From Planctomicrobium piriforme (lineage in GTDB: Bacteria; Planctomycetota; Planctomycetia; Planctomycetales; Planctomycetaceae): DNA of 64,000 bases. The notes beneath the pieces are model-generated. The model saw only the letters and a program-made list of their open reading frames with translations. It did no database searches and was not told the DNA's origin. Location of the stretch: assembly GCA_945860955.1 (NCBI GenBank), contig CAMATH010000020.1, forward strand, positions 1 through 64,000, given 5' to 3'. Both the position numbers and the translations under genes were made by a program. This document shows positions 1-64,000 of the stretch, piece by piece (positions within the stretch are counted from its first letter, which is position 1; each line of letters starts with the position of its first letter).

Positions 1-70
1 GCAAAGCCCGAAACTCGGGCGGCAAGGCGGCGATCTGTTCGGGAGTGATCGGAGGTTGCGACAGCGACAT
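1..70 (-). CDS. Partial CDS, N-terminus of a probable IS66-like transposase
   Basis: Reading the minus strand from the ATG at 68-70 gives 23 residues that run off the left edge, starting MSLSQPPITPEQIAALPPEF. The 'ITPEQIAALPPE' opening resembles the N-terminus of many IS66-family transposases, which is the only basis for the call. No terminal inverted repeat of an element is evident between this start and the divergent gene at 97. It could equally be a domesticated or unrelated protein with the same opening; the sequence to the left would decide. Confidence 0.4.
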   Translation of the reverse strand, partial: MSLSQPPITPEQIAALPPEFRAL

Positions 71-96
71 GGCGGTGATGTCGCTGATTTTTCCGT

Positions 97-2508
97 TTGC
101 GCGAAGGCCAAATTGTCCCTCGGATCATTCCGACCCGTGAACGGTTACCTCTGGTCGTGGTGTGTCTGGCGATCTCGCGCCCATCGGCGACCGCGACCGG
201 GTCGGAGCCTTCGCGAAAACGTGGCAATACGCCAGTTGCCGATTCGAATCCGATTCGCGAACTGTTTCAAGGCGAACGACTCGACCTCTGGTCACTGACG
301 GCCCCAGAAGCCAGCGTGCTGCCTTCCGTACGAGCGAATGATCGCGTTCGTTCGCCTGTCGATCGCTTCATCGTGTCGCGATTGGAGTCGCTCGGCATCA
401 CGCCCAATTCTCCCGCCGACCCCGGCACACTCATCCGCCGACTTTCGCTCGACCTGCTGGGACTCCCCCCCACCGCCGACGAGGTCGCGGCGTTTGTGAA
501 GGAATGCGAGGCCGAACGAACGCGGCGAACGGCACAACTGTCTCGCGGCAACGCGTACGATCGTCTGGTAGACCGACTGCTCGCGTCGCCCCGGTATGGG
601 AAACGCCAGGCTCGCTTGTGGCTGGATGTGGTTCGGTACGCCGACACGAACGGCTACGAGCGCGACGAGTTTCGTCCGCTGATCTGGCAGTACCGCGACT
701 ACGTGATTCGCGCCTTCAACGACGACAAGCCGTTCGATCAGTTCATTCGCGAGCAGCTCGCGGGGGACGAACTGGTCCCCTCGCCACCACGCGATTCTGC
801 GGAAGCCGACGCGTTGATTGCGACCGGTTATTTGCGTTTGGGACAATGGGACAGCACCGCTGCCATCTTTCAGGAAGAGGACCGGTTGCGGAGCGATATG
901 CAGGCCGACCTCGTCAACACGACGGCGTCGGCCTTTTTGGGACTGACGATCGGATGTTGTCAATGCCATGATCACAAATACGACCCATTCAGCCAGGCCG
1001 ACCATTACCGTCTGCGGGCGTTTTTCGCGCCGCTGCAGCCGCGCGATGACTTGGTGGTCTCCACCGAGGCGGAACTCGCCGAGATCGCGACCCACAACTC
1101 GGCGGTCGACGGCGAAGCGCAGCCCCTGCGGGAATCGTTGGCCGCTCTCCTCAATGAGGCCCGCGACCGAATTCACGCCCAGCGCCAGGAAGAATTGTCA
1201 GACGAAGTGCGCACGCTGCTGGACACCGAGCCGGCAACGTGGGATGAGAAGACCAAAGCCGAACTGGAACCGATTGTCGCCCGGCTCAATGTCAGCGACG
1301 ACGACGCGAAAGGTGCGTTTGATGAAGCGGCCCGCGCGCGGTTCGACGAGTTAACCCAACAGGTCGCGACGTGTGAATCGAAACTGCGTAAGCCCCGTCT
1401 GGCGTGTGGGGCGACCGATTCGGGCGAGACCGCGCCGGCCACATTTGTGCTGTATCAGGGGGACCACAGTTCGCCGCGCGAAGAGGTTCCGCCGGGGTTT
1501 GTTTCCGTCCTGTCACCCGAACCCGCTGTTTGCGAACCGCCGCGTGAAGCGACCAGCGGTCGTCGGCTGGCGCTCGCCCGCTGGATCGCGTCGGCGGAAA
1601 ATCCCTGGACGGCGCGAGTCTTCGTGAATCGCGTCTGGCAACAGCATTTTGGGGTCGGACTGGCGGCGACCGCCAACGACTTCGGTTACAGCGGTTCGCC
1701 CCCCACGCATCCCGAATTGCTGGACTGGTTGGCGCGAGAGTTTGTTCGCGGCGGCTGGTCGGTCAAGGAACTTCACCGTCTCATCCTGAAGTCGGCAACC
1801 TATCGGCAGAGCAGTCGCGCCCCATTGGAGCTATCGTCCACACTCAGACAACGCGCGGTCGAACAGCATGATCCGGGCAATTCCCTGTATTGGCGTCAGA
1901 ACGTGCGGCGGCTTGACGCCGAATCGTTGCGTGATTCGCTGTTGTCGGTCGCCGGCCTGTTGCGCCCGTACGATTCGGGGCGTGCATTGTGGCCCGAGGT
2001 CCCCGAGGAACTGCTGCACGCGCAGCCAGCGATCCTCGAAGCGCAAAAGGGGGATGACGGGGGGCGGATGCAGGGGTGGTACACAGATCCGGTGGAAGAG
2101 ACCGATGTGCGCAGCGTGTTTCTGGTGCGCAAGCGCTGTCTGCCGATGCCGTTCCTGCAGGCATTCGATCTTCCCGATTCGACGGTGTCGTGCGCCCGGC
2201 GTGATACGACTGTCGTCGCTCCGCAGGCGCTCATGTTGTTGAACAGTCCCGAAGCGATCCGGATCGCGCAGGGGGTCGCCGACCGGGTGCGGGAGCAAGC
2301 GTCCGATGACCCGCGATCGCTGGTCGAGACCACCTTCCGCGTCGTGCTCGCGCGGGAACCCGATGACGGGGAACGCGAACTGGGACTTGAGGCATTGCGC
2401 AGGCTGATCGAGACGCGGGGTGGGGCGAACGCAGCAGCCGGCCGACTCGCGTTGATTGATCTTTGTCGGGCGATCCTCAATCTGAATGAATTCGCCTACG
2501 TCGATTGA
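97..2508 (+). CDS. DUF1549/DUF1553 (PSD1) secreted planctomycete protein
   Basis: 803 residues. The centre carries the DUF1549 signature (SPVDRFIVSRLESLGI, then LIRRLSLDLLGLPPT, and a GCCQCHDHKYDP motif) and the C-terminal half the DUF1553 signature (GRRLALARWI, NPWTARVFVNRVWQ, VAPQALMLLNSPEA). An N-terminal hydrophobic stretch (PLVVVCLAIS) suggests export. There is no PSCyt1 CxxCH domain in front, unlike the paralogue at 52300. The start is TTG at 97, only 26 bases from the start of a divergent transposase-like ORF; an in-frame stop at 85-87 prevents a longer N-terminus, so the 5' end may have been altered by insertion. It ends 5 bases before the ATG of a DUF1501 gene, the usual PSD1-DUF1501 pair in Planctomycetes. 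The biochemical function of this family is not established. Confidence 0.9.
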   Translation: MREGQIVPRIIPTRERLPLVVVCLAISRPSATATGSEPSRKRGNTPVADSNPIRELFQGERLDLWSLTAPEASVLPSVRANDRVRSPVDRFIVSRLESLGITPNSPADPGTLIRRLSLDLLGLPPTADEVAAFVKECEAERTRRTAQLSRGNAYDRLVDRLLASPRYGKRQARLWLDVVRYADTNGYERDEFRPLIWQYRDYVIRAFNDDKPFDQFIREQLAGDELVPSPPRDSAEADALIATGYLRLGQWDSTAAIFQEEDRLRSDMQADLVNTTASAFLGLTIGCCQCHDHKYDPFSQADHYRLRAFFAPLQPRDDLVVSTEAELAEIATHNSAVDGEAQPLRESLAALLNEARDRIHAQRQEELSDEVRTLLDTEPATWDEKTKAELEPIVARLNVSDDDAKGAFDEAARARFDELTQQVATCESKLRKPRLACGATDSGETAPATFVLYQGDHSSPREEVPPGFVSVLSPEPAVCEPPREATSGRRLALARWIASAENPWTARVFVNRVWQQHFGVGLAATANDFGYSGSPPTHPELLDWLAREFVRGGWSVKELHRLILKSATYRQSSRAPLELSSTLRQRAVEQHDPGNSLYWRQNVRRLDAESLRDSLLSVAGLLRPYDSGRALWPEVPEELLHAQPAILEAQKGDDGGRMQGWYTDPVEETDVRSVFLVRKRCLPMPFLQAFDLPDSTVSCARRDTTVVAPQALMLLNSPEAIRIAQGVADRVREQASDDPRSLVETTFRVVLAREPDDGERELGLEALRRLIETRGGANAAAGRLALIDLCRAILNLNEFAYVD

Positions 2509-2513
2509 ACGCC

Positions 2514-4208
<1,695 letters not shown>

Positions 4209-4726
4209 ATTGGAGGCATTCTGAATATATTTGAGCGAGTGGCCGAAAACCGCAACGGTTCGGTTATCACGCAACAACACCGTGAACCGGTTCCCGTCAC
4301 CAAAAGAACTGCGGGAAAACCGTATCTCCAACTGCTGATCGGAAGGCGTGTTTGAGAATGACACATGACACGTTGACGGAGGAACTCGCTTCAGCGAATC
4401 CTGAGAAACGGGCGGAAGCACGACAATATCGCCATCTCCCCGGTACGGAGTGACCGACTGCGGACGTTGTTCGTTGCAGATCGCAGCGACTCTCGCGAGA
4501 GCGGCACGAAATACGGACTTCGGGACCGGAATATTCAACGATTCATGATCCTCTGCCCCGAGCCTCCGAACTGCGCAGTGGCTGTCCCGGAAGTTGATTC
4601 GCAGTTGGTAGAACCGACATAGGTCCAACAGGTCATCGACGAGCCCGACAACTCCACGCGGCGATGGGTGGAACGCCATCCGGACGCGATCCGCGAAAAC
4701 GCGAGAAGAGAACTCCGAAGGGTGAA

Positions 4727-5098
4727 TCATGTGAGGCTCCGTATCACAGCCGTATTCGCGATCTGCGACCAATCGGACAAAAGCTCCTCAAGCCCCGAAC
4801 CGGGGTCAAACTGTACGAACCCTTGGCTCAGGGGAAACCATTCCGTCACGGCTCGCTGAACAATCTCGTTCGGCACCTGTAACACCAGTATAACCGGCCC
4901 TCCCTCGTCGGGGAACTCCTTCGCTTTTCCATGGGCATAATCGTCTGGATCGCCGAAAAGGAATGGACCGCAATCCAAGCTCGTCGAGAATCCTTCGACC
5001 TCGATCACCTGCCCGCCGGGTTCACGGAACCGCGTGACTGGTCCGTGAGCCAGAATCTGCTCCGCCCGTTGACGAGTCGTCCCGTGAAGCAGGATCAT
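4727..5098 (-). CDS. Small HGT-motif protein, possible PARP/ADP-ribosyltransferase-like fold
   Basis: 123 residues. It begins MILLHGTTRQRAEQILAHGP, then has GFSTSLD (36-42), PDDYAHGKA (51-59), GGPVILVLQVP (66-76) and a C-terminal GSGLEELLSDW. The order H-G-T, an S-T-S turn, a Y-(x)3-K segment before a hydrophobic strand, and a late acidic residue parallels the catalytic core of the PARP/RNA 2'-phosphotransferase/DarT superfamily. I infer a possible NAD-binding fold; activity is not shown. E86 or E104 could be the late acidic residue. It has no signal peptide. The gene is first in a two-gene unit, overlapping the next by ATGA, with a promoter-like sequence and a dyad at 5145-5172. No clear Shine-Dalgarno sequence is visible. 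Confidence 0.75.
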   Translation of the reverse strand: MILLHGTTRQRAEQILAHGPVTRFREPGGQVIEVEGFSTSLDCGPFLFGDPDDYAHGKAKEFPDEGGPVILVLQVPNEIVQRAVTEWFPLSQGFVQFDPGSGLEELLSDWSQIANTAVIRSLT

Positions 5099-5144
5099 GG
5101 TGGAACACAGTTACGACGTGATTCGTGCCGAACGCCAAACGAAG

Positions 5145-5172
5145 CATATAAAGTCACTGATCCTATGATCAA
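5145..5172 (-). promoter_or_regulatory. Candidate promoter with overlapping operator-like dyad for the HGT two-gene unit
   Basis: On the minus strand, TTGATC (5167-5172) and TATATG (5145-5150) are 16 bases apart, a reasonable -35/-10 pair about 50 bases upstream of the ATG at 5098. A perfect dyad TGATC-N4-GATCA at 5158-5171 overlaps the -35 box, and another TGATCA lies at 5181-5186. This layout is typical of autoregulated small operons such as toxin-antitoxin loci. It is inference from sequence only. Confidence 0.4.
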
Positions 5173-5367
5173 TGGGGGGATGATCAAAATCTGTTGTCAG
5201 CACGCTCCTAGCCATACGGCCGCGACATGGGCAACATCGGCTGAATTCGAAGCTTCAAATTGACCAGGAGTCGCGGCAATGCGAAACTGGCTACGTAGCC
5301 AGGATCGTTTCTGGGGCAACCGCTGAACCGTTGTAACAAGTCGCTTACCCGTTGGACCCGAAACGCC

Positions 5368-6582
5368 ATGAAGTCACATCAACGCTCCCTATCGTGCTGG
5401 ATTATTCTGCTGGCAGCGGGTGTCTGCGCCCAGGCATACGTCGCCGACGCGGGAATTGTGCTGACCGTACGTGACACGATTTCTGGAATCGGCGGCGATA
5501 GCCTGGTCGCTGTCGCCGATCTCGACCACGACGGAATCCGTGACGTTGTCACGCGCAATCCCGGCGGATTCACCATCTACGAGCAGACTGGCGCAACCAG
5601 TGCGGTGCGGTTCAGCGCCGGATTCGTCATGCGGGGTGCTGTGGCAAACGACATTGACGGCGACGGCAACATCGAGATTCTGGTTTCGCCCCCCGACACA
5701 GCCACAGTCTATCGGGCCACGGGGAATGACACTTATTCACCGATCTACAGCGCGACAGGCGGTTACGGAATCATCGGCGGATTGATGTCGGTCGGTGACG
5801 TCAACGGAAATGGCAACAAAGAGTTTCTGATTCCATCGAAATCCAACGGACTGTACGCTCTGGAATCGCAGGGGGGCGACGCGTTTTCAGTCATCGCGGC
5901 GTCGAATAATCCGGTCGAAATCGCCGCCCCGACCGCCGACCTTGATGGCGACAGTCAACCGGAAATCGTTGCGGGTGGCGACAACTCCGTCAACACCTAT
6001 GTCTACCACCTTGTCGGCGGCAGTTTGCAAACAGTATTCCACTCGGCGACCGACGGGCTGTTGGGCGTTGGCGACACCGACGGTGACGGCCGGGCCGAGA
6101 TCATCACCCGGCACAACGGGTTCGATACGCTCGGTTCGCTCGTCAGCGACGGGATGGGTGGTTACGTCGTCGCAGCCGAGGTTGCGTTGCCCGGTCAGGC
6201 ATTCGTACTCGACTACAACACTCCCGTGATGGACGTCGACGGGGACGGAGTTGACGAGGTGGCGGTCGTGAAACGCAGCGCGACGACCCGCTTCGACGAA
6301 CTCACGTTCTGGTCCCGAGCGGGAACTGGTCAATTTCACAACATCTTCGACTCCGGATCGATGTTCACCCTTTCCAATCAGGATTTCACGTCGATACTCA
6401 AGATCGGCGACACCGATGGAAACGGGCGTTCGGAATTGGCGCTGCTTCAAGGGGGGACACTCTACATTCTGGAAGCGACCTCGTCGGTTCCCGAGCCGTC
6501 GACAATCGTCCTGGCGTTGATTGCCGCTGCCACAGTGTGTGCCATTCGAATGGCGAGTTCGCGGCGTTTTTCGATTTCCTAA
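5368..6582 (+). CDS. Secreted FG-GAP/VCBS-repeat protein with PEP-CTERM anchor
   Basis: 404 residues. An N-terminal signal peptide (hydrophobic WIILLAAGVCAQAYVADA) is followed by repeated D-x-D-x-D-G calcium-binding-like turns (DLDHDGIRD, DIDGDGNIE, DVNGNGNKE, DLDGDSQPE, DTDGDGRAE, DVDGDGVDE, DTDGNGRSE), about seven blades of an FG-GAP/VCBS beta-propeller. The C-terminus is a PEP-CTERM sorting signal: VPEPST, a hydrophobic helix (IVLALIAAATVCAI) and a basic tail ending SSRRFSIS. Such proteins are processed by an exosortase, not encoded in this window. It is a monocistronic gene with no recognisable partner and an extracellular or surface protein by inference. Confidence 0.88.
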   Translation: MKSHQRSLSCWIILLAAGVCAQAYVADAGIVLTVRDTISGIGGDSLVAVADLDHDGIRDVVTRNPGGFTIYEQTGATSAVRFSAGFVMRGAVANDIDGDGNIEILVSPPDTATVYRATGNDTYSPIYSATGGYGIIGGLMSVGDVNGNGNKEFLIPSKSNGLYALESQGGDAFSVIAASNNPVEIAAPTADLDGDSQPEIVAGGDNSVNTYVYHLVGGSLQTVFHSATDGLLGVGDTDGDGRAEIITRHNGFDTLGSLVSDGMGGYVVAAEVALPGQAFVLDYNTPVMDVDGDGVDEVAVVKRSATTRFDELTFWSRAGTGQFHNIFDSGSMFTLSNQDFTSILKIGDTDGNGRSELALLQGGTLYILEATSSVPEPSTIVLALIAAATVCAIRMASSRRFSIS

Positions 6583-6952
6583 GGGGTGGGGTGGTCGACA
6601 TGCGGAAATGCGGCGAAGAGGCGAAGCCACGACGGGGGGCAAGCGCGAATGAGGTGCGCCCAGTTTGACGCGAGGGCGTCACAAGGGCGTGCTGCGCACG
6701 ATGACTGGCGCGTGTTCGAATTCGCGTCGATCGACGCCATATCACGCCAAGGTCACACGCCTTGCGCGAGCGACTCCCGCAGGGCTTGCCTCTTCGCCGC
6801 GACTTGGGAAGTTGGACCAGCAATTGAATATCCGGAATCCAGTCGGTCCGCTGGCTTCACCCCGCTGCCGACGTATAATCAACGTTCGATCACAATTCGG
6901 CCGCCGCCGGTTCGCGGCGGTCGCATTTTCGCATCCGACACAACCGACCGAC
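6583..6952 (+). other. Intergenic stretch before the TatD-like gene
   Basis: 370 bases without a convincing gene; the open frames here are not protein-like. A TATAAT hexamer at 6874-6879, about 75 bases upstream of the ATG at 6953, could be a -10 box, but no good -35 box lies at the right distance. Confidence 0.4.
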
Positions 6953-7798
6953 ATGTACTACATCGATCCCCACGTCCACATGGTCTCCCGCGTGACCGAC
7001 GACTACGAGCGGATGGCCCGGATGGGCTGTGTCGCCATCAGCGAGCCGGCGTTCTGGGCTGGTTACGACCGGGGCAGTGTGGACGGGTTTCGCGACTACT
7101 TTCGGCAACTGACCGATTTCGAACCCAAACGGGCCGCCGCGGTCGGAATCCAGCACTACACCTGGTTGTGCATCAACGCGAAAGAGGCCGAAAACGTGGC
7201 GCTCTCGCGGGAAGTCATCGCCATGATTCCCGAGTTCCTCAACCGACCCAACGTCCTGGGAATCGGCGAAATCGGGCTCAACAAGAACACACTCAACGAA
7301 GCGACCGTCTTCCAGGAACAGGTCGACCTGGCAATGAAGACCCGAGAATTGATCCTCATCCATACCCCGCATTTGCAGGACAAGTACAAGGGAACCCGGA
7401 TGATCGTCGACATGCTTCTGAACGACAAGCGGGTCGAACCGGAACGGGTGCTGATTGACCACGTCGAGGAACACACCGTCCGACTCGCGCGTGAGGATGG
7501 GTTCTGGTGCGCGATGACGCTGTACCCCACCACCAAGTGCACTCCCGCGCGGGCTGCGGACATCATCGAACGCTATGGCGATGACCGGATCATGGTGAAT
7601 TCCGCCGGCGACTGGGGACCGTCGAATCCTCTAGCGGTTCCCGATTTTGTCATGGAAATGCGGCGTCGCGGCCACTCGGATTCGCAAATCAAAAAGGTCG
7701 TGTACGACAACCCGCTGGAGTTCTTTCGACAATCGAAACACTTCCGGTTCACACCACCCGACACGCTTGCAGGGCGCGAGCCGGCAGACGCGATTTGA
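6953..7798 (+). CDS. TatD-family metal-dependent hydrolase
   Basis: 281 residues from ATG 6953 ([13 protein letters not shown]); a longer frame upstream is not protein-like. Metal-site residues of the TatD/amidohydrolase barrel are all visible: DPHVH at the first strand, IGEIGLNK (Glu), ILIHTPH (His), VLIDHVEEH (His) and VNSAGDWG (Asp). The family includes 3'-5' DNases and other hydrolases, so substrate cannot be assigned. It is cytoplasmic, with no signal peptide. The gene ends next to the convergent UvrA-like gene, separated only by a heptanucleotide repeat. Full length for the family. Confidence 0.88.
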
Positions 7799-7807
7799 GA
7801 GTTGGGC

Positions 7808-7849
7808 GGTCAGTTGTCAGTTGTCAGTGGGCAGTGGGCAGTGGGCGGT
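7808..7849. repeat. Heptanucleotide tandem repeat (six units)
   Basis: Six 7-base units of the pattern (G/T)G(T/G)C(A/G)GT: GGTCAGT, TGTCAGT, TGTCAGT, GGGCAGT, GGGCAGT, GGGCGGT. Similar short tandem heptamers occur between genes in cyanobacteria and planctomycetes. Here the array extends into the end of the uvrA-like gene and encodes its last residues and stop codon. Confidence 0.8.
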
Positions 7850-10423
7850 GGGAGTTTGATTTTTTCCCACTGCCATTAACTGTCCGCCGTTGGAACCACC
7901 CCCCGGTCCCATTTCGATCACCCAGTCGGCGACGGCGATCACGTCGCGCTGATGTTCGACCACCAGCAGCGAATGCCCTGCGGAGAGGATATGGTCGAAG
8001 CCCCGCAGCAGCCGCGCGACATCCGCCGGATGCAGTCCGCGGGTCGGTTCATCCAGGACGATCAGGCAATTCCCTCCACGGATCCGCGACAGGCATTCCG
8101 CCAGTCTCAGTCGCTGCGTTTCTCCCGCCGAGAGCCCGTACGCCGGCTGTCCCAGCGTCAACGCGTCCAGCCCCACATCCAGTAACAGTTTCAGTTTCCG
8201 CTGAATGCGCGACTGCCCCCGGAGGATTGGCAACAGCTCTTTGGCAGACTGAGCCAATAGCTCAGCGATCGACATCCCCCGGTATTTGATTTCGAGGATC
8301 TCCTGGCGAAAACGCGTTCCATGACAGTCGGGGCAGGGAGTTTCGAGATCGGGAAGAAACTGCATGTCGACTTCAATCACCCCCAGACCGCCACACGTTT
8401 CACAGCAGCCGGGACTGCCCGCATGGGAGCTGAAATGCCCCGGGCCGAAATTCCGTGCCTGGGCCTCGCCGCCACTGGCGAAGAGTTGACGAATCGGCCC
8501 GCTCAAACCGAGAAAACTGGCGGGGGTGTTACGGCGGGACCGCCCGAGCGGAGCCTGTTCGATTCGCTGCACGTCGCGCAACCGTTCCGCCCCGACGACG
8601 GTTCCCTTCGGCACTCCTCCCGTCGTGCCGGGGCGCAGTGCCTGTTCAACCAGCCCGGCCACGCAGTCATTCACCAGCGTACTCTTTCCACTCCCGGAGA
8701 CACCCGTCACCACGCAGAGAACTCCCAGTGGGAGCCGCACGGAAATGTTGTCGAGATTCCGCGAGGTCAGACCGCTGAAATCCAACCATCCCAACGGTTC
8801 GCGAACCGATTTTCCCGGCTGCGCTTCGGTCGGTTCGGTCAACCGATTGAGGAACATGCCAGTGACCGATCCAGGCGCGTTGCGCAATTCGTTTGGTGCC
8901 CCTTGAAACACCACCGTCCCGCCGTCTCGCCCCGCCCCGGGGCCCAGGTCGATCACGTGGTCGCATTCCGCGACGACCGCGAGGTTGTGTTCAACCAGCA
9001 CCACGGAGTTTCCCGCGTCCCGCAAGTTGCGGAGCGAGGTCAGCAGCTTGGAAATGTCGCGCGGATGCAGCCCGGAGGTCGGCTCATCCAGCACGTACAG
9101 CATGTGGACCAGATCGGTCGCCAAAGCTCCCGCCAGCCGAACCCGCTGGGCTTCACCCGCCGACAGCGTCCTCAAAGGCCGATCGAGTTCCACATACCCC
9201 AATCCCAGTTCCACCAGCAGTCGCAACCGGGCCTCAATGGCGAGATGTGTCTGCCGCAACAGGTGGTGATTCCCGTCACCGCTCCGCAACCGCTCACTCC
9301 AGTCCGCCAGCAACCTGTTGGCTGTCGACTTCAGCAGGTCGGCGATCGATTGTCCCGCGAATTGCCAGGCGAGGGACTCGGGTTTCAGACGCCCGCCCCC
9401 GCACGCGGCGCACGGAACGTGTTCCCTCCGTTTCTCGCGTACGATCCCCAGCCCCTTGCATTTCGGACACGCAGCGCGGGGTTGATTGTAACTGAACAGC
9501 AGGGGATCGGGATTGGCGAACGTGGTGCCACAGGGAACGCAACGAAGCATCTCGGACCACGTTTCAACATGCCATACTTGCCCGTCGATCATCCGCATAT
9601 CCGCGTTGGTGGCCGCGGAATTTTTGTCCGTTGAGTGGGTCTGTCCGGTCTGAACCGCCGTTTCGGTTCCCGTCCATTGTGAAAAGGTGACGCTCACCCC
9701 GTGGCCATACCGGCACGCCTGTTCCAGGCTTTCGGTCAGGCGGGGGAGCGGACTCCCCGCGGTCAGTCGGTCGACAACAAGGGTGATCGCTCCTGCGGGC
9801 GCATTCCCCGCACGGATCAATTCCATCAGATCATTTGCCGGCAGGGTTTGTTCGCCGACGATCGTCCGGACGAAACCTGCCTGGAGACATCGGTTCAGAC
9901 GATCCATCAGATCCGGGTCACTCAGGCGCGCGCGATCGGAGCGGCTCGCGATTTCAAACCCGATCTGGACCCGGGTCGCCGGGACTTTTTGAGTGATTAA
10001 AGCGGCAGCTTGCGGCGGCGAGAATCCCTGGATGGCCCGTTGGCAGCCAGGACAGTGTAACCGGCCCGCCCGGGCGAACAGCGAGCGGAACAATGGGTGC
10101 AGTTCCGCCGCCGTCGCGACTGTCGGTCGCCAGGAAGTCTCGGCGAACCGCTGGCGGACGGCGATCGCGGGAGGGATCTGCCCGATGAAATCGACCTCGG
10201 GGCGCTCGATCGGATCGAGCAGGCCCCGGGCGGCTGTCGACAGGGTCTCCACGTATCTGCGCCGCCCCTCAGCGAACAGCGTCTCAAAGGCCAGACTCGA
10301 CTTGCCGGCACCGCTGACACCGGTGATTGCCACCAGTCGCCCCAGCGGGATTTCGAGATCGAGATTTCGCAGATTGCGGACACGTATGCCGCGAAGTTCG
10401 ATGACAGCGTTCTTCGCGGACAT
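7817..10423 (-). CDS. UvrA-like ABC ATPase (short UvrA paralogue)
   Basis: 868 residues from ATG 10423 (MSAKNAVIELRGIRVRNLRN); an in-frame start at 10495 would only add a non-conserved tail. Two ABC modules are seen: Walker A GVSGAGKSS and GVSGSGKST, signature sequences LSAGEAQRVRLAG and LSAGETQRLRLAE, and Walker B VLDEPTSGLHP and VLDEPTRGLHP. Zinc-binding cysteine pairs are at CPGC, CVPC/CPKC/CAAC and CETC/CPDC. It matches excinuclease subunit A in fold but is shorter than the usual 940 residues or so, and the region after the second Walker B ends early: after GGQLMAVG the last 15 residues are encoded by low-complexity sequence and the heptamer array. It may be a UvrA2-type paralogue for DNA lesion binding or drug resistance rather than the housekeeping UvrA. 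Confidence 0.9.
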   Translation of the reverse strand: MSAKNAVIELRGIRVRNLRNLDLEIPLGRLVAITGVSGAGKSSLAFETLFAEGRRRYVETLSTAARGLLDPIERPEVDFIGQIPPAIAVRQRFAETSWRPTVATAAELHPLFRSLFARAGRLHCPGCQRAIQGFSPPQAAALITQKVPATRVQIGFEIASRSDRARLSDPDLMDRLNRCLQAGFVRTIVGEQTLPANDLMELIRAGNAPAGAITLVVDRLTAGSPLPRLTESLEQACRYGHGVSVTFSQWTGTETAVQTGQTHSTDKNSAATNADMRMIDGQVWHVETWSEMLRCVPCGTTFANPDPLLFSYNQPRAACPKCKGLGIVREKRREHVPCAACGGGRLKPESLAWQFAGQSIADLLKSTANRLLADWSERLRSGDGNHHLLRQTHLAIEARLRLLVELGLGYVELDRPLRTLSAGEAQRVRLAGALATDLVHMLYVLDEPTSGLHPRDISKLLTSLRNLRDAGNSVVLVEHNLAVVAECDHVIDLGPGAGRDGGTVVFQGAPNELRNAPGSVTGMFLNRLTEPTEAQPGKSVREPLGWLDFSGLTSRNLDNISVRLPLGVLCVVTGVSGSGKSTLVNDCVAGLVEQALRPGTTGGVPKGTVVGAERLRDVQRIEQAPLGRSRRNTPASFLGLSGPIRQLFASGGEAQARNFGPGHFSSHAGSPGCCETCGGLGVIEVDMQFLPDLETPCPDCHGTRFRQEILEIKYRGMSIAELLAQSAKELLPILRGQSRIQRKLKLLLDVGLDALTLGQPAYGLSAGETQRLRLAECLSRIRGGNCLIVLDEPTRGLHPADVARLLRGFDHILSAGHSLLVVEHQRDVIAVADWVIEMGPGGGSNGGQLMAVGKNQTPTAHCPLPTDN

Positions 10424-10518
10424 AGGAGAATCAGGAACCGCAGGCGGAGACAATCGAGTGAGCTGTGTGGGGGGAGGAGATCGGCGTCGGGGCACGCGGG
10501 CTTTTCCCCAGCCCCGTC

Positions 10519-12579
10519 ATGAGCGACAATAGCAGGAACCCCTTCACCGCTTCCATTCATCATCGCTCCATCCTGGAGAAACTAGCCTTGGCGACCGATT
10601 CTCTGCGATCGTCGTCGGCGAACGTGTCGCCCCCTTCCTCAGCCGCTGATACTCCCGCCAAGGGGTTGTCGTGGCGGTTCAACAGTCGCTTCCTGGCGGC
10701 GATGACGCTGTCGTTGTTGTTACATGTCGGGGCGGTGGCCGTGCTGGCATTCGCGACATACGCCATTGAATCTCCCGAACTCGCGATCGCGATCGAGTCC
10801 CTCTTTCAAGATGACGTCCGCGCTCCGGAAGAGTTCACCAAAGCGCTCAATGAGGATTTGCAGATCGCGGACCAAGTGAACATTGTCGCCGGCGGAGCGG
10901 TGGGGGGCGGAGTCGGGTCGAGTGGTGCCAGCGGCGCGGTTCAAGTCGCGCAGACGAAAATTGACGGCAGCGAAAGCCTCACCGATGTCGTGGTGGTTCC
11001 GAATGTGGGGAATCTGAATCTGCCGGGACTCGAAAAGCTCGGCGACGATCTGGGAAGTGAACAGGTCGCGGGGGAGACCGGCGCGCTGGTCGAGGGGTAC
11101 GGCCCCGCACTCGATCGGCTGACCCAGGAACTCGCCCGCCTGATGCGGCAGAACAAGATTCTTGTCGTCTGGTTGTTCGACGAATCCGAGAGCATGCGGG
11201 ACGACCAGAAGGATCTGCAGGGGCGGATCCACAAAGTCTATGAGGAACTCAAACTCTTCAAGGAGGATGTTCCCGCCGACGTCATGCTCTCCGCCGTTGT
11301 CAGTTATGGCAAAGAGCTGCATTACCAGACCAACCGCAAGAAACCGACCGCCGACGAAAAGGCGATTCTGAAAGCGATCGACCAGATTCCCGTCGACAAA
11401 ACGGGCGTCGAAAACACCTGTCAGGCGGTTGAGTCAGTTCTCGACGAATACCGCAACTACGCGCTCGCGGGGAAACGCAAGGTTGTGGTCGTGCTGATCA
11501 GCGACGAATCGGGTGACGACGGAGAGCGGGTCGAAGAAGCTCGCAAAAAGGCGATCGCAATGCGGTCCCCCATCTACGTCCTGGGGCGTGAAAGCGTTTT
11601 CGGGTATCTCTACGCGCATGTCCGCTGGGTTCATCCCCAGACGGGGGGCACCCATTATCTTCCGGTTCGCCGAGGGCCGGAAACTCCCTTCGCCGAGCAG
11701 TTGCCGTTTGACGGTTTCCGCAGACGTTTCGACGCGGCGATGAGCGGGTTTGGACCGTACGAACAGGTGCGGCTGGCGCGGGACACCGGTGGGATTTTCT
11801 TTCTGCTGCCGCATGAGGAGCAGGATCTGAATGACTTTGAAGCGCGGAAATACGCCGCCCTCGACATGAAAGAGTACGTGCCCGACGTCGATTCCCGGCG
11901 TTCCTACGCCGACCAGCGCGATAAGAGTCCGCTGAGAAAAGCGGTGTGGGAGGTGATTGGAATCCTGAATCCGTTCGATGATCGCAATCGCGAGCTGGAG
12001 ATTCCGATTGACAACTGGTACGCACGGGAGCCGGGGGGTTATCAGGAACCGGTGGCCCAAACCCTGGCGCGATGCCGAAAGACGTTTCTCGCGCTGACGG
12101 AAGCCGAGCGTCGGCTGATGGCCGTGCGCCCGTTCCGCGCGACGGAGCCATCCCGGCGATGGCGGGCGAACTATGACTTGGTGCTGGGGCAGTTGATGTC
12201 GTACCGCGTCCGGCTGTTTCAATACGCCATCGCGCTGGAACAGTTCGCCCGGGGTGTGCCGACCCACAAATTTGAAAACCCCAAAAGCAATCAGTGGGCG
12301 GTGAGCATTGGGACGGGGGAAATGCTCCGACCCGACGAGCAGCAACTGCGCCAGACGAAAGTGACGCTCGAAGAACTGGAAAAGGCCCGAGCGTCGGCGC
12401 TGGAACAGTTTCAGACGGTGGAACGGGAGCATCCGAACACCCCCTGGGCGGCCCGGGCGGCGTGGGAACGCTCGCGGGGTTACGGAATGAAAATGGTCGA
12501 GCGCTATATTCCACCACCTCCCCCTCCCGACCCGAATGCCCCACCCCGTCCACCAATTCAACCGCCGCCGAATTTGTGA
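10519..12579 (+). CDS. Membrane-anchored von Willebrand factor A domain protein
   Basis: 686 residues from ATG 10519, divergent from the uvrA-like gene (95-base gap). A cytoplasmic N-terminus of about 55 residues precedes one transmembrane helix (FLAAMTLSLLLHVGAVAVLAFATYAI). A Gly/Ser-rich linker (VAGGAVGGGVGSSGASG) leads to the VWA domain, with the MIDAS-type motif LFDESES and strand KVVVVLISDESGDD. The C-terminal part holds helical segments and ends in a proline-rich tail (PPPPPPDPNAPPRPPIQP). The VWA fold binds metal-coordinated protein ligands; the partner is unknown. Planctomycetes have many such proteins, often in secretion or surface assemblies. No operon partner is obvious; the next gene starts 121 bases later. 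Confidence 0.85.
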   Translation: MSDNSRNPFTASIHHRSILEKLALATDSLRSSSANVSPPSSAADTPAKGLSWRFNSRFLAAMTLSLLLHVGAVAVLAFATYAIESPELAIAIESLFQDDVRAPEEFTKALNEDLQIADQVNIVAGGAVGGGVGSSGASGAVQVAQTKIDGSESLTDVVVVPNVGNLNLPGLEKLGDDLGSEQVAGETGALVEGYGPALDRLTQELARLMRQNKILVVWLFDESESMRDDQKDLQGRIHKVYEELKLFKEDVPADVMLSAVVSYGKELHYQTNRKKPTADEKAILKAIDQIPVDKTGVENTCQAVESVLDEYRNYALAGKRKVVVVLISDESGDDGERVEEARKKAIAMRSPIYVLGRESVFGYLYAHVRWVHPQTGGTHYLPVRRGPETPFAEQLPFDGFRRRFDAAMSGFGPYEQVRLARDTGGIFFLLPHEEQDLNDFEARKYAALDMKEYVPDVDSRRSYADQRDKSPLRKAVWEVIGILNPFDDRNRELEIPIDNWYAREPGGYQEPVAQTLARCRKTFLALTEAERRLMAVRPFRATEPSRRWRANYDLVLGQLMSYRVRLFQYAIALEQFARGVPTHKFENPKSNQWAVSIGTGEMLRPDEQQLRQTKVTLEELEKARASALEQFQTVEREHPNTPWAARAAWERSRGYGMKMVERYIPPPPPPDPNAPPRPPIQPPPNL

Positions 12580-12700
12580 CTGTCGATTGGGCGACCCTGT
12601 CTTTTCACCGTCAGTTCTCACTTCCCCGGGAAACGGCTTTTCAGATAAATTCAGATTGATGTTCTGTTGAATTGAACGCCTCTCCTTCGAGATCCCGTCC

Positions 12701-14074
12701 ATGAAGTCCGTCGCCAGCTTGGGCGGGTGCCCGGGGTTTCTGCATTCGCTCCGATTTTCACGCCGCTCGGTCATCCAGGCTGGGCTCCTGGGTTCGACCG
12801 GATTCGGTTTGGGAAACCTTTTGGCGAATGAAGCGCGTGCCGAATCGACCGGGGGGAAAAACAATGTCATTCTGCTCTGGATGCGGGGCGGTCCCAGCCA
12901 TATCGACATGTGGGATCCCAAGCCCGAGGCTCCCGCCGAGTACCGTGGGGAGTTTGGCACAATTCCCACCGAGGTGCCGGGGATTTATCTGACCGACATA
13001 CTCCCCCGCAGTGCGGCCGTCATGCGGGACTGGTCGATCGTCCGCAGTCTCAACCACATCGACGCCGGGCATTCGACGGGCGACCAGATCTGTTTCACCG
13101 GGTATCCCTCAGGCCCCAACGGCGATGAGAATATCCATCCCAGTTGCTGTGCGATTGCCGCCGAGCGGTTGGGGGGGCTGGACCGGGAACTGCCGGCGTC
13201 CGTCATGATTCCCAAACTGGTTCCGGGAACCGGGGCCGCGTACCTGGGAGTCGCGAACAAGCCGTTCGAGACGCTCGCCGACCCGGCAGCCAACGGACCG
13301 TTTCGGGTTCCGAATTTCGAGCTGGCTCAAGGATTGGATGTCGATCGTCTGGCGGGGAGGCGCGAACTGCTGACCGGATTCGACCGCTTGCGTCAACAAC
13401 TCGATACACGTGGCCAATTGCGGGCGGTGAATGACTTCCAGCGGCAGGCGTGGGGGATTCTCACCAGCCCCCGGGCGCGGGACGCGTTTGACCTCGACGC
13501 CGAGCCAGCGGCAGTCCGGGAGCGCTATGGATTCATTCCCGCGTTTGACCCTGGTGCGTCGAACCGTTGCGGAGCCCCCGCCTGGAGCCAGCGAATTCTG
13601 CTGGCCCGTCGCCTGATTGAAGCGGGAGTGCGAATGGTGACGGTCGATCTGCGGTGGTGGGACACCCATGTGCAAGGGTTCGATTCGCTCCGCCGGGGAT
13701 TTCTCCCCCGTTTTGATCAGGCGTATTCCGCACTGATTGAGGACTTGCGAACCCGCGGACTGCTGGAATCGACGCTGGTGGTCGCCTGCGGTGAGTTTGG
13801 TCGCACCCCGCGGGTGAATAACGACGCCGGCCGCGACCATTACCCCAATGTCTTTAGCGCCGCGCTCGCGGGGGGACCGGTGCGCGGGGGACGCGTTCTG
13901 GGCGAAAGCGACGCCAAGGGGGCGTTTCCCAAATCGAACCCGAAGTCGCCGCAAGACGTATTGGCGACCATTTACCGCCATCTGGGAATCGACCCGAGCC
14001 GGCAATACACCAACTCCGCGGGACGGCCGGTCTCGATTCTCCCGTCCGGTTCCCCACTGGTGGAGTTGTCCTAG
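12701..14074 (+). CDS. DUF1501 protein
   Basis: 457 residues with a twin-arginine-like leader (SRRSVIQAGLLGSTGFGLGNLL). Family motifs: NNVILLWMRGGPSHIDMWDPKP, HIDAGHSTGDQ, LARRLIEAGVRMVTVD, VVACGEFGRTPRVN, GRDHYPNVFSAALAGG. It belongs to the alkaline phosphatase-like superfamily and is probably exported. Unlike the DUF1501 genes at 2514 and 54923 it has no PSD1 partner upstream; instead a PVC heme protein follows 87 bases later on the same strand, suggesting an alternative pairing. Length and motifs are complete. The reaction catalysed is unknown. Confidence 0.88.
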   Translation: MKSVASLGGCPGFLHSLRFSRRSVIQAGLLGSTGFGLGNLLANEARAESTGGKNNVILLWMRGGPSHIDMWDPKPEAPAEYRGEFGTIPTEVPGIYLTDILPRSAAVMRDWSIVRSLNHIDAGHSTGDQICFTGYPSGPNGDENIHPSCCAIAAERLGGLDRELPASVMIPKLVPGTGAAYLGVANKPFETLADPAANGPFRVPNFELAQGLDVDRLAGRRELLTGFDRLRQQLDTRGQLRAVNDFQRQAWGILTSPRARDAFDLDAEPAAVRERYGFIPAFDPGASNRCGAPAWSQRILLARRLIEAGVRMVTVDLRWWDTHVQGFDSLRRGFLPRFDQAYSALIEDLRTRGLLESTLVVACGEFGRTPRVNNDAGRDHYPNVFSAALAGGPVRGGRVLGESDAKGAFPKSNPKSPQDVLATIYRHLGIDPSRQYTNSAGRPVSILPSGSPLVELS

Positions 14075-14161
14075 ACGCCACACGGTCGAGAACCCGACGT
14101 ACACGCAGAGCCGCGCCCGTCAGGAAGCGGTGGACATTAACCAATCCTGGAGTCTCGCTCC

Positions 14162-17100
14162 ATGCGGACGCTGATCGGGTTGCTGACCGTTCTTTCCATG
14201 GTGCTTTCGCTCCGAGCCAGTCGCGCCGACGAGCCGTTGGCGTTTCCGCGAACGCCCCCAACAGAACCCGCCGACGCTCTCCAGACGTTTGAGACAATTG
14301 CCGGGTTCGAAATGCAGCTCGTCGCCAGCGAACCACTGGTCGCCTCGCCCGTCGCAATCGAGTACGACGAGTGGGGGAACGGCTGGGTTCTCGAAATGCA
14401 CGATTACCCATTCACCGACAAAGAGACCGACAAGCCTTTCGCTGACAAGTCGGCCGACCCGCCTCTGGGACGGATTCGCGTTCTCAAAGACACCAATGGC
14501 GATGGCCAGTTCGATCAATCGACCGTCTTTATTGAGGGAATCTCCTGGCCGACCGGACTGGCGTTCTGGAAGGGGGGCGTTTACGTCGCGGCGACTCCCG
14601 ACCTGTGGTACCTGAAGGACACCGACGGTGACGGCGTCGCCGATGTCCGGGAGAAACTCTACACCGGGTTCCGCAAGTTCAACATCCAGGCGGTGATGAA
14701 CAATCTGCGATGGGGACTGGACCATTCGATCTACGGGACGGGGGGAACGAACGGCGGTTCGATCCAGTCACTCATCGACCCCCAGGCACCCGCCCTTCCC
14801 TTCGCCGCCAACGACTTTCGTCTGAATCCAGTCACCCGTAAATTCGAGACGCAGGCGGGCGGGGCACGATTCGGCCACGCACTTGACGATTTTGGCAACC
14901 GCTTCCTGTGCAACATCCGCAATCCGGTGATCCATGTCGTCTTGCCGGCCCATTATCTCGCCCGCAATCCATACGTCCCTGTCCGCAGCAGTCTGTTCGA
15001 TTGTGCCGAGACGGGGGACACGCTTCCGGTCTACCGCAGCAGCCCCGCCGAGCCCTGGCGGGCGTTTCGGGCCGCGCGCTGGACAACCGACCTTGAGGGA
15101 AAGCTGTATCCCAAAAGTGAACTGGTGCCGGGAGGCTATTTCACGTCCGCGAGCGGTGTGACCCTGTATCGCGGCGATGCCTGGGGAGGCGAGTATCGCC
15201 AGCAGATTTTTTTGTCGGATGTCGCCAGCAACATCGTTCATCGCCAGAGTCTGACCGCCGATGGAGTCTCGTTTCTCGCCCGGCGTATCGACAAGGAAAC
15301 CGAATTCGTACGATCAACCGACACTTGGTTCCGCCCGGTGAATTTCACCAACGCGCCGGACGGGACGTTGCATGTCGTCGACATGTATCGCGAAACGATC
15401 GAACACCCCTGGTCGATTCCCGATGACATCAAAGCGGTACTCGACTTGCACAGTGGTCGCGAAAGGGGACGGATCTGGCGGATCGCCCGCCAGGGTTTTC
15501 ACGCACAGCCACTCGTGGAAATTCCCGGAACACTGTCGACCGACGCGCTGGTCCCACTACTGGCCCGCGACAATGGATGGCTGCGAGACACGGCGGCCCG
15601 GCTGATTTTCGAGCGTCAGGATCGATCGATCGAGAGTCGGCTCCGTGATGAACTCAAGTCGGCTCAATCTCCGGGTGCCCGGGTCGCGATCTTGTGGACG
15701 CTGCGGGGTCTGAATCTCCTGCGGCCGACGGACATCCGGGAGGCACTGAGGGACGCGGATTCTCGGGTGCGCGAACAATCCGTTCTGCTCGCCGAACCCT
15801 TGTTGTCGACCGAGCCGACACTCCTTGACAGCGTCCTCGCGCTCGCTCGCGACGACGGCCCGCGGGTGCGGATGCAGGTGGCGTTCACCCTGGGAGAAAC
15901 GACCGACCCGCGCGCGGTCAAGGCGCTGGCGCAAATCGCCCGGCTTGACGCCGCCGACGAATTCCTGCGGTCGGCGGTCTTGAGTTCTGTCGCGAGTCGC
16001 AGTGGCGAATTGTTGACCGACCTGTTGATGGACACGGAGTTCCCAGGAACGATCGCGGCCCGTCCCCTGTTCCGACTGTTGGCTCAGTCGATCGCCGCCC
16101 GGGGAGACGCCGCCGAGTTGGTGTCGGTCGCGGAACATCTACAGAGGGGAGGTATCACCGCAAGCAATCGGGTCTACAAGATCGAACTGGTGCAGGGTCT
16201 GGGTGAGGGATTCAAGCGGCGGGGGAAAACGCTGGCGGCCACATTGCCGAACGCCGCCCCGGTCGTCGATGAACTGCTCGCCAACGCCCGCGCCACCGCC
16301 ATTCAGACGGATGCTCCAACCGAATTGCGGGAGCAGGCGGTGCAGCTCTTGGCACTCGGTCGACTGGAGACGGTCCGCGAATCGTTGTTGACGGCTCTTG
16401 AATCGTCGCAACCGGGAAGTGTGCAACTGGCCGCGATGCGGGCCCTCTCCACATTCTCCGCTCCCGACCTGCCCGCCCTGCTGTTGGAACGCTGGCGGAG
16501 CGCGACTCCCGCGCTCCGCGGGGAGATCATCGAGTCGCTGCTGGCCCGTCCCGACCGAATACCCGCGTTACTCGACGCGATTGAACGGGGAGTCGTCGGA
16601 GCGACACAACTCGCCCCGTCACGCCGCGGCCTTCTGATCCGGCATTCCGATCCGAAGATTAAAGAGCGGGCTCGCAAACTGTTCGCGGGGGATGAAGTCT
16701 CGCCGCGAAAAGAGGTGATCGCGCAGTATCAGAAGTCGCTCGCCGATACGCCCGATCGGAAGCGGGGCCAGCTTGTCTTCGAGCGCGAATGCATCACCTG
16801 TCATCGACTGGGTGATAAAGGGTTCGCGGTCGGTCCCAACCTCGAAACAATTCGGCACCACGCACCGGAACAGGTACTGACGAATATACTTGATCCAAAC
16901 CGGGAGGTGACTCCGGCCTATGTCGATTACGCCGTCGCGCTGCGCGATGGCCGGACGGCGACGGGGATGATCGCTGCCGAGACCGCCACCAGCATCACCC
17001 TCAAACGTCCGAACGATGTTCAGGAATCGATTCTGCGAGAAGGAATCGCCGAGCTGAGTTCGACGGGTGTCTCGCTGATGCCGGAAGGACTGGAGAAGAA

Positions 17101-17167
17101 GATCTCACCTGACGAAATGCGGGATCTGCTGGCGTGGCTGTTGGCACCTGCTGTGAAGCAAGAATGA
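14162..17167 (+). CDS. PVC-type heme-binding CxxCH protein with propeller and HEAT repeats
   Basis: 1001 residues. An N-terminal signal peptide (LLTVLSMVLSLRASRA) is followed by a beta-propeller-like region (about 40-430; for example GNGWVLEMHDYPFTDK, VYVAATPDLWYLKDTDGDG, WFRPVNFTNAPDGTLHVVDMYRE) of the 'membrane-bound dehydrogenase' type found in Planctomycetes and Verrucomicrobia. Residues about 430-850 are HEAT/ARM-like helical repeats (LREALRDADSRVREQSV, DDGPRVRMQVAFTLGE). A single c-type heme site ECITCH lies near residue 878 in a C-terminal cytochrome domain with GFAVGPNLETI. The protein should act in the periplasm or outside and carry one electron; the substrate is unknown. It follows the DUF1501 gene with an 87-base gap. 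Confidence 0.9.
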   Translation: MRTLIGLLTVLSMVLSLRASRADEPLAFPRTPPTEPADALQTFETIAGFEMQLVASEPLVASPVAIEYDEWGNGWVLEMHDYPFTDKETDKPFADKSADPPLGRIRVLKDTNGDGQFDQSTVFIEGISWPTGLAFWKGGVYVAATPDLWYLKDTDGDGVADVREKLYTGFRKFNIQAVMNNLRWGLDHSIYGTGGTNGGSIQSLIDPQAPALPFAANDFRLNPVTRKFETQAGGARFGHALDDFGNRFLCNIRNPVIHVVLPAHYLARNPYVPVRSSLFDCAETGDTLPVYRSSPAEPWRAFRAARWTTDLEGKLYPKSELVPGGYFTSASGVTLYRGDAWGGEYRQQIFLSDVASNIVHRQSLTADGVSFLARRIDKETEFVRSTDTWFRPVNFTNAPDGTLHVVDMYRETIEHPWSIPDDIKAVLDLHSGRERGRIWRIARQGFHAQPLVEIPGTLSTDALVPLLARDNGWLRDTAARLIFERQDRSIESRLRDELKSAQSPGARVAILWTLRGLNLLRPTDIREALRDADSRVREQSVLLAEPLLSTEPTLLDSVLALARDDGPRVRMQVAFTLGETTDPRAVKALAQIARLDAADEFLRSAVLSSVASRSGELLTDLLMDTEFPGTIAARPLFRLLAQSIAARGDAAELVSVAEHLQRGGITASNRVYKIELVQGLGEGFKRRGKTLAATLPNAAPVVDELLANARATAIQTDAPTELREQAVQLLALGRLETVRESLLTALESSQPGSVQLAAMRALSTFSAPDLPALLLERWRSATPALRGEIIESLLARPDRIPALLDAIERGVVGATQLAPSRRGLLIRHSDPKIKERARKLFAGDEVSPRKEVIAQYQKSLADTPDRKRGQLVFERECITCHRLGDKGFAVGPNLETIRHHAPEQVLTNILDPNREVTPAYVDYAVALRDGRTATGMIAAETATSITLKRPNDVQESILREGIAELSSTGVSLMPEGLEKKISPDEMRDLLAWLLAPAVKQE

Positions 17168-17181
17168 AACGAACGTGGAGT

Positions 17182-17199
17182 GCGGGGCCTTGTCCCCGC
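17182..17199 (+). terminator. Hairpin, possible terminator and dispersed repeat
   Basis: Perfect 6-bp stem GCGGGG with a CCTTGT loop, followed by a pyrimidine-rich run (CTTTCGTTCTT), 15 bases after the stop of the PVC heme gene. Related text recurs at 47419-47442 and more weakly at 63735-63758, so it may be a dispersed repeat that also terminates transcription. Confidence 0.4.
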
Positions 17200-17302
17200 C
17201 TTTCGTTCTTCCTCACAATACCCCGCAACAGGCAAACGGGACGTCCTTCCGAAGCCTCCAACGACGAGCCAGGCGGTTTCAGCTCGTCCGCCGTTATAGA
17301 GG

Positions 17303-18283
17303 TTAAGGACCAGGTTCAGCGCGTTCACTTCCCTGCGGTTCTTCGATTCCGATTTCTACAGTTTCGCCCGTGGGAATTTCCTCCCAGGTGAGAACCCGTC
17401 CGTCACGCGATTTGCGGAACAAGTGGACGCGGCCTTCCCCCATCACTCGCAATTCGCCCTTATAGAGGAGGGCGGCGGCGTCTTCTTCGACAGCGATTCC
17501 GATCATATTCGCTCCGACTCCCTCACGGCCGGCGAGCGCGTCGAGCCGGTCGGCGTCTTTGAGCAGACTGGTAAACCGCTCGAGACGTCCGCCACGTGTA
17601 TCGAAGTGTTGTTCGACAATCACCCGATCGAGCAATCCGAGGCCATGCCCCGCGACTGCGTAGACGGGTGAAATCTGGTCATCGCGATCCTGCCAGAGCG
17701 TCATGATCATCGGCAGGGCGGCCATTCCCGCCGACGTCCCGCCCACAACACCTCCTCGCCGCAAGACGCGCTTGAGCAGTTTTTGAAAACGGGTCTGCTG
17801 TGGATATTCCCCCACGAAGCGGTAGTTCAACTCCGACTGGTCTCCGCCCGAAAACCAGACGCCGGTCGCTTTCTCGAGCGGCTTGAGGAAGTCGGGATCG
17901 TCGGCGTCATCGGGGTCGTCGGTGTAGAGGAACTGAAAACTCTCGATGCCACCATCGTCCACCAGATCGGTCCACGAACTGAAGCGGAACGCGAGCGCGT
18001 CTTCGAAGTCTTCCGTGGTATCAAACGTGTCCGCCTGCCAGCCCGCCGACGGAATGAACACGATGTGCGCCTTCGATCCCCCCGCGCTTTCAATGAACTC
18101 ATCGAAGACATCCTGCGTGATCGGTCCCCCGCCATGCAGGACGATCGTTCCCGGTTTTTCGACATCTTTGGGAGGCGGTAGTCCAAACGGGTCGGCCTGT
18201 GACTGGTCGTTGGCCCGGTCTTCCCCCAGCAGCGGAAACGTCAACGTTGCCAAAATCAGAATCAGCACAGTCACCAGACGCAT
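17303..18283 (-). CDS. Cyanophycinase-like peptidase (S51 family), secreted
   Basis: 326 residues from ATG 18283, chosen because GGGAGG lies 7 bases upstream; a GTG at 18298 is possible. A signal peptide (LVTVLILILATLTFPLLG) precedes a peptidase S51 domain: GTIVLHGGGPIT, HIVFIPSAGW, GVWFSGGDQSEL and the nucleophile Ser in GGTSAGMAAL. S51 enzymes include cyanophycinase and dipeptidase E. Downstream KDADRLDALAGREGVGANMIGIAVEEDAAAL also fits. Export makes an extracellular peptide-degrading role plausible, though the true substrate is open. It is convergent with the PVC heme gene and lies 64 bases downstream of the phosphotransferase gene. Confidence 0.85.
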   Translation of the reverse strand: MRLVTVLILILATLTFPLLGEDRANDQSQADPFGLPPPKDVEKPGTIVLHGGGPITQDVFDEFIESAGGSKAHIVFIPSAGWQADTFDTTEDFEDALAFRFSSWTDLVDDGGIESFQFLYTDDPDDADDPDFLKPLEKATGVWFSGGDQSELNYRFVGEYPQQTRFQKLLKRVLRRGGVVGGTSAGMAALPMIMTLWQDRDDQISPVYAVAGHGLGLLDRVIVEQHFDTRGGRLERFTSLLKDADRLDALAGREGVGANMIGIAVEEDAAALLYKGELRVMGEGRVHLFRKSRDGRVLTWEEIPTGETVEIGIEEPQGSERAEPGP

Positions 18284-18347
18284 CGAATTCCCTCCCACTG
18301 TTCGGTCAGCGATCCCACGCCGACTTCCCCCACCATTCTACGCGGAG

Positions 18348-19382
18348 TCAGTGAAGAATGGATGTTGAGTCCCGCAGCCGGCCGAGGACGCTTTCCCAGT
18401 CGGGCGGCGGATCGAGAAACAGCCCGCGACAGAATTCGCGGACGGCGTTCTGCTCGGCAGGATCGGGGAGATAGTCGATTTTGCTGGTTCCATCAATCCG
18501 AGCCCACATGCAGCCAGCCAGGTGGGGAATCATCCGCGGCACCAGGCGATCGGGGGCGAAGACGGGGTGATCGGCGAGGTCGGCGAGTCCCGCGCGATAG
18601 GTCGACCAGAAAGCGACGGTCAGGTCGGCCGCCAACTCGAACCGCGCGCGATGCAGCACAGTCTTCAAGAGCAAGTGACTGAGAAAGAACCCCAGGTCGA
18701 ACGCGGGATCCCCCAGATGGACCGTTTCGAAGTCGACCAGCACGAGCCGGTCGGCGGTTAACAACACGTTTTTGGGACTGAAGTCGCCATGAACCAGGCA
18801 AACGGGTGTCGCGAACATTTCGTCAATCATGCGATCGATCTGCGGGGCGATTTCCGGTGCCGCCTGCGCCACCCGGCGATAGAACGGATCGACCCGCAAT
18901 TCAATGAACACCTGACGATCAACAAACGAAATCAAGCGTTCGTTCTGGCCGGTCGTTCGGGCGTGGATCGCCGACAGGCCGACCCCCAGTTCGCGGGCGA
19001 CCGCCGGCTGGAAGTGACCTTCGAGCAGCGACTGCTTCCAGACGACGTGTTCCGCCGGCGCGGCTTCCATTGCGAAGACGTAGTTGTCGCGCTCTTCGCG
19101 GAGCACGCGGGGAATACGTCCCTCGGGGAGCAACGGCTGCAATTCGCGCATGGCGTCGGCTTCGCGCCAGATCCGTTCGAGCCGGCTGAACCACGGGTCG
19201 CGGGTTCGCAACTGACCACGGGACTGTTTGACGACGAACGGGGTCGAGTCGCTTGGCGTCACCCGCAACACCACGTTGGACACTCCCCAGGCGAGCAGGG
19301 CGACCTCGGCGGACTCTCCTGCGGGGAGCCAGCCATTGGATCGCAGCCAGTCGGCGGTGTTTTGAGGTTCGAGCAAGTGCAT
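18348..19382 (-). CDS. Phosphotransferase of the aminoglycoside/choline kinase (APH) fold
   Basis: 344 residues from ATG 19382 (MHLLEPQNTADWLRSNGW); a longer upstream frame is not conserved-looking. The kinase core is clear: VVLRVTPSDSTPFVVKQSRG (ATP-binding lobe lysine), LVHGDFSPKNVLL (Brenner catalytic loop Asp and Asn) and LVLVDFETVHLGDPAFDLGFFL (metal Asp). The substrate is not readable from sequence; relatives phosphorylate sugars, choline, antibiotics or trehalose. It is cytoplasmic. It lies upstream of the cyanophycinase gene with a 64-base gap, possibly one transcript. Confidence 0.85.
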   Translation of the reverse strand: MHLLEPQNTADWLRSNGWLPAGESAEVALLAWGVSNVVLRVTPSDSTPFVVKQSRGQLRTRDPWFSRLERIWREADAMRELQPLLPEGRIPRVLREERDNYVFAMEAAPAEHVVWKQSLLEGHFQPAVARELGVGLSAIHARTTGQNERLISFVDRQVFIELRVDPFYRRVAQAAPEIAPQIDRMIDEMFATPVCLVHGDFSPKNVLLTADRLVLVDFETVHLGDPAFDLGFFLSHLLLKTVLHRARFELAADLTVAFWSTYRAGLADLADHPVFAPDRLVPRMIPHLAGCMWARIDGTSKIDYLPDPAEQNAVREFCRGLFLDPPPDWESVLGRLRDSTSILH

Positions 19383-19722
19383 GGCGTTCAGCCTGTGGTG
19401 CGGTCGAAGGGAGTGCCCGTGTCGCGCATTCCGGTAAAGCGGTTCCGCTCCACTGTACGGGAATTGCGGGCTGGAGCAAGTTTCGCAGGGGGTGGCAAAA
19501 CGCCGGGTGTAGCAGTCAGGTGGGGGGAAGTCGGGCGAGGTTCGCCAAATCCCCGCAAACCCCGCAGATTTTTTATTTGCACATGGGAGGATGGGTGCGA
19601 TAGAGTATGTCAAGCGACGAGGGAGGTTCGGCGGCCCCCCCGCGTGCTGTCCTGCGCTGAATCTCGTTGTGACTTCCTGGCCGGCGCTTCAGGCGACCGG
19701 CGGCGTGAAAGGGTGATTTGCC
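19383..19722 (+). other. Intergenic stretch with a candidate promoter
   Basis: 340 bases between divergent genes. TTGCAC (19577-19582) and TAGAGT (19601-19606), 18 bases apart, form a possible promoter for the Gly-rich protein gene, leaving a leader of about 110 bases. A GAAAGGGTG sequence ahead of ATG 19723 may be a weak ribosome-binding site. No small gene or structured RNA was recognised. Confidence 0.35.
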
Positions 19723-20598
19723 ATGCTGCGTAATTCGACTTCCAAGTTCGCCGGCCGATGCGGCGTGTTGACGGTCTGTGCCGCCATCGCTCTGACGGCC
19801 GGCCTCACCGGGGCGGTGAAACGCCCGATTAAGAAGCTGGGGTATGACCCGGCGGCACGGTCGGTCGAATTGTTCGACGGTCTGGAGGCGGGTGACCTCG
19901 AAGCGACCGTCATCCTCCGCAATCCCTATGAAGGGAATGTGTTTCTCGAGAACAAGTCCGACCAACCCATTACCGTTCGGCTCCCGGCCGCCATTGCTGC
20001 GGTTCAAGTGCTGAAGCAGGGCTTCGGCGGAGGTGGTGGCGGCGGTCAGCAGGGGGGCGGACTTGGCGGAGGCGGTCAAGGGGGTGGTGGCCAGAGCGGT
20101 GGCGGCGGGTTTGGCGGCGGCGGCCAGCAAGGCGGCGGCGGCGGCGGATTCGGTGGTGGCGGCCAGCAGGGGGGTGGCGGTGGGTTCTTCTCGATCCCCC
20201 CAGAGAAAGTCGCTCAAGTGCCGCTGGTGACGGTTTGCCTCGAGCATGGCAAAGCCGACCCAAGCGCACGGATGCGCTACAAGCTGGTCAAAGCGGAAGA
20301 ATACACCGTCGACCCGGTTCTTCGTGAACTGATGGCGATGGTCGGAACCGGAAAAATCGACAAGATGGTCGCGCAAGCCGCCGCTTGGCACCTGACCGAC
20401 AACATGAGCTGGGAAACCCTGGCGAAAAAGTCCTCCCGACGGGCGATCGGTGGCTTGCCCCCCGCGTACTTCTTCACCGGGGACGAGGTTCTCGCGGCCC
20501 AGCAATTGGTCGCCCAGGCCCGCGCTCAAGCCAATGAGAAGGAGAAGGGTGGCGAGCGTGAAGGGGTCCGGAAGCGGATTCCCGAGAAGAGGCTGTAA
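19723..20598 (+). CDS. Secreted protein with a Gly/Gln-rich central region
   Basis: 291 residues. An N-terminal hydrophobic stretch (GVLTVCAAIALTAGLTGAV) suggests a signal peptide. Residues about 40-95 form a beta-type domain (VELFDGLEAGDLEATVILRNPYEGNVFLENKSDQPITVRL). A glycine-rich stretch (about 101-155) repeats the unit GFGGGGQQGGGGG. A helical C-terminal domain follows (LRELMAMVGTGKIDKMVAQAAAWHLTDNMSWETLAKK) with a basic tail. I do not recognise a family; the overall type, with a flexible Gly spacer between two domains, is common in planctomycete envelope proteins. It stands alone and is followed by a strong bidirectional terminator. Confidence 0.8.
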   Translation: MLRNSTSKFAGRCGVLTVCAAIALTAGLTGAVKRPIKKLGYDPAARSVELFDGLEAGDLEATVILRNPYEGNVFLENKSDQPITVRLPAAIAAVQVLKQGFGGGGGGGQQGGGLGGGGQGGGGQSGGGGFGGGGQQGGGGGGFGGGGQQGGGGGFFSIPPEKVAQVPLVTVCLEHGKADPSARMRYKLVKAEEYTVDPVLRELMAMVGTGKIDKMVAQAAAWHLTDNMSWETLAKKSSRRAIGGLPPAYFFTGDEVLAAQQLVAQARAQANEKEKGGEREGVRKRIPEKRL

Positions 20599-20775
20599 GG
20601 TGCGGTTCGAAACGGTTGCCGATCGACCCGTAGTTTGAACCTGTCTGCGGTGGATCGTTCATCGAGAATTGGGTGCCACGGCTAGCGACCAACGGGAGTC
20701 GGCCGCGCGAGCGTCAACGGGCGTGTTGGTTGGAGTTCGGGTCATCCTAGCCCCGATGGCGGACGTAGAAACAAA

Positions 20776-20806
20776 AAAACCCGCTTCGAATTTCGAAGCG
20801 GGTTTT
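20776..20806. terminator. Strong bidirectional intrinsic terminator
   Basis: A perfect 15-bp inverted repeat (AAAACCCGCTTCGAA and its complement, one-base centre) ends in T-runs on both strands (TTTTATTTTT on +, TTTTTTTG on -). It sits between the Gly-rich protein gene and the convergent BBP7 gene and serves both. Confidence 0.9.
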
Positions 20807-20833
20807 ATTTTTATCCCAAGCCGCCGCGGTCGA

Positions 20834-22114
20834 CTACCACTTGAAGTCCGCACCGAGCGAAACACCATTCGCGATGAAGTCTTCCCGGGCCATGTCGATC
20901 ACCACACCCGCCGGGTTGTTAATTCCGGTTTCGTTGTAGTAGATGTTGCCAGCCGGTCGCGTGACGTTGGACAGGTAGATGAAGTTGTAACCGATTCGGA
21001 GATCGACGTTGGGGTGAACATGCAGAACCCCCCAGCCAATCAGGTCAAACCCAAGGGACATCTGTGTGGTGGAGTCGCTTGTCGCGACCTGAGGATCGCC
21101 GTCGAACCGAAAGTTCGTCGTCGAGACCTCTCCCAACATCGTACTGCTCATCACCAGGAACTTACCTTCCGCACCCAGGTCGAAGAACCGAGTCACCAGC
21201 TCAGTCCGAACGCCCACCTGTCCACCAGCCAGGTGATTCTGAACGGAAGAGATGATTGACGTCTCGAACGCCGGCACAGGGGCGAGTTCCTGGAAAATTC
21301 CGTACTGGCTCAATCGTTCGCGAAGGTTCAGGTACTTCGCACCGAAAATGGGACGGAGGTGGAACAGCCCGTTCACGTCGTAGTCGGGCAGGAAATTGAT
21401 GTCGGCACCCCACAACTGCGACTGGTAGATCGATTCGAACCGCTGGTTATAGACGAAGAACAGATCGGACGCCTGACCATTCGCCAGAACGCTCGTCGCG
21501 TAGGCATTGGGCAGCGTGATAAAGCCCCCGTTGAACGGAACATCGGTTGTGCCGAAATTCTCATGAATCGTCGTACTCTTGCGTTGACCGGTCATGAAAG
21601 CGCTGAATTCAATGATCCCGCCATTGGCAAACTCAAGACCGAGCGTCGCCCGTATGCCGCTGACATCGCGAAGGTCGGTACTCAAGAGGTCAGGGACCTG
21701 ACCGAAGAAATTGGGAACGTCGGTACCGGGGGCGAAAATGATAAACGGCTGACTGGGATCGGGATTATCGGCGACGGGAGCCCCCAACAGGACGTCTCCC
21801 GGACCCGAAAAGTTGTAGTTCAGGTACTCAACCCGGGCGAAACCGCTCCCACTGAACAATGCGGGATGAGGCAACAACGTTCCGTCGTCGGGAACCTCAA
21901 TGTCCCATACGGACGGGACACCCTGCATTGGCTGAGGTGTTCGGTAGGGGGAGAATCCGGGATCTCCGGGGCTCATGGGGGGGCCATCGACCACCATCGG
22001 GCCAGGGTACGCCCCCGGTCCCGCGGGTGCCGGATACTGGGCCTGGGCACTCGTCGCACCCAACCAGCAGGCGCCAAACACCATGGCAAGCGCGACGCAA
22101 CGAGCTGGAGTCAT
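20834..22114 (-). CDS. BBP7-type outer-membrane beta-barrel protein
   Basis: 426 residues from ATG 22114, with an AGAGGACCGGG ribosome site; upstream in-frame sequence is not protein-like. A signal peptide (CVALAMVFGACWLGATSAQA) is followed by a Pro-rich stretch, then a barrel with alternating strands: GFARVEYLNYNFSG, GIRATLGLEFANGGIIEFSAF, FFVYNQRFESIYQSQLWGADINF, FHLRPIFGAKYLNLRERLSQYG, LDLRIGYNFIYLSNVTRPA and a terminal aromatic residue (LGADFKW), a usual barrel ending. These are hallmarks of the planctomycete BBP7 family (DUF6666-type barrels). It acts in the outer membrane; its role is unknown. Monocistronic. Confidence 0.87.
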   Translation of the reverse strand: MTPARCVALAMVFGACWLGATSAQAQYPAPAGPGAYPGPMVVDGPPMSPGDPGFSPYRTPQPMQGVPSVWDIEVPDDGTLLPHPALFSGSGFARVEYLNYNFSGPGDVLLGAPVADNPDPSQPFIIFAPGTDVPNFFGQVPDLLSTDLRDVSGIRATLGLEFANGGIIEFSAFMTGQRKSTTIHENFGTTDVPFNGGFITLPNAYATSVLANGQASDLFFVYNQRFESIYQSQLWGADINFLPDYDVNGLFHLRPIFGAKYLNLRERLSQYGIFQELAPVPAFETSIISSVQNHLAGGQVGVRTELVTRFFDLGAEGKFLVMSSTMLGEVSTTNFRFDGDPQVATSDSTTQMSLGFDLIGWGVLHVHPNVDLRIGYNFIYLSNVTRPAGNIYYNETGINNPAGVVIDMAREDFIANGVSLGADFKW

Positions 22115-22566
22115 TGTCCCGGTCCTCTTGATTTCATGTGCAGACTGAATGACGCTGGCGACCGCGCTCGGGAAATAGCGAACAGTCGGGTTGTAGCGGA
22201 ATGACACGCTGTAACAGAAATATCGGTTCTGCCGCCAAGTTGACTTCGCAAAAACCGGCCAAAAGTGTGGAAATGTAACGATTACACCCAAGACACGGGG
22301 GACCGGCCCGACGACCGCCATCTCAAACACCCCAACCGCCCCGTTCCTCCCTGCTTGCCAACAAAATTTGGTGCCCAGTGTTGTGAGCCCTGGGGCATCC
22401 CCCCAAGAGAGCTGTCGGTCGGGAAATGAATCGGACGTCGTCGGGGCTTCGCCTCTTCGCCGGGACTCTCGCCATCCCTCGCCAACCGTCGCGAAGATCC
22501 CCCCGGTTGCACTTCTCCCCCAAATCACGCTAACCTCGACCCACCCCACCTCTCCGAGTCCCCGCC
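22115..22566. other. Intergenic stretch between divergent genes
   Basis: 452 bases between the BBP7 gene (-) and the M20 peptidase gene (+). It should hold both promoters; I see no confident -35/-10 pair, no small gene and no recognisable RNA element. Confidence 0.4.
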
Positions 22567-23694
22567 ATGCTGTCACTCTCCCTCGCCGAACGTCTCATCG
22601 CCTTTCCTTCGGTGAGCCGCAGCTCCAATGTGGCGGTCACAAATTGCGTCGAAGAACTGCTGAAAGAACGCGGTTTCGTCACCGAGCGAATCGAATACGA
22701 TGACGTGCAGGGGATTCGCAAAGCGTGCGTCATTGGCAAAAAGGGGCCGGGAACCGGGGGGGTCGCCTACTTCGGGCACACCGATGTCGTACCCGCTGAG
22801 TCATGGTTTACCCCAGAACACGGGCCATTTGAACCGCGCGTCAAGAACGACAAACTCTACGGTCGCGGCAGTTGTGATATGAAGGGTTCGGTCGCCTGCA
22901 TGATCGCCGCCGCCGGCGAGATTTCCGCGGACCAACTCAAACAGCCGATCTACCTCACCTGCACGGCGGACGAAGAGATTGGCTACGGCGGAGCCCGGCA
23001 AGTCGCCGCGCGGTCGAAATTGTACCGTGAAATGGTCTCGGGCCAGTCGCACGGAATCATCGGGGAACCGACCTGCCTGGAGGTGGTCTACGCGCACAAG
23101 GGAACCTGTGGTTTCAAAGCGATTTCCCATGGCCGGGCGGCGCATTCCAGCACCAACAAGGGAATCAACGCGAATCTCGCGATGATCCCGTTTCTGGTCG
23201 AGATGAAGGCGATTCACGACGAGGTCCTGACGGACCCGCAATGGCGGCACGACGAGTTCGACCCGCCGACGATCAGTTGGAACATCGGCGTCAACGACCA
23301 CACGGTCGCCGTCAATGTCACGCCGCCACAAAGCGTCTGTACAGTCTATTTCCGCCCGATGCCCGGTCAAGACCCGCAAGCGCTGGTCGACCGGGCCGCG
23401 GCCGCCGCCCGGAAAAATGGCCTCGAATTCCAGGCTGGCCCCGTTGGGAACGCGCTGTACATGGATCCCCAGTCGGACTATATCCGCGAGATCCTGCGGC
23501 TGGCCGACAAGTCGAGTCCCCGGACGGTGTCTTTCGGAACCGACGGTGTGATGTTTGGCGAATTGAAGCATGTGGTTGTACTGGGTCCGGGGGATATCGC
23601 TCAGGCCCACACGCACGATGAATGGATCGCCCTGTCGCAGCTCGAGGCGGGGACTGCGCTCTACCGCCGAATTGTCGAACATTACTGCCTCTGA
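22567..23694 (+). CDS. M20-family metallopeptidase (ArgE/DapE/succinyl-diaminopimelate type)
   Basis: 375 residues. Zinc ligands and catalytic residues are present: YFGHTDVVPAE (His), YGRGSCDMKGSVACMIAA (Asp bridging), CTADEEIGYGGARQV (catalytic Glu plus ligand Glu), GIIGEPTCLEVVYAHKGTCGFK (ligand region and start of dimerisation lid) and a late His in VVLGPGDIAQAHTHDE. The lid domain is intact and length is normal for ArgE/DapE-like deacylases. Substrate cannot be chosen from sequence alone: N-acetylornithine, succinyl-DAP or peptides. It is cytoplasmic, ATG start at 22567, monocistronic. Confidence 0.88.
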   Translation: MLSLSLAERLIAFPSVSRSSNVAVTNCVEELLKERGFVTERIEYDDVQGIRKACVIGKKGPGTGGVAYFGHTDVVPAESWFTPEHGPFEPRVKNDKLYGRGSCDMKGSVACMIAAAGEISADQLKQPIYLTCTADEEIGYGGARQVAARSKLYREMVSGQSHGIIGEPTCLEVVYAHKGTCGFKAISHGRAAHSSTNKGINANLAMIPFLVEMKAIHDEVLTDPQWRHDEFDPPTISWNIGVNDHTVAVNVTPPQSVCTVYFRPMPGQDPQALVDRAAAAARKNGLEFQAGPVGNALYMDPQSDYIREILRLADKSSPRTVSFGTDGVMFGELKHVVVLGPGDIAQAHTHDEWIALSQLEAGTALYRRIVEHYCL

Positions 23695-23726
23695 CGGGGC
23701 GACACCCTGCCAAAAGGGCAGGTGCG

Positions 23727-23747
23727 GGCAGTCTTGCGGAGACTGCC
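23727..23747 (+). terminator. Weak terminator-like hairpin after the M20 gene
   Basis: An 8-bp stem GGCAGTCT/AGACTGCC with a 5-base loop followed by ACTTTCTC, 32 bases after the stop codon. No long T-run, so only weak support. Confidence 0.35.
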
Positions 23748-24085
23748 ACTTTCTCCGTAGTGGCATCTTCGTCTGATTGAAACAGCGGCAGGCGGATCGG
23801 GTCCGAAAGTGTCCGTTTGCCGAAACGCCCCGGAATTCGCGAACCAGTGGGGAAAAACCGCCTCTGGCGAAGGGAGAGCAAAGCCGTTCCTGCGGCCAAC
23901 GCATCGGCGTAGATGATTTCGTTGTTTGGCGTTGCGCGCCACTACGCCCCAGTCGACCGTTGGCATATACTTTGCTACAACGTGTAACGCATGAGACCGA
24001 CGTACGACTCGCGTCTCGTTGTTCGGTCCGCCGTCAAAGTCCACCATGGAAACATGGCGGCGCAAGAGCCTAGGGAGAGATTCGC
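23748..24085 (+). other. clpC upstream region
   Basis: About 340 bases without a gene. TATACT at 23966-23971 could be a -10 box about 115 bases before the clpC ATG, but no matching -35 box is apparent. AGGGAGAG just ahead of ATG 24086 is a fair ribosome-binding site. No CtsR or CIRCE-like operator was recognised. Confidence 0.4.
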
Positions 24086-26641
24086 ATGTTCGAACGTTTC
24101 ACAGACCGCGCCCGGAAGGTGATGCAACTGGCCAATCAGGAGGCCCAGCGGTTCAACCATGAGTACATCGGCACCGAGCATATCCTGCTGGGGCTGGTGA
24201 AAGAGGGTTCGGGAGTCGCGGCAAACGTCCTGAAGAATCTCGATGTGGATCTGCGGAAGATCCGGATGGAAGTCGAGAAGATTGTGCAGTCGGGACCAGA
24301 CATGGTCACGATGGGCAAACTGCCTCAGACTCCCCGGGCGAAGAAGGTGATCGAGTACTCCATGGAGGAGGCTCGGAACCTGAATCACAATTATGTGGGA
24401 ACCGAACACATACTGCTCGGCCTGCTGCGTGAACAGGAAGGGGTGGCGGCCCAGGTTCTGATGAACCTGGGGCTGAAGCTCGAAGATGTTCGTGAAGAGG
24501 TGCTGAACCTGTTGGGGCACGGGATGGAACCCTCGGAATCGGGGGAACGGGCGGTCGCCTCGGGAAGTGGCAGCCAGCAGAAGCCGGGGAAGAGCAAAAC
24601 CCCCGCGCTCGACAGCTTTGGTCGCGATCTCACAGAACTCGCCCGGCAGAACAAGCTCGACCCGGTGATTGGCCGGCAGAACGAGATTGAACGCGTGATC
24701 CAGATTCTCAGCCGGCGCCAGAAGAACAACCCGGTTTTGCTGGGTGAGGCTGGCGTGGGCAAAACCGCCATCGTCGAGGGTTTCGCCCAGATGGTGGTCG
24801 AGAACAACGTTCCCGAGCCACTGCGTGACAAGCGGATCGTGGTTCTTGACCTGGCGATGATGGTCGCGGGGACGAAGTACCGCGGTCAGTTCGAAGAACG
24901 CATCAAGGCGGTGATGAACGAAGTCCGCCGCGCCAAGAATACGATTCTGTTCATCGACGAGTTGCACACCCTGGTCGGTGCTGGTGGCGCGGAAGGGGCG
25001 ATTGACGCCTCGAACGTGTTGAAGCCGGCTCTCAGCCGTGGTGAGCTGCAATGCATCGGGGCGACCACGCTCGACGAGTACCGCAAATACATCGAGAAAG
25101 ACGGCGCGCTGGAACGGCGGTTCCAGAATGTCATGGTCGAACCGCCGTCACCAGAGGAAGCGGTCGAGATTCTTCGCGGCCTGAAGGACCGTTACGAGTC
25201 GCACCACCGCGTGACGATCACCGACGACGGCCTCAAGGCGGCGGTGGAACTGTCGACCCGGTACATCACCGGTCGGTGCCTGCCGGACAAGGCGATCGAC
25301 GTGATCGACGAAGCGGGTGCCCGAATTCGTCTGAAATCGATGGTTCGACCTCCCGATCTCAAGGAACTCGAAGAAGAGATCGAGCGCCTGAATCAGCAGA
25401 AGGAAGAGGCGGTCGCCAGCCAGGATTTCGAAAAGGCCGCCGCCCTGCGAGACAAGGCCGACAAGAAGAAGAAGGAGAAGGAAGGACTCTCCCGCAACTG
25501 GCGTGAAAAGGCCCAGGAGACCGACGGCATCGTCGACGCCGACGTCATCGCCGAGGTCGTTTCCAAAATGACCGGCATTCCGCTGACGCGGCTCTCGAAG
25601 GCCGACGCGGTCCGGCTGCTCGAGATGGAAGCCGAAATCAAGAAGAAGGTCATCAGCCAGACCGAAGCGATCAGTTCGATCGCCCGGGCGGTTCGCCGGA
25701 GCCGCAGCGGATTGAAAAACCCCAAGCGTCCCACCGGTGTCTTCATCTTCGCCGGCCCGACCGGCGTGGGGAAAACGCTGCTGGCGAAGTCACTGGCACA
25801 GTTCATGTTTGGCGATTCCGACGCGCTCATTCAGATCGACATGAGCGAGTACATGGAGAAGCACAACGTGAGCCGGCTGATTGGTGCCCCGCCAGGCTAC
25901 GTCGGTTACGAAGAAGGTGGCCAGCTCACCGAGAAGATTCGACGTCGTCCGTATGCGGTCGTGCTGCTCGACGAAATCGAGAAGGCGCATCCCGACGTGT
26001 TCAACATGCTGTTGCAGGTGATGGAAGAAGGTCACCTGACCGACAGCTTCGGCCGCAAGGTCGACTTCAAGAACACGGTCATCATCATGACGACCAACGT
26101 CGGTGCCCAGGCGATTCACTCGGGCGATGTGTTCGGCTTCGGAAAGAAAGACGAAGACACCAGCTACGACAAGATGAAAGAACGGCTGAAGCATGAGATC
26201 AGCCGCGAATTCAAGCCAGAGTTCCTGAACCGTGTCGACGACATCATCGTCTTCCGCCACCTCAACCGCGAAAACCTGAAGCAGATCATCGACATCGAAC
26301 TTTCGAAGGTCCGCGAACGGCTGACCGAAAAGGGTGTGAAGCTGATTCTCAGCGACGAATCGAAGGAGTTCCTGATCGAGAAGGGTTCCGACCTCGATTA
26401 CGGTGCCCGGCCGTTGCGTCGCGCGATCGAGACCTATGTCGAAGACCCGTTGTCGGAAGAACTGCTCCGTGGCAACTTCGAAGGGAAGAACGTGGTCACG
26501 GTCAACGTCGCGACGACCGGCGAACAGAAGCACCTGAGCTTCGACACGACGCACGACCCGTCGCTCGATCCGCAGCCAGAAGCGGTTGGTGCCGCCGCCG
26601 CCGGTGCCGAAGTCACGGCAGCCAAGCCCAGCGACAAGTAA
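24086..26641 (+). CDS. clpC: ATP-dependent Clp protease ATP-binding subunit ClpC
   Basis: 851 residues, full length for ClpC. Two Clp N repeats ([20 protein letters not shown] and [31 protein letters not shown]) precede AAA-1 with Walker [10 protein letters not shown], Walker [15 protein letters not shown]-type coiled coil ([21 protein letters not shown]) marks it as ClpC rather than ClpA or ClpB. AAA-2 has GPTGVGKT and [13 protein letters not shown], then a small domain with [13 protein letters not shown] Gly-Phe segment [10 protein letters not shown] lies where the ClpP-binding loop is expected. It unfolds proteins for the ClpP chamber in the cytoplasm. Its tail is Ala-rich. No mcsA/mcsB or ctsR neighbours are present, unlike Firmicutes operons. 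Confidence 0.97.
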
Positions 26642-26669
26642 TCGCCGACTGCGGTTCTCGATTAACGCC

Positions 26670-26704
26670 AACGGCCCGGAAAGCACTGTGCTTTCCGGGC
26701 CGTT
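26670..26704 (+). terminator. Intrinsic terminator of clpC
   Basis: A perfect 16-bp stem (AACGGCCCGGAAAGCA) with a 3-base loop, running into TTTTCATT at 26703-26710, 28 bases after the clpC stop. Confidence 0.9.
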
Positions 26705-26763
26705 TTCATTCACTCGCCAGTCTGTGCAATGAAACGGGCGGCTGTTGTCGCATTAATGGCCGA

Positions 26764-27999
26764 CTATTTCGCTTTCACGTCGTAGCAGACCAAAACCCCC
26801 TGGTCGCGAACGAAGAGTCCGCCATTGGCGACCACGGGGTACGGCCACGCCGGCTTACTGCTGCGGTCGTCTTGTTTGAGACGGCCCTTTTCGCGGTATC
26901 CCTCGGTGGACGGTTCGACCAGCGCAACCTCGCCGCCGTTGTGACCACGCATGTAAATCCGTCCGTCAGCATACGCCAGCGAGGCACCACCCAGGGCGCG
27001 CTCCGACCAGTGGATCTTGCCGGTCTCGAAGTCGGCGCAAAACAGGGCCTGTCCGGTGCAACCATAGAGATTGCCGTCGACCAGAATCGCCCCTCCGAGT
27101 CCGACCGAAAGGCCCTTCGCCGTGTAGAGTTCTTTGGCCGTCACCGAGTCGCCCGAGGCTTGCAATTCCACCGTCCCTCCAACGCCACGTCCACCCGCCG
27201 AGAAGACTTTCGCACCGCTGATGACCGGTGTGATGATGTTGGCACCCGGGTCGATTGTCTTTTCAAACACCCAAAGGAATTTGCCGGTCTTGGCATTGAC
27301 CCCCACCAGTCCGCGACGCAGGAAGGTGACGTACTCTTTCGAATCTCCCGAACCTTGAACCATGATCGAGGCGTACTCGGCGGTCCCTCCGTCAGGAACG
27401 ACGGATTGCCAGATCGTCTCCCCCGTCTTTTTGTTGAGAGCGGCGAGCGATGCCTTCTCTCCTCCGGGAGTGCAGACCAACGTGTCACCGTCGATCAGAA
27501 CCGACTCGGTGTACGCCCACAAGCCGGGCTTGCCCTCAAAGTCCTTCGCCAGATTGCGGGACCAGACCTTCTTGCCGTCAGCGGCGGCCAGGCACGACAA
27601 TTCGCCGTCCGACGCGAGAACGTAGATCTGTTCGCCATCGACCGTAGGGGTGCTGCGCGTTCCCGGGTACTGCGGACCACGGTTTTCGCCCACTTTGCCG
27701 ATCTGCTTCTTCCAGATCTCTTTGCCGGTCTGCTCGTCGAGTACCAGAGCGAATTCGTCATTGTCAACGGTCGTTTGAACGTAGACCCGGCCTTTGGCGA
27801 CCGCCGGCGTCGAGTAGCCGGTTCCGATGTCCTTGACGACCCAGCGGACTTTCGGACCGTCGGCAGGCCATTCCTTGAACAGTCCCGTTTCTTTCGAGAC
27901 ACCGGTCCGGTCGGGACCGCGCCACTGTGGCGAATCCGCCGCCTGAACAAAGGCGGCGAGGCAGAAGAGAGCGAGGGCGGAGAAGAGGGGACGGGGCAT
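26764..27999 (-). CDS. Secreted PQQ-binding-like beta-propeller protein
   Basis: 411 residues from ATG 27999 (MPRPLFSALALFCLAAFVQAA, a signal peptide); the longer upstream frame is low complexity. The mature part opens QWRGPDRTGVSKETG, the standard start of planctomycete PQQ-like propeller proteins, then repeats blades such as GRVYVQTTVDNDEFALVLDEQTGKEIWKK, GEQIYVLASDGELSCLAAADGKKVWSR and GNLYGCTGQALFCADFETGKIHW. No metal or PQQ ligand set typical of quinoprotein dehydrogenases is evident, so a binding or scaffold role is as likely as catalysis. It precedes convergent clpC and follows the PDZ gene (41-base gap, same strand), possibly one transcript. Confidence 0.88.
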   Translation of the reverse strand: MPRPLFSALALFCLAAFVQAADSPQWRGPDRTGVSKETGLFKEWPADGPKVRWVVKDIGTGYSTPAVAKGRVYVQTTVDNDEFALVLDEQTGKEIWKKQIGKVGENRGPQYPGTRSTPTVDGEQIYVLASDGELSCLAAADGKKVWSRNLAKDFEGKPGLWAYTESVLIDGDTLVCTPGGEKASLAALNKKTGETIWQSVVPDGGTAEYASIMVQGSGDSKEYVTFLRRGLVGVNAKTGKFLWVFEKTIDPGANIITPVISGAKVFSAGGRGVGGTVELQASGDSVTAKELYTAKGLSVGLGGAILVDGNLYGCTGQALFCADFETGKIHWSERALGGASLAYADGRIYMRGHNGGEVALVEPSTEGYREKGRLKQDDRSSKPAWPYPVVANGGLFVRDQGVLVCYDVKAK

Positions 28000-28015
28000 C
28001 GGGAGGGGGTTCCAA

Positions 28016-28036
28016 AGATGAAGGATGAAGGATGAA
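28016..28036. repeat. Three GATGAA heptamers between the PQQ and PDZ genes
   Basis: AGATGAA followed by two GGATGAA units, tandem 7-base repeats in the short gap between two genes. Same class of short array as at 7808-7849, with a different unit. Confidence 0.6.
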
Positions 28037-28040
28037 ATCG

Positions 28041-29456
28041 CTATTGGCCGAGGGTGACGTCGATGTTTCCGGAGCGGCCGCTGGTGGGGTCGACGATGGT
28101 CATTTTGCATTTACCTCCCCCTTTGCGGAGCGCGTCGTTGAGTTCGTTGGGGTGCAGAACGGGTTTGCCATTCACGTGGGTGACCAGCATCCCAGGCTTG
28201 AGTCCTGCGCGGGCCGCGGGGCTTCCTTCGTCGACTTCCGTGATCTTGACGGCGAATTCGGCATTGTGGAATGCCAGTTCGGTCACAGCCCCCAGTTTGC
28301 CGGGCGCCACACCGGGCAGCGGTTTGTCTGGCCCCTTCGATTGCGGCACTTCGGGTTTCGCGGTTCCCAGCGGGACTTCCACGGGAACATCCTTATTGGT
28401 GCGGGAATCGCGAATCGTCAGCGTCAAACTCGAACCGGCTTTCCGCAACGCGCTGATCAACTGCTCGGCACCCGTCGTCGCGACACCGTTCGCCGCCACG
28501 ATCACATCCCCCACTTCGATTCCCGCCTTCCCCGCGAGTCCCCCCTCTTCGACACGCGTCACCTTCAGGGCACCACGCCCTCCCAGCTTGACCTCTTCAG
28601 CCGAGATTCCCAGCGAGATTTTTGAAGCGGCGACCGGCGGGGCGGGTTCTACGGGGTCGTCTGGAGTGAACGGGTCATTCGCCGGGGCGAGAGCGACACC
28701 GGGATCGACTTCCACCTGAGCCCCCTTGCCGGTATTGACGTCGACAACGATCAGCGAGAACGGCTTCCCTTTCGCCGCGAGCTGCTCGACCTGGTCGGCG
28801 GATTTCAACTCTTCGCCATTCGTTCCGACGATGACATCGCCCACTTCAACGCCGGCGGCACCCGCGATTCCGCCTCGTTCGACCGCGGTGACTCGCAGCA
28901 CCAGCCGCCCCTGCAGCTTGCGGGTCTCTGTGGTCAGTCCCAAACCGCGAGCCGCTGGTCGTGGCGTGGGAGTCTCAACACCCGGGGCCGGATCGAGCGG
29001 GGCTGGTTCATCCTCGGCTTGCGCGACGTCGACCCATTCGGGGAACGTCCCTTCCCAGCCACCCGATTCGCGGGGGGTGACGGCGGCCTTCACCAGGGAG
29101 CGTTCGCCCGGGATGTTGGCATGGCTCTCGACGGCGACCACTTTTCCCTGCGCGTCGACCTTCTGCGTGAGATGCACGTAGATCACTTCCCCGGGAACGG
29201 GCAACGTCACCTTGGCATTAGCATCGAGTCGTTTGCGAGTTTCGGTTCGTGCCACATCGATCTGCACGAGATAGTCGTTTTGCCCAGGGCGAGAACTGCG
29301 GAACACCTGCCGAACGGTTCCTTCCACCAGTACGGGGGCGTTGGCTTTTGTGACGCGATCGCGCGACTGAGCGAACGCGGGCGAAGCGGTGGCCACAAAA
29401 CCAACCGCCAGACAAACCAGGCCGACTGAGCAGCCAAGGCGTTTTCGAAGAGTCAT
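28041..29456 (-). CDS. Secreted protein with three PDZ domains
   Basis: 471 residues from ATG 29456 (MTLRKRLGCSVGLVCLAVGFV... AFAQ signal peptide). A beta-type N-terminal domain (VLVEGTVRQVFRSSRPGQNDYLVQIDVARTE) is followed by an acidic/proline linker and three PDZ repeats: RLVLRVTAVERGGIAGAAGVEVGDVI (about 185), GALKVTRVEEGGLAGKAGIEVGDVI (about 295) and FAVKITEVDEGSPAARAGLKPGMLV (about 410). There is no trypsin-like protease domain, so it is not a DegP-type enzyme; it probably binds C-termini or organises partners in the periplasm. It shares strand with the PQQ propeller gene 41 bases downstream. Confidence 0.87.
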   Translation of the reverse strand: MTLRKRLGCSVGLVCLAVGFVATASPAFAQSRDRVTKANAPVLVEGTVRQVFRSSRPGQNDYLVQIDVARTETRKRLDANAKVTLPVPGEVIYVHLTQKVDAQGKVVAVESHANIPGERSLVKAAVTPRESGGWEGTFPEWVDVAQAEDEPAPLDPAPGVETPTPRPAARGLGLTTETRKLQGRLVLRVTAVERGGIAGAAGVEVGDVIVGTNGEELKSADQVEQLAAKGKPFSLIVVDVNTGKGAQVEVDPGVALAPANDPFTPDDPVEPAPPVAASKISLGISAEEVKLGGRGALKVTRVEEGGLAGKAGIEVGDVIVAANGVATTGAEQLISALRKAGSSLTLTIRDSRTNKDVPVEVPLGTAKPEVPQSKGPDKPLPGVAPGKLGAVTELAFHNAEFAVKITEVDEGSPAARAGLKPGMLVTHVNGKPVLHPNELNDALRKGGGKCKMTIVDPTSGRSGNIDVTLGQ

Positions 29457-29699
29457 GGAGAATTCCTGAGGGTGTTCTTTCAATGAGGAGCGGGAACGGT
29501 TCGGCCCGCCCCGTGGTACCATGTTCGCTCGTTTCACTTGGCGAATCCAGTCTTTGGAAATCTCGCGGATAGAAAATCGAATTGCCCACATAGGCGACAA
29601 CGGGTAGCATTAACGAAGGTACATATTGCGCACAACGGAGTCCCTTCCCACAATACTCGCTGGCGAGTCAGGCGATTCCCGCGCGAACGGAGTTTGGAA

Positions 29700-32432
29700 A
29701 TGCTTTGGAAACGACAATTCTCCCACCTGCTCACCTCGTTCGCGATTGTCGCCTTGGTGTGCCAGACCGGGTACGCCGAGAAGGAGAAACGGGGGGGGCG
29801 AGGACAGGGTTCGGGGGGGGAATCCAAGCCGGCGGCCCAACCCCCTCAGCCACAACCGCAACCGAAGCAGCAGCCACAACCGCAACCCCGACCGCAGCCG
29901 CAACCCCGTCCGCAGCCACAGCCTCAGCCGCAAGCGCGACCTCAGCCTCAGCCTAAACCCCAACCGCAGCCGAGGCCCCAGCCTCAACCGCAACCAGCGA
30001 CCCGCCCAGCGCCGGAACGCCCGGCTCAAGAAAGGCCGGGGCGAGAGCGACCGAACCGCGAGCGACCAAACCGTGAGCGACCCGGCGCACAAGATCCAGC
30101 CGTGACGCGTCCGAATGTGCCGCAGCCGCAGCCTCAACCACGCCCACAGCCCACGGCACCGGTCGCCGGTCAGCCATCGGGGGGTCGCCCGGCGGCGGGT
30201 CCGCAACGTCCTGGCAATCGCCCCGGGAATCGTCCCGGCGAAACCGCAGGCCAGGTTCCCAACCCGAATCCTAACCCTGCGCAGCGCCCGAACCCAAATC
30301 CGAACCCCCAACCGAGGGTGGGAAATCCGGTGACGGGACAACCTGGCACCACTCCGCCAACAGCCGGCCGTCCCGGGGGAAATCGCCCCAATGCGGGCAC
30401 TCAAAATCCCAATCGACCCCGGCCCGGCCAGCCACAACCGGGCCAACCCGAACAGCCGAATCAACCACTTCAGCCATCTCAACCAGTCCAGCCAGTTCGA
30501 CCGGGAATCGCCGGTCGCCCGACGACTCCGGGAACCGACCCGACTCCGAAACCGAATCCAGACCCTGGTACGAACCCTGGCACAGGTCCCGGGACAAATC
30601 CGGGGAGCAAACCGGGAATCGTCGAGCGACCGGGTCGACCGGGTCGACCGTCGCGCCCGGGACGGCCTGGAATCGACCCAGGAACCACGGCAGGGGGAAA
30701 ACCCGTTCGCCCTGCCGAGCCAACGCGCCCCGGTGAAACAGGACGCCCCGGTGAAACAGGACGCCCCGGGATCGCAGGACGCCCCGGTATTACAGGACGC
30801 CCTGGGGAACCGACACGCCCGGGGACGCGACCCAATCCGACCAATCCCGCGATCGGTGGTGGCCGGCCGGGTCAGAATGAACGGCCCGGGGGAATCCAAC
30901 GACCCGGGATTGTCACAGACCCTCTTGTCAGGCCGCGTCCACCGGGTGGCCATGTGGGATCAGGACGTCCGACGCTGCCTCCCACCCAGCCCGGCGTGGG
31001 GGACCGCCCGGTCGCGCGCCCCAGTCGACCGGTGATCAACCAGCGTCCCCACCACGTTGCCAACAACCAGAACATTGTCAACAACAATGTGGTGATCAAC
31101 AACAATACAAACGTCCACAATCACCAGCAGGTGTTCAACAACTTCAACCGCCCCGGCAATGGCTGGGGCTACAACGGGAATCGCCCGAATTACAATCGTT
31201 GGGGCGACTACTGGCACGATCAGCACATCCACCATCACCACCATGGCTGGTACCACGGTGCCTGGGGCGGACCGTGGTCCACGGTTTGGTCCGGTCCGTT
31301 TGCATTTGGCTACGTTGGCTGGGGAAGTTCCAACTTCCTCTACAGCAGCGGTTACGTGCACTACTACAACCCCTATGCCACCCAGGTCGTGATCGTCGAG
31401 GGGATTGACTATTCCCGTCCGATTGTCGTGCAGCAGGTGGTCCAGACGGTCAATGCGCAGCCAGCTCTCGAACCGGGACTTCGCGAATTGGACGACGCCC
31501 GGGCACTGTTCCGGGTCGGCCGTTACCAGGAGGCCCGCGCTCGATCTGAACGGGCCTTGCAGCTCCGTCCGGGCGACCCGGCCGCCCACGAGTTTTACGC
31601 GCTCTGTCTCTTCGCACTGGGCGATTACCAGCCCGCCGCCGCCGTGCTGAACGCGCTGCTCGCCAGCTCCCCCGGTTGGGACTGGGCGACCATGTCGCGA
31701 CTGTACGATGCGACCGCGTCCTACGAACGGCAACTGCGGACGCTGGAAGCGGCGTCAATCCAGGAGCCGGACGACATCTCCAAGCAGTTCGTACTCGGTT
31801 ACCACTATCTGGTCTGCGGACACACCGAACGGGCGCTCGTGAAGTTGAACCACGTTCACGAATTGCAGCCCAAAGACATGGTCGCCGCCAAGCTGGTCGC
31901 GACGCTGGAACAGGCGAAACAGCCCCAACCCGAAGCGCTGCCCGAAGAACGAACGCCAATCACGCCGAAGGTCGCCGAGGTCAACCCGCCCCAACTCTCG
32001 GAACCAGGCGATGTCGAAGCCGAGGCGGCTCCGGTCCCGTCTCCGCCTGAAGAAGGAACCGAGCCAGCCGCGACCCCGGCCGAGCCAGAGAATCCCACCG
32101 AGGAAGTGTTTGACCTGGTGGGGACCTGGATCTCCGACCTCCCGCAAGGAGGGAAGGTGACGTTGACCATCACGGAAGACAGCGGGTTTGTCTGGCGGGT
32201 CCAGCCTCCGATGGGAGAGGTCAAAGAGATCAAAGGCACCCTGAGCTCGGCGAACGATCTGCTCGTTCTGGAAAGTCCCAAGGATGGCACAATGATCGGA
32301 CGGGCCGCCGTGAAGGAGACGGGAAAATTCGCCTTCGTCCTGCAAGGGGGGCCACCCAATGATCCCGGGTTGATCTTCAGCCGAGAGTTGGAGAAAGCGG
32401 AGAACCTGCCTGAGTCGACAGACCAAAACTAA
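29700..32432 (+). CDS. Very large Pro/Gly/His-rich secreted protein with TPR-like C-terminal region
   Basis: 910 residues from ATG 29700 (MLWKRQFSHLLTSFAIVALVC... signal peptide). Layout by residue: Pro/Gln-rich repeats PQPQ (about 45-125), Pro/Asn/Arg spacer, a collagen-like Gly-X-Y stretch with many GRP and GET units (about 306-377), an Asn-rich segment (NNQNIVNNNVVINNNTNV, about 460), an HIHHHHHGWYHGAW cluster (about 510-525), a Trp/Tyr/Gly-rich block, then TPR-like helices (about 590-743; LDDARALFRVGRYQEARARSERALQLRPGD) and a C-terminal beta domain (about 800-900) opening DLVGTWISDLPQGGKVTLTI. The His cluster could bind metal. I know no family for the whole. It may be a structural surface or matrix protein; divergent from the PDZ gene. 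Confidence 0.8.
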   Translation: MLWKRQFSHLLTSFAIVALVCQTGYAEKEKRGGRGQGSGGESKPAAQPPQPQPQPKQQPQPQPRPQPQPRPQPQPQPQARPQPQPKPQPQPRPQPQPQPATRPAPERPAQERPGRERPNRERPNRERPGAQDPAVTRPNVPQPQPQPRPQPTAPVAGQPSGGRPAAGPQRPGNRPGNRPGETAGQVPNPNPNPAQRPNPNPNPQPRVGNPVTGQPGTTPPTAGRPGGNRPNAGTQNPNRPRPGQPQPGQPEQPNQPLQPSQPVQPVRPGIAGRPTTPGTDPTPKPNPDPGTNPGTGPGTNPGSKPGIVERPGRPGRPSRPGRPGIDPGTTAGGKPVRPAEPTRPGETGRPGETGRPGIAGRPGITGRPGEPTRPGTRPNPTNPAIGGGRPGQNERPGGIQRPGIVTDPLVRPRPPGGHVGSGRPTLPPTQPGVGDRPVARPSRPVINQRPHHVANNQNIVNNNVVINNNTNVHNHQQVFNNFNRPGNGWGYNGNRPNYNRWGDYWHDQHIHHHHHGWYHGAWGGPWSTVWSGPFAFGYVGWGSSNFLYSSGYVHYYNPYATQVVIVEGIDYSRPIVVQQVVQTVNAQPALEPGLRELDDARALFRVGRYQEARARSERALQLRPGDPAAHEFYALCLFALGDYQPAAAVLNALLASSPGWDWATMSRLYDATASYERQLRTLEAASIQEPDDISKQFVLGYHYLVCGHTERALVKLNHVHELQPKDMVAAKLVATLEQAKQPQPEALPEERTPITPKVAEVNPPQLSEPGDVEAEAAPVPSPPEEGTEPAATPAEPENPTEEVFDLVGTWISDLPQGGKVTLTITEDSGFVWRVQPPMGEVKEIKGTLSSANDLLVLESPKDGTMIGRAAVKETGKFAFVLQGGPPNDPGLIFSRELEKAENLPESTDQN

Positions 32433-32468
32433 ATCGCCAGCGCGAACTTCACCGAAGGAGCCGGATTG

Positions 32469-33323
32469 ATGTCACTGGTCGATGAGTCAGTTCGCACCGG
32501 TGTTCCTTCCGAGATACGCCACCCGTTGATTGACTGCCGACTCGATTTGCTCGATCGGCTGCTGTCGGGGCTGCTGCCCCGCGAGTTGCGTCTCGAACTG
32601 GTGCGCGGGGCGGAGCAGGAGATCCTCGCGAGACTGGCCGAGTCCGACATCCGTTCCCCGACCGACCAGCAGGTACTTGCTGTCTTGCGGAATTGCGAAC
32701 CTCCGGAAGCAATTCTCGCGGCGGTGATGGCCGAGAATGGCGCAAGTACGCTCGGAAATCACTCCCGAGAGTCGAGCGCGGCGATCTGTCTGATGGCGAC
32801 CCGCCGACCCTTACTCAAAACGGCGAAAATGTCCGGAGCGTTTGGTGCCGCGTCCCTGGTGTTGCTGTTTGCAGTTCCGTGGGTCTATCTCTTTGCAATG
32901 GTTGGCGCGTCGACTTTTGATGAAACACTTTCTTTCGTGATATTCGGTACGTACCTGGTGTTGTTGTCGCTGACAGGACTGGCAGCCACCGGAACCGGCT
33001 TGTCGGCACTGTGGCAATTGCGCCGCCGCGGAGGAACACATACAGGATATGGCATCGCCACGGCAGGGATCCTCGTTGGTTGCATTCCGCTGCTGATCGC
33101 CGGGCTCGCCGGCGTGTTGATTGCATCGCAATTGCTTGGTACGGGATTGATTGCCGGGGCGGGCCGAACACGGCAACTGATTTATACATCGGAGAATTTC
33201 AGCGAAATCTCGGATCAATGGGATCAGGCGTGGTCGCTCGACAACCCCGAGTCAGCCGGGAACTCTCTGGCTTCTCCAGCGTACGGGCCGGAACACGGTT
33301 TGGAAGCAGTGGATTCAAAATAG
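32469..33323 (+). CDS. Small polytopic membrane protein, DUF4190-like
   Basis: 284 residues from ATG 32469, with AAGGAG 10 bases upstream. A cytoplasmic helical N-terminal domain of about 110 residues (LDLLDRLLSGLLPRELRLELVRGAEQEILARL) precedes three hydrophobic segments: AASLVLLFAVPWVYLFAMVG, FVIFGTYLVLLSLTGLAATGTGL, and GYGIATAGILVGCIPLLIAGLAGVLIA. The last two resemble a DUF4190-type hairpin. The C-terminal 55 residues are hydrophilic. Function unknown. It follows the Pro-rich protein by 36 bases and likely shares its transcript, ending at a strong terminator that starts immediately after the stop codon. Confidence 0.8.
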   Translation: MSLVDESVRTGVPSEIRHPLIDCRLDLLDRLLSGLLPRELRLELVRGAEQEILARLAESDIRSPTDQQVLAVLRNCEPPEAILAAVMAENGASTLGNHSRESSAAICLMATRRPLLKTAKMSGAFGAASLVLLFAVPWVYLFAMVGASTFDETLSFVIFGTYLVLLSLTGLAATGTGLSALWQLRRRGGTHTGYGIATAGILVGCIPLLIAGLAGVLIASQLLGTGLIAGAGRTRQLIYTSENFSEISDQWDQAWSLDNPESAGNSLASPAYGPEHGLEAVDSK

Positions 33324-33356
33324 ACGCACCACCGCGAAAGGTTCGCGGTGGTGCGT
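33324..33356 (+). terminator. Intrinsic terminator
   Basis: A perfect 15-bp stem (ACGCACCACCGCGAA) with a 3-base loop followed by TTTTTG, beginning directly after the TAG of the membrane protein gene. Confidence 0.92.
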
Positions 33357-33785
33357 TTTTGTTAAAGGGGTTGAGGAGATTGACACACGTGTCCGGGCGA
33401 CTTTTCAGCCAGCTCACGCTGGCCGCTCGCCTCGGACGAACAGGGCCTCGCGGGCGCGCGAATCGCAGGTTCCCCATTGGCAGGATGCGACGGACTGACA
33501 AATCTCACGTCAGGTATTTTCGTCGCCACGGATTCACGAAGTTCGCCAACGTCTGCAAGGCCGACTCATCACGACTCGACACAGCAATGCGTCATCAGAA
33601 CCCTCCGGTCCAAGATGTCGAAACCACCCCCATGAGCAGATGGCTCACCCGTTCCTCACGGAACTTTCGGGTTTCTCTCGTCAATGGAATACTATGCACG
33701 GAACTGTGCAGGGGAAGGGGGGAAATTCCAGAATTCCGTCATCGCCAAAACGGCATCTTCGTTCCCTGAAACCGGCCCATCGGTG
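33357..33785. other. Intergenic stretch
   Basis: 429 bases between two convergent genes. I see no gene, repeat or RNA structure worth naming; the open frames look like chance. Confidence 0.5.
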
Positions 33786-36164
33786 TTACCGGTCGACCCG
33801 CAATTCCGGGCGGCTCGTGCGGAGTTTCTCGACTCCTGCCGCAGTCACCCGGGTACGATTCAGTCGAATGCGTTTCAGTGAGGAATACGCTCCCAGTGCT
33901 GATAACCCCGCGTCGGTCACTTTCGCCCCGGTGAGATCGAGCCATTCGAGTTTTCTCAGCGGCTCGAATGCCTTCAACCCCGCGTCGGTCAACATCGGAC
34001 CCGCGAATCCTTCGGAATACAGGAGTTCCAGCCGACGGAGTTCTTGCAGTCCCGCCAGTCTCGGCAACCCTGCGTCGGTGATCGCCATCAGACTCAAATT
34101 CAATTCGCGCAATTCCACAAGTTCGCCAATCTGGGATAAGCCGGCGTCGGTCACCTTGTTGCCATACAAATCGAGTCGCCACAGCTTCTTGAGCGCGGTC
34201 AATGAATTCAGCCCCGCGTCGCTGATTCCCCGTTTCTCAAACCCCGTCTTCTTGAGAACCAGCGCCCGCAACCCGGACAATCGCCCCAGCGCGTCGCAGG
34301 CATCGTCGTGAATCCCATCGCAGACCTCCAGATCGAGCGCCTGAAGTTCCGGCAGTCGCTGGAGCTCCTCGATTCCCGCCGTTGAAACCGTGGTTCCCGT
34401 CAGGACCAAAACTCGCAACGCGTCACACCCTCGAAGCGCCGTGAGATCCGTTTCCTGCAATTCGCGACAGTGTTCCAGATTCAACCCGACCAACCGGGGG
34501 AGACTCCGCAGACGTTTCAAGGATTCTCCCCGCACACTCGTTCCCGCCAGACTCACAATCACCGGTTCGTCCAATGCCCGCAGCGGTCGCAACACCGATT
34601 CGGGAATCGCCCCTTCCTCCAGTTGCTTCTCCGCGATCGTACAAATCACCGGAAGCACGGCGGGTGTACGTTCCTTATCAGAGACCGCAAACACATACAG
34701 ACGATGCCCGATCGATACGTCGGTCTTTGAATCGAAGACCAACCGGTCCCCTTCCACTCGGGCTGTCTTAAAGAGCGGGAGAGAGTTGTCCAGTTCAGTC
34801 ACAGATCGCGCGGTTTGACCGGCCGGTTCCCTCCCTTCCGCCGACCGTACGTCGTACGCCAGCAGCGTATCCTGCTCGCGGAGGTACAGCCGACCGTTAG
34901 CGACCACGGGATGCGCCCAACTGTCGCCTCCCGCCGTGGCGACTTGCAATGTCCCCTGCACTTCGAACCCCTCGGTGTTCGCCGCCAGGAGCGCGACCAA
35001 ACCGTTCTGGTAACGAAAATACAACCGGTCCCCCGCAGAGACCACAGCGGCGGAACCGACCCCTGGCCCCCGCTGCTTCCAATGGATTTTTCCGGTCGCT
35101 AGATCAATGCAGGTGGGTAAACCGTTGTTGCTGCCATGACCGCCAAAGATCTGTTCCCCCACCCGGACGACCCCACCATGGTGATTTTGGAACTGGCCGC
35201 CGGTCAAAAAGTAGACCTCTTCCGCGCGAATTTTGGGTGGCTGATTTACTAATGGCTTATCGTCCGCGACAAGCCGCAATAACACGCTTCCGACGCCATA
35301 CCCATTGGCGGCGAACACCAGATCCCCCTGGACGATCGGCGTCGGGATATTGGCGGTTTGATTGGTGATGCGACCGTAATGCCACAGAAATCGACCATCG
35401 TCGGCGGCGACGGCCACCAGCCCGCGCCCCATCAACTGGACATACTGCTTCACCCCCGCCCCTTCGCTGATCACAATCGACGAAAACGCCGCCCCATCCC
35501 GTCCCGCCTCCCCCAGATCGGGAAATCGGCTGAGCCAATGCGACTGGCCGGTTCCCTTGTCGAGAGCGACGATCTGCGCTCCCTCTCCACCCGGTGTGCA
35601 GATCAGGCGATCGCCGTCGATCAGTGGAGATTCGCCATATCCCCGGCCCGACATCAAGCGTCCGCCAAAATCCGCCAAGAGATCGCGCCGCCAGATCCGT
35701 TCGCCGGTCGCGGACTCGAGACACACCAACTGACCATCCGGACCCAGCGCATAGACACGGTCCCCGTCGGCGGTGGGTGTCGAACAGGGATTGCGCGAGG
35801 TCGTTCCGATTTTGGTCGACCAGATCGGTTCGCCGGTCTGGGAGTTCCTCGCGGTGACGATCACGTCCCCCTCGCGGGCACCCAGCGTGAACAGCCGGCC
35901 GTTTTCCACGACCACGCTCGCATAGCCGGTTCCAACCCCGTCGACTTGCCACGCCAGCGGCGGTCCCCCCTCGGGCCATTTCGCGAGCAGCCCCTTTTCG
36001 AGGGACACCCCATCACGCCGGGGGCCGCGCCATTGGGGCCAGTCGTCCGCACGCGCGATCGTCAGGAACGATTCGCCAACGCAGAGACTCGCGAACAGGG
36101 CCAGACGGATTGCATTCGGCCCAAATCCCGTTCGCTGACCGATCCCGTGTCGCTGTCGAAACAT
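33786..36164 (-). CDS. PQQ-like beta-propeller fused to leucine-rich repeats
   Basis: 792 residues from ATG 36164, chosen because GGAGG lies 8 bases upstream. A signal peptide (IRLALFASLCVGESFLTIARA) is followed by a PQQ-like propeller (about 40-410; WPQWRGPRRDGVSLEKGLL, GDVIVTARNSQTGEPIWS, GDRVYALGPDGQLVCLESATGERIWRR). A linker of about 110 residues leads into leucine-rich repeats of the T-D-A-G-L type (LGLNLEHCRELQ, KLWRLDLYGNKVTDAGLSQIG, LRELNLSLMAITDAGLPRLA, KLEWLDLTGAKVTDAGLSAL). The pairing of two protein-binding folds on one exported chain suggests an extracellular recognition or scaffold protein. It lies 102 bases from the end of the giant LRR protein on the same strand; the two LRR types are alike, so they may share origin. 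Confidence 0.85.
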   Translation of the reverse strand: MFRQRHGIGQRTGFGPNAIRLALFASLCVGESFLTIARADDWPQWRGPRRDGVSLEKGLLAKWPEGGPPLAWQVDGVGTGYASVVVENGRLFTLGAREGDVIVTARNSQTGEPIWSTKIGTTSRNPCSTPTADGDRVYALGPDGQLVCLESATGERIWRRDLLADFGGRLMSGRGYGESPLIDGDRLICTPGGEGAQIVALDKGTGQSHWLSRFPDLGEAGRDGAAFSSIVISEGAGVKQYVQLMGRGLVAVAADDGRFLWHYGRITNQTANIPTPIVQGDLVFAANGYGVGSVLLRLVADDKPLVNQPPKIRAEEVYFLTGGQFQNHHGGVVRVGEQIFGGHGSNNGLPTCIDLATGKIHWKQRGPGVGSAAVVSAGDRLYFRYQNGLVALLAANTEGFEVQGTLQVATAGGDSWAHPVVANGRLYLREQDTLLAYDVRSAEGREPAGQTARSVTELDNSLPLFKTARVEGDRLVFDSKTDVSIGHRLYVFAVSDKERTPAVLPVICTIAEKQLEEGAIPESVLRPLRALDEPVIVSLAGTSVRGESLKRLRSLPRLVGLNLEHCRELQETDLTALRGCDALRVLVLTGTTVSTAGIEELQRLPELQALDLEVCDGIHDDACDALGRLSGLRALVLKKTGFEKRGISDAGLNSLTALKKLWRLDLYGNKVTDAGLSQIGELVELRELNLSLMAITDAGLPRLAGLQELRRLELLYSEGFAGPMLTDAGLKAFEPLRKLEWLDLTGAKVTDAGLSALGAYSSLKRIRLNRTRVTAAGVEKLRTSRPELRVDR

Positions 36165-36266
36165 CGTGTCCACCTCCGCAGGAATTCCGATCGGCCGACG
36201 TGATCGCACCCCGCGCTCAGCGGAGTGTCCCCACCGTCCAACCGGTTGACTCTCGCAGAGATGGTA

Positions 36267-39200
36267 CTATTTCGGGTCGGCGGGAAGTACCACAGTCGTT
36301 CCCGGTTTCGCACCCTTCTTCGAACGCAGCTTGGACTTCCCCCCACCCGAGGCGGCGAAGACCTGTGTGTCAGGGAGTTGTTCTTCGAGAAACTCAATGT
36401 CATCCGCCGAGATGTTGGACATGAACAGGCTGAGGGACTGCAGCCGGTTCAACGCGGCCAGGTCTTGGAATCCATTTCTGGAGCGGAGATTTTGTATCGA
36501 GAGCGATTGGAGATTCGGCAGCGCCTGAAGTTGCTTCAATGCTGCGACGGTGAACAACTCTCCTGTAAACGACCCGGGAACTCCGCTGCCGTGAAGGTCG
36601 AGTCGGCGTAACGACCCAATCTTCGCGAGATGCCCCAGCGAGCGGTCGCCAACCCGGGTCGAACGGAGCGACAGGCTTTCGAGGGACTTCATGTCACTCA
36701 GATGGGCGATTCCCTCGTCGCCGATCTGATCACTGTCGATGTTCAATTGAACCAGTTGGGGAATCGTCGCGATCGCTGTGAGTCCGTCGTTGGAGATTGA
36801 CGAGTAGACCAGCGACAGGCTGCGCAGATCGCGACACTTGGCGATTTGCGCAGCCGCTTCGTCGTCGATTTCCGAGCCGCCGACCGAGAGATTCTTGAGC
36901 CTGGGGAAGACCAGCGAACGGGCCGAGATTGGCTGCCCGGTCAAGTCGAGGTCTTCCAGTTTCGACAGCCGGGCCAGGTGGGCCAGTCCTACGTCCGTGA
37001 ACTGCATCCGACCGTAATGAACCGACCCGACGGTGCAATTGAGATTCAACGTCCGCAGTTCTTTGAGGCCCGCGAGATACTTCAGGCCCGGGTCGCTCAA
37101 CAGATTCTGGCCGAGATGCAGTTCCCTCAACTCGGGCATCGATAACAGTGGTTCCAGGCCGGCGTTGGTGACGCCACAGTGATTGAGCGACAGCGAACGC
37201 AGCGTGGAGATGCGGGCTGCTGCTACCAGAACAGCGTCGCCCAGCCCCTGCCCCTCGGCATTGACGTCGTAACACGACAATTTTTCCAGCGCAGGCAGAT
37301 CGACCAAGTGCGTCAGTCCTTCAACGGTGATCTCCTTCGTAACTTCGATGTGCAATTCCCGCAGTTTGGGGAGTCGCTTGAGTTTTTCTAAAAACGCGTC
37401 GTCCGCAATTCCGTTGACGGAGAGGGAAATCACCGCTCCGGAATCGTCGAGCTGTGCGATCAGACCGTTTCCATAGAGCGGCCGCAACCATTCGGGCAGG
37501 CGCGCTTTCAAGCGGGCCGCTTGGGCACTATGCGTCGTCAGCGTCACTGTGGCCTCGCGAAATTCCAACGTAACTTCCGGGTTCTCGTTCCAGCGGATGA
37601 GTTCCCTCAGCACCTCACCCAATGGCCGGTCGTCGGCGTGAATCTCGCGCGATTCACTCCCATCGAAGCCGACGGCTCGCAGCGCCTCGCGGTCGAATTC
37701 CAAACCCACATCCGCCCGCTCACACGCGACCGCCATCGCCTCCCGGACCGAAATCTCGGTGGCGTCGACTGTCACGGGATGTTCCAGCGTGCGCGTGTCG
37801 GCGAGTCGCAGCTCGACGTGTTCCGGCGGATCCGTTTTAGTGACTTCAACTCGGGCAATCGCCACATAGCGTGGTTCGAGATCACTCAACTTGTAGTTCT
37901 CGCTGGATGGGGGGGCAACATATCCGCCCGCGATGACGACATAGCGACCTGGAAGCAACGGTTCGGTTTCAAACGTTCCGTCCGCCGCGCAAGGGCGAAT
38001 GTCGTACACCGTCCCCGCCCCCCGTTCGCCCGCTCGTTGCGCCATGCGGGCGTCGCGAATCGCTTCGGAGCAGACAGAGATCAGCGCTCGTTCCAGGCCC
38101 GATTCCTTTAGTCCCAGGACTCGTCCTTTGAGCGGCTTTCCGTTCGGCCGACTGAAATCGACGGTCTGGTCGTCGTTCACCTGCAACTGAAATCGCCGCG
38201 CGTCGAGCAACACGTCGCGGGTAAGGAAGTTCGTCGGACTGAGACGAACGAGTTCGACCCGGCGATTGCGGGCGACGAAGCAGTCGCCGCTCGGTAGGTC
38301 GGTCAACTCCAGACTTTTTCCTGGGGCGAGACCATAGGACGTGGTTCGACCGTTGGATTCGGTTCCGAATGGTTCTCCATTGCACTCCACCACGATGGCC
38401 GCCGTCTCGGTCACCCCGGGAATGTTGTAACGGACTTTCAGTTTTGAATTCCGCGCCTGCTCTTTGGCCCCCGGTCCTGGTTTTCCTCCAGGAGCTGCCT
38501 CGGCCTGGGGTTTGTCGGCCTTGTCCGGTCCCGTCTCCCGATCATCGGGTTCCTGGGATTTCTGTGAGGATTCGTCGCGTGTCGAACTCGGCTTCACCGG
38601 AATACGCTTCGGTCGCTCCTTCGTCTCCATCACAATCTTCAGAACATCCCCAGCCGTCGGCGTGCCAAACCAGACGTGGTATCCCTCGACAAACGCGAAC
38701 ATCACCAGTTGCGTCCCCTTGTCGACCGCGACCCGAAACTCACCCTTCGCCCCGGTCGGAACCAGCGGTCCATCGGTTCGAAACACCAGCGCCCCAGGGA
38801 GCGGTTTTCCCTGAGTGTCAACCACGGTTCCAGTGATGTCGGCAGCTTTCTTCTGAGAGAGAACCTGCGTTCCGGGAGTCGATCGTCGCACCCAGTCGGG
38901 AACCCCAAATCGCTGTTCGACCTTCACGAGCTTCAGGCGGAGCGTCGGGAGTTCGTCCTCATCAGGAACCTCGAAACTCGCGTCGGCGGTCAGGCCGTCT
39001 CGGAACAGGGCACCCATTACGTAGACCCGTACCGGTCCGGGGGGCAGATGGAATTCGAACTCACCTTGCGCGTCGGTTTTACGTGACTCCACCCCGCCGG
39101 TGGATTGGGGGTGCGCGAGCGAATAACAGCCGATCGTACTTCCTTCGACCGGATCTCCCGCTGGGTCGACCAACCGACCCGCGACCCGGCGGCCCTTCAC

Positions 39201-42200
39201 CAGTCGCAAATGCGATTGGGCTGGCTTACCAAGGATCACGCGGACCCCGTCGTCAGCGATCGCAGTCATTTGTGGATCGACCTCGTACTTCTTGACCCAC
39301 ACGTTGTAGATGCCGGCCGACGGTGGGACGAGTCGAAACCTCCCCTGCGCATCGGTGACCGCGTTCGCGCCTCCACCACCGGTCTCGTTGATGAACGCCC
39401 CGCACGCGATCGTCGCCCCCTCGACCGGTTCCCCCGTCACGTCGTCCACCAGGGTACCTACAATCGAAAGTGACTCCGGGGCGTCGGCCGCCCGCCGAGC
39501 CTGATCCTCACGCTCGCGGGCGGCCGCTTCACGTTCCCTTTCCTCGGCGGGTGTTCGCAAAACGATCTTCTGGTTCTGTCTTCCCACCGGTAAGTGGGTC
39601 ACCCGCAGGGTCTCGAAGCCGGCCGCCGTTATCTCGAACGTGTACATTCCTTCGTACAAGTTCGTGAAGGCGAATTGACCGTCGACGTCCGTCGTTCGCG
39701 GCTCGCGCGGCAAATGCGCGGTGGTGTACTGGGTCAGCGAGTGGGGGAGGTGGTGCCGTTCGACCGCTTTCACGACCGCGTTCTCGATCGGCTCACCCCG
39801 TGTACTGACGACGCGACCGGTGATGGAATCGCCCGGAGTCATCTCGAATTCCAGCGGTTTGCCGGCATCGACCGCGGGCAAAGTCACCCGACGTTCCAGC
39901 GTGGCGAAACCCGGGCGTTTCACCGTGACGCGGTACGTTCCCTTGGGTAACAGAAAGAGATCACAACCGATATCACTCGGGATGGGCAAGTCGTCGTCAT
40001 GCGTGACAAACCAGCCACCAGGGGTGGTGGAACTGAGCATCCGGAATTCCGGCGTGATCGTGAGGGTCGCGGTCTTCCCGTCCCCGGGGGGGACTCCGCC
40101 GGGGAATTTGAGCAGCGCCCAGAGCCGGCCATCTCCGGGAGCGAGTTTTCGCAAACGCTTCCACTCGTTTCCGACGGAGCCGAACGCGTCGTCGGCGATC
40201 CTGGGATCATCGTCGGCGGTTTGGATCTGCGCGGCGGTCGGTCGTCCCGTCTCCCTCTCCGCGGAGGAGAGAAGTTGATAACGAATGAGATATTCGAGCT
40301 GGCTGATTTTCAAACCCGCGACCCGTTCGTTGGGATCGACGATGAGAACCTTCCCTTCGGCATCAATCAGGAACACCCCAGCGTAGGATCGCATGCGGTA
40401 AGCGGTCGCCGTCTTGCCAAGTGGCCGCGCGGCATCTCGGTCGCTCGGGGCGTCGATCGCAACAGGCCAATCGAGATCGAGCGCCGACAACAGGCGTTTG
40501 ACGGCCTCAGGTTTCGCCGGTGCAGAGGCGACGCCAACGATGTCCAGTCCCGTGGCGTTGTAGCGTTGTTGCAGACCCTTCAGGCCAGCGATCCAACCCG
40601 GAGTCGGTTGAACCGCGTCGCCACCGAAGAAGAACAAGATCGTCAGTTTGCGATCCGGGCGGTTCCAGCCGCCGGGATCCCGATTGAGCCATTGAGCCGC
40701 CTCAATCGGAGGGGCTGGTTCGCCATTCAAGACCGGGTCAGAGAAACTCCCGAGGCTGGTCAGGTGCGCCACATTGGGTCGCGGCCAATGGAAATTCTTC
40801 TGAAACCAGGGCTTTATGTCGGGCCACCACGCGTCGTTGTGCCAGACGAGGCCGGCGCGGTGGTCGACAATGTCGTAACCCACCGGAAGCGACGTGGGAT
40901 GTGAAAATTCACTCTCTTGAAATTCCCCGCGAACACGAAACTCAGTGACTCGCGTGCTTCTTTCGAGCATGAACTCTCCCGGTGCGAACGACTGAAAGTG
41001 AATCAGACCGGGATACCAGTCTCCGTCGGGTGACTGACGCAGCTCTTCCAGTGTCTCGACGGCGTGGGGTTTGCCACCCAACTCCACGGCGACCCGGATT
41101 GGCAGCCAGGACTGGGCGGGCGAAAGGGTGATTTCGTAACGGAATTGATTTTCCTGGGCGCGCGGATTGCCGGCCGCCTCCGGATCTTTGGGACTTGTCG
41201 CGATGAGAACCAGGCAATCGTGGCCGTTCACTTCCGCATGCCGGTCGATGGCGACGTCGTATTTGCGAAGCGCATGCAACAGCCGGGTGTGGTGTCCGCC
41301 AGCATGCCAGAAGAACGTCCGTGGCGCGTGTCGGGAGTTGGCGAGTTCGTTTTCACCGATTGTCAGACGTTGATCTTGAATCACCCAATACGATGTCCCG
41401 TCATAGCGGGAGATCGTGCGTTTGTTATATAGCGATTTCGTCCCCGAGTTCAGCAAGAGCGAGTTTTCGTCGGCGTACCAGCGGGTACTATCGCCCAGAT
41501 AACTGACGGAGCTGTGCCCTTTCACCGCCATGGGGGGATTATTGGTGAAGGCGTTGGCGTTGCGAATTTCGGTCGATTCCACCTCGTACTCGACCGAGTC
41601 GTACCGGTTCATCACCGCTTCGATCCGGTCGGCGATTTCTGCAGGTGTTGGGTCGGCGTTCGCCCCGTTCTGTGAATCGTCGGAATCTGGCCGCTCCTCT
41701 TCGCGAACTGTCTCGTTGTCCTTGGGGCGCTGCGTTCCCGCCCAAACTCCAGCGCTGACCAGGGCGACCAGCAGCAGTCCCAGTCCGATAACCGCGCCGG
41801 CCCCGGGGATTCGGTTGTTCGCCTCGCGCCCCAGCAATCTCCTTGTTCGTTCCAGAAGCGAAGAACCTCCCCAGCTCACAGACAACGCAGGCGTCATGCC
41901 GCGCCGCTCTTCGATCGCCAGCAGCGCCCGGCCGTATTCCAGACGGTTTCCAATCAACGCGACGGCGATGTCATCGCAGCAGTTTTCCCGTTCATCGCGG
42001 ATCCGGCTGGAGATCCACCAGACCGCGGGATGATAGAAAAACAGCGTCTCGACCAGCGTCTGGATCAGGTTGAACAGATAGTCGTGGCGTTGGATGTGGG
42101 CCAGTTCATGCGCCAGAATCGCTTCGAGTTGTGACACGGGCAGTCCGCAAACGACACTCGCCGGCAGCAGGATGGCCGGTCGCAGATACCCAACGACAAT

Positions 42201-42851
42201 CGGAACTTGAACCAGTGCCGACTGAAACACAGCGACAGTCCGACGCACCCCCAGTTGGTCAGCCGTCCGGTTCAGAAGGGATCGAATCTGGTCCGGGACC
42301 GGGGACGTGCCAACCGATTTCAACCGCTGAATCGTCAACCAACTGATCACCGGACGAATGGCGAATGCGAGAACACCAACACACCACACCAGGACCAGCA
42401 CGGGCAGCCAAGGTCTGAGCGCGGACTGAAGCCTGTCAATCTGATTTTCCGCAGACATCACGACCGAGGTCGGACTCGCGGAAGGTTCCACCTCGTGATC
42501 GACCGGATCAGCCTGAACGGTTTCAAAGACGACCGGAGGGGCCGGCACCGCAACTGGCCCCGTCGCGATGGGTTGGTTCGCGGAATCCGCTTCTTCGCCG
42601 AGCGCGGTTTGCGTGCGCATCGCGGAGAGTTGTCGTCCGTCGGGAATCGCAAACCAGGTGATCAGCGGCATCAGTGTGACCACGGCCAAAGCGACGAGCA
42701 GTGACGCGTACCGCGATTGAGCCGACGATCGGCGCAAGAAGCCGTGGACGAGAAATGCCAGGGTGGCGATGACCAGGAACTGCCACGCCGAGTGAATCAA
42801 CACCCAGCCGATCTTTTCGACAACTTCGGGAGCAACAGGCGACCAGGTCAT
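36267..42851 (-). CDS. Giant BlaR1-like (M56) membrane metallopeptidase fused to thioredoxin-like, carboxypeptidase-regulatory and LRR domains
   Basis: 2194 residues, against about 600 for BlaR1. Residues 1-370 are the M56 module: helices near 14-38, 48-68, 148-168 and 349-371, zinc motif HELAH (about 247) and DERENCCDD (about 286). Residues about 400-650 resemble a lipoprotein-localisation-like beta domain. About 710-860 is a redoxin/TlpA-like fold lacking the CxxC pair (FFFGGDAVQPTP replaces it). From about 1000 to 1650 come at least five carboxypeptidase-regulatory-like beta domains (ITGRVVSTRGEPIENA, IVGTLVDDVTGEPVEGA, ITGTVVDTQGKPLPGA). About 1690-1790 resembles an STN-like unit; 1800-2173 is LRR. 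The start overlaps the BlaI stop as ATGA. It is probably a sensor whose periplasmic domains detect a signal and whose protease inactivates BlaI. Confidence 0.85.
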   Translation of the reverse strand: MTWSPVAPEVVEKIGWVLIHSAWQFLVIATLAFLVHGFLRRSSAQSRYASLLVALAVVTLMPLITWFAIPDGRQLSAMRTQTALGEEADSANQPIATGPVAVPAPPVVFETVQADPVDHEVEPSASPTSVVMSAENQIDRLQSALRPWLPVLVLVWCVGVLAFAIRPVISWLTIQRLKSVGTSPVPDQIRSLLNRTADQLGVRRTVAVFQSALVQVPIVVGYLRPAILLPASVVCGLPVSQLEAILAHELAHIQRHDYLFNLIQTLVETLFFYHPAVWWISSRIRDERENCCDDIAVALIGNRLEYGRALLAIEERRGMTPALSVSWGGSSLLERTRRLLGREANNRIPGAGAVIGLGLLLVALVSAGVWAGTQRPKDNETVREEERPDSDDSQNGANADPTPAEIADRIEAVMNRYDSVEYEVESTEIRNANAFTNNPPMAVKGHSSVSYLGDSTRWYADENSLLLNSGTKSLYNKRTISRYDGTSYWVIQDQRLTIGENELANSRHAPRTFFWHAGGHHTRLLHALRKYDVAIDRHAEVNGHDCLVLIATSPKDPEAAGNPRAQENQFRYEITLSPAQSWLPIRVAVELGGKPHAVETLEELRQSPDGDWYPGLIHFQSFAPGEFMLERSTRVTEFRVRGEFQESEFSHPTSLPVGYDIVDHRAGLVWHNDAWWPDIKPWFQKNFHWPRPNVAHLTSLGSFSDPVLNGEPAPPIEAAQWLNRDPGGWNRPDRKLTILFFFGGDAVQPTPGWIAGLKGLQQRYNATGLDIVGVASAPAKPEAVKRLLSALDLDWPVAIDAPSDRDAARPLGKTATAYRMRSYAGVFLIDAEGKVLIVDPNERVAGLKISQLEYLIRYQLLSSAERETGRPTAAQIQTADDDPRIADDAFGSVGNEWKRLRKLAPGDGRLWALLKFPGGVPPGDGKTATLTITPEFRMLSSTTPGGWFVTHDDDLPIPSDIGCDLFLLPKGTYRVTVKRPGFATLERRVTLPAVDAGKPLEFEMTPGDSITGRVVSTRGEPIENAVVKAVERHHLPHSLTQYTTAHLPREPRTTDVDGQFAFTNLYEGMYTFEITAAGFETLRVTHLPVGRQNQKIVLRTPAEEREREAAAREREDQARRAADAPESLSIVGTLVDDVTGEPVEGATIACGAFINETGGGGANAVTDAQGRFRLVPPSAGIYNVWVKKYEVDPQMTAIADDGVRVILGKPAQSHLRLVKGRRVAGRLVDPAGDPVEGSTIGCYSLAHPQSTGGVESRKTDAQGEFEFHLPPGPVRVYVMGALFRDGLTADASFEVPDEDELPTLRLKLVKVEQRFGVPDWVRRSTPGTQVLSQKKAADITGTVVDTQGKPLPGALVFRTDGPLVPTGAKGEFRVAVDKGTQLVMFAFVEGYHVWFGTPTAGDVLKIVMETKERPKRIPVKPSSTRDESSQKSQEPDDRETGPDKADKPQAEAAPGGKPGPGAKEQARNSKLKVRYNIPGVTETAAIVVECNGEPFGTESNGRTTSYGLAPGKSLELTDLPSGDCFVARNRRVELVRLSPTNFLTRDVLLDARRFQLQVNDDQTVDFSRPNGKPLKGRVLGLKESGLERALISVCSEAIRDARMAQRAGERGAGTVYDIRPCAADGTFETEPLLPGRYVVIAGGYVAPPSSENYKLSDLEPRYVAIARVEVTKTDPPEHVELRLADTRTLEHPVTVDATEISVREAMAVACERADVGLEFDREALRAVGFDGSESREIHADDRPLGEVLRELIRWNENPEVTLEFREATVTLTTHSAQAARLKARLPEWLRPLYGNGLIAQLDDSGAVISLSVNGIADDAFLEKLKRLPKLRELHIEVTKEITVEGLTHLVDLPALEKLSCYDVNAEGQGLGDAVLVAAARISTLRSLSLNHCGVTNAGLEPLLSMPELRELHLGQNLLSDPGLKYLAGLKELRTLNLNCTVGSVHYGRMQFTDVGLAHLARLSKLEDLDLTGQPISARSLVFPRLKNLSVGGSEIDDEAAAQIAKCRDLRSLSLVYSSISNDGLTAIATIPQLVQLNIDSDQIGDEGIAHLSDMKSLESLSLRSTRVGDRSLGHLAKIGSLRRLDLHGSGVPGSFTGELFTVAALKQLQALPNLQSLSIQNLRSRNGFQDLAALNRLQSLSLFMSNISADDIEFLEEQLPDTQVFAASGGGKSKLRSKKGAKPGTTVVLPADPK

Positions 42852-43237
42852 GGGGATTGTCCTTCGAGTTCGTCGAGCAGACGACGGACTTCCGCCAGCT
42901 CGGCGGGGGTGGCCTTGGAATGGGCGAGAGCCTGCAGCACCAGACTCATGGCGGCACCGTCATACACTTTTTCGATCAGATCACTGACCATCCGTTGCCC
43001 GGTTTTCTCGCGCGACTGCACCGGCCGATAAATATGCGGCTGAGCGTTTTCGTCGCGTTTCACCAGCCCCTTGTCGAGCATGATCGACAACATTTTGACG
43101 GTGGTCGAGTAGTTGGTTTCCTTCTCGGTCTGGAGACGGGCGTGAATCTCCCGGACCGGACTGGGCCCCAGTTCCCACAGGATTCGCAGAATCTGCAACT
43201 CGACCTCGGTCGGTTGCCCGGCCACATGCTTCTTCAT
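42848..43237 (-). CDS. blaI: BlaI/MecI/CopY-family transcriptional repressor
   Basis: 129 residues from ATG 43237, with GGGAGGAG 8 bases upstream; the longer frame starting at 43258 lacks such a site. The winged-helix core reads PTEVELQILRILWELGPSPVREIHARL, then ETNYSTTVKMLSIMLDKGLVKRD, and HIYRPVQSREKTGQRMVSDLIEKVYDG in the dimerisation part, including the QSR...T region around the site cut in BlaI homologues. As in bla/mec operons it precedes a BlaR1-type gene, here overlapping it by ATGA. Two perfect dyads at 43274-43315 cover the promoter and are its likely operators, giving autorepression of both genes. The inducer is unlikely to be presumed beta-lactam, since the receptor's sensor part is unlike BlaR1's penicillin-binding domain. 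Confidence 0.92.
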   Translation of the reverse strand: MKKHVAGQPTEVELQILRILWELGPSPVREIHARLQTEKETNYSTTVKMLSIMLDKGLVKRDENAQPHIYRPVQSREKTGQRMVSDLIEKVYDGAAMSLVLQALAHSKATPAELAEVRRLLDELEGQSP

Positions 43238-43273
43238 CGATCGACTCCTCCCATCCACGTTCGCGAACCCGTG

Positions 43274-43321
43274 TAGCGAAGACTTTCGCTATCAGATTAG
43301 CGAAAGTCTTCGCTATGTCAA
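43274..43321 (-). promoter_or_regulatory. BlaI promoter with twin operators
   Basis: On the minus strand, a consensus -35 TTGACA (43316-43321) and a poor -10 TAATCT (43294-43299) are 16 bases apart. Operator 1 TAGCGAAGACTTTCGCTA fills the spacer (43298-43315) and operator 2, its reverse complement, lies just downstream (43274-43291). Each is itself a dyad TAGCGAA-N4-TTCGCTA, and centres are 24 bases apart. This is the layout expected of repressor sites that block RNA polymerase, and the gene directly downstream encodes the BlaI repressor. Confidence 0.85.
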
Positions 43322-43615
43322 TCTCAAGGGGAATCCAATGCCGGTTGGAGTCACACTGGCCCGTCGGAAACTGGTGACAATTTGCGACGGAGTGCGCTGG
43401 CACGGGACTTGCTTTGAGTTCTAACGAAACCCCCGGAGTCGCGTTCCGCGATAGATAGTGATGAGGAACTGGCTGTCGGCCAACGTTTCCAACCGGCACC
43501 TGCGGTGCGCTAAGGCGAGCCTCGGAGCGTCTCGCCAACAACGAGAAGAACCCGGACAAATTGAGACAAAACGAGTCGAATTGAGACGATTCAAATTTCA
43601 CAGATTGAGTGAGTC

Positions 43616-43951
43616 ATGAGCCCCCTACTGATTGCCGCCGCCACCTTTGCTTCTGTCGTTTTGGGTGTGGTAGGTTGTTGTCTGGCGGTTTTGGATATTC
43701 AAACCAAAGCACGTGAAATGGACGCGGACGATCGAGTCAAACTCCAGCAGCGATTGCTGGGGGGAATGGAGTCGTTGGAGGGAAACCCCGTTGCCCCTCC
43801 GGTGACCGGTCGCGGCGACACTCGCCTGAGACAGACCCTTTCGACTGGAACTGCACCAAACAGATTATACCCCGCGCGGCGTCAAATCCGACAATTCGCG
43901 TCCCCAGACCCCATCCGGCTCGCCCGGATGGTGAATGAGATCGACAGCTAG
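43616..43951 (+). pseudogene. Short ORF with one hydrophobic segment, possible gene remnant
   Basis: 111 residues from ATG 43616. The N-terminus (LLIAAATFASVVLGVVGCCLAVLDI) is a clear membrane or signal segment, followed by about 25 residues with plausible coding character (EMDADDRVKLQQRLLGG). The rest runs through the first copy of a hairpin repeat and looks non-coding. The opening resembles starts of TadB/TadC (GspF-type) secretion proteins, so it may be a decayed 5' end of such a gene. Only a weak call; it may also be a small membrane protein. Confidence 0.35.
43906..43942 (+). repeat. Covarying hairpin repeat, copy 1
   Basis: AGACC, then stem CCATCCGG, loop CTCGC, stem CCGGATGG, then TGAATGAGATC. 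An 8-bp perfect hairpin with conserved flanks; part of a three-copy family with copies at 43976 and 44108. Confidence 0.8.
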
Positions 43952-43975
43952 AAAAATTCCCACCAGCCCCGCTCA

Positions 43976-44013
43976 AGACCCCATCCACCTCGTGTGGATT
44001 GGTGAATGAGATC
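43976..44013 (+). repeat. Covarying hairpin repeat, copy 2
   Basis: AGACC, stem CCATCCAC, loop CTCGT, stem GTGGATTGG (one bulged T), TGAATGAGATC. Two of the eight stem pairs differ from copy 1 and both are compensated. Starts 70 bases after copy 1 in the same direction. Confidence 0.8.
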
Positions 44014-44107
44014 CTCGCTCTGTCAGACAAGATCGGCGTCAAACGAAACCTGTCCGGATCGCAAAGCGGTTGGTCGCCAATTGCCATCGAACCGCACCTG
44101 AGCGCAG

Positions 44108-44143
44108 GTCTGATTCACCTACCCCGCAAGGGGGTAGGGGTCT
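44108..44143 (-). repeat. Covarying hairpin repeat, copy 3 (inverted)
   Basis: On the minus strand: AGACC, stem CCTACCCC, loop CTTGC, stem GGGGTAGG, TGAATCAGAC. Same layout as copies 1 and 2, with stem pairs at positions 3, 4, 7 and 8 changed and all compensated. Confidence 0.8.
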
Positions 44144-44231
44144 CGAGAGCGAAATATCTTAATTGGTACCGCGGTCGGTATAGCCTCTTCTCCCGGGTGA
44201 CAGCGCGTTGAGGGGACACCCAAAGATTACC

Positions 44232-45653
44232 TCACCCACCTGCGATCGCCTTCTCAATCACCGCTCCCCCCACATCCGTCAGGCGGTGATCCCGCCCCTG
44301 GTAGCGGAACGTGAGCTGCGTGTGGTCCATCCCCAGGCAATGCAGAATCGTCGCCTGAACGTCATGCACGTGCGCCCCGTTGGCGATCGGGTGATATCCC
44401 ATTTCGTCCGTTTCGCCAATCACCTGGCCACCGCGGATCCCGCCGCCCGCCATCAGCATCGTGAACGCGTAAGGGTGATGATCACGCCCCTCCTTGCCCG
44501 GATTGATCCCCCGGCGGACTTCGTTCATCGGTGTTCGCCCAAATTCGCCCCCCCAGATCACCAGGGTTTCATCCAGCAGGCCGCGCTGTTTCAGATCGCC
44601 AATTAAAGCAGCCGCGGGGCCTTCGGTCCGCTGACAGTTGTTGAGCAGGTTGGCGTTGAGATTCGAATGATCGTCCCAGGTGTAATGGTAGAGCTGCACG
44701 AACCGCACCCCGCGCTCGACCATCCGCCGGGCAAGCAGGCAGTTCGCCCCATACGCCGCCGTCGGCTCTGTTCCAATACCGTACGCCTCTAACGTGGGCT
44801 TGGTTTCCTGCGAGAAGTCGAGCAATTCAGGAGCCGCCGACTGCATGCGGAAGGCGAGTTCGTACGCGTCGATCCGGGCTTCGATCGCCGGGTCGGATAG
44901 CGCCTCGAACCGCAGACGGTTGAGATCGCCAATCGCGTCGAGACGCTGCCGCTGCATCTGTCGGGTGAAGCCGGGCGGGCTGGCGAGGTGCAGGATCGGA
45001 TCCCCTTTGCTCCGAAACGTCACCCCCCGCGAGGTCGTCGGCAAAAACGCGTTATCCCACAGTGCCGTGCCGGCGAGATCCCCCGGCCCATTGTTTGATA
45101 ACAGCACCACAAAACCGGGCAGGTTTTGTGACTCGCTCCCCAGACCCCAGGAGACCCACGACCCCATGCTGGGGGAGCCGAACCGGGGAACGCCACAGTT
45201 CATGAAGAGCTGGGCGGGGTCGTGGTTGCTGGTCTCGGTATGCACCCCGCGCAGCATGCAAAACTCGTCGGCGTGCTTCGCGAGACTGGGCAGGTAGTCG
45301 GAAAACTCCAGGCCGCTGTCGCCATGCTTCGTGAAAACGCGGGGCGAGGCCATCACCCGGGCGCTCCCCTTGATCAGCGAATCTTTGAGCCCGCGCAGGA
45401 ACGTCTCGGGGACCGGTTCGCCGTGCAGCTTGCGCATTTCCGGCTTCGGGTCGAACAGGTCCAACTGGCTGGGCGCCCCGGCCATGAACAGAAAGATGAC
45501 GTTGCGGGCCGTGGGTGCGAAGTGAGCCAGCCGACGGGTTGGTTCCACGGTCCCCCCGGCGCGCGAAGGCCCCAGCAGTTGCGATAAGGCGATTCCCCCG
45601 AGACCACAGGCCGATTGCTGGAGAAACGCACGACGGGCGAAGTGGCGGAGCAT
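44232..45653 (-). CDS. DUF1501 protein (orphan)
   Basis: 473 residues with an RR leader (FARRAFLQQSACGLGGIALSQLL), then ARNVIFLFMAGAPSQLDLFDPKP, SNHDPAQLFMNCGVPRFGSPSMGSW, LARRMVERGVRFVQLYHYTWDDHSN, LVIWGGEFGRTPMNEV, GRDHHPYAFTMLMAGGGIRGG and a normal end LTDVGGAVIEKAIAGG. It is a complete family member, probably exported by the Tat route; the reaction is unknown. It has no PSD1 gene beside it, unlike the other two paired copies in the window. ATG start at 45653. Confidence 0.9.
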   Translation of the reverse strand: MLRHFARRAFLQQSACGLGGIALSQLLGPSRAGGTVEPTRRLAHFAPTARNVIFLFMAGAPSQLDLFDPKPEMRKLHGEPVPETFLRGLKDSLIKGSARVMASPRVFTKHGDSGLEFSDYLPSLAKHADEFCMLRGVHTETSNHDPAQLFMNCGVPRFGSPSMGSWVSWGLGSESQNLPGFVVLLSNNGPGDLAGTALWDNAFLPTTSRGVTFRSKGDPILHLASPPGFTRQMQRQRLDAIGDLNRLRFEALSDPAIEARIDAYELAFRMQSAAPELLDFSQETKPTLEAYGIGTEPTAAYGANCLLARRMVERGVRFVQLYHYTWDDHSNLNANLLNNCQRTEGPAAALIGDLKQRGLLDETLVIWGGEFGRTPMNEVRRGINPGKEGRDHHPYAFTMLMAGGGIRGGQVIGETDEMGYHPIANGAHVHDVQATILHCLGMDHTQLTFRYQGRDHRLTDVGGAVIEKAIAGG

Positions 45654-45766
45654 GGCGGGCGCTCGGTGGCTGCGTGATCAACGCCGCTGAGTGAACAGGC
45701 CAGCGGACTTCACATAGGATTGTTCTACCAAGTCCGCGTGGGAATTGCCTATTACAAAGAAACAGA

Positions 45767-45794
45767 CAGGGGGTTGGCAATCGCCAACCCCCTG
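45767..45794 (-). terminator. Intrinsic terminator of the YTV-repeat gene
   Basis: A 12-bp perfect stem (CAGGGGGTTGGC) with a 4-base loop lies 51 bases past the stop of the minus-strand gene at 45846, followed on that strand by the T-rich TCTGTTTCTTTG. Confidence 0.8.
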
Positions 45795-45845
45795 AGTGCG
45801 TCGTCCCAGTGATCGAATCTGACGCTCAGAAATTCTAGCGTCGCG

Positions 45846-47201
45846 TTATCGGCAGCGACGGCAGACCTTCTGGGCACAAGGATCCGGGCAGCAGACCGTG
45901 ACGGGAACCTGTCGGCAGACCGTCTTGGGAACGCAGCGGGTCTGCGTCACACAGACCTCACGCGGCACACAGCGGGTCTGGTAGGTGTAGGTCGTGTAGT
46001 TCACCTGACGGGGGGTGCAGTACGCGACGCGGCGGGTCTTGGTTTCCTGAACCATGGTGCAAGTGGTGCAGGGAATCCGTCGGGTGCAGACCTGCTGGGT
46101 CATCGTGCAGGTGGTGCAGGGGATCCGGCGGGTGCAGACTTGTGAGACCATCCGGCACGTCCGGCAGGGAATCCGGCGGGTGCAGACCTGTTGGGTCATC
46201 GTGCAGGTGGTGTAGGGAATCTGGCGACGGCAAACCTGCTGTTCCATGTGGCAGACCGTGTAGGGGACCTGCTTCGTAACGGTGTGCGGGATCTGCCGGC
46301 AGACCGTGTAAGGAACCTGGCAGTGCTTCACTTCCTGGACCCAGCGGGTGCAGGTGACGGGGACTTGTTCTTCGCGGGGAACCCAGACCTTGCGGCAGCA
46401 GACGGTCGGGGGGCACTGCCGGCATTCAACTCGGCAGGGACCGGGCTTGTAGCAGCAGCAGCAAGTGCAGGGATCGAATTCCCAGCAGCCGGGATCCTGG
46501 ACGGTGACCTGAATGGTCGGTCCGGGAATCGTCTCGGTTTCGGTTTTCCATTCGCCGGTGCAGATCGTCTTATAGGTGGTCTCGGTGACCGGCCGGCAGG
46601 TCGTCTGGCAGACATCGCGGTAGTGGGTTTCCGAAACGGTCTGGAAGACCGTCTGGCACACTTCGCGGTAGCAGGTCTGGTAGACGGGCTTGCAGACGGT
46701 GTAGCAGCTCTCTCTGTAGTGAGTCTGGTAAACCGGTCGGCAGACGGTGTACTGTTCTTCGCGGTAGTGGGTCTCGTACACCGGCCGGGAGACAGTGTAC
46801 TGCTCTTCGCGGTAGGTGGTCTGGTACACCGGTCGGCAGACAGTGTACTGTTCTTCGCGGTAGGTGGTCTGGTACACCGGCCGACAGACAGTGTACGGCT
46901 CATCGCGGTAGCACTGGTCGTAGACCGTCTTGGTGCAGTTCTGCGGAATGGGTTCGCAGATTGTGTCGTAGACGGTTTTTTTGCAGGTGTAGGTCTCTGG
47001 TTCCCACACCGTCTCCTGGACGGTCTTGTAGCACGTCATCGTGCAGACCGGTGCCGGGCACGGGTCGGAACACTGGTCACTGCAGGCACTTGAGCAGCAA
47101 TTGAAGCTCGCGGCACCGCAATAGCGGGCGTGAGCCTCCCCGGTGAAGCAGTTCGCCAGCAGCATGGCGAACAGCAAGGGGAACACAGTTCTGAGACTCA
47201 T
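45846..47201 (-). CDS. Cysteine-rich YTV-repeat cell-wall-type protein
   Basis: 451 residues. A signal peptide (SLRTVFPLLFAMLLANCFTGEAHA) precedes a chain of short repeats. The first half repeats RPVYQTTYREEQYTVC units; the second repeats CTRRIPCTTCTMTQQV units; a cluster CTCCCCYKPGPC separates them. Tyr-Thr-Val motifs and dense cysteines are the mark of the planctomycete YTV proteins described in Rhodopirellula baltica and linked to the proteinaceous, disulfide-rich cell wall. Many cysteines could cross-link between chains. I infer a structural role in the envelope. It is a single-gene unit with its own terminator. Confidence 0.92.
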   Translation of the reverse strand: MSLRTVFPLLFAMLLANCFTGEAHARYCGAASFNCCSSACSDQCSDPCPAPVCTMTCYKTVQETVWEPETYTCKKTVYDTICEPIPQNCTKTVYDQCYRDEPYTVCRPVYQTTYREEQYTVCRPVYQTTYREEQYTVSRPVYETHYREEQYTVCRPVYQTHYRESCYTVCKPVYQTCYREVCQTVFQTVSETHYRDVCQTTCRPVTETTYKTICTGEWKTETETIPGPTIQVTVQDPGCWEFDPCTCCCCYKPGPCRVECRQCPPTVCCRKVWVPREEQVPVTCTRWVQEVKHCQVPYTVCRQIPHTVTKQVPYTVCHMEQQVCRRQIPYTTCTMTQQVCTRRIPCRTCRMVSQVCTRRIPCTTCTMTQQVCTRRIPCTTCTMVQETKTRRVAYCTPRQVNYTTYTYQTRCVPREVCVTQTRCVPKTVCRQVPVTVCCPDPCAQKVCRRCR

Positions 47202-47899
47202 GGTCGATTCCTAAGCACTGACAACGCTTTCCAATTGTTTCGTCACTGGGGAGACAACATCCCCTACATGCAATAGCTTCGTCCGGCAAACATCACGCAC
47301 TTTAGCTGTCTGTCGCCACTATCCCAGCTTGCCTGCCCATCCCGTCTTGTTGTGTGGATTGCACCGATTGTGGCCGCGCCGCAGGTCCCAGACCATGTGC
47401 TGGAACGAGTCGCGCCCTGGAGTACGGAGCCTTGTCCCCGCCATTCCTTCATCCTCCCTCGACAATCGCCAAACAGAGAGAATCTTCGACCGCAGTGACC
47501 GATCGAAACTCGCCATGACGGCCAGATCGGCCTCGCCAGACCTGTTGTGACCGGCGAGGCATCCAATGACCTGCGACAGCCGGTTCAAGCCGACCACCCT
47601 GGTCAGGCGACCATTCACTCAATGCAGTATTCAAGTGTCCGATGACTTTGGTATTCCATCGGTTGGTTGACTTTTGTGTATGCCTTTCGTGGTTCCGATT
47701 GTCCGTCAAACCATGAGCTCGGTCATCGCAGATGCGAAGTCGTCCGGTACAGCGTCAAATCGCTCGCTCACGGGGTGAGCAGAGATTGGGAACCACGAAA
47801 GGCACGAAACACACGAAAAAACCGGAAAAAGAAACGGGTTTTGATCCTGGACCGGATCTAAGCGTTTGGTGAACTCTCCTGGTACGGCGGGCGCGGCAG
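47202..47899. other. Long intergenic region with dispersed repeats
   Basis: About 700 bases. It must hold the YTV gene promoter (minus strand), which I cannot place with confidence; AGGA lies 8 bases before its ATG. Two inverted near-copies of GGAACCACGAAAGGCA occur: minus-strand orientation at 47679-47694, plus at 47789-47804, the latter followed by ACGAAAC and ACACGAAA units. At 47419-47442 is a relative of the GGAG...CCTTGTCCCCGCC repeat seen at 17178. No convincing gene. Confidence 0.5.
47671..47820. repeat. Inverted ACGAAA repeat pair (about 150 bp)
   Basis: CTTTTGTGTATGCCTTTCGT at 47671-47690 and its near-complement AACCACGAAAGGCACGAAAC at 47791-47810 flank about 95 bases of unique sequence. 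ACGAAA units of this kind are frequent between genes in planctomycetes. It could be a small non-autonomous element, but no direct target duplication was seen. Confidence 0.4.
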
Positions 47900-49390
47900 T
47901 CAGTTCGTTTCGGGGAAACTCTTCGAAGTCGGTTCCGCTGGAATCAACCAGTGCAACACGGGAGCCGTCGCGGCGGTGGTCACCAGTGCCATGACGACCA
48001 TCATCGCGAACAGGGTCGGGCTGATGACTCCCAGGTCGAGGCCGATATTCAGCACGATCAGCTCCATGAGTCCACGGGTGTTCATCAGTGTTCCGAGGGC
48101 GGCGGACTCGCGCCAGCCCAGTCCCGTCAGCCGAGCGGCGGCCAGCGTGCCCCCGAACTTGCCAGCAGTCGCTACCAGAATAATCGCTCCCGCCCACAAC
48201 CAACTCTCCCATCCGCTCATCAGGTTGATTTGCGTTCGCATGCCGGTGAACGCGAAGAACGCGGGAAGCAGCAGGACCGTGACCAGATCCTTCAACTTGA
48301 CGGCGAACTCACGGGCGATCTGGCTGTCGTGGGGAATCACCGCCCCCAGCAGAAACGCGCCAAACACCGCGTGAATGCCGATCATCTCCGTGGCGAGGGA
48401 GGCCAGCAGCACGGCCAGGAACGTGCCGGAGACGGCGACCGCCGACAATCCGCCGGCCTGCGGATTCCCCGCCTTGATCACGCGCCCCAGTACCGGGCGG
48501 ACCACGAGAAACATGAAGCCGATAAACGAGATCGCGCCGCCAATCACCCAGACCGCTCCTCCCATATCGGAGCGCGCCACGCCGACGACCAGCGCCAATA
48601 GACACCACGCCGTCACATCGTCGGCCGCCGCGCAACTGAGCGCCATGCCACCGAGTTCGGTTTTTTCCAGATTGCGATCGGTGAGAATGCGGGCGAGAAC
48701 CGGGAAGGCGGTGATCGCCATCGCCGCCCCCATGAACAGGGCGAAACTGGTGAACGGCACCCCCTGATGTGAGAAGACCGGATACAACCCAAGGGCCAAC
48801 GCCGCTCCCAATACAAACGGCACCACAATGCTGGCGTGCGAAACGGCGACAGCGGCTTGCGCCCGTCCCGCCAGTCGGGCGGCATTCAACTCCAGTCCGA
48901 CGACGAACATGTAGAGAATGATCCCCAGTTGCGACACCGCCTGGAGAGCGGCGGGAACCAGCCCTTTGGGGTCACTGGTTGGCGATGGAATCAGGACGTG
49001 CATGGCATCCGGCGAGATCGCTCCCAGCAGGGACGGACCGAGCAGGATGCCCGCGATCACTTCGCCAATGACGGGGGGCTGACCCAGATATCGGAAAGCC
49101 CGCGCCAGGACGAATCCAAGAAAGACGACAGCAGCCAAAGTCGCGAGGACGTGCCGGGCCACATCGACCTGATCGGCGATCGCGGTTCCGACCGGCCGCG
49201 CGTCGACGGGAGTCGCCGGCGCGACCAACCCAGCTCCGAATGCGCGGATCAGAAAGAACAGCACAATTCCCGCGATGAGCAGCCCCAGGTAACCGGCCAA
49301 GCCAGCCCACCCGACCCGGGAAGTCCAGGAAATCTCCGGCCCGACCACGTCGCGCCCCCTCTCATCACCGTTCGAAAAGTGACTCGACAT
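47900..49390 (-). CDS. Cation:proton antiporter of the CPA2/Kef type
   Basis: 496 residues with about 13 membrane helices, from ATG 49390. Family motifs are clear: LGQPPVIGEVIAGILLGPSLLG, LGIILYMFVVGLELN, FMGAAMAITAFPVLARIL, ALSCAAADDVTAWCLLALV (the aspartate pair expected in the ion site) and GWRESAALGTLMNTRGLMELIVLNIGLDLG near the end. An extra N-terminal helix (LAGYLGLLIAGIVLFFLIRAF) precedes the core. No C-terminal RCK/TrkA domain is present. It probably exchanges Na+ or K+ for H+ across the inner membrane; ion choice cannot be read from sequence. Monocistronic. Confidence 0.92.
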   Translation of the reverse strand: MSSHFSNGDERGRDVVGPEISWTSRVGWAGLAGYLGLLIAGIVLFFLIRAFGAGLVAPATPVDARPVGTAIADQVDVARHVLATLAAVVFLGFVLARAFRYLGQPPVIGEVIAGILLGPSLLGAISPDAMHVLIPSPTSDPKGLVPAALQAVSQLGIILYMFVVGLELNAARLAGRAQAAVAVSHASIVVPFVLGAALALGLYPVFSHQGVPFTSFALFMGAAMAITAFPVLARILTDRNLEKTELGGMALSCAAADDVTAWCLLALVVGVARSDMGGAVWVIGGAISFIGFMFLVVRPVLGRVIKAGNPQAGGLSAVAVSGTFLAVLLASLATEMIGIHAVFGAFLLGAVIPHDSQIAREFAVKLKDLVTVLLLPAFFAFTGMRTQINLMSGWESWLWAGAIILVATAGKFGGTLAAARLTGLGWRESAALGTLMNTRGLMELIVLNIGLDLGVISPTLFAMMVVMALVTTAATAPVLHWLIPAEPTSKSFPETN

Positions 49391-49759
49391 CCGATCCTCA
49401 GGTCACTTTCAGCGCGAATCAAACACAGAATGGGTGTGGGTGGGATTGCGACTTGGGCCAATTTTAGAAGTTCACACAATAATTGTCCAGACACCCACTT
49501 AGTGTACATGTGCATTATTCGTGGGAATTGATTCTGAGTGGATGTGGGATTTCGCGGGGGCAGAGTCTGGCGTGCTTTTTCTCAATCCCTTCTCGGTGGG
49601 TGCTACCGGGCGCAGTGACTTGGATTTTACATGAGTTCAGTTGGAATCAAGCTGGAATTATCGTACACTGGAGGGCGTAGAGTTCAGATCGTCCTGAAGG
49701 AATCGTGGCTTCAATCCCATGGGTCGATCGCACTTGAACAACTTCGAGTTTGACCGCAG
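49391..49759 (+). promoter_or_regulatory. Upstream region of the ATPase/TOPRIM-like cassette with candidate promoter
   Basis: 369 bases; base composition becomes visibly more AT-rich from about 49,430. TTGGAA (49641-49646) and TACACT (49664-49669) are 17 bases apart and match the housekeeping consensus at four positions each; the distance to ATG 49760 is about 90 bases. No small gene was recognised. Confidence 0.45.
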
Positions 49760-50917
49760 ATGATTCTCAATTCCATCGAGTTCCACGAAAATCCGGGTGA
49801 GCCGTTGGAGTGGCAATTGAACGGGTTGACGTTGGAGTCGATCAATCTCCTGGTCGGTCGCAATGCCACCGGAAAGACTCGCACACTCGGAGTCATTGGG
49901 ACGCTCAGTCGATTGCTTTCGGGAGAGCAACAGCCGAAATCGTTAGCCGCAAACTACAGTGCCGTGCTGACCAATGGCCCACAAGAATATGCATACCAAT
50001 TGAGGATCGCGGGCGGCAAAGTTGATAGTGAAATTCTGTCGATTGATGGAAAAGCCGTTTTGAAACGTGGCGAGGGGGGGTATGGCACTATTTTCGCTGA
50101 GAAGCTCAACGGAGGAACGGAACTCGAATTCCAGTCGCCCACAGATGAAATCGCGGCAGTCTCGCGACGGGATTCAATTCAGCACCCGTATCTTCAACCG
50201 TTAAACGACTGGGCGAAATCGGTACGACACTACCATTTTGGAACCGCGCTGGGCAAGGACCATGCGGTAATGCACGGAGATGAGCGTCTACAGGATGTCG
50301 ATGGTCGAGACGCGGATAAAGTGATACGAGTATTTGAAAAGGGGAGACAGGATTATGGCGAAGGTTTTGTGAACGAACTCATTCAGGACTTGCAATCCAT
50401 CGATTATCCACTCGAGGCAATCGATACAGGTGAACCTGTGTCGTTTCAATTAACCGATTCCAGCGCACCGCGCTTTCGTTTTTTGCGGGTGAAGGAATCT
50501 GGGATTAACGGACTGACTGATCAAAACGCAATGTCACAGGGGATGTTTCGTGTGGTTTCCCTTTTGATCCTGGTGAATTATGCATCCCGTTTTGCGACTC
50601 CGACTTGTGTGTTGGTAGACGACATTGGCGAGGGACTGGACTTTTCCAGATCCTGCCGCTTGATTGACCTGCTGCGAGAAAAAGCGGAAAATTCCAAGAT
50701 GCAATTGATCATGTCAACAAACGATCGATTTGTCATGAATCAGGTGCCACTGCAAGAGTGGTCCGTCCTGGAGCGTTCTGGGGGGATCGTAACCGTCAAG
50801 AACTATAAGAACTCACGTGATCAATTTGAAGAGTTTCGATTCACTGGACTGAGCAATTTCAGCCTGCTTGAAACGGATTTCCTGAATTCTCCGCACGCTA
50901 TGGCAACCGCGCAATGA
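49760..50917 (+). CDS. ABC-type AAA ATPase (OLD/AAA_21-like), first gene of a putative defence cassette
   Basis: 385 residues. Walker A GRNATGKTRTL (about 32-42), an ABC-like signature NAMSQGMFRVVSLLILVNYA (about 257), Walker B CVLVDDIGEGLDFSR (about 283) and a switch region MSTNDRFVMN (about 315) appear in the order of the RecF/OLD family. There is no TOPRIM domain on this chain; the gene that follows, overlapping by ATGA, supplies one. This division matches split OLD-like and PARIS (AriA/AriB) systems, where the ATPase senses phage and the nuclease acts. Its codon use and AT-richness differ from the surroundings: I count 26 of 60 G/C in 50521-50580. Confidence 0.83.
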   Translation: MILNSIEFHENPGEPLEWQLNGLTLESINLLVGRNATGKTRTLGVIGTLSRLLSGEQQPKSLAANYSAVLTNGPQEYAYQLRIAGGKVDSEILSIDGKAVLKRGEGGYGTIFAEKLNGGTELEFQSPTDEIAAVSRRDSIQHPYLQPLNDWAKSVRHYHFGTALGKDHAVMHGDERLQDVDGRDADKVIRVFEKGRQDYGEGFVNELIQDLQSIDYPLEAIDTGEPVSFQLTDSSAPRFRFLRVKESGINGLTDQNAMSQGMFRVVSLLILVNYASRFATPTCVLVDDIGEGLDFSRSCRLIDLLREKAENSKMQLIMSTNDRFVMNQVPLQEWSVLERSGGIVTVKNYKNSRDQFEEFRFTGLSNFSLLETDFLNSPHAMATAQ

Positions 50918-51612
50918 AGAAAATGGCGATTTTTGTTGAAGGTGCGACGGAATCAGTATTTGCTGAGAATTTGATTCGCGAAATTGGGGACCAATCCAGG
51001 ATCAAAATCGAGACGCGTGAAATTCGCGGGGGCAATCAGGTACCACGCACCGTGAAAACGCTGCGTATGTCGATACCAACAACGAGTCAGGAATTCTTCG
51101 TCATGATTTTTGACTGCGGGGGTGACCGCGCTGTGAAAACGCGAATATGCGAAGAATACGAGAACCTCGCGAAGAGTGGTTATGAAGTCGTCATTGGAAT
51201 CCGCGATGTTCGGCCGGATTTTACATTTGCGGATCTCCCAAAATTGCGTGTCGGTCTTAAGTATCGACTCAAGACAAAACCGATCGCCGTCGAGTTCGTG
51301 CTTGGAGTCATGGAAATCGAGGCGTGGTTTCTCGCTGAAACAGCACACTTTTCCAAGATTGACGCGCGAATAACACTCGAATCAGTGCGGAAAAAATTGG
51401 GTTTCGATCCGTCAGTCGACAACCTTCAACTCCGCTCCGATCCCACAAAAGACCTCGACGACTGCTACGCGCTCGCGGGAAAAAGCTATCGCAAGGGATA
51501 CTCGACAGTGACCGTGCCCGCTTTGGACTTCTCAAGTGTCTACTTCGAACTTCCCAAAAAATTCGAAGACTTGGCGCGACTCACGAGTACAATCGAGAAA
51601 TTCCTGACTTGA
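50914..51612 (+). CDS. TOPRIM/DUF4276-like protein, second gene of the putative defence cassette
   Basis: 232 residues. It opens MKKMAIFVEGATESVFAENL, with Glu9-Gly10 and Glu13 fitting the first TOPRIM motif. Acidic groups follow at FDCGGDRA (about 67-71) and RDVRPDF (about 97-101), and MEIEAWFLAE (about 133) is like the conserved helix of DUF4276 and related families. The assignment is by motif, not alignment. The ATG overlaps the ATPase stop (ATGA), so the two are co-translated. I infer an effector nuclease working with the ATPase. Like its neighbour it is AT-richer than the rest of the window, suggesting horizontal gain. Confidence 0.75.
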   Translation: MKKMAIFVEGATESVFAENLIREIGDQSRIKIETREIRGGNQVPRTVKTLRMSIPTTSQEFFVMIFDCGGDRAVKTRICEEYENLAKSGYEVVIGIRDVRPDFTFADLPKLRVGLKYRLKTKPIAVEFVLGVMEIEAWFLAETAHFSKIDARITLESVRKKLGFDPSVDNLQLRSDPTKDLDDCYALAGKSYRKGYSTVTVPALDFSSVYFELPKKFEDLARLTSTIEKFLT

Positions 51613-51625
51613 TCATCGTGCGTTG

Positions 51626-52060
51626 CTACGTCGTCTCCTGAAACGCTTTGCCCGACAGCGTGACGCAGGGGGCACCGGTTTGGATTCCTTGAATCCAGTT
51701 TGGAACGTACTCGTCGCTGAAGAGCATCTGGATCCGTTCCGCCCGGTCGACGCCGGCGGAACTGAGGATGGCGATCGCTTCGTGGATCTGTTTCATTCGG
51801 CGGTCGCGCAGCGCCAGATCGGCCCCTTCCGTCCGCTCGATCCGATCGAGGCAGGCGGCGGTGTCCAGCAGTTTGCACCGGACTTCCAGAAACACGCGAT
51901 CCAGCACTTCGGGGGCGGTGGGGGTGGAAGCGGTCAATTCGGTCGTCCCAAACAGAGGTTCTTCACGCGTGTTCGAATCCCGGCCCGACTGGGCCACGAA
52001 TCGATCTCCACGTCGTTGTTCCAACACCCTCCAGATTATGGGCGAATCCTTCCCTGTCAA
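51626..52060 (-). CDS. Conserved hypothetical protein, planctomycete type
   Basis: 144 residues from a TTG start at 52060 (TGKDSPIIWRVLEQRRGDRFV). The segments EEPLFGTTELTAS, APEVLDRVFLEVRCKLLD, CLDRIERT and ERIQMLFSDEYVPNW look like a real, compact soluble protein and match my memory of a small planctomycete family, which has no known role. It is convergent with the TOPRIM-like gene (13-base gap), divergent from the PSD1 gene, and GC-rich, so it lies outside the AT-rich cassette. No signal peptide. The use of TTG with no clear ribosome site leaves the start uncertain. Confidence 0.7.
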   Translation of the reverse strand: MTGKDSPIIWRVLEQRRGDRFVAQSGRDSNTREEPLFGTTELTASTPTAPEVLDRVFLEVRCKLLDTAACLDRIERTEGADLALRDRRMKQIHEAIAILSSAGVDRAERIQMLFSDEYVPNWIQGIQTGAPCVTLSGKAFQETT

Positions 52061-52299
52061 GCCGGTTGTCCGGGAGGCCGTTCTCCGAGTCGCTCCCGAC
52101 GCCGATGGAAATGCCCGGGCAGAACGTCACTCAGGATTCGATTCGGTCGACGCCGGCTCCGTGCCTGCCGCTTGCAGTCGATCCCGCCAGACGCGAAAAT
52201 GGGAGTTGATGCGTCCCCTCCTTCGCCGATTGTCGACCCTCCAGGTTCTTCGGAACCGGGCCAGTCGCCACCGGTCCCGCCTTTGGACTTCACAACCGC

Positions 52300-54933
52300 A
52301 TGCTCCGAATTACCTTCCGCGTGCTGTTTTGCGTTGTACTGCTGGGGCGAGTCGCGCTCGCGGATGAGGTGGCCCCCGCGCCGCTGACATTCGAGGCCCA
52401 CGTCCGACCCATCCTCAAAGCGCATTGCTGGCATTGCCACGGCGAGGGAGAGGTTTTGAAGGGGAGTCTCGACCTTCGGCAAGCTCGGCGACTGGTCCGC
52501 GGGGGCGACACCGGCACCGCCCTTGTCCCCGGACAATCGGGCGAAAGTCTGATCGTGGAGCGAATCGCGGCTGGCGAAATGCCCCCCGGCACAAAAAAGG
52601 TCTCCGCCTCGGAGCTGGCGACCCTGCGCGCCTGGATTGATCAGGGGGCGAAAACCGCCCGTCCGGAACCCGAGCAATTTATCCCCGAATCGGACTTCAC
52701 CGACGAAGAACGGAACTTCTGGGCGTTTCGCCCCGTGAGCCGGCCGGCAATTCCCAAGGTCCGGCAGACCGAACAGGCACGGACCGGCACCGACCTGTTT
52801 CTTTTGGCGGAACTGGAACGCCACAACCTGGGGTTTTCCCCCGAGGCCGACCGCGCGACGCTCATCCGCCGGCTCTCTTTTGACCTGATCGGGCTGCCCC
52901 CCTCTCCTGAAGCGGTGGATGCCTTCGTCAACGACAATTCTCCCGACGCCTACGAATTGCTGGTGGAACAGTTGCTGGCTTCGCCGCGCTATGGCGAACG
53001 ATGGGGCCGGCACTGGCTCGACGCGGCGGGCTACGCCGACAGCGATGGCTACAGCACCAAGGATCTCGATCGCAAGTACGCCTACAAATTCCGCGACTAC
53101 GTGATCAGTAGCTTCAACACCGATCGTCCCTGGGATCAGTTCCTCGTGGAACAACTCGCGGGGGACGAACTGCTGGCCCCGCCTTACAAAAACCTCACGC
53201 CCGATCAGTCCGAAAAACTGATCGCCACCGGATTTCTGCGGATGGCGCCCGATGGAACCGGGGATGGTGAGGTGGAACCCCAGGCGGCTCGCAACGAAGT
53301 GGTCGCGGAGACGATCAAGGTCGTCTCCACGTCGATTCTCGGGCTGACCGTCGGTTGTGCCCAATGCCACGATCACCGCTACGATCCGATTCCGCAGAAG
53401 GATTACTACCGCCTGCGAGCCATCTTTGAGCCGGCGTTCAACGTCCCCAATTGGCGTAATCCCGCCGGTCGGCTGGTTTCGCTCTGGCACGACGAACAGT
53501 ACGCGCAGGCCGCCGAGATCGACAAACAGAAACAACAACTCGCCGACGAACGCCTCGTGGTTCTCGACAACGTCGTCGCCGAGGTGTTTGAACGCGAACT
53601 GCTCAAGGTTCCGGAAGAGCGACGCGAGTCGGCCCGAGCGGCGAAAGCGACCGCCGCCGACAAGCGAACTCCCGAGCAGCAGCAACTTCTCAAAGACTTT
53701 CCGCCGCTCAATGTCGATCGTGGCAGCGTCTATCTGTACGAACAGCAGAAGATCGCCGACCACAACAAGAAGTACGACGACCTCGCCGCCCAGTTGCAGA
53801 CCAAACGACCTCCAGAAGAATACGCGCATTGCCTCACCGAAATCCCCGGCCAGGCTCCCGCGACCCGGTTGTTTGTGCGCGGCGATATCAATCAGCCGCG
53901 CGACGAAGTGACCCCTGGAGAACCCTCGATTCTGTGTGGCGAAACGCCAGCAGCCATCCCATTGAAAAGCGAAGCGATCCCGACCACCGGGCGACGTCTC
54001 GCGTGGGCCAGGCATCTGACCAACGGCAAACATCCCCTGGTGGCCCGGGTGATTGTCAATCGCGCCTGGATGCACCATTTCGGCGTGGGGCTTGTCTCCA
54101 CCGCTGGGGATTTCGGTTTCCTGGGAGCGCGTCCCAGTCATCCCGAGTTGCTCGACTGGCTCGCCAGCCAGTTTGTGGAAAACGGCTGGAGCCTGAAACA
54201 GCTTCATCGGCAGATCGTCCTGTCGACGGCGTATCGCCAGAGTTCCGTTCGCCGAACGGAACACGAAGCGGTCGATCCCGAGAATCGGCTGCTGGGTCGC
54301 GCCCCGGTCCGCAGGATTGAAGCCGAAGTGCTGCGCGATACCGTGCTGGCGGCCTCGGGCCGGCTTTCGGGGCAGATCTACGGCGTGCCGGTTCCGGTCG
54401 CTCCGGACGAAGTCGGACAGATTGTGATCGCGGTCGACACCCGCGACTCGGCGGGACGCCCGACGGGGAAGACCGTGTCGCTGGGGGAAGATGAATTCCG
54501 CCGAAGTCTGTACGTGGTCGCGAAGCGCAGCATGCCGTTGTCACTGCTTGAATCGTTCGATTCCCCGGACATGCGTCCCAACTGCACGCAACGGGGGAGT
54601 TCCACCGTGTCGCCCCAGGCGTTGTTCCTGATGAACAACGATTTTCTGCTGGCTCAGTCCGAGCAACTCGCCCGGCGGATTCAGGCGGAATCTTCGACCG
54701 ATCTCGCCTCCCAGTTGCGACTCGCGTGGCGATTGGTGTGTGGACGGGGAGCGTCGGATGTTCAAATCGCGACGGGTCTGGAGTTTCTGGCGGCCCAGAC
54801 CGCGGCGTTCGCGGAGGGGATGCCTCCGGCTACCCCCGATAAGCCCGCGACTGTTCCCGATCCTGCGCTGCGGGCGCTCGCGAACTACTGTCAGGCGTTG
54901 CTCTGTTCCAACCGGGTGCTGTATGTCGAATAA
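52300..54933 (+). CDS. PSCyt1-DUF1549-DUF1553 (PSD1) secreted cytochrome-like protein
   Basis: 877 residues. A signal peptide (LRITFRVLFCVVLLGRVALA) is followed by a PSCyt1 module with the heme motif AHCWHCHGEGEVLKGSLDLR and GEMPPG further on. DUF1549 comes next (LFLLAELERHNLGFSPEADRATLIRRLSFDLIGLPPS, GCAQCHDHRYDPIPQKDYY), then DUF1553 (GRRLAWARHL, HPLVARVIVNRAWMHHFG, RPSHPELLDWLASQF, STVSPQALFLMNNDF). The layout is standard for the family, complete in length. One c-type heme is expected; the substrate is unknown. It overlaps the DUF1501 gene by 11 bases, so the two are coupled. Confidence 0.93.
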   Translation: MLRITFRVLFCVVLLGRVALADEVAPAPLTFEAHVRPILKAHCWHCHGEGEVLKGSLDLRQARRLVRGGDTGTALVPGQSGESLIVERIAAGEMPPGTKKVSASELATLRAWIDQGAKTARPEPEQFIPESDFTDEERNFWAFRPVSRPAIPKVRQTEQARTGTDLFLLAELERHNLGFSPEADRATLIRRLSFDLIGLPPSPEAVDAFVNDNSPDAYELLVEQLLASPRYGERWGRHWLDAAGYADSDGYSTKDLDRKYAYKFRDYVISSFNTDRPWDQFLVEQLAGDELLAPPYKNLTPDQSEKLIATGFLRMAPDGTGDGEVEPQAARNEVVAETIKVVSTSILGLTVGCAQCHDHRYDPIPQKDYYRLRAIFEPAFNVPNWRNPAGRLVSLWHDEQYAQAAEIDKQKQQLADERLVVLDNVVAEVFERELLKVPEERRESARAAKATAADKRTPEQQQLLKDFPPLNVDRGSVYLYEQQKIADHNKKYDDLAAQLQTKRPPEEYAHCLTEIPGQAPATRLFVRGDINQPRDEVTPGEPSILCGETPAAIPLKSEAIPTTGRRLAWARHLTNGKHPLVARVIVNRAWMHHFGVGLVSTAGDFGFLGARPSHPELLDWLASQFVENGWSLKQLHRQIVLSTAYRQSSVRRTEHEAVDPENRLLGRAPVRRIEAEVLRDTVLAASGRLSGQIYGVPVPVAPDEVGQIVIAVDTRDSAGRPTGKTVSLGEDEFRRSLYVVAKRSMPLSLLESFDSPDMRPNCTQRGSSTVSPQALFLMNNDFLLAQSEQLARRIQAESSTDLASQLRLAWRLVCGRGASDVQIATGLEFLAAQTAAFAEGMPPATPDKPATVPDPALRALANYCQALLCSNRVLYVE

Positions 54934-56413
54934 CGAACCAAGCGAGCCTGCGATGTCACAGATGATCGGCAGCCGACGTCACTTTTTGGCGACGCAGGCG
55001 ATGGGGATGGGATCCGTCGCGCTGGCGTGGCTATTGACGCAGGAACAGGTGCGGGGTGAACCTCCCAAGCCGGTCGATGTTCCGAAGTCGTTCACGCTGT
55101 CTCCCAAAGCGGCACTGGCACCGCCGCAGGCGAACGCGATGATCTCGTTCTTCATGCAGGGTGGGCCGAGTCATCTCGATCTGTTCGACAACAAACCGGA
55201 GTTGCAGAAGCACACGGGGGAGAATTTCCCGGGCGAAATCAAGTACGACAACGCCGCCGAGTCGAGTCCGAAGTTGTTTTACGGGCCGTGGAAGTTCGCG
55301 AAGCACGGCCAATGCGGAATGGAACTGAGCGAGCTGCTTCCCGGTCTCGCCGAGGTGTGTGACGACATCACGCTGATCCGCTCGATGCACACGGGGGTGA
55401 ACAACCACGGACAGTCGATCTATGCCCTGAACGGTGGCCGACCGACAGCGGGGCGCCCGGCCCTCGGTTCATGGCTGACGTATGGCCTGGGGACTGAGAA
55501 CCAGAATCTGCCGGCGTATCTGGTGCTGACCGATCCCGGTGGACTGCCGGTCTTGGGGGTGGAAAACTGGCATAACGGCTGGTTGCCTTCGCTTTATCAG
55601 GGGACGGTGATCCGGCCGCAGGAGCCGCGGATTCTGAATCTCGATCCTCCCCGGCAATCGCCCGAGGGGGCGCAACGGCGGTTTCTTGGACTGTTGGAGA
55701 ATTTGAATCGGGAGCATCTGGCCCAGCATCCGGGAGAGCATGATCTCGCGGCCCGGATTTCGAGTTTTGAACTGGCTGCCCGCATGCAGACATCGGCCCG
55801 AGAAGCGCTGGAACTGTCACAGGAAACGGAAGCGACGCAGAAGCTGTATGGACTCGACAACCCGAAGACCCGCGAGTTTGGAACCCGTTGTCTGATCGCC
55901 CGGCGACTGATTGAGCGGGGGGTGCGGTTCGTTGAGATCTGCACGGGAAACCAGACCTGGGACCATCACGGCGGGATCGTGACCGGGCTTCCCGACGTCT
56001 GCGCCCGAACCGATCGTCCCACGTCGGCATTGATCAAGGATCTGAAACAGCGCGGTCTGCTCGACAGCACGCTGGTTCACTGGGGAGGGGAGATGGGTCG
56101 CCTGCCGGTGGTTCAGAACGAAAAGAACATCGGCCGCGACCACAACACGTATGGCTTCAGCATGTGGCTGGCGGGAGGAGGGATCAAACGGGGCTGTGTG
56201 CATGGAGCGACCGACGAGTTCGGGCACAAGGCGGTCGAGAACGTCGTGAACCACTACGATTACCATGCGACGCTGTTTTATCTGTTCGGACTCGACGCGA
56301 CGAAAATCGCGTTTCCGAGACCGACCGGATTGGGAACGATTCTCGATGGCCAACCAGGGCAGATTGTGTCGGCGATTTTGGAGAAGCCGCCCGGGGTGCC
56401 GCAGGCCGGGTAA
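54923..56413 (+). CDS. DUF1501 protein paired with PSD1
   Basis: 496 residues from ATG 54923, overlapping the PSD1 stop; ATG 54953 is an alternative. The leader GSRRHFLATQAMGMGSVALAWLL is twin-arginine-like. Hallmarks: AMISFFMQGGPSHLDLFDNKP, GVNNHGQSIYALNGG, LIARRLIERGVRFVEICTG, LVHWGGEMGRLP, GRDHNTYGFSMWLAGGGI, HATLFYLFGLD. It is complete. As a superfamily relative of alkaline phosphatases it may hydrolyse a phosphate or sulfate ester, but the catalytic residues are not established for this branch. Co-transcribed with the PSD1 gene. Confidence 0.92.
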   Translation: MSNNEPSEPAMSQMIGSRRHFLATQAMGMGSVALAWLLTQEQVRGEPPKPVDVPKSFTLSPKAALAPPQANAMISFFMQGGPSHLDLFDNKPELQKHTGENFPGEIKYDNAAESSPKLFYGPWKFAKHGQCGMELSELLPGLAEVCDDITLIRSMHTGVNNHGQSIYALNGGRPTAGRPALGSWLTYGLGTENQNLPAYLVLTDPGGLPVLGVENWHNGWLPSLYQGTVIRPQEPRILNLDPPRQSPEGAQRRFLGLLENLNREHLAQHPGEHDLAARISSFELAARMQTSAREALELSQETEATQKLYGLDNPKTREFGTRCLIARRLIERGVRFVEICTGNQTWDHHGGIVTGLPDVCARTDRPTSALIKDLKQRGLLDSTLVHWGGEMGRLPVVQNEKNIGRDHNTYGFSMWLAGGGIKRGCVHGATDEFGHKAVENVVNHYDYHATLFYLFGLDATKIAFPRPTGLGTILDGQPGQIVSAILEKPPGVPQAG

Positions 56414-56539
56414 GTCTTCGCTCTGTCAGAGACGCTTCGGTTGAATGATGGGGTTTTACGCGAATCCAACGCGCGAACGGATCGCCTCAACCGACAGCTC
56501 CCCTGCGAGGCCCGCGCCGAGATTTGGTAGACTCGCCCC

Positions 56540-57580
56540 ATGCCTGATTTGAGAAAAGATCCCATCGTCGGTCGCTGGGTGATCATCGCCACCGACCGGG
56601 CCAAACGTCCGCACGACTACCAACGACCGCCCGCGCCCCAGGCGGTGAGCGGATTCTGCCCGTTTTGCCCCGGAAACGAGAGCCACACTCCGCCGGAAAT
56701 TCTCGCGTTTCGAGAACCGGGTACCGCCGCGAATCAGACCGGCTGGCGCGTCCGTGTGATCCCGAACAAATTCCCCGCGCTGCAGATCGAAGGCGATCTG
56801 GAGAAGCGGGGCGACGGGATCTTCGATCTGATGAACGGCGTCGGAGCGCACGAGGTGATTATCGAATCACCCGCGCACGAGTCCAGCATGGCCCGACTCC
56901 CCGTGGACGCGATTCGCGAGGTGCTGTGGATGTACCGCGATCGGCTGAGTGATCTACAGCGTGACAAGCGGTTCGTGCATGGATTGGCGTTCAAAAATTC
57001 GGGGCCCGCCGCGGGAGCGTCTCTGGAACATTGTCACTCACAACTGATCGTTGTTCCGATTGTGCCCATCACGATCGCCGAGGAATTGCGCGGTTCGCTG
57101 GAGTTCTACAAATATCGCGACCGGTGCATCTTCTGCGACATGCTTCGTCAGGAGGTCGACCAGAGGGAGCGAGTGGTTCTGGAAACCGAAGAATTTGTGG
57201 CGTTTTGTCCGTTCGCCAGCCGGTTTCCCTATGAAACCTGGATTGTTCCGAAACGGCATTCCAGCCATTTCGAAACCACGTCGCGTGAATCCCTGGCAGC
57301 GATGGCGGGCGTGTTGCAGGGGGTGTTGCGAAAGCTGGAACGAGCACTCGATAATCCGCCGTACAATTACATGCTGCATACCGCGCCGTTTGGCTCGGCC
57401 GACCTGCCCCACTACCACTGGCACCTGGAGATCATTCCGCGGGTGACGGGAATCGCGGGATTTGAATGGGGGAGTGGTTTCTATATCAACTCGGTGTTGC
57501 CTGAACAGGCGGGGGCAATTCTGCGCGACACTGTGGTGGAATTGGGAGCCGGATTGCCAACACGAGGATCCGACTGCTGA
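56540..57580 (+). CDS. galT: Galactose-1-phosphate uridylyltransferase
   Basis: 346 residues, ATG 56540. N-terminal [24 protein letters not shown] is the family opening. Zinc cysteines appear in [10 protein letters not shown] and CIFCDM; the active site [18 protein letters not shown] holds the catalytic HxHxQ (His-Cys-His-Ser-Gln) near residue 163; a second HYHWH stretch lies near 290. The family transfers UMP between UDP-glucose and galactose-1-phosphate in the Leloir pathway; some bacterial relatives use other sugars. It is cytoplasmic. No galK or galE in the window. It is followed by an unrelated-looking cytoplasmic gene 115 bases on. Confidence 0.92.
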
Positions 57581-57695
57581 ATTCCGAGTTATCGCTCTTC
57601 CGACAGTTTTCCGCAGCCGATGCTTGTGGTACTGTGCGATGATTCTACGCCCGGGCAACTTCCGGACCGTTTTCACCACACGATCACCGCATTTC

Positions 57696-58709
57696 ATGGC
57701 TCGAACGAATTCAACTCCCAAGCGCCCTTCCGGCACGGCGCACGCGGATCATCCTGGCACGCATGGCACGAAGCGGATGACCGGAGGGGCGACTCGCGCG
57801 GCGAAATCCAAGCCGACGTCGAAAGGCGAAAAAGGGGCGAAGCCCGCGCGCGGGAAGCATGTCGAAAAGGACCGCCGGGCGGTATTGGCGGCGGCGACCG
57901 GCGAGTCGGCCGACCGGATGGAAGTCGAGTATTCGCAGGGTCAGGTGGTGCTGTCGTTCGCGGTCGGTGAACGACCAGTCTTTGCGGGAGCATGGGAAGC
58001 CGAACTGCAAATGGCCGACGGGTCGGCAATTCCCGCGAAGGGGGCCTGGGAATCGGTCTGCTGGCACTCGGACTCCGATGGCGACTATCTGGAGCTGCAA
58101 TTGCAGCCTGCCGAGGGATTGCGAATCGACCGGATGCTGTTCGTGTCCCGCGATGGTGAGTTCGCGCTGTTGGCTGACGCGGTCATTTCCGAATCCGGCG
58201 CGCCGGCTGTGGTGAATTACACGACGACAATTCCCCTGGCGGCACAGCTCACGGCTGATATCTCGACAGAGACCCGGGAGCGGGTTTTGAAAGCGAAGGG
58301 CATGAGCGCCCGGTTGTTTCCGTTGGGCTTAGGTTCCGATCCTGCCGACGGTTCGGGTGGGAGTCTGGAGATCCACGGCGATACCTTGAAACTGGAACAG
58401 TCGATTGTCGGCGGCAATGTGTGGGTACCGCTGTTGATCGACTGGAATTCGTCTCGTGCGAAAAAGCCCGCGGTCTGGAGACGGTTGACCGTGTCGGAGT
58501 CGCGGGTGGTCATTGGTCCGCACCAGGCGAGCGCCGCCCGCTGGCAGTGTGGCGGCGAACACCTGCTCTGTTATCGCGCTCTGACCACGCCCGAACTGGC
58601 GCGGGCCGTGCTGGGATTGCACACGTGGTACGAAACGGTCGTCGCACGAATCCCCAAACCAGGCACTTACACGTCGCTCGTGCAGATCGAACAGGCGGCC
58701 GGAGAGTAG
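57696..58709 (+). CDS. Conserved hypothetical protein with basic Ala/Lys N-terminus
   Basis: 337 residues from ATG 57696; an ATG at 57639 is also possible. The first 55 residues are rich in Lys, Arg, Thr and Ala (GTKRMTGGATRAAKSKPTSKG), a flexible tail. The remaining part is one beta-rich domain with no membrane segment: VVLSFAVGERPVFAGAWEAEL, SVCWHSDSDGDYLELQLQPAEGLRIDRMLFV and CYRALTTPELARAVLGLHTWYETVVAR. I do not recognise a family. It lies just after galT, and a link to carbohydrate metabolism is guessable but not shown. Confidence 0.75.
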   Translation: MARTNSTPKRPSGTAHADHPGTHGTKRMTGGATRAAKSKPTSKGEKGAKPARGKHVEKDRRAVLAAATGESADRMEVEYSQGQVVLSFAVGERPVFAGAWEAELQMADGSAIPAKGAWESVCWHSDSDGDYLELQLQPAEGLRIDRMLFVSRDGEFALLADAVISESGAPAVVNYTTTIPLAAQLTADISTETRERVLKAKGMSARLFPLGLGSDPADGSGGSLEIHGDTLKLEQSIVGGNVWVPLLIDWNSSRAKKPAVWRRLTVSESRVVIGPHQASAARWQCGGEHLLCYRALTTPELARAVLGLHTWYETVVARIPKPGTYTSLVQIEQAAGE

Positions 58710-58712
58710 CGA

Positions 58713-61700
58713 CTACGGGCGATTCGCACCGTTGATCCGGACCGATCCGGTGGTGGTTCCCGCCGGGACCGAGAAGTCGACCGCCGAATTCTGAATCAGG
58801 TTGTTCTGGGTGCCGAACAACTGAATTGAATTCGTGATGCTCGAGAAGATGATGCCCCGATCGAGCAGGACCGACTGGGTCGACAGGTCAATGAGGTTGC
58901 TGTTGAGCGTCACGCTGCCTGGTCCCGTCAGCGAATCAAACAGCATGCCGGTGGAGCCACCGGTGAAGTCGCGGATCGTGTTGCTGGTGATCGTGTACGT
59001 GGGGCTGACGGTGCTGAACCGGAACCCGGTTCCACTCGCGCCGCTGAGCTCCACCAGATTATTGACCAGCGAAACCTGCGAAGACGAGACGGTGTTCAGG
59101 TTCACCCCGGTCCCGTTGCCGTTGGTGAATCGCATCACGTTGTTCGTGATCGCCAGATTGGTAAGTGACGTTCCGGTGTTGGTGACGGCAAGTCCGGTGT
59201 TGGTTCCACCGATTCCATTGAACACGTTTCCGTCGACTGTCCCCGAGAGGGCACCGTTCCAATTCACACGCATTCCGGTTGTTCCGACGACGCTGTTGTC
59301 GAACTCCACATGGCTCGTGAACAGGTTGAGACTCGATCCCGCGCCGCCACCGGTGGCCGCCAGCAGAACGTTGTCGGACGCGTCGGAAACAAACAGGCTG
59401 TTGTTGAAGGTGTAGGAGTACGCCAGGACTTTGCTGAATTGAGAGTTCACATTCAGCCCGGAGTTTCCTTGGAAAATCGAGTTGGAGATATTGAGCGCTT
59501 GCACGTCGACCGTGTCGAGACCAAACCCGGTGGAGTTGATCACTTTGGAGTTGTTAAACACCAGCAGTTTCGTATTCTCGGCACGAATTCCCGTGCCGTT
59601 GCCATCGAAGTGCATGAAGTTGAAGCCGACCGTTTCGACATCCTTCAGGAAGACCCCCGTGGTGGCTCCCTCGATCGTACCACCCGAGGAGTCGACTCCC
59701 GATCCCCATACGGTGAAGCTGCCCGTATCGTTCACCAGGCGCAGGCCCGTGGCGGCACCACTGCTGGAGACCGCCATCAGATTCGCCTCCAGCGCGGTCT
59801 TCTCAATGTCGATCGCCGTCCCGTTGACCGCCGCGATCGTTCCTCCCTTGGTGAGATCAACCACACCATTGACCGCGGGATTGATCTTGAACGTGCCGGC
59901 GTTGAACGCCCGCACCGCGGTCGCCCCATCGCTGGTGACATCGAGCGTCCGAACGGACGTCGTTCCCGTATTGTCCTGCAGATTCACGCCGGGCGAACCT
60001 TTGGCCCCCGTGGCCTGCAGATAATTGAACGTGAAGAGACCCGAAGAGTTGCGAATGTCGACCGCCGATGCGACGGCCGAATTCTCGTTGTTGATTTGTG
60101 TATTGCCTTTGACCGTGACCGAGCCGGCGACATTGTCGGCCTCAAACCCGCGGCCAAACCGCTTCTCGACCAGCAGGTTGTCAAACGTCACACTCGAACC
60201 CGAACCGAGATTCGCGAGCGACACACCCGCGCCACCGGTTTGAGAGATGTGAGTCAATCCGGTGAATCGGGTGGTCCCGCCTGCTCCCGAAACGCGAACC
60301 CCTGAGCCGGTGGTACCTGTCACGAACAGATTGTCGAACTGCACGTTCCCCGCCGTGTTGAACAACTCGACGCCATGGCTGCTGCTCCCGGAAATCGACA
60401 CATTCCGCACCAGGGCCTGATCGACGCCATTCCCCACCAGGCCGCGGCCGGCGGGATTCACAATCGAGAATCCATTGAGTTCGGTATGGCTGGCGAGGGT
60501 CACTGCGTCGCCACTGGCGTTTTGCAAGATCGGCAACGCACCCGAGGTCGGACCATGGGGCGCGAACACCGATCCCAGTTCGGGAACCTGGAAGATGTGT
60601 TGAATTCCGTTCCCGTCACCCAGCAGCCGCTGGCCGTTGTACATCACAACCTGAGCGTCCGCACCGCTGAACACACTCCCGGCTTGAACAAACACCACGT
60701 CCGGATGCGAAGCCTGAGCGGCGGCGATTGTCCCGAAGGGGTCATTCACTCCTCCCGTCCCCCCCTGCGATGCAAAGCTGTTCACATGCGAAAAACGATA
60801 GGGCTGTTTGGTCACCGGGTTGGTCGCCACCACCGTTTCCGTCTGCCGCTGGTGGGTTGCCACCACCGTATAGTTTCGGGTCACGTGTTCGCCAAGTCGC
60901 CCCATCGTGTCGCCACGATCGAAGTTCGAATAGTGCAACGGGCCAAACGTCCACGAAATCCCGGCGAATGCCCTGGTCTCGAAAAACGAGTCGTACGTCA
61001 CTTGAACCGTCGCGTCGAGACCGGGAAACAGATTCGCCTGAAGTCGGGTCGAAATGCCCGGAATGTCGTGATACGAATTCTGGTAGAAATACCCGCCGCC
61101 GTAGATTCGCAAGTCGATCGACTCAGCGATGCTCCCCGGTACTGGGATCCCAATTTCGCCGTCAAGCCCTTTCATCGCCGTGTACCACGTTCGGCTCTGC
61201 GAGTAAACCAGGTTCTGATTCTGGAACTGCAAACTGCCGTTGATCAGCGTGAGGCTGTCCTGACGCGATTCGGGACCGACGGGAAGGTACACGTTCCCCC
61301 GCACGTCGAAATTTGTGCCGTACGATTCGAAGCTCAATCCAAGCTGCTGGAACAGTAACTGACGGGTATTGTCGATGTCGTACCAGAAACTTCCTCCATA
61401 GATCCGATCGGTTTCCGGTTCGAAGAACCGGTAGCCGAAACCAAGGTTTCCACCAAACGTCCCGTCGTTGGTGATGACCCAGCGCAAATCGCTGAACATC
61501 AACGTGCCGTCGGATTCGTAATAGGGGAACAATTCGAGTGGGGTGACGGGGAGAACCTGAGGAATCCCCTGCCCTTCAATATGCCCGATGCGTGCCTGAA
61601 TTCCCAGGCCGTCCTCCGCCCTGATGGTCGAGCCGGCGAAGGATAACCCACAGACGGCGGCCGCGAGGCCGGCGCGACGCGCCCGCACCAGCCAACGCCC

Positions 61701-61778
61701 GAGTCGATTCCAGATCGTGGCTCCCGTGGAGTGGGTACCAGAAGCCGGGGAATTGGCCGAATGCAACAACTTGTGCAT
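58713..61778 (-). CDS. Inverse-autotransporter-like protein: N-terminal beta barrel plus right-handed beta-helix passenger
   Basis: 1021 residues. An extended signal peptide of about 54 residues (hydrophobic part LAAAVCGLSFAGSTIRA) is followed by a barrel of about 280 residues with alternating strands: GGNLGFGYRFFEPETDRIYGGSFWYDID, RQLLFQQLGLSFESYGTNFDVRGNVYLPVG, LDLRIYGGGYFYQNSY, TRLQANLFPGLDATVQVTYDS and FAGISWTFGPL. This is the layout of the intimin/invasin inverse-autotransporter beta domain. From about residue 340 the chain is a pectate-lyase-like helix of NG(I/V)-N-type turns (QGGTGGVNDPFGTI, GNGIQHIFQV, VRNVSISGSSSHGVELFN). It lacks Ig-like passenger repeats. An adhesion or glycan-binding surface role is inferred. 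Confidence 0.85.
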   Translation of the reverse strand: MHKLLHSANSPASGTHSTGATIWNRLGRWLVRARRAGLAAAVCGLSFAGSTIRAEDGLGIQARIGHIEGQGIPQVLPVTPLELFPYYESDGTLMFSDLRWVITNDGTFGGNLGFGYRFFEPETDRIYGGSFWYDIDNTRQLLFQQLGLSFESYGTNFDVRGNVYLPVGPESRQDSLTLINGSLQFQNQNLVYSQSRTWYTAMKGLDGEIGIPVPGSIAESIDLRIYGGGYFYQNSYHDIPGISTRLQANLFPGLDATVQVTYDSFFETRAFAGISWTFGPLHYSNFDRGDTMGRLGEHVTRNYTVVATHQRQTETVVATNPVTKQPYRFSHVNSFASQGGTGGVNDPFGTIAAAQASHPDVVFVQAGSVFSGADAQVVMYNGQRLLGDGNGIQHIFQVPELGSVFAPHGPTSGALPILQNASGDAVTLASHTELNGFSIVNPAGRGLVGNGVDQALVRNVSISGSSSHGVELFNTAGNVQFDNLFVTGTTGSGVRVSGAGGTTRFTGLTHISQTGGAGVSLANLGSGSSVTFDNLLVEKRFGRGFEADNVAGSVTVKGNTQINNENSAVASAVDIRNSSGLFTFNYLQATGAKGSPGVNLQDNTGTTSVRTLDVTSDGATAVRAFNAGTFKINPAVNGVVDLTKGGTIAAVNGTAIDIEKTALEANLMAVSSSGAATGLRLVNDTGSFTVWGSGVDSSGGTIEGATTGVFLKDVETVGFNFMHFDGNGTGIRAENTKLLVFNNSKVINSTGFGLDTVDVQALNISNSIFQGNSGLNVNSQFSKVLAYSYTFNNSLFVSDASDNVLLAATGGGAGSSLNLFTSHVEFDNSVVGTTGMRVNWNGALSGTVDGNVFNGIGGTNTGLAVTNTGTSLTNLAITNNVMRFTNGNGTGVNLNTVSSSQVSLVNNLVELSGASGTGFRFSTVSPTYTITSNTIRDFTGGSTGMLFDSLTGPGSVTLNSNLIDLSTQSVLLDRGIIFSSITNSIQLFGTQNNLIQNSAVDFSVPAGTTTGSVRINGANRP

Positions 61779-62204
61779 GGTGTGGAACCAACCGTGAATT
61801 TGCGCGGGGGACGCGGCGGATGTGGCGGGTTCAAATCGGGCGGAAGGAAACCGACGATTCGAAACCAGCGGTGCGATTGGACGGGGTCAAATCGCGGACG
61901 GGAACGAGGGGAAATCTGGGAAGTGACGCGAGGGATCGCGAGGGAGGAGCGGTGGAATACCCCAATTGCCGGGAGAGTGTCAACAGCGAACCGAATGATC
62001 CTCGGTCAAAACTTGAGAGGAAATTTCGATTTCGCACAAAGTCTCCCCGAAATTGTCTCGTTTCCGAGCGTACGAGGTATCGCATCGCAATGGCGGTGCC
62101 CGAAAACCCGATTCTGGCACAGTCGAACCGCACCCGGATATACTTCAACGCACGCACACCGTTCCACCGACGTGCGGCGAATGGATTCCAACGGTTCTTC
62201 GGCG
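61779..62204. other. Divergent promoter region
   Basis: About 425 bases between the autotransporter-like gene and the membrane protein gene. TATACT at 62139-62144 might be a -10 box for the plus-strand gene; a CTGGCA 19 bases upstream is too distant for confidence. No gene. Confidence 0.35.
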
Positions 62205-63710
62205 ATGAATATGCACGAACGTGTCCTGCCCACAGAGGGATTCGACTACCGGCGGGTGTTCCCCTGGGTTCACGTGTTCCGTTCGATTCGTCTGGCGCTA
62301 CGAATTCGACAACTGTTTCTGGCCGCGCTGGGGTTGCTGCTGGCGACAGGCGGAATGCGACTGATCGATTCGCTGGCGGGCGAGTCGGCTCCAGCCGATT
62401 CCGCCCTGGCGACCGACGGCCAACCGCTGTGGCCCTGGGAAATGGATCTGGGATTCCGATTCACTTCCGACACTCCGGGGCGGACCGCGTCAGATTCTCC
62501 AGCCGACCTGGTCCAGAGTTTTTATGACGGACTGTCTGCGCCGATTCCGTTCCTGCGGGATCTTCTCTCCAACTGGCAAGTCGTTCTGATCCCGGTTCGT
62601 GATGTGCTGGGGGCGGTCGAGGTTCTGTTTCGCCCCGAGTCGGATCTGCACGATGTGGCGATCGCGTTGTCGCGGACCGCGTGGTGGCTGCTGGTCTGGT
62701 CGGTATTTGGCGGAGCGATCGCGCGGAGCGCCGCGGTGGAATTCGCGCGGGACCAAAGCACCCATTTTTGGGGCGCATTGAAGTTCTCTTTCGCCCGTGC
62801 CTTATCGTATTTCGCCAGTCCCATGCTCCCACTGGGGGGAATCGCGTTCTTGGGGGGGTTGTGTGCGCTGGGAGGGTTGACCGGGCGGATTGGTGGTGGG
62901 GTTGGTCCGGGACTCTTGGGATTGATTTGGGGGCCGCTCCTGATCCTGGCGCTGCTGCTGGCGATCGTGGTCATGGGGCTGGCGTGCGGGTGGCCATTGA
63001 TGGTGGCGACGATCAGCGTGGAAGGGACGGACGGGTTCGATGGAATGAGCCGGGCTTACAACTATGTCTATGAACGCCCGCGGTACTACATCGTACAGAT
63101 CGCGTTGACGATGCTGAACGGATCGTTTGGCGCGTTTTGTGTGCTGTTCATGGCGCAGTTGACGTTGCGACTGGCGCTGTGTGGGGTCGCCTGGGGAGGT
63201 GGACTCCCTGCGATTCGCGATGCGATCGTCGAGGCCCCGCCGATTCTTGCCGTCCCGAAAATTGACTGGGGTTTTGATGGTGATTCGCCTGTCAACGGAC
63301 AACCCGTGGAAGGGAATCTGGAGGGAGATTCAGACATCGACCCACGTGCCGATTTGACGCCGATCGTCGAGGCCGCCCAGGGGGGTGATGGCGAACCGGG
63401 ACGGTCCCCAACACCCGTCTCCTGGAGTTCAAGGTTCACCCGATTCTGGATGTGCCTCCTGGCGACACTGGTGGTCGGTTTTGTTTACAGCTTCTTCTGG
63501 AGCAGCGCGACGGTCATCTATTTTCTGTTGCGGCGGAGTGTTGATGGCAACGACTTCGACGAAGTGTACCTCGGAGCGCACTCCGAACCGGACGAGCTTC
63601 TCCCGCTGGTCGGAGCGTCCGCCATGGGAATCGACTTGGCAACGATCGGTTCCCCCAGTTCGGGAGGCGAATTGCCCCCGGATAATCCCCCGTATCCGAA
63701 ACCTTCGTAG
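62205..63710 (+). CDS. Polytopic membrane protein of unknown function
   Basis: 501 residues from ATG 62205; ATG 62181 and 62211 are alternatives, none with a good ribosome site. The N-terminus (PTEGFDYRRVFPWVHVFRSIRLALRIRQLFLAALGLLLATGG) ends in a first helix. Others: TAWWLLVWSVFGGAIARSAAVEFA, LLGLIWGPLLILALLLAIVVMGLACGW and CLLATLVVGFVYSFFWSSATVIYFLL. The part between (LSYFASPMLPLGGIAFLGGLC) is glycine-rich and hydrophobic. An acidic insert (DWGFDGDSPVNGQPVEGNLEGDSDIDP) separates the last two. The arrangement resembles planctomycete proteins of no known role. No partner gene is clear. Confidence 0.8.
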   Translation: MNMHERVLPTEGFDYRRVFPWVHVFRSIRLALRIRQLFLAALGLLLATGGMRLIDSLAGESAPADSALATDGQPLWPWEMDLGFRFTSDTPGRTASDSPADLVQSFYDGLSAPIPFLRDLLSNWQVVLIPVRDVLGAVEVLFRPESDLHDVAIALSRTAWWLLVWSVFGGAIARSAAVEFARDQSTHFWGALKFSFARALSYFASPMLPLGGIAFLGGLCALGGLTGRIGGGVGPGLLGLIWGPLLILALLLAIVVMGLACGWPLMVATISVEGTDGFDGMSRAYNYVYERPRYYIVQIALTMLNGSFGAFCVLFMAQLTLRLALCGVAWGGGLPAIRDAIVEAPPILAVPKIDWGFDGDSPVNGQPVEGNLEGDSDIDPRADLTPIVEAAQGGDGEPGRSPTPVSWSSRFTRFWMCLLATLVVGFVYSFFWSSATVIYFLLRRSVDGNDFDEVYLGAHSEPDELLPLVGASAMGIDLATIGSPSSGGELPPDNPPYPKPS

Positions 63711-63757
63711 CGTCAAATGCGACGCTGTCGCACGGAAGCTGGGGGACTCTGTCCCGG

Positions 63758-64000
63758 TTATTTCAGCATCGGCCACGCCGGTTTTCCGGGGGTCATGGTC
63801 CTCAGACTCCACAGGCTGCCGCCGGACGTGATGTACAGGGTTTTCAGATCGGGGCCGCCGAAACCGACGTTTGTGGTTTCGTCTCGTGGAATGGGGACGA
63901 ATTTCAGAAGTTTTCCTTCGCTCGAAAAGACATAGACCCCGGCGGTGGGCTCGTCCTGGGTTTCGAACGGCGGGTTTTGCTTGTTCAGCCCGGCCGCGAC
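63758..64000 (-). CDS. C-terminus of an SMP-30/gluconolactonase-like protein (partial)
   Basis: The last 80 residues of a gene that starts beyond the right edge, stop TAA at 63758-63760. The text reads GVYVFSSEGKLLKFVPIPRD, then ETTNVGFGGPDLKTLYITSGGSLWSL, close to the GG-D-x-x-x-LY-x-T consensus at the end of the SMP-30/gluconolactonase/LRE propeller. These enzymes hydrolyse sugar lactones or act as calcium-bound hydrolases. The catalytic residues lie mostly outside the window, so activity cannot be checked. Convergent with the membrane protein gene. Confidence 0.85.
   Translation of the reverse strand, partial: VAAGLNKQNPPFETQDEPTAGVYVFSSEGKLLKFVPIPRDETTNVGFGGPDLKTLYITSGGSLWSLRTMTPGKPAWPMLK

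Follow-up and report, generated by a model that had tools for sequence, protein, structure and literature searches.

Two perfect dyads upstream of a blaI gene of Planctomicrobium piriforme very probably serve as operators for a blaI-M56 unit that regulates itself: the repressor would act on the unit's own promoter, and its regulon would be essentially that unit. This reading draws on the anatomy of the promoter in the window (the 64,000-nucleotide stretch of DNA analysed here), on comparison with relatives in the family and phylum, and on the way in which the type of half-site changes with the recognition helix of the repressor. The same comparison supports the view, advanced in a sequence-only reading of this DNA, that the dyads are the operator of the module: 37 of 39 exact copies in the family lie upstream of blaI, TTG precedes a dyad at a fixed distance in 51 of 52 promoters, and helix and half-site switch together.

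Two perfect dyads over the predicted blaI promoter

Both dyads, O1 and O2, are copies of TAGCGAA-N4-TTCGCTA with 0 mismatches in a sequence check of the window, and their centres lie 24 bp apart. On the plus strand, positions 43274-43291 read TAGCGAAGACTTTCGCTA and positions 43298-43315 read TAGCGAAAGTCTTCGCTA, each the exact reverse complement of the other, so that the minus strand reads, in order, TTGACA, O1, a gap of 6 bases (ATCTGA), O2, the ribosome site and the ATG (Table 1). The sequence-only reading had described just such a pair of mutually reverse-complementary dyads, one within the -35/-10 spacer and the other downstream of the -10, and the coordinates agree with it on both counts. 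In a scan of the 8.4-Mb genome, O1 and O2 are the only exact matches; for the 14 fixed bases we calculate a chance expectation of about 0.03, and the reversed pattern, as a control, gave 0 matches.

Table 1. Positions of the genes, promoter elements and operators in the window, with the basis for each.
Feature	Coordinates	Strand	Basis
-35 element TTGACA	43316..43321	-	Position; TTG exactly 6 bp before the dyad in same-type promoters
Operator O1	43298..43315	-	TAGCGAAGACTTTCGCTA; fills the -35/-10 spacer; 0/18 changes against the sister species G002; conserved in orthologues
-10 candidate TAATCT	43294..43299	-	First TA shared with O1; 16-bp spacer to the -35
Operator O2	43274..43291	-	TAGCGAAAGTCTTCGCTA; over the expected transcription start; 0/18 changes against G002
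BlaI-family winged-helix repressor, 129 aa	42848..43237	-	PF03965, 97.6 bits; ATG with GGGAGGAG ribosome site
M56 (BlaR1-type) membrane metalloprotease, 2194 aa	36267..42851	-	Pfam; HELAH motif
PQQ-propeller and LRR protein	33786..36209	-	57 bp downstream of the M56 gene

The terminal TA of O1 doubles as bases 1-2 of the -10 candidate, which agrees with TATAAT at 3/6 positions. Because the hexamer matches no better than this, a consensus promoter scan called no promoter in the O1/O2 region, and the promoter claim therefore rests on conservation and not on consensus. In promoters of the same type, TTG stands exactly 6 bp ahead of a dyad in 51/52 cases, where O1 is defined as the TTG-preceded dyad and chance, with about two dyads per promoter, would by our arithmetic give this in about 4%. 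The corresponding -10 positions carry TA at 1-2 in 51/51 promoters and T at 6 in 47/51. In 47 related promoters O1 is followed, 21-34 bp downstream, by a second dyad; with this range of spacings there is no fixed phase, and we rejected helical phasing between O1 and O2. Together, these comparisons support the placement of O1 and O2 over the predicted promoter of the blaI-M56 module, whose anatomy is unusually clear for this family.

Conservation across relatives

The comparison drew on sequence upstream of about 100 different BlaI genes. Dyads that follow a T[AG][AG]CGAA-N4-TTCG[CT][CT]A-like pattern are present in 47/49 orthologues that share 57% identity or more and whose upstream sequence is available; the other two have none, and a few orthologues show a single strict dyad. 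Against the sister species, O1, O2 and the -35 element show 0/42 changes, compared with 38/172 (22%) in the flanks outside the operators.

The exact dyad occurs in 39 copies in 26 genomes in a scan of 170 genomes of the family, and 37 of these copies are directly upstream of blaI genes. One of the 37, in G188, precedes a gene outside the orthologue list; translation showed that this gene encodes a diverged BlaI, which shares the helix NYSTTVKMLAVM. The exact dyad in G011 lies at the start of a contig, and the blaI orthologue of that genome ends another contig. The last of the 39, a single dyad with no blaI alongside, lies in an AT-rich stretch (G091:C390:2695-2712), either by chance or as an orphan site. 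Beyond the family, a sample of 392 genomes of the phylum yielded one exact site, in G398, with no BlaI-like reading frame seen beside it.

The repressor and its M56 partner

The PF03965 (Penicillinase_R) score of the repressor far exceeds the cut-off of 22.6 bits. Its start is likely to be the ATG at 43237, 7 nt after GGGAGGAG, rather than the GTG at 43258. The structure model (mean pLDDT 79.7) has helices at residues 11-23, 28-39 and 43-56, the last being the recognition helix, together with a wing of two strands. Its best PDB matches in a Foldseek search are MecI/BlaI structures, including the DNA complexes 1sax, 2d45 and 1xsd, and also 1okr (E-values from 7e-6 to 6e-5 and TM of about 0.6 against 1sax, 1okr and 1xsd), and the predicted fold is the MecI/BlaI winged helix. 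In Staphylococcus aureus the repressor is cleaved at the Asn101-Phe102 bond (PMC9834060), which aligns, within a conserved SLVL context, with Gln102-Ala103 of this BlaI, and a cut site here, if there is one, would therefore differ.

The blaI stop and the M56 start overlap as ATGA (42851-42848). The M56 domain itself (PF05569) scores 118 bits and carries HExxH as HELAH, and Pfam recognises AhpC/TSA-like, CarboxypepD_reg and LRR regions in the C-terminal part of the protein. The sequence-only reading had placed a BlaR1-like protease here, overlapping BlaI by ATGA; the repressor, the overlap and the M56 protease all stand, and the likeness to BlaR1 ends at the sensor, as no Pfam match to a penicillin-binding sensor domain was found in this protein or in five related M56 proteins. 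The blaR1_generic profile gives 94.8 bits against a cut-off of 400 and covers the M56 part only. Among the five relatives, of which four adjoin blaI orthologues and one adjoins the paralogue described below, all keep the protease domain, and what accompanies it differs: PQQ repeats, CarboxypepD_reg or no recognised region.

The PQQ/LRR gene is possibly a third gene of the unit, co-transcribed with blaI and the M56 gene. None of the neighbouring genes examined encodes a beta-lactamase or PBP2a, and a 'BlaI/BlaR1' annotation at this locus should not be taken as a sign of beta-lactam resistance. Two further reading frames lie nearby. A small divergent ORF of 111 aa (43616-43951, plus strand) has no Pfam match; it shows 69% identity over 80 residues in the sister species, and was not found as a whole in the other loci. 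A cysteine-rich protein of 451 aa (45846-47201, minus strand) is built of YTVC(K/R)PVYxTxYRE-like repeats.

Which protein probably reads the dyads

At BlaI positions 42, 44, 47, 49 and 51, proteins with TRGCGAA-type half-sites (45 sequences) and those with CTACGAA-type half-sites (28) have no residue in common: the former carry N/T/S, S, V, M and S/A/G, the latter G, T, L, L/I and Q. All of these positions fall in or beside the modelled helix 43-56, and the switch in helix and operator follows the clade, such that shared descent contributes to the pattern. Because this switch combines with the linkage between sites and genes, BlaI is the likely reader of the dyads.

That another regulator binds the dyads, with BlaI merely adjoining, seems very improbable. 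The case for BlaI is comparative, which leaves some room for such a regulator; yet across the 170 genomes the dyads track blaI genes and stand without one only once or twice, the half-site type changes together with the recognition-helix type, and dyads of other kinds lie over the promoters of further BlaI paralogues in this genome. Still harder to credit is that the 42-bp perfect inverted repeat acts as an RNA hairpin, a terminator or attenuator, and not as a protein site, even though the dyads are perfectly reverse-complementary and a 6-base loop separates them. The sequence lacks a T run and was not called as a terminator, and the inferred -10 puts the transcription start inside O2, so the two arms would not be transcribed together. 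The folding of RNA that starts at O2 is at the level of shuffled sequence (z 0.09), and each dyad stays symmetric in relatives while the distance between the dyads varies. We rejected a terminator or attenuator hairpin on the lack of a terminator call and the shuffle-level folding.

Probable width of the regulon and paralogous repressors

A wider role for BlaI, extending to more targets through weaker or single sites, is unlikely as well. With one mismatch or fewer to the dyad, matches elsewhere in the genome are confined to one promoter, that of a close paralogue (62% identical); this promoter bears two sites of the same type, TGGCGAATTCGTTCGCTA and TGGCGAATGAATTCGCCA, and cross-talk there is possible. 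At two mismatches or fewer, the genome holds 18 matches, fewer than the 39 that the reversed pattern gives. A scan with the degenerate pattern TRRCGAANNNNTTCGYYA returned six matches: O1 and O2, a pair at that paralogue promoter, and two single sites inside coding ORFs; its reversed control returned none in this genome. The sequence-only reading had expected a genome-wide motif search to reveal other targets; the scan returned only the paralogue promoter and the ORF-internal singles as extras, and further targets in the genome were rejected, given 2-mismatch matches below the reversed control and extra degenerate sites within ORFs. The dyads are found in dozens of related species and almost nowhere else, so a self-contained two-gene switch, in which BlaI controls only itself and its protease partner, is the most likely interpretation of these sequence comparisons.

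Comparison of seven paralogues (L012, L015, L016, L017, L019, L020 and L021) with G002 shows that each has its own conserved dyad type at its promoter, including elements such as CTACTGG..CCAGTA, CTTCTA..TAGAAG, TGGTAA..TTACCA, TGACTA..TAGTCA and CTACGAA..TTCGTAG. This suggests a set of mutually insulated BlaI switches within one genome. Paralogous repressors with different operators in a single genome offer a natural set for learning how BlaI-type helices read DNA.

The middle four bases of O1 and O2 also deserve attention. Among 33 distinct non-palindromic O1-O2 types, the two quartets are mutually reverse-complementary in 8, compared with 1.2 expected from between-species shuffling (0 of 20,000 shuffles reached 8), and direct identity shows no clear excess. 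Neither the CTACGAA clade nor the pairs formed by O1 with O0, a third, upstream dyad, showed such concerted change. Relatedness among species is only partly controlled, through the use of distinct types, and the excess therefore stays a lead. That operators within one promoter evolve in concert, in a genome where different half-sites would keep the 14 BlaI paralogues separate, is a tentative idea that we hold with less than even confidence. The middle-base pattern would fit a process already described (PMC8604942, PMC8794818), template switching between inverted arms, by which one operator would be copied onto the other.

Proposed mechanism

The anatomy and the comparison point to a most likely sequence of events. 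A BlaI dimer on O1 would cover the -35/-10 spacer and a second dimer on O2 the start site, and the two together would keep RNA polymerase off, such that the unit represses itself. By analogy with the S. aureus and Bacillus licheniformis systems (PMC9834060, PMC3305447), the M56 protein may receive the signal through its large, variable C-terminal region, which presumably lies outside the cytoplasm, and the protease domain would then cut BlaI and free the promoter, as in S. aureus.

Comparison with known systems

A literature search found no description of planctomycete BlaI operators. One of the closest parallels is the S. aureus MecI/BlaI and MecR1/BlaR1 system, which likewise places a BlaI-fold repressor and an M56 protease in one operon with operators in the unit's own promoter. 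It differs in its operator core, which is TACA/TGTA in classical BlaI/MecI systems (PMC7253601), a core that O1 and O2 lack, TAGCGAA-N4-TTCGCTA taking its place; in the penicillin-binding sensor of BlaR1, for which the planctomycete M56 protein has no detected counterpart; and in the Asn-Phe cleavage bond, which is not conserved in the planctomycete BlaI. In Bacillus licheniformis, BlaI is also a dimeric repressor that controls its own operon through several operators (OP1-OP3), and there it has in addition a divergent target, blaP (PMC3305447), whereas no divergent target is evident here. The CopY/CopR repressors, which bind RNYKACANNTGTMRNY, belong to the same superfamily, and their genes are usually preceded by two operators, at spacings of mostly 24-39 bases (mode 26); pneumococcal CopY shows no cooperative binding. 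Unlike the repressor described here, CopY/CopR proteins sense metal, carry CXC motifs and use a different operator (PMC7253601). Set against these systems, the dyads are, by sequence comparison, an operator that is new for a known repressor family and specific to this lineage, one among paralogues with different operators, and a specific predicted operator is now available for a BlaI/M56 clade in Planctomycetota.
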